27,870 nucleotides of DNA from a virus, in the IMG/VR virus record IMGVR_UViG_3300020595_000154, positions 1 to 27,870 of that record. One strand, written 5' to 3'. Under the pieces are notes generated by a model. That model had not been told where the DNA came from and made no database searches. It was given only the letters and a program-made list of their open reading frames with translations. This document shows positions 1 through 27,870 of the stretch, one piece after another. Both the position numbers and the translations under genes were made by a program. The number at the start of each line of letters is the position of its first letter. Positions within the stretch are counted from its first letter, which is position 1.

Positions 1-172
1 TTATATCAGCTACCTCTTTAGCTGTTTTCATTAGGTCAGTAATATCCTTAAATAATTTTTTGTAATCTGCTGTGTAATCAACGTCCCAAGTAATCTGACC
101 CGTTTCAGGGTCAATATTAGTTACAGTAGTTTGTATACCACCTTTTACTTCAGTATCGCCAATTTTAGCCAT
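1..172 (-). CDS. Unknown protein downstream of portal module (partial, C-terminus outside window)
   Basis: An ATG at 172-170 opens a frame that runs to the left edge without a stop (57 codons). It begins MAKIGDTEVKGGIQTTVT and continues with a polar stretch and a Lys/Asp-rich helix-like segment. It overlaps the end of the preceding gene by 8 nt, so it is probably co-expressed with it. In T4 the genes after the portal encode prohead core proteins and the head protease, so a head-assembly role is plausible from position alone. No motif in the visible part supports a specific function. Confidence 0.6.
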   Translation of the reverse strand, partial: MAKIGDTEVKGGIQTTVTNIDPETGQITWDVDYTADYKKLFKDITDLMKTAKEVADI

Positions 173-1022
173 GAGCGGTTTTTAATTCTTCTACTAATTC
201 TAGATACTGTAATATATTTACAATATTATCAGATGTTACATTTGCAGTCTTATCTAATGTTTCAATTATATTATTTACTTCATTAATTTTAATTTGAACT
301 GCTTTATCTGTAATTTGAGAAGATAACTCATTTAATTGAGTTTTAATTTTATCTACTTCAGTGTTATAAAATTCTCTTAATACAGGTGTTGAATCAACTG
401 AATTAACATACTGTCTTAGTACTTCTTTTTGGCTAGTGTATAAACCATCATACTTACCATTGAATTTTTCCATTAGGATTCTATAGGTAAGCATACGAGT
501 ATCTTTATCGTATGATTGGAATTCTCTTAATACTTCGGCTTCAACTTTTTCTCCATTAATATCTGAAGTAGAAAGATGCTCTAGAAGAGTCATTTTATTA
601 TTTACAATAATATTAGTATCTACTAAAGCTTCAGTACTTTGTACTTCCGATAACATATAATAAGCAGCATGTACTTTATAATGTGGAAGTTTTGTTTTAA
701 AGAATTCTTCTAAATTATAGCTAGTCTTAATTTCATTAATTAAGTTATATTTTTCTTTTTTAAGAGCTCTACGATTTAATTTTTTAGAAGATTCTAATAA
801 CGTTTGAATTAAAACATTAGCCTTACTTTCAGTAAGGGTAGTAGTTTTAGTTAACGCTTCATATAATTTATATTCCTTTCCTAATTCGGATTTAACGAAA
901 TATTTTTGAATCAATTTAATAGCGGCAGACTCTACACCATTTAAAGTGTCAGCCGTTACTTGACGAACTAATAATTCGAAAAGGATACCAGTATTTTTAT
1001 ACTTTGAATGTTTAATGTTCAT
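165..1022 (-). CDS. Unknown helical protein next to the portal gene
   Basis: This 285-residue protein is rich in Lys, Leu, Glu, Thr and Asn and looks almost entirely alpha-helical, with no membrane segment, signal peptide or cysteine motif. It starts MNIKHSKYKNTGILFELLVRQ. The last third (about 220-280) has heptad-like spacing of Leu/Ile suggesting a coiled coil. It lies directly after the portal gene, separated by 36 nt carrying the promoter-like motif. In T4 this position holds small prohead core genes, so a scaffold, core or portal-associated role is a reasonable inference. I do not recognise the family with certainty. The frame is closed on both sides and uses codons like its neighbours. 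Confidence 0.85.
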   Translation of the reverse strand: MNIKHSKYKNTGILFELLVRQVTADTLNGVESAAIKLIQKYFVKSELGKEYKLYEALTKTTTLTESKANVLIQTLLESSKKLNRRALKKEKYNLINEIKTSYNLEEFFKTKLPHYKVHAAYYMLSEVQSTEALVDTNIIVNNKMTLLEHLSTSDINGEKVEAEVLREFQSYDKDTRMLTYRILMEKFNGKYDGLYTSQKEVLRQYVNSVDSTPVLREFYNTEVDKIKTQLNELSSQITDKAVQIKINEVNNIIETLDKTANVTSDNIVNILQYLELVEELKTAHG

Positions 1023-1034
1023 TCCTACTAGGAT

Positions 1035-1047
1035 TTATTATAAATAT
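1035..1047 (-). promoter_or_regulatory. Promoter-like motif upstream of the 285-residue protein
   Basis: The coding strand reads ATATTTATAATAA, ending 12 nt before the ATG at 1022. The TATATTTA element (1041-1048) fits a Bacteroidota -7 box (TAnnTTT), but no TTG lies at the usual distance upstream. The same 13 bases occur in the gaps at 2930, 5460 and 24809, so this is probably a phage promoter of the late class. The next bases before the ATG (AGTAGGA) are the closest thing to a Shine-Dalgarno sequence in the window. Confidence 0.55.
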
Positions 1048-1058
1048 ATAAGGAGATA

Positions 1059-2918
1059 TTACTCTTTAATTCTTGATTCATCTAATAATGATTCTTTGCG
1101 TTTATCAGATTTAAACACAATTTCTTTGTCTAAACCTTCAAATAAAGAGCGATTTTTTATAAATTGCTTTTGTGCATTTTCTCTTAAACCTATAGGCTCA
1201 TTAGCTTTCATTTCTTTTTTACCTAAACGATCTTTACCAAATACATTATCTTGAGTATTAATATTTGATGCTTTTTCTTCAGGGCGACCTAATGGCTTTT
1301 TCTCATCATACCCATCAGGTACATTACTTGGATCACTTTCCATTCTACCTTGACCGTATAATGAAGCTAAATCGTGAGGTGTACCATATGAACGTCCTGT
1401 TGTTAATGGGTCATTGCCTTCAGTCTCAATTTGAGCTAAACGGAATTGACGTTTTTGATCCTGAGCTATTAAGTCTCTGTATTCTTCATATTGGTCTTCA
1501 CTAAAGTGGAAAATATGCTCGTAGATCCAATCTGTTGGGACTAACTTGTTTTCCATCATTTGTGATGCTAGATCTACTTTTTCTTTCATTAATGCGATCT
1601 TTTCTTGATCGTAGATAATAGAAGGTGTAGTTAAATCTAGGGTAAAATTAGTCATTTGTTCGTCTCTATACCCTTGAGCATACAAGTGAACTAATGCAAT
1701 TTTATATAATTCTGAAATTAGGATACGTTGGATACGATCAATTGTACGACCGAAACGAATATCCTCAGCTGCTAGTGTTGCTTTACCTGATAGATCAGCA
1801 TCGTAACCCATAAATGCTTTTGGTACTTTAAGGGCAGCAAATAATTTTTCTCTTAAGTATTCTACATCTTGAATACCATCATATGATAAACCAGGTGTAG
1901 TTTCAATTTGAGTTGCTTGATCATTTCCTCTAACTGGTAGATAAAAATCCTCAAGTAAGTTTTGCATGTTATATTTCAAGTTATATTCACCTGTTTGCTC
2001 ATCCATATATGGAGTACGCTTAAGTGTTGAAATAGTTTTTTGCATGAAGTTTTCTACTTCATTTGGTGGAATAGAACCAACATTAATTTTAAAAATACGT
2101 TTTTCAGGAGCTCTTACAATTCTATGGATTAACATAGCATCTTCCATTAACGCATATTGTTTGTAGAGTTTACGACCTGGTTCGATATATGATCTACCAT
2201 AAGGTAGATAATTCATATCCGAAAGTAAACGGAAGTGAGCAATTTCATAATTATCAAATGTAACCATATTAGCATTTTGCTGGTTTGGAACATTATAATA
2301 ACCAGAAGAAGAACCACCATAGAACCCATCTGGGTTATAGTTAAATATTACTTTAGATGGATTTTCTGGGTCGAAATTTTCTTGTCTTTCAATGTGGTAT
2401 GCTGAATAAGGTATTACGTTATAAACACCAAATTTTTCTGAGATCTCTAGTTTAAGGAAGAAATCACCATATTTACACATTTGACGAGTCCAAGACCAAA
2501 GATTAAATTCAACATTTAATACATCGTAAAATAAGTTATATAGAATTTTTTGAATATCTTCATCGGAGGATTTAATTTGTAATACCTCACCCATATCATT
2601 TTTAAGTGAACATTCATCAGCTACAATATCTAGAGCAGAAGCTACAATAGCATCTGTATCCATTATATCATAATCTGAATAGAGCATAGTTCTCATGTAT
2701 TGGTAGTTCATATTGAACTGAGAACCATATAATGAGGTTGAAGATGGGTTTTGGTAGACTCCTCTATATCTATCCATTAAAGAGTTTGTAGCAAACTCAC
2801 CAGAGGTCTGGATATGATCGGTATCAACCGTTTTTAATTGATTACCTCCTACATTACGGATAACAACATCCGAGGAAAATAATCTTTGTAATCTAGTAAA
2901 TAAGCCTTTATCAGCCAT
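1059..2918 (-). CDS. 20: Portal protein (T4 gp20-like)
   Basis: This 619-residue protein resembles T4-type portals, which form the dodecameric ring at the packaging vertex of the head, dock the terminase and later join the neck. T4 gp20 is somewhat shorter (about 524 residues). Seen in sequence: an N-terminal region with MDTDAIVASALDIVADECS, a wing/stem segment with RIVRAPEKRIFKINVGSIPP near residue 265, and LREKLFAALKVPKAFMGY near 355. From memory these are characteristic of gp20 homologues. The C-terminal ~100 residues are polar and low in complexity (Lys/Glu/Asp/Asn rich) and may be disordered or an extension specific to this lineage. It follows the terminase after a 27-nt gap containing a promoter-like motif. 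The usual T4 tail sheath and tube genes (18, 19) are absent between the two. Confidence 0.93.
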   Translation of the reverse strand: MADKGLFTRLQRLFSSDVVIRNVGGNQLKTVDTDHIQTSGEFATNSLMDRYRGVYQNPSSTSLYGSQFNMNYQYMRTMLYSDYDIMDTDAIVASALDIVADECSLKNDMGEVLQIKSSDEDIQKILYNLFYDVLNVEFNLWSWTRQMCKYGDFFLKLEISEKFGVYNVIPYSAYHIERQENFDPENPSKVIFNYNPDGFYGGSSSGYYNVPNQQNANMVTFDNYEIAHFRLLSDMNYLPYGRSYIEPGRKLYKQYALMEDAMLIHRIVRAPEKRIFKINVGSIPPNEVENFMQKTISTLKRTPYMDEQTGEYNLKYNMQNLLEDFYLPVRGNDQATQIETTPGLSYDGIQDVEYLREKLFAALKVPKAFMGYDADLSGKATLAAEDIRFGRTIDRIQRILISELYKIALVHLYAQGYRDEQMTNFTLDLTTPSIIYDQEKIALMKEKVDLASQMMENKLVPTDWIYEHIFHFSEDQYEEYRDLIAQDQKRQFRLAQIETEGNDPLTTGRSYGTPHDLASLYGQGRMESDPSNVPDGYDEKKPLGRPEEKASNINTQDNVFGKDRLGKKEMKANEPIGLRENAQKQFIKNRSLFEGLDKEIVFKSDKRKESLLDESRIKE

Positions 2919-2929
2919 AATATCTGTTA

Positions 2930-2942
2930 TTATTATAAATAT
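2930..2942 (-). promoter_or_regulatory. Promoter-like motif upstream of the portal gene
   Basis: The coding strand reads ATATTTATAATAA, ending 11 nt before the portal ATG at 2918. It fills most of the 27-nt gap after the terminase stop codon. It is identical to the motif at 1035, 5460 and 24809. No TTG element lies at 17-23 nt upstream, as expected if a phage sigma factor rather than the host factor reads it. Confidence 0.55.
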
Positions 2943-2945
2943 TGT

Positions 2946-4520
2946 CTAAAGCAACCAACTAATATCTTCTTGTTTCCCATTTATTTCTTGGGTATATGGG
3001 TTATCAATACTATTAGCATTATAACCACCCTTCCAAGATACTTTATTAGTAGCAATACCATTTAGTGCTGCTTTACTCATGTCTAAATGTTGTTGACTAA
3101 ATTTAAATGATGTATCTCTCATAAACATACCCATACCAAACGACATAACTAAATCATCATTATAACCTTGTTGGGCTTCAGCACGACCATTTTTCCACAT
3201 GAATACTTTCATTTCTTCAAGCAAACGTTTTGATTGAATTGTAACTGATTTATCATTAACGTATTCTTGGAGTTTACCTATTATTAAAGGTCTAACTCTT
3301 GATGTCATACTAAAACCAGGAACCATTTTACTCGTATCCATATATTTATCAAAATACGAATTTGCTTTTGTAGCATCACTTTTAGATGAGTAATAAAGGT
3401 TAGTATATCCTCTATCAATAATAGTTTGGATTGTTGCCCAACCAATTGAAGCATTTTCTACTACTAACATAGCTTCATTGTATTCAGTAGCAATACCAAC
3501 TAATAAATGTCCATATTCTTTGGTACCTAATTGTCCTTTGTATTCAGCAACTTGGGTATTCGTTTCAATGTCAATAATATGGAACGCAGAATAGTCTTTC
3601 CCATCGCCACGAGCAACATCTGCAACCACAATGTAGGTTCTAGAATAGTCTGCTGGCTCCCAAATCCATAAATTTTGGTCAGCACCTCGTTTTTCGAGGG
3701 GATCTTTAATATAAGTTTGCTCATAAAATTCTAAGTATTCAGCATAGAACACAGTATCACCAGATGTATTAAAATCACAATCACACTCTTGTGCTGCCAT
3801 TCTGGGGTCACCTAGTAATTCATCTTGTCTATCTCTCCATGCTTGATCACGTTCTGGGTGGACATACCATGGAAGTTTAATAGGTAAGAAATCGTTTTCT
3901 TGATTTTCTGCTCTAACCCATGTTTGATGAAACCAATTACCTGTACCATAAGGGGTAGAAAGTGCTATACATCCACCACCAGTAGCTAGTGTTTGTTGAG
4001 CTGAAGCCCATATTTCACCAATGTTATCAATAAAAGCAGCCTCATCAATTAATAGAAGGGAAACTGCTTCTGATCTACCAGCATCACTTGAGGCTGATGT
4101 TGCTTTAATTTGTGATCCATTACTTAATCGTAATGTTAATTTGTTATTTTCAGGTGCATCTATTTTAAGCCATGAAGGTAAATTTTCATACATGAATTTA
4201 ACCTTTGTAACCATGTTTTTAGCTGTATCCTGCTTTGTCGCAATACAAAGTACGTTTTTATCTTTATGGAATAACATTAACCATAAAGAATAACCTGCAC
4301 CTAAGGTTGAAATACCTAGCTGTCTAGATTTTAATACTACAGAATATGGATTTTCTTGGAATAACTTTAATACTTTATCTTGGAATGGATATAGATTAAA
4401 TGGAATACGTCCACGTTGAGGATGCTGTATATAACAGTACTTACGCATAAAATGAACTGGGTCAGCAGCACATTTAACATACTCTTGTTGAATGATTTTT
4501 CTTAAATTTTGTTCAGCCAT
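2946..4520 (-). CDS. terL: Large terminase subunit (T4 gp17-like packaging ATPase/nuclease)
   Basis: This 524-residue protein is the DNA-packaging motor: an N-terminal ATPase translocates DNA through the portal and a C-terminal RNase H-fold nuclease cuts the concatemer. Visible motifs in order are a Walker A-type loop KSRQLGIST (64-72), Walker B LLLIDEAAF (155-163), coupling motif ALSTP (186-190), and nuclease acids at D301 in ADVARGDGKD, E355 in VVENASIG and D455/D456 in YNDDLVMS. The Walker loop lacks the Lys found in T4 (SRQLGKTT). K64 before the loop probably substitutes, a known deviant form in terminases. It is shorter than T4 gp17 (610), mainly at the N-terminus. Its ATG overlaps the preceding stop as TAATG. 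Confidence 0.97.
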   Translation of the reverse strand: MAEQNLRKIIQQEYVKCAADPVHFMRKYCYIQHPQRGRIPFNLYPFQDKVLKLFQENPYSVVLKSRQLGISTLGAGYSLWLMLFHKDKNVLCIATKQDTAKNMVTKVKFMYENLPSWLKIDAPENNKLTLRLSNGSQIKATSASSDAGRSEAVSLLLIDEAAFIDNIGEIWASAQQTLATGGGCIALSTPYGTGNWFHQTWVRAENQENDFLPIKLPWYVHPERDQAWRDRQDELLGDPRMAAQECDCDFNTSGDTVFYAEYLEFYEQTYIKDPLEKRGADQNLWIWEPADYSRTYIVVADVARGDGKDYSAFHIIDIETNTQVAEYKGQLGTKEYGHLLVGIATEYNEAMLVVENASIGWATIQTIIDRGYTNLYYSSKSDATKANSYFDKYMDTSKMVPGFSMTSRVRPLIIGKLQEYVNDKSVTIQSKRLLEEMKVFMWKNGRAEAQQGYNDDLVMSFGMGMFMRDTSFKFSQQHLDMSKAALNGIATNKVSWKGGYNANSIDNPYTQEINGKQEDISWLL

Positions 4521-5116
4521 TATTTACCTATTTTCCAATATAGGCGGCCTGATACTATAGGGAAGAAATCTTTATCTACTCCTAAACCAAAACCGTATAC
4601 ATTTCTTTTTTTATTAACGTACATTAATTCACCGCTAATATAATTTATTGGCGATTCATTTTGTACGGGGTTTATCATCCCTCCTACCGAAATACCTCCG
4701 AAAAATTCCCTTTTGTAGAGGTAAGTAGTATTAGTAATTGTAGTTGTTGGGATGAATATGTTGGATTGAACATCTCTGAATGAAATTAAGTTTCTAGTAA
4801 TCGTATCGTTTACAATAATAGAACCTAGTGTATCTAACTGAATAGTATCAGTATAGAAATACTTTGCATAATAATCTTTTAGTACCGAAACCGTATCAAT
4901 TGGTGTAGAGAATGTATCAATATTAACTACTACTTTCTCAATTATTTGAGGAACGTACTCTGTTTGTTCTACTTTAACAGTATCCCATTTAGTTACTACT
5001 TCAGTAATAACTTTTGGTTCCACAGGAGGTGTAGAAGAGCAGCCTCGTTGAAAAAACAATAGGGCTGCTAATACTACAACTAGTAGAGTTTGTATATTTT
5101 TAAAGTAACCCTTCAA
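4520..5116 (-). CDS. Membrane-anchored envelope protein, possible spanin-like lysis protein
   Basis: This 198-residue protein has one N-terminal hydrophobic segment (about 9-23, TLLVVVLAALLFF) followed at once by RGCSSTPP. The Cys resembles a lipoprotein acceptor, although the residues before it (Q-R-G) are a poor lipobox, so a signal anchor is equally likely. The body has many short alternating Thr/Asp/Val/Ile strands (DTV, DTF, TDTIQLDT). The C-terminal third (NVYGFGLGVDKDFFPIVSGRLYWKIGK, aromatic ends) is beta-rich and could sit against the outer membrane. Position beside a coiled-coil gene and before the terminase fits a lysis or spanin role, but this is inference. It overlaps the upstream gene by 17 nt and the terminase by one base. 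Confidence 0.85.
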   Translation of the reverse strand: MKGYFKNIQTLLVVVLAALLFFQRGCSSTPPVEPKVITEVVTKWDTVKVEQTEYVPQIIEKVVVNIDTFSTPIDTVSVLKDYYAKYFYTDTIQLDTLGSIIVNDTITRNLISFRDVQSNIFIPTTTITNTTYLYKREFFGGISVGGMINPVQNESPINYISGELMYVNKKRNVYGFGLGVDKDFFPIVSGRLYWKIGK

Positions 5117-5447
5117 GTTCTTTTTTGATTTTAGTTAGTTCTTTTAAACGAGCTAATAATCTTTCTTTATCTTCACCTTCTGCTTTTTTCCATTTATTAA
5201 CTACAGCTTTCATCTCTTTAGATGTATCTTGTAGTTTACGAGAAATGGTAGATATCGAATCGTTCTTTTTAATATCTTTAGCTGTTGGTTCAACATCATC
5301 ATCTTCAGTTAAATCTGTAGATAATTCTTTTGTTTTTTCTAATTCGTCATTATAGGCTTTTAAAGTATCAACATCTTCTTGAGATACTTCTGTAAGCACA
5401 TCTACAATGGTTTCTTTGATATATTCTGCTAATTCTGAACGTTTCAT
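5100..5447 (-). CDS. Small charged coiled-coil protein, unknown function
   Basis: This 115-residue, highly charged protein has no cysteines and no hydrophobic segment. It opens MKRSELAEYIKETIVDVLTE, one of several proteins here that begin with or contain a short M-K-(K/R)-S-E-L helix. The second half (about 65-115) is Lys/Glu rich with heptad spacing ending KIKKELEGLL, a likely coiled coil. It is the first gene of the unit that continues into the membrane protein and the terminase, and it overlaps the former by 17 nt. T4 gp16, the small terminase, is also a small coiled-coil protein upstream of gp17, so that role is possible, but I see no specific similarity. Confidence 0.8.
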   Translation of the reverse strand: MKRSELAEYIKETIVDVLTEVSQEDVDTLKAYNDELEKTKELSTDLTEDDDVEPTAKDIKKNDSISTISRKLQDTSKEMKAVVNKWKKAEGEDKERLLARLKELTKIKKELEGLL

Positions 5448-5459
5448 TATAATATTGTT

Positions 5460-5472
5460 TTATTATAAATAT
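5460..5472 (-). promoter_or_regulatory. Promoter-like motif upstream of the terminase unit
   Basis: The coding strand reads ATATTTATAATAA, directly after the stop codon of the NadR-like kinase gene and ending 12 nt before the ATG at 5447. It is identical to the copies at 1035, 2930 and 24809. The start-codon context TTATAATGAA recurs before the acidic protein gene at 13878. Confidence 0.55.
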
Positions 5473-6002
5473 TATAGAGAGATCACCTCTAGCATTTGTT
5501 CAATGCGTTCTTCGGTGCTACCTGATAATGTGTTAAGATTTTTAAAGCGATGTTTATTAGCATCAATAAGATTACTAATAGTAAAATCAATTAAATCTCT
5601 ATAATCTACATTAGTTTCTCTAATACCATTATCTTCAATCTCTACCCCTACAGGTGAGACATAAAAGATGTAATCGTATTCTCTAATAAAACGTTTAGCA
5701 TAATTTATAAACTCTTCCTTATCAACATAATTCATAGATTTAGATGCTTTAGCAAATGCCATAACATCAACTACAGTTCTATCTGTGATTACATTTTCGC
5801 ACATTAGTTCACTAGTACGCTCAGCTAAAAATACTGTTTGACCTTTTAATGTTGAATCAGTATTCAATGGAATACCTTGAGCCATTAATTCTTTAGAACG
5901 TTCTGTTCTAAACATGTAGTCCTTAAATTCATCTCGCTCCTTAAGAGCGTTAACGAGTGTAGTTTTACCCACACTCATTGTTCCGCATAATCCTATTTTC
6001 AT
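5472..6002 (-). CDS. P-loop kinase of the NadR/AAA_28 type
   Basis: This 176-residue protein begins MKIGLCGTMSVGKTTLVNAL, a Walker A loop at 7-15 (GTMSVGKTT) right at the N-terminus. Further signs are VITDRTVVDVMAF near 70-82, a Walker B/substrate-acid segment of the nucleoside-kinase class, and DYIFYVSPVG near 109-118. The layout matches the ribosylnicotinamide-kinase-like domain of NadR (AAA_28), which phosphorylates nicotinamide riboside. Related small kinases with other substrates exist, so the substrate is uncertain. Its ATG overlaps the stop of the cupin gene by 4 nt, and it closes the FAD-oxidoreductase cassette. A link to NAD supply is attractive but unproven. Confidence 0.85.
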   Translation of the reverse strand: MKIGLCGTMSVGKTTLVNALKERDEFKDYMFRTERSKELMAQGIPLNTDSTLKGQTVFLAERTSELMCENVITDRTVVDVMAFAKASKSMNYVDKEEFINYAKRFIREYDYIFYVSPVGVEIEDNGIRETNVDYRDLIDFTISNLIDANKHRFKNLNTLSGSTEERIEQMLEVISL

Positions 6003-6343
6003 GACCTTCCGTATATATCGTCTAACCTTACTATATCATCTTCACCGAAATAAGTCCCGGTTTGTACTTCTATGAATATACAATCTTCTTCGTGGGGATT
6101 CCAGATATTGTGTTTCATTCCTTGAGGAATGTAGATAGCATCACCCGCTTCTTTATCATATTCAAAATCATCAAGTTTTACAACTGCTTTACCTTGCACC
6201 AAGACCCAACGTTCAGAGCGCTGGTCATGGTATTGGTATGAGAGTCGTCCACCTGGTTTTACTGTGATTTGTTTTACTTTACAGTAATCTGATTCTAGAA
6301 GATTTTCAAATTTACCCCAAGGTCTTTCTTCGGTATAATTCAT
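5999..6343 (-). CDS. Cupin, mannose-6-phosphate isomerase type II-like
   Basis: This 114-residue single cupin domain matches the C-terminal half of type II mannose-6-phosphate isomerases. Diagnostic segments are ERPWGKFENL (5-14), YQYHDQRSERWVLVQGKA with the metal-binding Gln/His/Glu set (about 36-53), IPQGMKHNIWNP (second cupin motif) and QTGTYFGEDDIVRLDDIYGR at the end. Known members interconvert mannose-6-phosphate and fructose-6-phosphate, or serve in GDP-mannose synthesis when fused to a guanylyltransferase, which is absent here. Similar short cupins occur in other T4-like phages, where the role is not settled. It sits between a small unknown gene (TAATG overlap) and the NadR-like kinase (ATGA overlap). 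Confidence 0.9.
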   Translation of the reverse strand: MNYTEERPWGKFENLLESDYCKVKQITVKPGGRLSYQYHDQRSERWVLVQGKAVVKLDDFEYDKEAGDAIYIPQGMKHNIWNPHEEDCIFIEVQTGTYFGEDDIVRLDDIYGRS

Positions 6344-6624
6344 TAGTTTCTGTAATCAGTTAATAATGCTTTCATTGATTGGTTTTTATACCAAGGTAAA
6401 CCTTCACGCTCTTGCATAATTTCCATATAACTTTCATAATTATACTGGATACCGTTTAGGTAATAAGATTTGACCATTTCACTATCCGTGTCATAAGGTT
6501 CAATTGCGGGTCCATCCCATCTATGAAATTTCCAATTTTCTTCACCTACATATCTTGCGAGGTGAATATTTGCTCCTCGAGAATTAATCTCTTTGTACTC
6601 GTATAATTTGTTCTTCTTAGCCAT
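6343..6624 (-). CDS. Small protein with HRWDGPA motif, unknown function
   Basis: This 93-residue protein contains FHRWDGPAIEPY (about 33-44) followed by SYYLNGIQYNYESYMEIM. The pattern H-R-x-D-G-P-A followed by Y-x-x-N-G recurs in phage and bacterial proteins of unknown function, sometimes as tandem repeats; here there is one copy. The rest is charged, soluble and lacks cysteines. It is the second gene of the FAD-oxidoreductase cassette, 12 nt after it, and overlaps the cupin gene as TAATG. No Shine-Dalgarno sequence precedes the start. I cannot assign a function. Confidence 0.8.
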   Translation of the reverse strand: MAKKNKLYEYKEINSRGANIHLARYVGEENWKFHRWDGPAIEPYDTDSEMVKSYYLNGIQYNYESYMEIMQEREGLPWYKNQSMKALLTDYRN

Positions 6625-6636
6625 AACTTATTTTAT

Positions 6637-7992
6637 TTAATAGTTTTCAAAAAATTCTGGGTATTCTTCTGGGAAATGTGCCTCTAAAATAGAATCTACA
6701 ACATAAATTCCTTGTGCCCCTGATACTGTAATACCACGAGCTGATAGAGCATCACCTACAAAGTGAACATTATCATAATCGATTAATGATAGATCACTAT
6801 AATTTACTAATGGTTCAGGTGATAGATACTTGACTTCAGGAATGTAAACACCCCAATCATCTTCTAATGTTGGAAATACTTTTTTCATATCATCAATAAA
6901 ATCATCAATGTATGTATAGTAACCTTGGAATGCTTCTCTTACTTCATCCATCTCACTGATAGTAACAGCGCTTACGTTCTCACCTTCAGATGTTGTAGAT
7001 GGAGTACGTGTTGGGCTATAATATAAACCTGTACCATCTTTATTTACTTTAGATACTAAATCTCTAGACCAAGTAAATGGTTCGTCGATACCTTGAACTT
7101 CCATCAAGATACCAAAATTGGTCATATCATTTCTGAATGATTCGTCTTTTTTAGCGTGTCCATTGTACGAATGATCTCCATACGTTTCTTCAACGGCAAC
7201 ATAAGCTGCGTTGTTGTTAGTACAGAAGGAACGTAACGAGACGCCTTCTTCTTCGAATTTTCTGTATAATTTAAAATCATAACTTACATCAATAAGTTTC
7301 TGGAAGTGTTTTTGTGGTGCCTCAAATCGCACCCCAATTTGTACTGGTTTAGGTTCAGTAGGTAATTTATAATCTGTAGCCAATTGCTTACCAAAGTCAA
7401 TTCCTGATTTGCCTACGGCAAACATTAGGCGGTCATAATTAATAGGCCAATTTTTAGGATTGATGAATGATTCCTCTTCTCCTATAAATAATTCTTGAGC
7501 ATCAAAATCAATTGAAGTTACTTTAGTCTCCCAAATAAACTCAACACCATTATCAACTAAAAAGTCATACCAATTTTTACCAATCTCGTGTAGGTAATCT
7601 GTACCAACGTGCCATACTGGGAATAAACGCAAACCGAAATATGGTTTAATAAAATCTGGTTCCGCAACTGGATTTGAACATTGTACTTCCTCTGGTTTAG
7701 GGTGGAAACGTTTAAAATTGTTGATTACTTCATCAAACAATTCCATTGCTTTTTCCTCACCACAATACTTAGACATATGACCTCCAATTGCGGTGTGGTA
7801 AGTTAATTTACCATCACTCCAACCACCAGCACCTAAAAATCCAGTCATTACTTCTGAATATGGTCTGCGATATGGATCTTTACCCATATCAATGATTGTA
7901 ATATTTTCTCCTGGGAATCCGTTGTCTACTAGCTTAGTTGCAGCATTAACACCTGCTACACCAGCGCCTACGATTACTAGTTTTTCTGCCAT
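6637..7992 (-). CDS. FAD-dependent oxidoreductase (COG2509-like dehydrogenase)
   Basis: This 451-residue flavoprotein has an N-terminal Rossmann fold with LVIVGAGVAGVNAATKL (dinucleotide loop G9-x-G11-x-x-G14) and the ribose-binding acid at the end of strand two (IIDMG, D35). The segment GFLGAGGWSDGKLTYHTAIG (51-70) matches the G-A-G-x-x-S-D-G-K-L signature I associate with the uncharacterised COG2509 dehydrogenases. A closing FAD motif, HFVGDALSARGITVSGAQGI, lies near 410-430. It looks complete, with no truncation. The substrate is unknown. It heads the cassette with the DGPA protein, cupin and NadR-like kinase, behind a strong host-type promoter candidate. A full-length enzyme of this type is unusual cargo for a phage. 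Confidence 0.9.
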   Translation of the reverse strand: MAEKLVIVGAGVAGVNAATKLVDNGFPGENITIIDMGKDPYRRPYSEVMTGFLGAGGWSDGKLTYHTAIGGHMSKYCGEEKAMELFDEVINNFKRFHPKPEEVQCSNPVAEPDFIKPYFGLRLFPVWHVGTDYLHEIGKNWYDFLVDNGVEFIWETKVTSIDFDAQELFIGEEESFINPKNWPINYDRLMFAVGKSGIDFGKQLATDYKLPTEPKPVQIGVRFEAPQKHFQKLIDVSYDFKLYRKFEEEGVSLRSFCTNNNAAYVAVEETYGDHSYNGHAKKDESFRNDMTNFGILMEVQGIDEPFTWSRDLVSKVNKDGTGLYYSPTRTPSTTSEGENVSAVTISEMDEVREAFQGYYTYIDDFIDDMKKVFPTLEDDWGVYIPEVKYLSPEPLVNYSDLSLIDYDNVHFVGDALSARGITVSGAQGIYVVDSILEAHFPEEYPEFFENY

Positions 7993-8012
7993 TTACTTTT
8001 ATTTTTAACCCT

Positions 8013-8045
8013 TAAATATACGAAAGATATTTCAGGAATCCAAGT
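8013..8045 (-). promoter_or_regulatory. Host-type promoter candidate for the FAD cassette
   Basis: On the coding strand ACTTGGA (8045-8039) is followed, 20 nt after its TTG, by TATATTTA (8020-8013). This fits the Bacteroidota form TTG-N17-23-TAnnTTT. The 16 bases ATCTTTCGTATATTTA (8028-8013) are identical to those before the kinase gene at 20023-20008, with the ACTTGGA at the same distance. The element ends 20 nt before the ATG at 7992, implying a leader of roughly 10-15 nt. Confidence 0.65.
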
Positions 8046-8057
8046 TGTGGGGCCACA
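8046..8057. other. Short palindrome in the longest intergenic gap
   Basis: The gap 7993-8090 is the longest in the window. Besides the promoter candidate it holds TGTGGGGCCACA, an inverted repeat with TGTGG/CCACA arms, lying just upstream of the -33 element. There is no T-run after it on either strand, so it is not a convincing terminator. It could be an operator or nothing at all. Confidence 0.3.
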
Positions 8058-8090
8058 GCTCCCATAAAAAATTAAATTAGAATCGACTGG

Positions 8091-8621
8091 CTATGAATCA
8101 GTCTGTTGTACTACGATTGGAAATATGGTTGAACCCTTAGGAATTATATAGTTTGGGCTAAGGTCTTTAGTACGTTGTATTTCTATCCTATAAAGAGGGG
8201 TGTTTTCAAATATAGTACCATAATACCACATTTCACCTTCTTCATTAGCTTCCCAATAACCTCCTTGTTGTTTGTCTCTATATCGAATATTAGATTCTGA
8301 TTTTTGGGGGTCATTTTCAAAATAAACCCTTTTAATATTAAGATTTGGGAATTTAGTTTTTAAATAATATTCGGATTTATGTAAAAATTCATTATTACAA
8401 AATTCAATACCTGATATTATAGTACTGATGCCTTGGTTTAAGGTTTTAAGTAATTCTTTATAATTAACATCTGCTATAAATTCTTTATCTTGACCATCAT
8501 GAGTCCAAGTCATCCAATCATCGTAGATTTTATAATCTATAAAAGGGTGGGATTTATAATATTCTATTAAAGTACTTTTACCAGAACCCGGAAGACCAAT
8601 AATGAATATAACCTCTTGCAT
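8091..8621 (-). CDS. Small P-loop kinase, substrate unknown
   Basis: This 176-residue protein opens MQEVIFIIGLPGSGKSTLIEYY, a classic Walker A (GLPGSGKST, 9-17). KIYDDWMTW near 32-40 is probably the end of strand two with a substrate-binding acid pair. RVYFENDPQKSESNIRYRDKQQ near 99-120 places basic residues like the lid of gluconate, shikimate or polynucleotide kinases. It has no extra domain. It abuts the preceding gene (TAAATG) and ends with TAG before the 98-nt gap. Phages of this group carry several such kinases, and the substrate (nucleotide, sugar or RNA end) cannot be read from sequence. Confidence 0.85.
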   Translation of the reverse strand: MQEVIFIIGLPGSGKSTLIEYYKSHPFIDYKIYDDWMTWTHDGQDKEFIADVNYKELLKTLNQGISTIISGIEFCNNEFLHKSEYYLKTKFPNLNIKRVYFENDPQKSESNIRYRDKQQGGYWEANEEGEMWYYGTIFENTPLYRIEIQRTKDLSPNYIIPKGSTIFPIVVQQTDS

Positions 8622-8924
8622 TTAATCTAAATGTATTTTAAGTATTAAATTACCCGTGCCTTTTATAACACGGTGCCACTCATGGCGTTTTATGAATATA
8701 CGACTATTTAGTGAGGTAGGCAAATTATCCTCTAACTGGATTGCCCAGTCTGTCTCTCCTAAAATCTCGATTGTTCGGTCTTCATCATCTCGATGCCACA
8801 TTAACTCTATTGGGTCAATGTCGTCTCCGAATTCACGAATAATGTATTTGTCTGTAATCTCTAAATCGGTGTATGGTTTACCAGAACCCTCCGAAGTTTG
8901 ATTTGAGTCCGAGTAATTTTGCAT
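8622..8924 (-). CDS. Small conserved phage protein, cupin-like, unknown function
   Basis: I place the start at the ATG at 8924, giving about 100 residues beginning MQNYSDSNQTSEGSGKPYTD. A longer version from 9023 is open but would overlap the preceding gene by 146 nt; the conserved part begins only at YTDLEITDKY. Seen: MWHRDDEDRTIEI, WAIQLEDNLP and IFIKRHEWHRVIKGTGNLILKI, a beta-rich pattern with a late His pair. From memory, close relatives with the same WHRD...E.HR..KG layout are common in T4-like cyanophages and remain hypothetical. The His/Glu spacing suggests a small cupin-like barrel, with low certainty. Even with the shorter start it overlaps the upstream gene by 47 nt. Confidence 0.75.
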   Translation of the reverse strand: MQNYSDSNQTSEGSGKPYTDLEITDKYIIREFGDDIDPIELMWHRDDEDRTIEILGETDWAIQLEDNLPTSLNSRIFIKRHEWHRVIKGTGNLILKIHLD

Positions 8925-9501
8925 AACGTGGTAAGCGGCAAGACCAATATCCTGCTTTAGTTTTATCCTTCTTTTGAGCACATTTGTGACGTTTTGCAAA
9001 CGCGTTACGTGCTTTTTTATCATTGATTTTAGCTCTTAGACCACCTGAACCAAAACGTACTGTTTTGATTTTTTTGGTTTTAGGGTCTTTAACATAAACC
9101 TTATATGCTTTACCTCCTGAAGAGTCACGCATTGGTTTGTTTAATTTTTTATTGTTTTTCTTTTTCTTAGCTTCATCGATTTCACCTTCTGTTAATTCGA
9201 TAGGGAAATCTAATGGTACTTTTTGACCATCAACCACACCGAAATGACCCAAATCTGTTTCAGTTAATACCTCAAGATCATTGTCAGTTACCTCTAATAT
9301 ACCTCTACTGTATAAAGCGCGGGCTTCAGCCCATAATTCAAAATATTTTTGCGATCCAGCACGGTACACATGCTCTGTAAGGGGCATGTCGTTATCCATG
9401 TGGTATTTTAAACCTTCAGATAAGATTTCTTTTGGAGCTAAACTTTCGTTTAGCATTACTGGTTTTGAACCTCCACAATCATTACATCCGCAATCGCACA
9501 T
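8878..9501 (-). CDS. Basic structural-type protein with Cys-rich N-terminus
   Basis: This 207-residue protein has three parts. The N-terminus is MCDCGCNDCGG, four cysteines in the first nine residues, a possible metal site. The acidic middle (about 16-110) contains LNES and ILSEG, which resemble T4 head-protease sites. The basic C-terminus (about 120-207) contains LNKPMRDSSGGKAYKVYV, KTVRFGSGGL and FAKRHKC...AGYWSCRLPRYAKLLG. From memory this last block is a recurring module of marine T4-like phages, annotated as hypothetical or structural. Its two Cys and dense Lys/Arg could bind metal or nucleic acid. It follows the nuclease-like gene with one base between stop and start. Confidence 0.85.
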   Translation of the reverse strand: MCDCGCNDCGGSKPVMLNESLAPKEILSEGLKYHMDNDMPLTEHVYRAGSQKYFELWAEARALYSRGILEVTDNDLEVLTETDLGHFGVVDGQKVPLDFPIELTEGEIDEAKKKKNNKKLNKPMRDSSGGKAYKVYVKDPKTKKIKTVRFGSGGLRAKINDKKARNAFAKRHKCAQKKDKTKAGYWSCRLPRYAKLLGLKSNFGGFW

Positions 9502-9502
9502 A

Positions 9503-10624
9503 TTATTTCATTATTTCGTTATACGATAATTCTACTTTATCTCCTGTTAATTTACCATTTTTATACAGTAAGTTTTCAGGTTGTACTGTAGCTCTTAGAC
9601 CACCAGTGGCTTTACGTGTTGAATCATGTCTAATATTGAGTACAGGTTCTAAATTAAATGCTTCTACATCACTTAAATCTTCAATAATTTTTGAAACTTC
9701 AACTCTAACAGTATCACCTTCTTCACTAAAATCTTTTGGTGAATATGTTCTATAAATAACTACAGCATCATCTGAACCAAATATGATAGATTCTTCATCT
9801 TTTGAAGGTAGATCAGTTACAATAACACCTGTAACTTTTTTGCCTGTATCTTCATTATACATAACATTAATACCTTCTTTTTGGTTACCCAATTTATCAG
9901 TAAAAGGCCTAAATGTTAATTCGGGAGCAAAGTCACCCCTTTTAATTTTTTCGGATAATTTAGCAACTACATCTTTATATCTAGTATCGGAGCTTTCCCA
10001 GAAACCAGCATTGTCTTTTTTAATTGATATAGGATAGTCTTTATCACCTTTTAAAACAACATCTGCTTTTTTACCTCCAGCAACATCATATCCTACACCT
10101 ACAACATCTTTAATAGCTCTAGTAGCATAGTTTTTATTTGAACCAACAAATACTACATTTTTAGGACCATCTTCTAGATATTTTTTTAATTCGTTCTCTA
10201 AGATATCTTCATTTTCTGTACCGGCTGATGCTCTACCTTGGGCTCCTGTAGGTTTTAATAAAAATGTAGCACCTTTATATGTTATACCACCCATTGAGGA
10301 ACCTTTAGCATTTGGGTCAAATGTAAAATCTTCTAAAGCATCCATTTTTTGAGCATAATCAAAACGTTCTGCTCTAGGAACTAATACTTTATATCTATTA
10401 CCCGATACTTTAATAAAGTCTTCATCCTTAAATTCAAATTTATCTTTAAGAATTTCAACTCCTTCTTCAGCATCTGTAGCTTCAGATATTAATGTAAAAT
10501 TTTCACCTAATACTTCACTTAATAACGATTCTAACAAAGCAATATCCTGCTCATTATTCATGTCAGGATATCCCTTATCAAATTTATAAGCGTATTTTTG
10601 AAAAAATTTATCTAATACATCCAT
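9503..10624 (-). CDS. Putative nuclease-fold protein (degenerate PD-(D/E)XK-like)
   Basis: This is a 373-residue soluble protein. The central block (about 130-215) reads like a restriction-endonuclease fold: a helix with ENEDILENELKKYL, strand VVFVGSN, then GGKKADVVLKGDKDYPISIKKDNAGFW. That gives D188 on one strand and S200-I201-K202 on the next, i.e. D-x11-S-x-K where D-xn-(D/E)-x-K is expected. The Ser in place of the second acid means activity is uncertain, or that another residue supplies it. From memory, similar KADV...ISIKKDNA proteins occur in other marine T4-like phages. Its ATG overlaps the upstream stop as TAATG. Other possibilities are a DNA-binding structural protein or an inactive nuclease homologue. 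Confidence 0.8.
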   Translation of the reverse strand: MDVLDKFFQKYAYKFDKGYPDMNNEQDIALLESLLSEVLGENFTLISEATDAEEGVEILKDKFEFKDEDFIKVSGNRYKVLVPRAERFDYAQKMDALEDFTFDPNAKGSSMGGITYKGATFLLKPTGAQGRASAGTENEDILENELKKYLEDGPKNVVFVGSNKNYATRAIKDVVGVGYDVAGGKKADVVLKGDKDYPISIKKDNAGFWESSDTRYKDVVAKLSEKIKRGDFAPELTFRPFTDKLGNQKEGINVMYNEDTGKKVTGVIVTDLPSKDEESIIFGSDDAVVIYRTYSPKDFSEEGDTVRVEVSKIIEDLSDVEAFNLEPVLNIRHDSTRKATGGLRATVQPENLLYKNGKLTGDKVELSYNEIMK

Positions 10625-11130
10625 TATGCTTCTACGTCTGTTTCTGTATCTACTTCTACATCATCTCCACCAGCATCAACTGTTACATCAGTTGAGGTTT
10701 CTTCTGGGAAATCACCACCTGAACTGCCTGTATCGAATTCAGCAGCATCTTGGGTTCCTCCTATATCAGGAGCACCATATCTTAAAATACGAGCAATAGC
10801 GTTTTCAGCATTCTCTTGCTCGTTTAAGTTAAGTAAGTAATATTTTTTACCTTCAATCTCAGCAACAAATGTTCTAGGAGTATAAACTAAATAGAAATTT
10901 TCACCGTTTTTAAGGTTAATACGGAATGTAGTGGGTTTTGGAGCAACCCAATCAATTGATGCTACGAATAAATCAAATTGTGGACCTAATAGAGATACTA
11001 TTACGTCCTTCAATTCTGGGAATTTAGTTAATTCGTCATATTCGACTGCAGCTTGCTCTATGCTTACTCTATCTCTATAAACGGTTTTAACTAAGACCTT
11101 GATTTTATCTCTTAGTTCCTGTTTAGTCAT
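10624..11130 (-). CDS. Unknown protein with acidic C-terminal tail
   Basis: This 168-residue protein has an N-terminal helical segment (MTKQELRDKIKVLVKTVYRD), a compact beta-rich middle (about 60-112, FRINLKNGENFYLVYT and KKYYLLNLN), and a C-terminal tail from about 135 that is nearly all Asp, Glu, Thr, Val and Gly (ending VEVDTETDVEA). Similar acidic tails mark scaffold and core proteins of T4-like heads, but also many unrelated proteins. It is coupled on both sides by TAATG overlaps (450-residue gene before, nuclease-like gene after), suggesting the three are made together. Family not recognised. Confidence 0.85.
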   Translation of the reverse strand: MTKQELRDKIKVLVKTVYRDRVSIEQAAVEYDELTKFPELKDVIVSLLGPQFDLFVASIDWVAPKPTTFRINLKNGENFYLVYTPRTFVAEIEGKKYYLLNLNEQENAENAIARILRYGAPDIGGTQDAAEFDTGSSGGDFPEETSTDVTVDAGGDDVEVDTETDVEA

Positions 11131-12482
11131 TATCCTTTTTGTTTAGCAGTTGGACCTTTACCACCACCTTTGGCTTTATATGAAGCTACAGCACCAGCAA
11201 TTGCTTTAGCAGCTTTTTCTGATTTGCCTTGTTTTTTGATTTTGTTTACTAAAGCATCGTAATCTTCGCTTACTTCATCTTTAGCATCCATCTTCTTATC
11301 CCAATATCCTTTAGGTAAGCCTTCTTTGACACCTTCTCTTTTTTCTGCAAATGCAAGTAAATCGTATGCTCTACCAATTGCATCTGATAATTCGTTATGA
11401 GCTCTATCTTCATTACCCATAGCAGCTAAATCGTATGCTCTACTTAAAGGATCATGCAATTCATCATCGCCTAAAACATTGTAGAAGTAAGCATCGTTGT
11501 CTTGTAAGTGCTTTTCAAGTTCAGTATCGTCCATATCTAAGCCCATTTCCATAGTTTGGATAGCGGCTTTAATATCGTTGATTGAACCTAGTGACCAAGT
11601 ACCTTCTTTAACAGGTTTTTTATCTTTTTTATCTTTAACCCCATAAGCTTTTTTAACAGCATCTCCATAGGCCTTTATAGATTTATCATCAAACTCATCA
11701 ATTGCCTCTGTGTCTTGAGCTACATCTACCATAACATCGATTTGTGGTTCGTTAACCTCAAAATCTAGGTAATGTTTAGCTGAAACCAGCATGTCTTTAG
11801 ATTTGATGATTTTGGCTTGCCACCAGTGTGGGAAATCTACTTCACCTTTACCTTCAAACTCATCTACCATTTGATAAAGTTCCATAGCGTATTTTCCAAT
11901 ACGGTATAGGTCAGCTTTTAGCATGTGTGGTTCGTTGTCTTGATGACCTAAATCTAAATCTTCTTTGAAGACATCATTAACATCATCTGCACTTAAATCA
12001 GCAAATTTAGTGTTATCTAAAACACCTTCGAAATCTTCAGGATCTAAAAATTCTTCTCCTACTAATTTGAATTCCTTATCTTTAGAGATTTTAGGCATTT
12101 TATCCGCTACAGCAGCTGCATCATCGTCAGTGAATTCTTCGCCTCTACCAATCTTATCGCTAGCAGCTTTTTCAGTAGCATCTACTTCGCCTATATTTTT
12201 TTCGATAGCAGCTCCACGTTTTTTTTCGTAGTCCGAAAGTTTACCGTCTTTATTTAAGTCGGCTTTCTTTGGGTTTTGAAGAGCATCTTTTACTAACTCT
12301 TTGATTTTATCTTGATCCATTCCTTCTGATTTCTTTTTTGCTAAATTAGTAGCGCGACCATACATTACTGCTTCCGCATCCTTACCATATTTCTGAACTA
12401 GCGCACGTTTGTTATCCTTCATTTTCATGATGATATCTTCGCGTTTAGCTAATTCAGATTTGGTAAGTTTACGTTCGTTCAT
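11130..12482 (-). CDS. Charged protein with EF-hand-like loop, unknown function
   Basis: This 450-residue, very polar protein is rich in Lys, Asp, Glu and Ala. The N-terminus has MNERKLTKSELAKREDIIMK and KYGKDAEAVMYGRATNLAKK (31-50), a segment I associate with hypothetical proteins of marine T4-like phages. Residues 75-86, DLNKDGKLSDYE, fit an EF-hand calcium loop at every ligand position (D1, N3, D5, L8, E12). Only one loop is visible. The centre (about 170-270) and a second block (about 295-385) look helical, and the Gly/Lys-rich C-terminus (KAKGGGKGPTAKQKG) may contact nucleic acid. It starts 3 nt after the H1-like gene. A role as internal head protein is a guess from context. Confidence 0.85.
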   Translation of the reverse strand: MNERKLTKSELAKREDIIMKMKDNKRALVQKYGKDAEAVMYGRATNLAKKKSEGMDQDKIKELVKDALQNPKKADLNKDGKLSDYEKKRGAAIEKNIGEVDATEKAASDKIGRGEEFTDDDAAAVADKMPKISKDKEFKLVGEEFLDPEDFEGVLDNTKFADLSADDVNDVFKEDLDLGHQDNEPHMLKADLYRIGKYAMELYQMVDEFEGKGEVDFPHWWQAKIIKSKDMLVSAKHYLDFEVNEPQIDVMVDVAQDTEAIDEFDDKSIKAYGDAVKKAYGVKDKKDKKPVKEGTWSLGSINDIKAAIQTMEMGLDMDDTELEKHLQDNDAYFYNVLGDDELHDPLSRAYDLAAMGNEDRAHNELSDAIGRAYDLLAFAEKREGVKEGLPKGYWDKKMDAKDEVSEDYDALVNKIKKQGKSEKAAKAIAGAVASYKAKGGGKGPTAKQKG

Positions 12483-12485
12483 GTC

Positions 12486-12656
12486 TTACTTTTTATCTTC
12501 AGCAACTGAGGCTTTACGATATTCAGAAATCAGTTTTTTGATTCCACCTAATGCTTTACGAGCTCTACCATGAGCTGCTTTAGAAGTACCTGCGTGCTCC
12601 ATTGTAAATGATTCGTATAATGCGTCTAGTTGTTCTTTTAATTCTTGAGTGTTCAT
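12486..12656 (-). CDS. Histone H1-like (Hc1-type) small basic protein
   Basis: This 56-residue frame runs from ATG at 12656 to TAA at 12486. It starts MNTQELKEQLDALYESFTME and continues through GTSKAAHGRARKALGGIKKL to ISEYRKASVAEDKK. The pattern K-A-A-x-x-R-A-R-K ... I-x-K-L-x-x-E-(F/Y)-R-K-x-S-V is what I recall for the Hc1-like histone H1 family of Bacteroidota, small DNA-binding proteins that compact the nucleoid. Length and order (helical acidic half, then basic half) agree. It has its own promoter-like motif 13 nt upstream and is followed after 3 nt by the EF-hand protein. It could condense phage DNA, act on the host nucleoid, or be packaged. Confidence 0.85.
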   Translation of the reverse strand: MNTQELKEQLDALYESFTMEHAGTSKAAHGRARKALGGIKKLISEYRKASVAEDKK

Positions 12657-12665
12657 AGCTTTTAT

Positions 12666-12678
12666 TATTTATAAATTA
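12666..12678 (-). promoter_or_regulatory. Variant promoter-like motif upstream of the H1-like gene
   Basis: The coding strand reads TAATTTATAAATA, a variant of the ATATTTATAAT motif, ending 9 nt before the ATG at 12656, inside a 22-nt gap. It also contains TATAAATA in the coding orientation (about 12673-12666), which would match the T4 late promoter directly. It is the only site of the nine for which that is true. Confidence 0.5.
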
Positions 12679-13878
12679 TTATTTGATTTTATTCCACATT
12701 GGGAATACTACTGATTCGTTAAGGTTTTCCTTAACTTCTTCGTCTTTAGCTTCTTCTAAACCCATTTCAGCTTCCATTTCAGTAGTGTTAACGTTTACAT
12801 CCATGTCATCCATTTCAGATACGTTTCCAGCTACGTGTGAACGAGTAAAGTAAGTAATTGTGTTGCCAATTTGATCCATTAATTTCTCATCACCAAAGGC
12901 TTGAGCAGCTTCTTGAGCTTTCATAAGTAAAGCTTGTACTTCTTCTACATCTTCGCTTTCGCCAGGCATTGAAGCTTTAATATCAACGTCTACTTCTGAT
13001 TCTTCGTCGTCAACTTTAACGTCTACATCTTTTTCGATATCAACATCGATGTCTTCGTTGTCTTCAACTTCAACATCTTCTGCTTCTGATACTTTCATGT
13101 CCTTTAACTTGTCTTCGATATCGTCTTTAGCGTCTTCGAATCCGTCTTTGTAGCCTTCTTGTTCAGCATCTGTACGAGCGTCTTCAAGCATAGCGGCTTT
13201 GATCATTTCTTTTAATTCTGATTTTTTCATTTTATTTGATTTAATTTCTTTAACTTCTTCTTCTTTAAGATCATAGTCTCTTATAATACCACCTAAGTAT
13301 AATTTAGCATCATCAGTTGACATTGCTCTAACTAATTCTCCAACTGCATTTTCAGCACCAAGAGAATCAATGATTTTTTCAGCCATATCAAATGCTTCAT
13401 CATCTAAAGTTTCTTTAATTTGTCCTAAAACTTCTTGCATGTAATCGTCTGTTTCTTTTCTACGTTCCATGTAGTCAGTATCTCCACCCATTTCAGCTTT
13501 TGATTGTTCAGCATCTAACATTGTAAGTTCACCTTGATCAGAGATAGTAGCTACTAAACCACCTTTTTCACTGTTTCTAACTTCATATCCACCTTCAATT
13601 GGTTTGATTCTAAACGAACCACCCCAACCTCTACCGGTACCATATTTAGCATCGTCTTCTGGGGTTTTTTCTGTTGCTTTAGTATCTAATTCGAATGAAT
13701 TTCCGTCTATATCACCTACGGTGTAGGCCATGTAAGTTGAAAATCTATCACCTTCAGCATCTTCTTCAGTAAAGGCATCAGCAATATATTGTGCTAAGAA
13801 CTTTACCTCTTGGCCATTAAGTTCTTCTTTTAATAGCTTACCTTCAGCTAAATATTTTGTTAAATCGAAATTGTTCAT
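12679..13878 (-). CDS. Acidic protein, possible scaffold or internal head protein
   Basis: This 399-residue protein falls into visible parts. The N-terminus MNNFDLTKYLAEGKLLKE resembles T4 capsid-targeting peptides, ending in L-A-E before a small residue. A compact domain follows to about 125, then a helical region to 210. At 217 MKKSELKEMIKAAMLED begins as if a second protein were fused. Residues 265-300 are almost pure Asp/Glu/Val repeats (DIDVDIEKDVDVKVDDEE). The end is ESVVFPMWNKIK. Overall very acidic, as expected of a scaffold/core protein that balances basic partners; several strongly basic proteins are encoded beside it. Family not recognised. It is alone between two promoter-like motifs. 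Confidence 0.85.
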   Translation of the reverse strand: MNNFDLTKYLAEGKLLKEELNGQEVKFLAQYIADAFTEEDAEGDRFSTYMAYTVGDIDGNSFELDTKATEKTPEDDAKYGTGRGWGGSFRIKPIEGGYEVRNSEKGGLVATISDQGELTMLDAEQSKAEMGGDTDYMERRKETDDYMQEVLGQIKETLDDEAFDMAEKIIDSLGAENAVGELVRAMSTDDAKLYLGGIIRDYDLKEEEVKEIKSNKMKKSELKEMIKAAMLEDARTDAEQEGYKDGFEDAKDDIEDKLKDMKVSEAEDVEVEDNEDIDVDIEKDVDVKVDDEESEVDVDIKASMPGESEDVEEVQALLMKAQEAAQAFGDEKLMDQIGNTITYFTRSHVAGNVSEMDDMDVNVNTTEMEAEMGLEEAKDEEVKENLNESVVFPMWNKIK

Positions 13879-13900
13879 TATAATGTTTGTTTATAGCTAT

Positions 13901-13913
13901 ATGTGATAAATAT
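13901..13913 (-). promoter_or_regulatory. Variant promoter-like motif upstream of the acidic protein gene
   Basis: The coding strand reads ATATTTATCACAT, sharing the first eight bases of the common motif but not the AAT. It ends 22 nt before the ATG at 13878, farther than at the other sites. A second A/T element, TAGCTATAA, lies about 13 nt before the ATG, so the true promoter could be either. The gap is 37 nt. Confidence 0.4.
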
Positions 13914-13915
13914 GG

Positions 13916-14209
13916 TTATTTTTTGGACTGATACGTTCCTTTCTTGTAGGACGCTTTTTTCGTGTTTTTTACAAATTGTTTTCCTTTTTTACCTCCCGCT
14001 TTTTTCTTGCGAGCTGATGCTGCTCTTTCTTTTTTAGTTAAGGATTGAGCTTTTTTCTTTGGTAGACAACGAGAAGGATTTTTCTTGTTCTTCATAGTAC
14101 CACAAGGGCCGGTAATATTACCAGCCGTATCTATTCGAACCCAGTTTTCTTTTTTAAACCAGTCGCGTAGTGATTCGTCTATGATTTCCTTTACTCTGTC
14201 TCGTGTCAT
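13916..14209 (-). CDS. Small strongly basic protein with two-cysteine motif
   Basis: This 97-residue protein has an amphipathic N-terminal helix (MTRDRVKEIIDESLRDWF) and a C-terminal two thirds built almost wholly of Lys, Arg, Ser, Ala and Gly. The centre has WVRIDTAGNITGPCGTMKNK and RCLPKKKAQSLTKKERAA. From memory this GPCGTMKN...RCLPK block is recurrent in T4-like marine phages and annotated as hypothetical. Its high positive charge suggests nucleic-acid contact or a packaged protein. The start overlaps the stop of the preceding gene (TAATG). A related two-Cys basic tail occurs at the end of that preceding gene, and another at the end of the 207-residue protein at 8878. Confidence 0.85.
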   Translation of the reverse strand: MTRDRVKEIIDESLRDWFKKENWVRIDTAGNITGPCGTMKNKKNPSRCLPKKKAQSLTKKERAASARKKKAGGKKGKQFVKNTKKASYKKGTYQSKK

Positions 14210-15258
14210 TACCCTTTCATTTGCCCTTTACACACCTTAACAGCGCGGCCTGAGAGGTAAGCAGATGATTTTTCACCAGCTGCCATTCTTTTTTTACGGT
14301 ATGCTTTACCTTTTGCGCAAAGTTCCTCGTTTAGGTTTTTACCTAATTCAATGGTTTCCATTATTTCTTTAATCATACCACCAATATTAAATTGATTTAG
14401 ATTAACAGATTTAAAGTTACCATCTCCATCTTGCATTCTTAATACAGCATCATCTGAGGAGACTACTTTATATTCTTCGCCTTTATAATTAACTACTTTA
14501 CCTTGTAATTTAGCAAATACATCTTTAGCTATTTTTTCACCGTGACCTTTTTTAGGTTTAGATTCTTCAATCTGTTCGCTAGCAATCTTTTTGATCATGT
14601 CTTTAACTCGATCCATTGCTGTTTTAGCTGAGTCTTTAGCTTTATCTTGTGTTTTTTCGTCTTTATAGTAGATACCTGTGTTGTATTCTTCTAATTGGCT
14701 TCTTAATAATGATTTCCAACTAACCATTATTTCACCTACCCCTTTTATAAATTCAGGATTTTTTAAATCACCTTTAAATTTACTAAATAATGCTCTTAAA
14801 TCTTCTTTAAATTCAGCTACTGCTCCTGTTGGGTTGAATGGTTCTGAATCTAGATCTTCTGGTTCTCCTCTTCTAAAACCACTATAAGCTCCTTCTAATG
14901 TTTTAGGCTTTTTAACCCAGCTTTTCCATGTCTCATATTTTGGAGAAAATGGGGTATAATCAAGTGCTAATTGTAATTCTCTAGATTGGTCTTTAAGAGG
15001 GTAAATTCGAATAGCTTCCTCTTTATCTTCATCTACATAAAAAGTACCTCCAGGAAGTACGATAATATATGCACCTTCTGCTCCTAAAAATACTCCTTCG
15101 TTTGCGTGGTGTAAAACACCAGGTGCTTTAATGCCTGAGCCAAATGATTCTGTGTATTTTATTTCTGCTGGTTCTGTTAGAATAAAATCAGGAGAGCGTC
15201 TTGAATTTTCTTTTACTGGTTTAGAAAAGAATTCTTGTATTTGTTTTAAGTCTTCCAT
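14209..15258 (-). CDS. Unknown protein with basic two-cysteine C-terminus
   Basis: This is a 349-residue protein. The N-terminal half (about 35-110) looks beta-rich (GVLHHANEGVFLGAEGAYIIVLPGGTFYV in two pieces). The middle (150-240) is helical and charged. A small SH3-like strand pattern, VVNYKGEEYKVVSSDDAVLRM, lies near 255-275. The C-terminus (about 313-349) is LCAKGKAYRKKRMAAGEK followed by SSAYLSGRAVKVCKGQMKG, a basic two-Cys tail I recall from other marine T4-like phage proteins. The combination could be a structural protein with a DNA-binding tail. It is coupled by TAATG overlaps on both sides. Family not recognised as a whole. Confidence 0.85.
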   Translation of the reverse strand: MEDLKQIQEFFSKPVKENSRRSPDFILTEPAEIKYTESFGSGIKAPGVLHHANEGVFLGAEGAYIIVLPGGTFYVDEDKEEAIRIYPLKDQSRELQLALDYTPFSPKYETWKSWVKKPKTLEGAYSGFRRGEPEDLDSEPFNPTGAVAEFKEDLRALFSKFKGDLKNPEFIKGVGEIMVSWKSLLRSQLEEYNTGIYYKDEKTQDKAKDSAKTAMDRVKDMIKKIASEQIEESKPKKGHGEKIAKDVFAKLQGKVVNYKGEEYKVVSSDDAVLRMQDGDGNFKSVNLNQFNIGGMIKEIMETIELGKNLNEELCAKGKAYRKKRMAAGEKSSAYLSGRAVKVCKGQMKG

Positions 15259-15686
15259 TATGCTTTCTTGTAATCGAGTTTATACAACTTACCTTGTTCT
15301 CTACGAGCAGCATCTCTAATAGCACTTTTTACTTCATCAGCTGATAGTGAGGCATCTAATTTAACTTCCATTTCAAATGGCTCGTCTGGGCCTCCTTCAT
15401 CTGTATCAGCAGTTACACCTTCTACTTTATATACTACCATCTCGTAATCAGAGATTTCTTCATTAACAAAATCAAAATCAATACTTTGCATATTACGAAT
15501 CATTAAATTACGGTGATTTTTAAGGTAATCAGCAGCCCCACCATCGAAACCCTCTAGTTCCTGGATAAACATATCTAAATATAGATCGTATTTACTTTTT
15601 TCCTCCTTTAGGTCTTCCTTTTCGCTGAGGTTTGCTTCCTGTAGGTATTGGTTTTTGAACCACAGGTTCGAGTTGAATTGCTTCAT
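15258..15686 (-). CDS. Unknown small protein; start uncertain
   Basis: The longest frame gives 142 residues from the ATG at 15686, which overlaps the preceding proline-rich frame by 95 nt. A later ATG at 15572 gives 104 residues (MFIQELEGFDGGAADYLKNH...) with a clean 19-nt gap. Favouring the early start is an N-terminus of the capsid-targeting-like kind (WFKNQYLQEANLSEKED) and an A-rich leader before it. The remainder is acidic, with a beta-alpha pattern ending DAARREQGKLYKLDYKKA. Its stop overlaps the next start as TAATG. No family recognised. A +1 frameshift joining it to the upstream frame is possible but unsupported. Confidence 0.75.
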   Translation of the reverse strand: MKQFNSNLWFKNQYLQEANLSEKEDLKEEKSKYDLYLDMFIQELEGFDGGAADYLKNHRNLMIRNMQSIDFDFVNEEISDYEMVVYKVEGVTADTDEGGPDEPFEMEVKLDASLSADEVKSAIRDAARREQGKLYKLDYKKA

Positions 15687-15831
15687 CCTTTTTAGGTTTT
15701 ATTTTCTTTTTAGGTGTTGGTTTAGGTGAGGGGGTAGGAGGTTTTGGTGGGTCAACTTGTGTTTGGATAGTATCCTTAACATAAGTTACACCACGATCTC
15801 TTTTTATATTAGTTCCCGGCCTAAATTCCAT
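15592..15831 (-). CDS. Small proline/lysine-rich protein, probably disordered
   Basis: This 79-residue frame begins MEFRPGTNIKRDRGVTYVKD and then becomes a Pro/Lys linker (DPPKPPTPSPKPTPKKKIKP). The end is basic (RKGRPKGGKK). Nothing in it resembles a folded domain. The first 145 nt are covered by no other gene, and the biased Pro/Lys composition argues that it is translated. Two oddities reduce confidence: it overlaps the next frame by 95 nt, and the promoter-like motif lies only 3 nt before its ATG. A Pro-rich membrane- or wall-spanning linker, or a nucleic-acid-binding tail, are both possible. Confidence 0.6.
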   Translation of the reverse strand: MEFRPGTNIKRDRGVTYVKDTIQTQVDPPKPPTPSPKPTPKKKIKPKKDEAIQLEPVVQKPIPTGSKPQRKGRPKGGKK

Positions 15832-15843
15832 GATTATAAATAT
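15831..15843 (-). promoter_or_regulatory. Promoter-like motif overlapping the start of the proline-rich gene
   Basis: The coding strand reads ATATTTATAATCA, with the final bases running into the ATG at 15831. Eleven bases (ATATTTATAAT) match the copies at 1035, 2930, 5460 and 24809. If it is a -10/-7 element here, transcription would begin inside the annotated gene, so either the gene starts later or the first real product is the 142-residue frame downstream. Confidence 0.5.
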
Positions 15844-15853
15844 GGAAAAAAAT

Positions 15854-16426
15854 TTACTTCTTTAAAGACTTAAGGTACTCAATAGTTTCTCCAATGCTTT
15901 TAGTAGCTAATTCTTTATTAACACCACCTTTCCAATTCTGCACCTCACCTGCTTCAGAAATAAATCCTTGATTTGAATCAGTAAGTGCTTCTTCTAGGTA
16001 TTGTTCTACACCTTCAATCATTTTATCAAGTGATGAATTATCTAATTCTTTTTTCCATTCATCAAATAAACCTTCTAATTTAAGATCCATTTCAAATTTT
16101 GCTTGACAATTAAAACAACGTCTAAAGAATTTATATACAGGGTCATCTAAACGAGCTTTCATTACTTTATCACAGCTTGGACAAAACATAGGCATTAATG
16201 CTTCTTTTGCTTTATCTAGCCTGGTGATATTTTGTTTTAAACCATCTTTAATAGTCCATTGACGGCCATCTTCAGTCCAAACATCACCTTCTTCGCGATG
16301 AATTTTTTGTTTTGTATAACCAACACCACCAGTAGTACGCTCATCTGCTTTACCAGACATTACATTACGTACACGTTGAACGTCTTTTTTAGAAAACTCT
16401 TTTTTTAGAACATTGTCTTGACTCAT
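15854..16426 (-). CDS. Zinc-ribbon protein conserved in T4-like phages
   Basis: This 190-residue protein has a four-cysteine zinc ribbon in the centre: MFCPSCDKVMKARLDD (C82, C85) and FFRRCFNCQAKFEMDLKLEG (C104, C107). The C-terminal helical region ends SEAGEVQNWKGGVNKELATK. From memory, T4-like cyanophages encode a shorter relative with the same order: ribbon, helix, then a W-x-G-G-V segment. Its function is not established. Zinc ribbons of this shape often bind nucleic acid or protein partners. The N-terminal 75 residues are Lys/Arg/Asp rich and may be an added DNA-binding arm. It is the last gene of the kinase/fusion unit and overlaps the 923-residue gene by ATGA. Confidence 0.88.
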   Translation of the reverse strand: MSQDNVLKKEFSKKDVQRVRNVMSGKADERTTGGVGYTKQKIHREEGDVWTEDGRQWTIKDGLKQNITRLDKAKEALMPMFCPSCDKVMKARLDDPVYKFFRRCFNCQAKFEMDLKLEGLFDEWKKELDNSSLDKMIEGVEQYLEEALTDSNQGFISEAGEVQNWKGGVNKELATKSIGETIEYLKSLKK

Positions 16427-19194
16427 AAACCTAATTTATCTAATTCTGTGTTAACTTGATTAGCGGATGTATATAAAATACCTATACCACCAGCATCTCT
16501 CCACTGTTGGATATTATCTTCCCTATCATCAATTAAAATATGATTAGGAGCAGCATAATTTTTCTTTAAATATGATCTGGATAGGGTTAATTTAGTACTT
16601 GGAGTTTTATCTCTTCTCCATAAACGTTTTCCTATCTTAGATAATTCACTACGTGAAGGTGAAGATAATAATTCATGATCAAATTGAGATGCTCTGTTGT
16701 AAAGTGCTTCCCCACCAGGCATCCAAGACATACCACGCCAAAAACCTACACCGGCTTTATCTATAGCTTCCCAGAAACCTGTTGATCCATGTTTTGCTTC
16801 AAATTCACGAGGCATCATACCTGTTAAATCTTTGAATTGTTGATCAAAATCAACTAACACCCCGTCCATATCGAGGTAAATTTTATAGTCCATAACCTTT
16901 TCTTCATTTTCGAATACCGGTAAAGATAATGCCTTTCTTCTGCTTCTCCAAAGATTTAGTATGATTTCTTTATCTTCTTTTGCCTCAAGACCAGGAGCAA
17001 TATCTAAGTAATTTTGGATAACATCTTTAAATGGTTTTCTAGTTTTTTTAGCTTTTAAATATAAACCTTGAAGCATAGCATCTACTTCTTTTTCAAGCTT
17101 ATAGTAATCGCTTTGTGGTAGTATCTTAACTTTATTGATTAAATCACGGAGTTGAATATCATCATCCATGTATTTACCTGTTCTTAAATTATCTCCGGTT
17201 TGAGTTAAATGCTCAATTTCATGTCTAATAACATCTGAGACATCAGCTGAGATTTTAGACCATGCTTGGGGTAGTACTTTTGGGTTTACTTTAAATAGGG
17301 TAGCTATAAATGGGAATTTATCTTCTTCTTCACCACTATTTGAAGTTCCATCTACCTCGTATCCGTCTACTTTTTTATCAAATTCAACCATACCAACGTA
17401 ATTGAATTCAATTTCTCTACCTTTACCATCTACATCATCTATATCAATATCAACGAATGATTTTTTGGGCATTGGTTTCTTTTTAGAATCCTCAACCCAT
17501 TTATTGATTGTAGCTTTAGTTAGTTTAGTAGTTAATGAATCGTAAGCACCTTCAGCCATTAATTCACGAGCAAACTGGTTTAAGCCAAATGGATCTTTAC
17601 CTAAATTCTTATCAAAGCCTTCGCTTACTACAGGAGATAACATTATTACCTCATCTGAGGTGCTCATTTTCCAGTCTCCAGGAAGCTTAGATAAATTTTT
17701 GTTAATAAATGCTTGATATAATTTACCACGTTTGGAATCTGGGTTAGCGTATCTACCTTCTGTATCATCTTTAGCGTAGAATTTAACTAAATCTAAAGTA
17801 GTAGAATCGATCTCGTTTACTCTGTTTATCAATTGAATGATAATATCTGTAAGAGTAGCTAATATTTTATATTGTTCACCTTTGTTTATAGCATCGTCTC
17901 CACCTTCTTCAGTAGTAAAGTCTACACGAAGTGTAGTCATCGCTAATTCATCTTCAGGTTTATCGATTGAAGCATCAACTGTAATTCTATATCTAGTTCT
18001 AGATTCAGGAGAGATAACCTCAATAGCAGGTAACATATCGTAATACTCTACTGTATCCTCGTCTTGTTTTCTAATTTTACGCTCGATTTCTCTAGCTATT
18101 ACATCAATGCGTGAGGGTCTCCATTCTAGCTTTGCAGCTGATGCGTCTCCGATTTCGTTTAAGCTATCAGTCCAATTTCTAAACGTCATTGTACCTTTTA
18201 AGTTAGCTTCAGCTTCAATATCGTTTAGGTAATCGTCTTCCTGAGTATTTGTAGTTGCGATACCTTCTAATCTACCTTCCAGATTTTGAATGTGGTGGAT
18301 CATTTCATGCGCATAACTACGTGCTATATCTTTGGGATGACGCCCTTCAGTATATAGGACAATAACCTTGTTGATTGGATCATAGTACGCCGTCTTTCCG
18401 AAGAAATCCCGAGCGTTTTCAGTATCACCATCTACAAATTCGAGTCCAGGTAAAGGTTCAATATTATACCCTTTATCGATCATATGTTGAGTTAACTGAT
18501 CGATTTTACCTTGAATATCTATATCTTTAGAATACGAAGCGTTTTCGTTTACTTTTCCGTATCCTGAACCAAATGGGGCAGCTTTACCATCATCGGGATT
18601 ATCTGTTTCTTTAACTGCAGGTCTTAAGATATTAAATATTTCATCTTTTTCTTCTACTTGAGAAGGTATAAATTGGGTAAATGCTTCTCTGTTTCCTGCT
18701 AATAATGCTTTACGAGCATTAGTACCGCTCATACCAGCATTAGAAGTTGTGATTACTTTAACTTCAACATTATTGTATTTATCTTCTTTTTTATCAATAG
18801 CGGCTGTACGTTGAGCTATATCAGATAAATCTTCGTCTTTACCATCTCTAGCACCTAAAATCCAATATATAGTATCATCTGGGTTATTTCCCGCATAGCT
18901 ATAAACAGCACCAATTGGGGGTTTTGTAGCAGGTTGTATTTCTACCTTCATAGGTAGATAATTTTGATAGATTTCCCATACTAAAATTGATTCAGCTTGT
19001 TCAATACCATCTCTAACACCACTACCTACTAGTACTATTAACTTATCTATCTCTGGGTATTGTTTTAGGGCTTCTTCTACGACTTGAAAATGACCTGATG
19101 TTGGTGGTTTAAAACCTCCAGCATAGATACCTATTACTTCTTGTTTATCCTCATTAAGGATACCGTCTACTAAATGTTTAGTTAATTCGTTCAT
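16423..19194 (-). CDS. Multi-domain fusion: nucleotidyltransferase, two metallopeptidase-like domains, HAD phosphatase
   Basis: This is a 923-residue soluble protein. Domain 1 (about 20-195) is a cytidylyltransferase-like nucleotidyltransferase with IYAGGFKPPTSGHF (HxGH variant, 24-36) and MSGTNARKAL (155-164). Domain 2 (about 220-345) has AHEMIHH (H296-E297-xx-H300) and a downstream DIEAEANLKG acid, the zincin-type layout. A linker domain (350-545) is unrecognised. Domain 3 (about 546-735) has RHEIEHL (H658-E659-xx-H662) and EKEVDAMLQGLY as third-ligand candidate. Domain 4 (770-923) is a HAD hydrolase with LDMDGVLVDFD (D775, D777) and ILIDDREDN (D889, D890), like 5'(3')-deoxyribonucleotidases. 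Both flanking genes overlap by ATGA. Substrates unknown; the frame is intact throughout. Confidence 0.9.
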   Translation of the reverse strand: MNELTKHLVDGILNEDKQEVIGIYAGGFKPPTSGHFQVVEEALKQYPEIDKLIVLVGSGVRDGIEQAESILVWEIYQNYLPMKVEIQPATKPPIGAVYSYAGNNPDDTIYWILGARDGKDEDLSDIAQRTAAIDKKEDKYNNVEVKVITTSNAGMSGTNARKALLAGNREAFTQFIPSQVEEKDEIFNILRPAVKETDNPDDGKAAPFGSGYGKVNENASYSKDIDIQGKIDQLTQHMIDKGYNIEPLPGLEFVDGDTENARDFFGKTAYYDPINKVIVLYTEGRHPKDIARSYAHEMIHHIQNLEGRLEGIATTNTQEDDYLNDIEAEANLKGTMTFRNWTDSLNEIGDASAAKLEWRPSRIDVIAREIERKIRKQDEDTVEYYDMLPAIEVISPESRTRYRITVDASIDKPEDELAMTTLRVDFTTEEGGDDAINKGEQYKILATLTDIIIQLINRVNEIDSTTLDLVKFYAKDDTEGRYANPDSKRGKLYQAFINKNLSKLPGDWKMSTSDEVIMLSPVVSEGFDKNLGKDPFGLNQFARELMAEGAYDSLTTKLTKATINKWVEDSKKKPMPKKSFVDIDIDDVDGKGREIEFNYVGMVEFDKKVDGYEVDGTSNSGEEEDKFPFIATLFKVNPKVLPQAWSKISADVSDVIRHEIEHLTQTGDNLRTGKYMDDDIQLRDLINKVKILPQSDYYKLEKEVDAMLQGLYLKAKKTRKPFKDVIQNYLDIAPGLEAKEDKEIILNLWRSRRKALSLPVFENEEKVMDYKIYLDMDGVLVDFDQQFKDLTGMMPREFEAKHGSTGFWEAIDKAGVGFWRGMSWMPGGEALYNRASQFDHELLSSPSRSELSKIGKRLWRRDKTPSTKLTLSRSYLKKNYAAPNHILIDDREDNIQQWRDAGGIGILYTSANQVNTELDKLGL

Positions 19195-19991
19195 GAACGT
19201 AAGAAATTCTGTAATTTGCTTTGAGCCTCGTCTTTAGATACAGTGTAAGAAAGTATATCTTCTAAAAATTCATCATTTAACATATTTTGAATCTCAGCAT
19301 TTAACTCAGCTTTTTGCTTATCAGATTTAGCCTGTTGTGCAGGTGTTTTAGGTTTAGTACCTTGAGGTGCGAATGGTTCTAGATATGTTTTAAGAATATC
19401 TTCAACATCCTTTATCTTATTACCTTCTAATGTGTTAGCTACTGCTACAAAATTACTGCCAAATAAATCAGCGTATGGTTTTAAATTATCTGTTACACCT
19501 TTCCAAGTACGCATTACAATAGCAGGTGCTAAACTTCTATCTTCACCACCTGATTTTTCGAATCTATCCTGATTTTGTTTGAGTGAACGTTCTAAATCAG
19601 TATAAACATAAAGCATAAATACATCATATCCAGCTTCCTCTAATTGATCTTTAAGTAGTGAAGTTTGTTTAAGTGAGGCAGCAGTACCATCTAATACAAA
19701 TGATTGCTTGCCAGCTATTACATTTTGTAATTCACCTTTGAATTCTTTATTAGCAGCAGCCATTGCTACAGCTTGCTTACTTCTTTCTTCAGGTGTTGCG
19801 TTTTTAAGATCTAGGGTAACGTTAGCTTGTTTAAGCTTATCAATGAATGTGTTATCAAGATTCATTATCTTTAAACCACCCAGATCCAACCCCTTTAGGA
19901 TTGTACCTTTACCAGCACCAGGAGCACCGGCTAATATGATAGCTTTTGGTTTGCCTTCCACTTCATTTAATAATTGTACTAACGATATCAT
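19191..19991 (-). CDS. Zeta-toxin-like P-loop kinase
   Basis: This 266-residue protein carries KAIILAGAPGAGKGTILKGL with a Walker A loop at 22-30 (GAPGAGKGT), followed by KIMNLDNTFIDKL (substrate-side Asp), SFVLDGTAAS (Walker B-like), and an Arg-rich lid (LERSLKQNQDRFEKSGGEDR). This is the layout of zeta-toxin/AAA_33 kinases, which phosphorylate UDP-sugars or other small molecules. A C-terminal extension (about 215-266) is charged and helical. The N-terminus MISLVQLLNEVEGKPK reads like a short tag ending L-N-E. It is first in its unit, behind a strong promoter candidate, and overlaps the 923-residue fusion by ATGA. No antitoxin-like gene lies beside it, so a toxin-antitoxin role is not suggested. 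Confidence 0.88.
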   Translation of the reverse strand: MISLVQLLNEVEGKPKAIILAGAPGAGKGTILKGLDLGGLKIMNLDNTFIDKLKQANVTLDLKNATPEERSKQAVAMAAANKEFKGELQNVIAGKQSFVLDGTAASLKQTSLLKDQLEEAGYDVFMLYVYTDLERSLKQNQDRFEKSGGEDRSLAPAIVMRTWKGVTDNLKPYADLFGSNFVAVANTLEGNKIKDVEDILKTYLEPFAPQGTKPKTPAQQAKSDKQKAELNAEIQNMLNDEFLEDILSYTVSKDEAQSKLQNFLRS

Positions 19992-20007
19992 AAACGCGCG
20001 TTTACAA

Positions 20008-20040
20008 TAAATATACGAAAGATTCCCTTAATCTCCAAGT
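20008..20040 (-). promoter_or_regulatory. Host-type promoter candidate for the kinase/fusion unit
   Basis: On the coding strand ACTTGGA (20040-20034) is followed, 20 nt after its TTG, by TATATTTA (20015-20008), matching the Bacteroidota promoter pattern. The 16 bases ATCTTTCGTATATTTA (20023-20008) are identical to those before the FAD oxidoreductase gene. The element ends 16 nt before the ATG at 19991. Its upstream half lies within the end of the nuclease gene. Confidence 0.65.
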
Positions 20041-20807
20041 ACCCGGCGCGCAGATGTTCTAAATTTAGTAAATGCTGGTTTGTGGGTTGGATTTTCTAAA
20101 TCAAATAATTTTTTAACTGTCATGAAGATATCAAGATTTTCTTCTTGACTACGGTTTGATTCATACATTTCCCAATTTTTACCTTGTATTTTACCTTCTT
20201 TAGGACCACGCTTAGATGATTTTAACCATAAAACACCGTAATGGTCTGGTGTAATACCAAAACATTCCTCATAACACTTACCATAAACCGCAGTTTGCAA
20301 GTCGTATGTTGTTTGGAGGTGATTAGATGTTTTAAAATCAATAATCCAAATTTTACCGTCAATTCTACAAACCATATCACAAGTACCTGCTACTTTAAGC
20401 TCATCTGAGAATAAATGTACTTCAGTCTCGATTAATTCAGGTTGGTATTCTTCCCAAAAATCAACAAATCTAAGGAACATCTGCCAAACGAGTGTATCGT
20501 ATTGTGGATGTCCTGATTTAGATAGGAAATTTAATTCTTTACCATTTAGGTAATCCTCAATCATCTCATGTGTCTCAGTACCTTGATCAGCTGCTTTACG
20601 TACAATGTGCTCGGAAGCATATCCTACTTTTTTCAACCAATCTTCAAAGAATTTTCCTTTTGGGTAAGCTCCTAAAACATAAGTGATAGATGGATAAAAT
20701 TCGCCATTACGTTGGTAATAACGAGAGTCGGGCATAGTAATTTGTTTAGCATCATCTGATACTTCCAAAATACGCTTGTAAGAATTCTTTAGAACTTTCT
20801 TACTCAT
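20028..20807 (-). CDS. PD-(D/E)XK exonuclease (RecB/Cas4-like)
   Basis: This 259-residue nuclease has the full motif set of the RecB/Cas4-type PD-(D/E)XK family. These are H80 in GTETHEMIEDYL (motif I), ETEVHLFS (127-134), AGTCDMVCRI with D144, WIIDFKTS with D157 and K159, and the following helix with Q171 and Y175 (DLQTAVYG). Such enzymes act on DNA ends in recombination or repair; similar phage genes sit beside replication genes. There is no Cys cluster, so an iron-sulphur centre like that of Cas4 is absent. The N-terminus MSKKVLKNSYKRILEVSDDA carries an I-L-E that could be a processing tag. The start overlaps the primase stop by 4 nt. Confidence 0.9.
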   Translation of the reverse strand: MSKKVLKNSYKRILEVSDDAKQITMPDSRYYQRNGEFYPSITYVLGAYPKGKFFEDWLKKVGYASEHIVRKAADQGTETHEMIEDYLNGKELNFLSKSGHPQYDTLVWQMFLRFVDFWEEYQPELIETEVHLFSDELKVAGTCDMVCRIDGKIWIIDFKTSNHLQTTYDLQTAVYGKCYEECFGITPDHYGVLWLKSSKRGPKEGKIQGKNWEMYESNRSQEENLDIFMTVKKLFDLENPTHKPAFTKFRTSARRVLGD

Positions 20808-21748
20808 ACAAATTGTAATTTTTTAGCCATTAAACCATATTGATCTAATGGGGTCGTTTTCTGAATTAGGTGAGTAATAGCTTTGAATCCCATTTCCGAT
20901 GGGTCTTTATCTTCTAGATCTACTAAATATATTTCCTTACCTTCATTCATTAACTGTTCACAAAACTTAACGGCATCTTTTTGAGCGTCTTTATCTAAAG
21001 CTATATATATTTTTTGTACCTGTGAGGTAACAATTTTTTTCATTAATTCTCTCTGAATGTGCTTACCTAAAAGTGGTATAGCATTTCGTTTTACAGCCAA
21101 AGCATCAAACATACCTTCAACTAATACTAGTGGAGATGACCAATTTATAAACAGCTCAAATGGAACTGTATCTTTACTCATTGGTGGGTTTTTATATTTA
21201 ACTGGGCTGTGCTCGTTGAAATTACGAGCTACAAAATAATTTAGGGAACCTTCGTGGGAATACGACGGTATTATAATCATTTTATCATAGACACCACCAT
21301 CGCAATAACCAATATTGTAGCGCAGTATATCGGCTTTAGTTACATTACGACGTTTTAAATAAGCTAATGCTTGTCTACCAGTCATATCACCTTTAGATAT
21401 ATCTGTAAATGCTTTAAACTCTTTTGGTAGGTGTATTGCTTCAACCTTTTTAGCATTGCTTCTATAATCTTTATAAGAAACATGCTTTTTAATTTCAGCA
21501 ATTTTTTCAGCTGGGGCTTTAGCTTGTTTAAGTAAAGTAACTAGATTAGTACCTTTTTTATTACATACCCAACAGTGCCAAGGGTTTTTCTGTCCATCAG
21601 TAAAGTTAACCTCTAATTTAGGTTTAGAGTGATGGCAAAACGGACAGTGGTAGGCTTGATTACCTCTAGCTGTAGCTTTACCTGCTCCCAAAACGGAGTT
21701 AACTATGTTTACTAATAAATGATTTACCATATAAGGGTGAATATACAA
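20804..21748 (-). CDS. DNA primase (T4 gp61-like)
   Basis: This 314-residue primase makes RNA primers at the replication fork, in T4 together with the gp41 helicase. The N-terminal CHC2-type zinc finger is HCPFCHHSKPKLEVNF (C35, C38) and PWHCWVCNKKG (C59, C62). The catalytic TOPRIM core includes LVLVEGMFDALAV (E211) and KIYIALDKDAQKDA (D252, D254). Length agrees with T4 gp61 (342). GGVYDKMIIIPSY and YFVARNF near 151-176 fit the family's N-terminal catalytic segment. It lies between a GIY-YIG-like gene (2-nt gap) and the nuclease gene (ATGA overlap). No helicase gene is in the window. Confidence 0.93.
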   Translation of the reverse strand: MYIHPYMVNHLLVNIVNSVLGAGKATARGNQAYHCPFCHHSKPKLEVNFTDGQKNPWHCWVCNKKGTNLVTLLKQAKAPAEKIAEIKKHVSYKDYRSNAKKVEAIHLPKEFKAFTDISKGDMTGRQALAYLKRRNVTKADILRYNIGYCDGGVYDKMIIIPSYSHEGSLNYFVARNFNEHSPVKYKNPPMSKDTVPFELFINWSSPLVLVEGMFDALAVKRNAIPLLGKHIQRELMKKIVTSQVQKIYIALDKDAQKDAVKFCEQLMNEGKEIYLVDLEDKDPSEMGFKAITHLIQKTTPLDQYGLMAKKLQFV

Positions 21749-21750
21749 CC

Positions 21751-22206
21751 CTATTTTTGCGACTCAAAGTCTTTTGTGAAGAACTTACCTAGAATATTAT
21801 CGTTAAAGAATTCATTTGGATTTTCTAATACCTCGTAAATAAACTGTGCCTTTGTTTCCTCGTAAGTTAATAACTTTTTTGAGGTAGCCAAAGTTAAGAT
21901 TTCACGTTTGAAATTCTCTATTGGTTCGTTCTCTAATAAATTAGTTAAGATTTTATTTGAACCCCAGTAGGTTTGCCAGTCTGATTCTTTTACTACTTGT
22001 TTGTATGATGGTTTTCTACCTTTAGTACCTTCATACAATGCTAAATCTTTTTTAGTTAATTTAGCTTTACGAGTAAATTTAACGAATTTTTTACCAATAT
22101 AGGCTTTACCACTTGGGATGTGGGTAATTCTATATACGAAACCGAATGTAGAAGGAGGGAAATCCTCTAATGAGGTCATTTCCTCACCTTTGTATAACCA
22201 GTTCAT
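21751..22206 (-). CDS. GIY-YIG endonuclease-like protein
   Basis: This 151-residue protein has FGFVYRITHIPSGKAYIGKK at 21-40, i.e. the GIY (as F-V-Y) and YIG strands of the GIY-YIG nuclease fold, followed by SDWQTYWGSNK (about 74-84), FKREILTLA, and an acid in TYEETKAQFIYEV that could bind metal. From memory, T4-like phages including cyanophages carry a close family with the same SDW..YWGS signature. It may be a free-standing homing endonuclease or a domesticated repair nuclease. It sits tightly packed in its operon (4-nt and 2-nt gaps), which argues for a resident gene rather than a recent mobile insertion. Confidence 0.88.
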   Translation of the reverse strand: MNWLYKGEEMTSLEDFPPSTFGFVYRITHIPSGKAYIGKKFVKFTRKAKLTKKDLALYEGTKGRKPSYKQVVKESDWQTYWGSNKILTNLLENEPIENFKREILTLATSKKLLTYEETKAQFIYEVLENPNEFFNDNILGKFFTKDFESQK

Positions 22207-22210
22207 AATT

Positions 22211-23110
22211 TTATCTATCTATGTTAATGTAGAATGTCGTATCTGTTGTACGGGATAATGGATAGGGTTGGGATAATTTTCCTACCGCTAATAATTCTTG
22301 GGCCTCATTATATAATCCTATTGTAGTAGCGTATGGTTGGAAAAAACTACCTGTTGTAAAATCATATACTGAACCATCTGTTGAACCTGAAATAATAGAT
22401 GGGTTTTGTGAGAAATTATATTCAAATTCGTTTACTGTAGCTTTATATTGTGTTTCAAATATCTCATATGAACTACTAAATGAACAGGTTACATTTGTAG
22501 CTGATATTAGACTAGACATTGTAAAGTCTTGGTTAGTAATTATTATCATACCATGAGGATAAATAATATTACCTACTACAGTACTACCAGAGATAATGTT
22601 ACCTTCACCATCATCAGTAAAAATAAAATTATTAGTGTTATCTTCCCATATAAAAGATTCAGGTTGGATATAATCCCCAAATAAGCGAGAGGGAATAGAG
22701 AATGTTGCTATTCTATCCCCAGAACCTGTTGGAATAAATCTAGATGGTGTTAATGTGGATTGTAAGTAATTTTCATACCTGCCTGTAGAGGTTGAAAGTC
22801 CCCTTAATACATCACCTTCTGGTGTTTCTCCTGGGAGAATTGAGGAACTAGCAGGTACTGAACCTGATGTAGAAGTGGTAAAATTGGAATAATATAATTC
22901 TTTAATTGAACTATATATTAATACTTTATATTGGTCATTATCATTACCAGTTTTAGAAGCATTATTTAAAAGAGTATTATTTACTCCTTCAAAACGATCT
23001 ATATCTACATCACTATCAGTAAATTCAGAAGCAGAGAATAAAAACCCTTTGTTAACCTCAAATGGGGTAACAATTACATCAGATGATAAAAATTGTTTGT
23101 AGGCTGCCAT
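22211..23110 (-). CDS. Virion structural protein, paralogue of the upstream gene
   Basis: This 299-residue protein is rich in Ser, Thr, Gly, Asn and aromatic residues, typical of beta-structured virion proteins. Its C-terminal 72 residues (from 228, EFEYNFSQNPSIISGSTDGS, then ATTIGLYNEAQELLAVGKLS) align closely with the end of the 336-residue protein encoded just upstream, showing a shared domain. The N-terminal parts differ more, although both begin with a short M-(x)-F-(K)-(Q/E) segment and V-(V)-(T/S) strand. From memory the TTVGLYN...ELLAVAKLS block recurs in marine T4-like phages. Probable tail, baseplate or neck component; the exact place is unknown. The gap to the neighbour is 5 nt. 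Confidence 0.85.
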   Translation of the reverse strand: MAAYKQFLSSDVIVTPFEVNKGFLFSASEFTDSDVDIDRFEGVNNTLLNNASKTGNDNDQYKVLIYSSIKELYYSNFTTSTSGSVPASSSILPGETPEGDVLRGLSTSTGRYENYLQSTLTPSRFIPTGSGDRIATFSIPSRLFGDYIQPESFIWEDNTNNFIFTDDGEGNIISGSTVVGNIIYPHGMIIITNQDFTMSSLISATNVTCSFSSSYEIFETQYKATVNEFEYNFSQNPSIISGSTDGSVYDFTTGSFFQPYATTIGLYNEAQELLAVGKLSQPYPLSRTTDTTFYINIDR

Positions 23111-23115
23111 TCATT

Positions 23116-24126
23116 TTAGAAATCTAGCTTAACTCTAATAAGAGCTTCTTTTGTAAAATCTTTTGGTAGAGGTGTTGATAGTTTAGCTACTGCTAATAAC
23201 TCACTAGCATTGTTATATAAACCTACTGTAGTTACATAAGTAGTTGGGTTATTAATAAACGAGCTATATAATACTTCACCAGTTGAACCTGAGATGAATG
23301 ATGGGTTTTCTGAATAGTTAAATTCTGAAGATCTTGGTCTTACAAATATAAAATCGGAAGTAATTGTTTCTTCTGAATTAGCTGTAAATGAAGCACCATC
23401 TACAATAGCATCATATAATCTACCAGCATTTTCACTATCAGTATTATCACCTCTAGTTGTACCTAATAAAATACCACCATTTGCAACATTAGCATCTAAT
23501 GCTGAGGGGTTTAAGATATAAGTAGCAATATCTGGTAAGAATAAACCGTATGAACCTGAAAGTGAATAACCATTTTCACCTGGTGAAGCAGAACTTACAA
23601 CACCTGCTGAACCTGATACTAATTGGAATACTCTACCTGCATCATTAAATTCTACTGTTGTAGAAACTTGAGAGTTATCTGTAAGATATAAATCATTAGC
23701 ACCTACTGTTAGTTTTAAAGTAGTTGATCCTGGGAATAAACCTCCTTTGTACCTGTTTCTATCTACTGAAATTACATAAAAGTTTGGAGCAGTTTCACCT
23801 CCGAATGTAAATTCAGCATTTTCATCTCCTAATACTAAAGTACGGTATTGACCATAATTTGTAGAAGAAGGAGATTTACCTGGTACTGCACTATCATATT
23901 CTATAGAGCCACTACCATCTACATCACCATAAGCGATTGCAAATTGAATATCTGTTAGAGATTCAGAATTAAATACATTAATATAATAATCTCCATTAGA
24001 AGATGCTACTTGTGTTGATGACGTGTAAAATGTAGTAAGTTCAGGAGAATTTCCTGTCCATAAACCAGCAGTGATACTATCAGCTGATACTACAAAATCG
24101 TCTTGTTCGAATGCTTTAAATGACAT
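23116..24126 (-). CDS. Virion structural protein, paralogue of the downstream gene
   Basis: This 336-residue beta-rich protein opens MSFKAFEQDDFVVSADSITA and has many short Ser/Thr/Gly strands. The C-terminal 69 residues (from 268: EFNYSENPSFISGSTGEVLY, then VTTVGLYNNASELLAVAKLS) match the end of the next gene at most positions. The middle carries YVISVDRNRYKGGLFPGSTT and LKLTVGAN, which look like solvent-exposed strands of a baseplate or fibre protein. No signal or membrane segment. The pair probably arose by duplication and may form a hetero-oligomer in the tail. Gaps to both neighbours are about 5-10 nt. Confidence 0.85.
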   Translation of the reverse strand: MSFKAFEQDDFVVSADSITAGLWTGNSPELTTFYTSSTQVASSNGDYYINVFNSESLTDIQFAIAYGDVDGSGSIEYDSAVPGKSPSSTNYGQYRTLVLGDENAEFTFGGETAPNFYVISVDRNRYKGGLFPGSTTLKLTVGANDLYLTDNSQVSTTVEFNDAGRVFQLVSGSAGVVSSASPGENGYSLSGSYGLFLPDIATYILNPSALDANVANGGILLGTTRGDNTDSENAGRLYDAIVDGASFTANSEETITSDFIFVRPRSSEFNYSENPSFISGSTGEVLYSSFINNPTTYVTTVGLYNNASELLAVAKLSTPLPKDFTKEALIRVKLDF

Positions 24127-24136
24127 AATCTAAGTT

Positions 24137-24793
24137 TTAGGATACTTTAGTTACTGTTACGGGTACCTGGATTCTTGCTCCTGAATCTCTACCTTCAATT
24201 ACTAAAGTAGCTGAAAGGGAAGTATTGTCTCCAAATAATGTATTTACAGTAGTTGCAGTTAAGTTAATAGTAGTACCAACAACTGTTTTAGATACATTAG
24301 TACCTAAAGTAACATTTGATGTGTTAAGAGCAGTTGCATCTGCTGTATTGATACCAACTCCATCAAATGTATTGAATAATCTAACATCGGAAATAGTAGC
24401 AGTATAACCAGAAGTTTCTGATTGGTTACCACCTAAGTAATTTAATGTTTGAGGAGTTATTGCTAATGAGGCACCTTGTTTAATTACAATATTAGTGTAA
24501 CCAACATCTAGGATAGGCATTTTAGCAGTACCACGAGGTAAAGTAGTTAATTTGTACTTCATGACTTGAGTCTCGTTTGGAAATGCTTCTAGCAAAGGCA
24601 TACCTTCGATTGCTTGGCCGTAGTAAGCTGAGCCTGAGGGGTGAGTTGGGTTATACAATGTATAATCAATCTCATCATCTGCTAGTGCAAATTGAGTGAT
24701 TACGAATGAACCGTCATTTTGAGCTAACAGTTGTCTTCCTCTTGTTGTAAGGATAGCATCTACTGTTACTACTGAATTATTTAAATATCCCAT
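24137..24793 (-). CDS. Virion structural protein, conserved in T4-like phages
   Basis: This 218-residue protein opens MGYLNNSVVTVDAILTTRGR and QLLAQNDGSFVITQFALADD, a segment I recall from structural proteins of marine T4-like phages. It then has EIDYTLYNPTHPSGSAYYGQ, and the C-terminal half is a Thr/Val/Asn-rich set of strands ending ARIQVPVTVTKVS, consistent with an immunoglobulin-like sandwich. The exact role (baseplate, neck or fibre) cannot be read. It heads the unit running through the two paralogues into the GIY-YIG, primase and nuclease genes, so structural and replication functions share a transcript. Confidence 0.87.
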   Translation of the reverse strand: MGYLNNSVVTVDAILTTRGRQLLAQNDGSFVITQFALADDEIDYTLYNPTHPSGSAYYGQAIEGMPLLEAFPNETQVMKYKLTTLPRGTAKMPILDVGYTNIVIKQGASLAITPQTLNYLGGNQSETSGYTATISDVRLFNTFDGVGINTADATALNTSNVTLGTNVSKTVVGTTINLTATTVNTLFGDNTSLSATLVIEGRDSGARIQVPVTVTKVS

Positions 24794-24808
24794 TTTCTAA
24801 TGTTTGAT

Positions 24809-24846
24809 TTATTATAAATATATGTTAGTTTTAATTTTACGCCAAA
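24809..24846 (-). promoter_or_regulatory. Promoter candidate upstream of the structural/replication unit
   Basis: The coding strand has the common ATATTTATAATAA (24821-24809), ending 15 nt before the ATG at 24793. In addition TTTG (24846-24843) lies exactly 20 nt before TATATTTA (24822-24815). That matches the Bacteroidota -33/-7 pattern, so this site combines features of both promoter classes in the window. Confidence 0.6.
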
Positions 24847-24853
24847 TTATAAT

Positions 24854-27800
24854 TTAAATTAACGAGTCTCGTCTTAAGTTTTCTAAAATAGTATCAATAT
24901 TATCTTCAGCATTTTTAGATAAGTATTGTGGTTTTAAGATACCTGGTGAAGTACCTCCAGCTGGTTTGTCTACTTCTAGAATAATATTAGCAGGATTATC
25001 TATATACCTTCTAACTAGGAACCAGTTCATTTCAGTATTAGTTAATGTAAGATTTCTATCTACAGTATATACTAATGCTCCTGCATATGATGGGTTAGTA
25101 GCAACATCTATAGCAGTAATCTTGTAGGTTTGGGTTTCTGTACCTTGGAATCTAATTTCATCTCCTACTTCAAGTACAAAATCATTAGTAATACCAAAGA
25201 AACCACTACCTTCTATATCTTGTTGTCTTTGACCTAGTACAGCAGTTAATGCATTTGTTCTAAATTGGTTGGTGGTAGTACCTAATTTTGTCCAATAGTT
25301 AGTACCACCTGGGGTGTCAGGTCCTACAGCACCAATAGAAGGTGGAGGTGTTTGTTGAACTCTTAAATATGAAGTACCTTTTATTGATAAAAGATTACCT
25401 TGACCCGCACTATTTTCTGCTGTAATTCGGAGTCTATAACTATCTGTTGATAATGCTGTAGGATCAGATGTTTGAATAGTAATACTATCATCAATATTAG
25501 CATCTAAATTAGCACTAGGACCAAAATTAACCCAACCCCCACCATCATTTTTCTGGAGTTGGAATGTAGCATCGGCATTTGCCGTAAATTCTTTTTGGAT
25601 AAAAACTTTAAAGTTTAAAGTAGTTTGGGGTGATTGGCTACTAGGAGATGAATCAGGGGAATATACATTACTTGTAAAACTAGCTTCGGAACCCTCAACT
25701 GTTGGGGTTTGGAATGTAACATTACCAGTACCTATAATAGTTTGATTTTGAGTAAATACCGTTAATCTATAATCATCTACTGTTGATTCAGCTTGATCAC
25801 CTTGTACAAAGGTTAGTGAACCTGTAAATAGATCTGTACTTGAATTTGGTCCTATACTTCCTGTTTGAGAATATATAATAGGGGTAATATCTTTTCCACT
25901 TTTAAAAATTATATGATCTCCTAATAAGTTAGAGAATCCTGCTGATGATCCAGCTTCATCATCAAATGCTAAAGTAGCAATTTTACCTTCTGTAAAGTTA
26001 TTTTCAACTATACCTTGATTTATACCTGCTGAATCTTTTATAGGTTTAATGATTTTACCATTAACATCTAAAAGGAACCTTAGGTTAGCTACACTACGAT
26101 CTTCTAAACCATTACCCCATTCAGGAGCAGTACCACCTACCCAGTTAAAGTAACCAAATAGAGCTTGTGTAGCATCAATAGATGCACCTTCTACACTATA
26201 ATTAGTTGTGTTACCATTTTTAGAGCCTTCATAACGTGGAATAGTATTCCTACGAGTATGATAATTAAAATCTTGTATTTTTGCTTTTGGGGATGTACCT
26301 GCTAAAATAGTATCAAAATTAACTGCTACGTTAGGATTATTAGCATAATCAACATCGTAATATACTGTTGATGGTGTAACATCTGTAGCATTATTAATTA
26401 TTGGGTTACAATCACTATTTTGGAATGTTTGTGGTATAAAAGGTTCAAATACTGTGTTTATTAAACCTTTAGCTGCTATATTAAACCCATATAGATCTCC
26501 TTCAGAATAAGAAGGAGAAAGTTCATTTACACTAAGTTTAAACTCCATCTCTGAGGGTTCGGTCTCAACGTAAATGAATCTGCCTGAGTTTGAATAAGCA
26601 TCGTATCTTCTAAATGATTTTGGTATTAAAATAGGGTCTACAGCATTTGTAAATGTTTTACTAGAAATTCCACCCCAACCAATTCCTGCTAATCCTGTAG
26701 CATTGGCACCTACAAAATTAACATCTAAAAGTTTAAGTTCTTTTAATGAAGTAATATAATCTTCTACATCTACAGAATTTGCTGATTCTGGGATTTTAAT
26801 TGCGAATCCTACTACATTCCAGTAATAATTTCTTATAGGAGATAAATTTATTCTTTCTGATCTATCAAAGCTCCATTGTAAATATACTTTTAAACCATCA
26901 TTAGTACCACTATCCATCATTGTAAATGCAGCACCTGGTCCTGGGGTATTAATGAAATTAGATGTATTTTCAGGTACGGAAGAAGATAAATAGTATTGAA
27001 TTTCTGTAGTGTCTGCTTTTTTAAACGTATCACATTCAGTGTTTAGTTCACCATCAGTTACTACATAATCTGAACCGCTATATTCTCCATCATAAAATTC
27101 ATGGCTATTAGATACAGTTTCAGTAACATCTCCTAATGGGGTTTTAATTACCTCACTATACATTTGACCTGATCTAAATGTTAAAGGTGCGTCTTGTTGG
27201 GTAAATGATACCCTAATAGCTTGTCTTAATCTAGCACTCCCACTATTAGATTTAATTCTAAAGTAATAAGTTTTACCTTTTTCAAAGATACAATTAGTTA
27301 ATACTAAATTATTAAACTCTCCAACACCCATTTGTGGGCAAAATTGAGTAATAGTACTTACTACATCATTACTTGAATCTTCAACTAAATCTACAGTAAA
27401 AGTCTCATCATCATCTCTATTACTAACTTCAATATTTATATCACCTTTAAAAGTATAATTAAAATCTATAGTAAATCTTCCATTACTACCTACACCCTTA
27501 GGGGAAATATTAATACCATTTGCTGAAGGTGTATTATTAGTTAATGTTCCACCCCAAAATGAATCTTGGAATAAGACTCTATAAGTAGATGTAATATCTA
27601 GAAAACCAATACCAGTATTGAGTACTCTAAAATACCCTACAGGTACATTTAAATCATTTACAGAACCACCAGCTCCACCTTCTACAGTTATTATTGGATT
27701 TGATTCAAAATCAGTTGTTGCTTCGTAATATCTAGCACCATCGAGTAAAGCAGGAGTAGAACCAATTGAACCTGTATATTCAGGTCTAGTCCATTCAGCC

Positions 27801-27870
27801 TGTGGTGTTGGGTATTTTTGTCTCTCTAAAATATGTTGTTTAACTACAATACCAGATGCTAGACCAGTTC
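24854..27870 (-). CDS. Very large virion protein (tail/baseplate/fibre type), N-terminus outside window
   Basis: The frame stays open from the stop at 24854 to the right edge (1005 codons seen), so the ATG at 27331 is internal and not the start; the extra 179 residues include YFRVLNTGIGFLDITSTYRV and FTIDFNYTFKGDINIEVSNR. The whole is rich in Ser, Thr, Asn, Gly, Asp and aromatics, with repeated beta-sandwich-like stretches (for example SYRLRITAENSAGQG and DYRLTVFTQNQT). The end is helical (LSKNAEDNIDTILENLRRDSL). There are few cysteines and no enzymatic motif. Best read as a tail fibre, baseplate wedge or other host-contact structural protein. A 60-nt gap with promoter motif follows it. Confidence 0.85.
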   Translation of the reverse strand, partial: TGLASGIVVKQHILERQKYPTPQAEWTRPEYTGSIGSTPALLDGARYYEATTDFESNPIITVEGGAGGSVNDLNVPVGYFRVLNTGIGFLDITSTYRVLFQDSFWGGTLTNNTPSANGINISPKGVGSNGRFTIDFNYTFKGDINIEVSNRDDDETFTVDLVEDSSNDVVSTITQFCPQMGVGEFNNLVLTNCIFEKGKTYYFRIKSNSGSARLRQAIRVSFTQQDAPLTFRSGQMYSEVIKTPLGDVTETVSNSHEFYDGEYSGSDYVVTDGELNTECDTFKKADTTEIQYYLSSSVPENTSNFINTPGPGAAFTMMDSGTNDGLKVYLQWSFDRSERINLSPIRNYYWNVVGFAIKIPESANSVDVEDYITSLKELKLLDVNFVGANATGLAGIGWGGISSKTFTNAVDPILIPKSFRRYDAYSNSGRFIYVETEPSEMEFKLSVNELSPSYSEGDLYGFNIAAKGLINTVFEPFIPQTFQNSDCNPIINNATDVTPSTVYYDVDYANNPNVAVNFDTILAGTSPKAKIQDFNYHTRRNTIPRYEGSKNGNTTNYSVEGASIDATQALFGYFNWVGGTAPEWGNGLEDRSVANLRFLLDVNGKIIKPIKDSAGINQGIVENNFTEGKIATLAFDDEAGSSAGFSNLLGDHIIFKSGKDITPIIYSQTGSIGPNSSTDLFTGSLTFVQGDQAESTVDDYRLTVFTQNQTIIGTGNVTFQTPTVEGSEASFTSNVYSPDSSPSSQSPQTTLNFKVFIQKEFTANADATFQLQKNDGGGWVNFGPSANLDANIDDSITIQTSDPTALSTDSYRLRITAENSAGQGNLLSIKGTSYLRVQQTPPPSIGAVGPDTPGGTNYWTKLGTTTNQFRTNALTAVLGQRQQDIEGSGFFGITNDFVLEVGDEIRFQGTETQTYKITAIDVATNPSYAGALVYTVDRNLTLTNTEMNWFLVRRYIDNPANIILEVDKPAGGTSPGILKPQYLSKNAEDNIDTILENLRRDSLI

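What the first reader, a model, noticed from the sequence alone, without database searches (positions are those of the whole stretch)
16423..19991. 923-residue four-enzyme fusion paired with a zeta-like kinase
One intact frame joins a nucleotidyltransferase (GGFKPPTSGH, MSGTNARKAL), two separate HExxH domains (H296/E297/H300 and H658/E659/H662), an unknown linker domain, and a HAD phosphatase with DMDGVLVDFD. It is translationally coupled to a P-loop kinase before it and a zinc-ribbon protein after it. Kinase, nucleotide transfer and dephosphorylation on one transcript suggest a nucleotide or cofactor remodelling pathway, with proteolysis perhaps used to release the domains or to attack a host protein. 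I know of the single domains in phages but not of this architecture.
Basis: partly seen in the sequence, partly recalled or inferred. Interest (0 to 1): 0.8.

Follow-up and report, generated by a model that had tools for sequence, protein, structure and literature searches.

The report
Phage cargo polyprotein with shuffled enzymes
A marine T4-like phage makes a string of unrelated enzymes as one protein whose joints all carry the cutting signal of the phage's own head protease, so it is probably packed into the virus head, cut into separate enzymes and injected into the host with the DNA; relatives shuffle the enzymes freely.

Summary
In detail: one 923-aa frame joins a cytidylyltransferase/NMNAT-like domain, two zincins and an NT5C-like phosphatase. 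The 'unknown linker' looks like a weak GNAT fold. The frame overlaps a zeta-like kinase gene and a zinc-ribbon gene by ATGA.

The reading changes on comparison. Across about 160 viral loci this is a combinatorial cassette array. The nucleotidyltransferase always comes first and, where fused, the phosphatase last. Between them zincins, zinc ribbons, ART-, ParB- and GNAT-like domains, plastocyanin and superoxide dismutase come and go (63 architectures in 82 complete ORFs). Nearly every joint carries [L/I/V/M]-x-E: 26/26 contexts before zincin 1, 16/16 before zincin 2, 34/36 before another module, against a 10-12% background. That is T4 gp21's cleavage motif, and it recurs in this phage's own capsid protein and gp21-like protease. 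The kinase, most of these polyproteins and neighbouring genes start with T4-like capsid-targeting peptides ending in the same site.

Best reading: a packaged polyprotein, cut by the prohead protease during head maturation and ejected as separate early-infection enzymes. This is a protease-cleavable relative of 'polyvalent proteins', not a single nucleotide pathway. Cleavage and packaging are inferred; no virion proteomics was found for this group.

The parts
16426..19194 (-). 923-aa cargo polyprotein, whole ORF (stop at 16423-16425)
19150..19194 (-). residues 1-15 MNELTKHLVDGILNE|, putative capsid-targeting peptide ending in a prohead-protease-type site
   Evidence: compared with T4 CTS (PMC9026906) and cyanophage cytidyltransferase MKKFSAFLNE|A
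18607..19149 (-). residues 16-196, cytidylyltransferase/NMNAT-like nucleotidyltransferase (GGFKPPTSGH, MSGTNAR); fixed first module
18544..18606 (-). residues 197-217, GKAAPFGSGY linker module, bounded by VKE196| and VNE217|
18154..18543 (-). residues 218-347, zincin 1 (H296 E297 H300, E327/E329), the most conserved module, bounded by VNE217| and LNE347|
17620..18153 (-). residues 348-525, mobile domain with GNAT-like topology, bounded by LNE347| and VSE525|
17551..17619 (-). residues 526-548, GFDKNLGKDPFGLNQFARELMAE| linker; disordered in the model, ends at E548
16909..17550 (-). residues 549-762, zincin 2 (H658 E659 H662, E703), bounded by MAE548| and VFE762|
16426..16908 (-). residues 763-923, HAD phosphatase of NT5C type; fixed last module when fused, a separate gene in some relatives
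19191..19991 (-). zeta-like P-loop kinase with CTS-like start MISLVQLLNE|; start/stop overlap with the polyprotein gene
15854..16426 (-). zinc-ribbon protein coupled downstream; no CTS-like start (serves as a control)
12679..13878 (-). 399-aa protein with start MNNFDLTKYLAE|GKLLKE|, the CTS type that replaces the kinase's own start in L018, L026, L031
15258..15686 (-). 142-aa protein with CTS-like start ...YLQE|ANLSE|
14209..15258 (-). 349-aa protein with a C-terminal exchangeable module after NLNE| (ELCAKGKAYRKKRM...KVCKG)

Best explanation
It is a virion cargo polyprotein. A T4-like phage of Bacteroidota encodes it next to its head genes, so it is probably made late. An N-terminal capsid-targeting peptide takes the chain into the prohead core. 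The phage's gp21-type prohead protease, cutting after [L/I/V/M]-x-E, then removes that peptide and splits the chain at the joints into a nucleotidyltransferase (20 kDa), zincin 1 (15 kDa), a GNAT-like domain (20 kDa), zincin 2 (25 kDa) and a nucleotidase (18.5 kDa). These enter the new host with the DNA and act before phage genes are expressed. The kinase and neighbouring CTS-bearing proteins belong to the same cargo. Because every joint is a protease site, modules can be gained, lost and reordered without breaking the others, so the array evolves as a cassette board. Shown: modular array, conserved joint motif, matching sites in this phage's MCP and protease, CTS-like starts. Inferred: cleavage, packaging, ejection, timing and the action of each enzyme.
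For: Breakpoints supported by 10 or more alignment ends lie within 3 aa of [LIVMF]xE in 81% of cases vs 12% expected; the controls [LIVMF]xD and [LIVMF]xK are near background. Counting distinct sequence contexts, the motif sits at the joint before zincin 1 in 26/26, zincin 2 16/16, zinc ribbon 19/19, DTY module 34/36, and after the NTase in 32/33; background 10-12%. P2 and codons vary while P1 E is kept, so selection acts on the protein. AF2: zincin 2 is disordered up to E548 and after about residue 763, so the folded limits fall at the sites. 63 architectures in 82 ORFs; order also changes (L257). An overlapping contig, 100% identical over the stretches compared, encodes the gp21-like protease (LTE|GK, VTE|GK) and MCP (LLNE|S, LLE|G, ILE|N, LVTE|I) just beyond the window; six related long contigs and phage immuto agree. 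Kinase starts end in LL[NKR]E| in most homologues listed, and that start is swapped with the CTS type of another gene in L018, L026, L031; the primase and zinc-ribbon controls lack such a start. T4 gp21 motif L/I-X-E and the 10-aa CTS: PMC9026906. NMNAT/cytidylyltransferases found in cyanomyovirus virions: PMC10665884.
Against: No virion proteomics or cleavage data for this phage group were found. 8 of 41 complete polyproteins have no [LIVMF]xE before the NTase, so their targeting is unexplained. Some joints deviate (RRLY module end 7/26, cupredoxin end 3/6). The P3 set (L, I, V, M, F) is broader than T4's L/I. Some LxE sites lie inside domains (E40, E74, E461, E604, E809) and must be shielded by folding. 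The exonuclease, taken as a control, carries an ILE near its start in most homologues. The authors of PMC10665884 caution that soluble proteins can contaminate virions.
Confidence: 0.72

Rival explanations
1. Polyvalent protein processed by its own zincins: the metallopeptidase domains cut at the [LIV]xE joints, in the head or in the new host, to release the other domains.
For: Iyer et al. 2017 propose autoproteolysis for the MPTase domains of polyvalent proteins (PMC5512222). Zincin 1 is the most conserved module here (60-99% identity) and both zincins keep HExxH plus a downstream glutamate.
Against: 24 complete polyproteins with the DTY module and no HExxH have the same joints. The motif is also at the N-termini of single-domain genes and in the MCP and prohead protease. 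Cutting in trans by a zincin from another gene cannot be excluded.
Confidence: 0.12
2. Ordinary intracellular multi-enzyme of phage metabolism (NMN/nucleotide remodelling); the LxE motifs are just linker signatures and nothing is packaged.
For: The NTase, nucleotidase and kinase are all nucleotide enzymes, and immuto's copy is annotated as NadR. The gene follows primase and exonuclease genes.
Against: Partners such as SOD, plastocyanin, ART and ParB do not fit one pathway. Joint motif P1 and P1' are kept while flanks vary. CTS-like starts are shared with neighbouring genes, and the cluster lies beside terminase and portal. Related NTases are found in virions.
Confidence: 0.1
3. The joints are DNA-level recombination scars (short repeats that help module swapping) rather than protein signals.
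For: Modules do recombine, and TTAAATGAA is the commonest codon string at the joints.
Against: The same residues are written with many codon combinations, P2 varies freely, E is nearly fixed, and the same motif marks N-termini and MCP/protease sites where no swapping is involved.
Confidence: 0.05

Closest known systems
Polyvalent proteins of phages and conjugative elements (Iyer et al. 2017, PMC5512222)
   Same: Many unrelated enzymatic domains in one chain, zincin as a hub domain, ART/ParB/GNAT-like partners, rapid domain exchange, predicted injection with the DNA.
   Different: Here every module is bounded by a prohead-protease-type site and the chain starts with a T4-like CTS; a fixed first (NTase) and last (nucleotidase) module; SOD, plastocyanin and zinc-ribbon cassettes. 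In the passages of that paper that I read or searched, release by the prohead protease is not described.
T4 internal proteins IPI-IPIII and Alt with capsid-targeting sequence, cut by gp21 (PMC9026906)
   Same: Short N-terminal peptide ending in L/I-x-E, phage-encoded gp21-type protease, genes near the head genes, probable ejection into the host.
   Different: T4 IPs and Alt are trimmed at their ends; here one chain would be cut into five enzymes plus linkers. T4 gp22/gp67 are cut into several pieces, but these are scaffold that is mostly discarded.
Virion-associated NMNAT/cytidylyltransferase of cyanomyoviruses (S-CREM2 ORF154 and others, PMC10665884)
   Same: Related NTase family (tblastn 27%, E 5e-3 to ACG-2014a), the latter with a CTS-like start MKKFSAFLNE|A.
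   Different: Single enzyme with a short C-terminal extension, no zincins, nucleotidase or cassette array.
Flavobacterium phage immuto gp088 + gp087 (NC_055915)
   Same: Only cultured relative found: NTase + zincin 1 + zincin 2 fused, same gene order and neighbours, gp21 and gp23 homologues.
   Different: The nucleotidase is a separate gene with its own LLE| start; an extra N-terminal domain precedes the NTase; no GNAT-like module.
SPN3US / phiKZ ejection proteins cut at A-x-E or S-x-E (PMC5694885, PMC7411985)
   Same: Ejected head proteins processed by a prohead protease after x-x-E.
   Different: Mainly removal of N-terminal propeptides; no cassette polyprotein described in the passages read.

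Membership tests
Polyvalent proteins | Two or more domains of disparate activity in one polypeptide | tested here: met
Polyvalent proteins | Zincin-like MPTase core: N-terminal helix, three strands, HExxH helix, second helix with Glu | tested here: met
   Zincin 1: helix-strands-HExxH helix-helix in the model, invariant E327/E329, IrrE/Wss1 matches Z 6.6-7.8. Zincin 2 by sequence motif and model; weak structural matches only
Polyvalent proteins | Injected into the host with the DNA | not testable with these tools
   Indirect only: CTS-like starts, location beside head genes, virion-associated homologues in the literature
T4-type internal (CTS) head proteins | Short N-terminal peptide ending in L/I-x-E | tested here: met
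   Window protein ILNE15, kinase LLNE; 33 of 41 complete polyproteins have the motif before the NTase
T4-type internal (CTS) head proteins | Phage encodes a gp21-type prohead protease and a gp23-type capsid with matching sites | tested here: met
   overlapping identical contig; relatives
T4-type internal (CTS) head proteins | Cleavage by the prohead protease and presence in virions | not testable with these tools
   needs mass spectrometry of virions
NMNAT / cytidylyltransferase superfamily | (H/T)xGH and ISGTxxR-type motifs in a nucleotidyltransferase domain | tested here: met
   GGFKPPTSGH and MSGTNAR; PHROG cytidyltransferase 7e-8; PF01467 0.0097 (below gathering score) in the window protein, up to 3.5e-4 in relatives
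NMNAT (NadR-like) as an activity | Makes NAD from NMN | not testable with these tools
   substrate cannot be assigned from sequence
NT5C 5'(3')-deoxyribonucleotidase (HAD) | HAD motifs DxDG, S/T, K, DD and family-level match | tested here: met
   DMDGV, SSPS, K in SYLKKNYA, IDDRE; PHROG 2643 3.6e-21; NT5C PF06941 1.4e-6 in relatives
Zeta toxin kinase | PF06414 above gathering score | tested here: met
   2.3e-16, 60.3 bits vs 22.3
Zeta toxin kinase (toxin-antitoxin system) | Paired epsilon-type antitoxin gene | tested here: inconclusive
   The Pfam and PHROG searches of the neighbouring proteins named none; a short or diverged antitoxin could be missed
GNAT fold (residues 348-525) | GNAT fold with acetyl-CoA loop | tested here: inconclusive
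   Topology fits; Foldseek TacT2 prob 0.98 but E 0.015; VIA Z 5-6 for acetyltransferases and Z 8 for the RNase E DNase-I-like subdomain; model pLDDT 62

The most novel reading that the evidence does not exclude
Marine Bacteroidota T4-like phages use a 'cassette board' for virion cargo: a polyprotein with a fixed first and last enzyme between which any protein module can be inserted if it is flanked by prohead-protease sites. The capsid protease doubles as the polyprotein processing enzyme, so many different ready-made enzymes (proteases, ARTs, nucleotide enzymes, superoxide dismutase, plastocyanin) can be delivered from one gene.
Probability: 0.62. Interest if true: 0.85.

Novelty: new variant of a known kind. 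Interest (0 to 1): 0.75.

Why it matters
If right, T4-like phages of a major group of marine bacteria make viral polyproteins cut by a capsid maturation protease, a strategy familiar from RNA viruses and retroviruses but not, in the literature searched here, described for phage cargo. It gives a simple sequence rule ([LIVM]xE| at domain joints plus a CTS) for finding injected phage proteins and their domain limits in the large unknown fraction of marine phage genomes. It adds metabolic enzymes (SOD, plastocyanin, nucleotidase) to the list of possible injected effectors. It also suggests that a CTS and LxE sites could be used to pack several enzymes per chain into T4-type delivery capsids.

Tried and rejected
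Pfam gave almost nothing for the window protein itself, so relatives and PHROGs were needed. The NAD idea (NadR annotation in immuto plus the 'NAD synthetase' phrog_447 gene at 21751-22206) was set aside: the latter also matches homing-endonuclease families and reads like a GIY-YIG protein. Foldseek on zincin 2 gave no significant match, and the VIA second look only Z of 4.1 or less, though mostly metallopeptidases lead the list; no claim of a particular zincin family is made. The DTY module was not found in any cultured phage, and the RRLY module gave only partial matches in two Pelagibacter phages. Paper searches for prohead-protease-cut polyproteins or for phage SOD/plastocyanin fusions found no precedent in the held library; subscription papers and preprints are not covered.

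Full report
Observation. The window (a 27,870-base IMG/VR viral record) codes on the minus strand for one intact 923-aa frame at 16423-19194. It overlaps the kinase gene before it and the zinc-ribbon gene after it by ATGA. Family searches name the N-terminal domain a cytidyltransferase (PHROG, 7e-8), the C-terminal one a 5'(3')-deoxyribonucleotidase (PHROG, 3.6e-21) and the upstream kinase a Zeta_toxin family member (PF06414, 2.3e-16).

Setting. The gene lies between a primase/exonuclease pair and a terminase/portal pair of a T4-like phage. The only cultured relative found is Flavobacterium phage immuto. It has the same neighbourhood but a separate nucleotidase gene, plus gp21-type protease and gp23-type capsid genes. 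Zincin 1 also occurs on contigs of Flavobacteriales and Winogradskyella MAGs. The host is therefore probably a member of the Bacteroidota (inference).

The domains. Zincin 1 has the helix-strands-HExxH helix-helix arrangement described for polyvalent-protein metallopeptidases (PMC5512222). It aligns with IrrE (Z 7.8, 20% identity) and Wss1-type proteases. Zincin 2 is modelled with pLDDT 81 and keeps RHExEH and a downstream invariant glutamate, but is only distantly like solved zincins. Residues 348-525 have GNAT-like topology in a low-confidence model; they form a separate mobile domain that other members lack or carry elsewhere.

A mosaic. In relatives the same gene is a changing array. The NTase is always first and, when fused, the nucleotidase always last. 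Between them come zincin 1, zincin 2, zinc ribbon, ART-like (one ART-PolyVal PF18760, 1.2e-4), ParB-like and GNAT-like domains, several unnamed basic modules (here called DTY, RRLY, YRAI, FKERV), a plastocyanin (PF00127, 1.5e-14) and an Fe/Mn superoxide dismutase (PF02777, 4.5e-29). Modules without a cited Pfam match are named from my reading of their sequences. I count 63 architectures in 82 complete ORFs. In L257 even the order of the two zincins is reversed.

The joints. Reading the mosaics showed [LIV]xE, most often LNE, at the joints. This was tested in two ways. First, ends of local alignments between 59 non-redundant members were taken as breakpoints: those with at least 10 supporting ends lie within 3 aa of [LIVMF]xE in 81% of cases, against 12% expected, while [LIVMF]xD and [LIVMF]xK are near background. 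Second, for each module the residues just before its start were taken once per distinct context: zincin 1 26/26, zincin 2 16/16, zinc ribbon 19/19, DTY 34/36; after the NTase 32/33; background 10-12%. Most fused nucleotidases have the motif 7-15 aa before DMDG, and most split nucleotidases carry it near their own N-terminus. Codons and the P2 residue vary, so the constraint is on the protein. In the model of zincin 2 the chain is disordered up to E548 and again just after E762, so folded limits and motifs coincide.

Which protease. The motif is that of T4 gp21, L/I-x-E (PMC9026906). A contig 100% identical to the window where compared extends beyond it and encodes this phage's gp21-like protease and gp23-like capsid protein. 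Both carry such sites near their ends (LTE|GK and VTE|GK in the protease; LLNE|S, LLE|G, ILE|N, LVTE|I in the capsid protein). The same holds in six related long contigs and in immuto. That these are the cleavage sites is inferred from position and motif. 24 polyproteins without any HExxH have the same joints, so the internal zincins are not needed to explain them.

Targeting. The kinase starts with MISLVQLL[NKR]E| in most homologues listed. In L018, L026 and L031 this is replaced by the start MxxF(D/N)xKKYLxE|GxLLxE|, which resembles the start of the unrelated 399-aa gene. The polyprotein itself starts with MNxLTKxLVxxILxE| or similar in 33 of 41 complete cases. The primase and zinc-ribbon genes have no such start; the exonuclease has an ILE near its start in most homologues, a reminder that the motif alone can occur by chance. 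A cyanophage homologue of the NTase starts MKKFSAFLNE|A, close in form to a T4 CTS, and NMNAT/cytidylyltransferases have been detected in virions of several cyanomyoviruses (PMC10665884).

Mechanism. The best reading is a cargo polyprotein taken into the prohead core by its CTS, cut there by the prohead protease into enzymes of 15-25 kDa, and ejected into the host with the DNA. What each enzyme does there is inference: the zincins may cut host or defence proteins, and the NTase, nucleotidase and kinase may change nucleotide or cofactor pools early. Free exchange of modules argues against one obligatory pathway.

Relation to known systems. It works like a T4 internal protein in delivery and like a polyvalent protein in content. 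The combination, with protease sites at the module borders, was not found in the held literature. The main gap is the lack of virion proteomics or cleavage data for any member found here. The main internal exceptions are 8 of 41 members without an N-terminal motif and some joints (RRLY and cupredoxin ends) that deviate.

Noticed in passing
L020:3071-6829 and L106, L180, L181 (polyprotein modules); L182-L196 (separate genes): Phage Fe/Mn superoxide dismutase occurs as a module inside cargo polyproteins and as a separate gene with a CTS-like start (MKLMSILTE|AK, MIKMSDILLE|AKG, MKIKDILFE|QK), suggesting virion-packaged SOD in many aquatic phages.
   Followed up: partly
L019, L020, L102-L109, L115, L119: Plastocyanin/azurin-like cupredoxin module in the same polyproteins, in at least five contexts.
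   Followed up: partly
window 21751-22206; immuto gp100: Labelled 'NAD synthetase' (phrog_447, and in immuto's record) but also matches homing-endonuclease families and begins like a GIY-YIG domain (FVYRITHIPSGKAYIGKKF); the NAD label is doubtful.
   Followed up: no
L116, L126, L136-L139, L144, L146, L162, L165, L168, L169, L172: A second array family without zincins (start M[AE][YF][KR]YKLxE|), sharing the DTY module and ending in ...YVQKGSGLEVKKLF, with LxE at its joints.
   Followed up: partly
window 14209-15258, C-terminus; L145, L257: C-terminal module E(L)C.KGKAY.KRR.AAGEKSSAYLSGRAVKVCKG follows LNE/ITE and is attached to different proteins, perhaps another exchangeable cargo tail.
   Followed up: no
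NC_055915 gp077, gp076: gp077, annotated as cob(I)alamin adenosyltransferase, starts MADNFNLRSFLTE|N...LLKE|G, and gp076 starts MENFDLKKFLVE|N...ILKE|N: both look like CTS-bearing head proteins.
   Followed up: partly
window 4520-5116: 198-aa protein with a lipobox-like start (LLFFQRGCSS), possibly a spanin, next to the terminase gene.
   Followed up: no
window 5472-6343 and 6637-7992: Thymidylate-kinase-like, cupin-like and FAD-dehydrogenase-like genes lie between the cargo genes and terminase.
   Followed up: no
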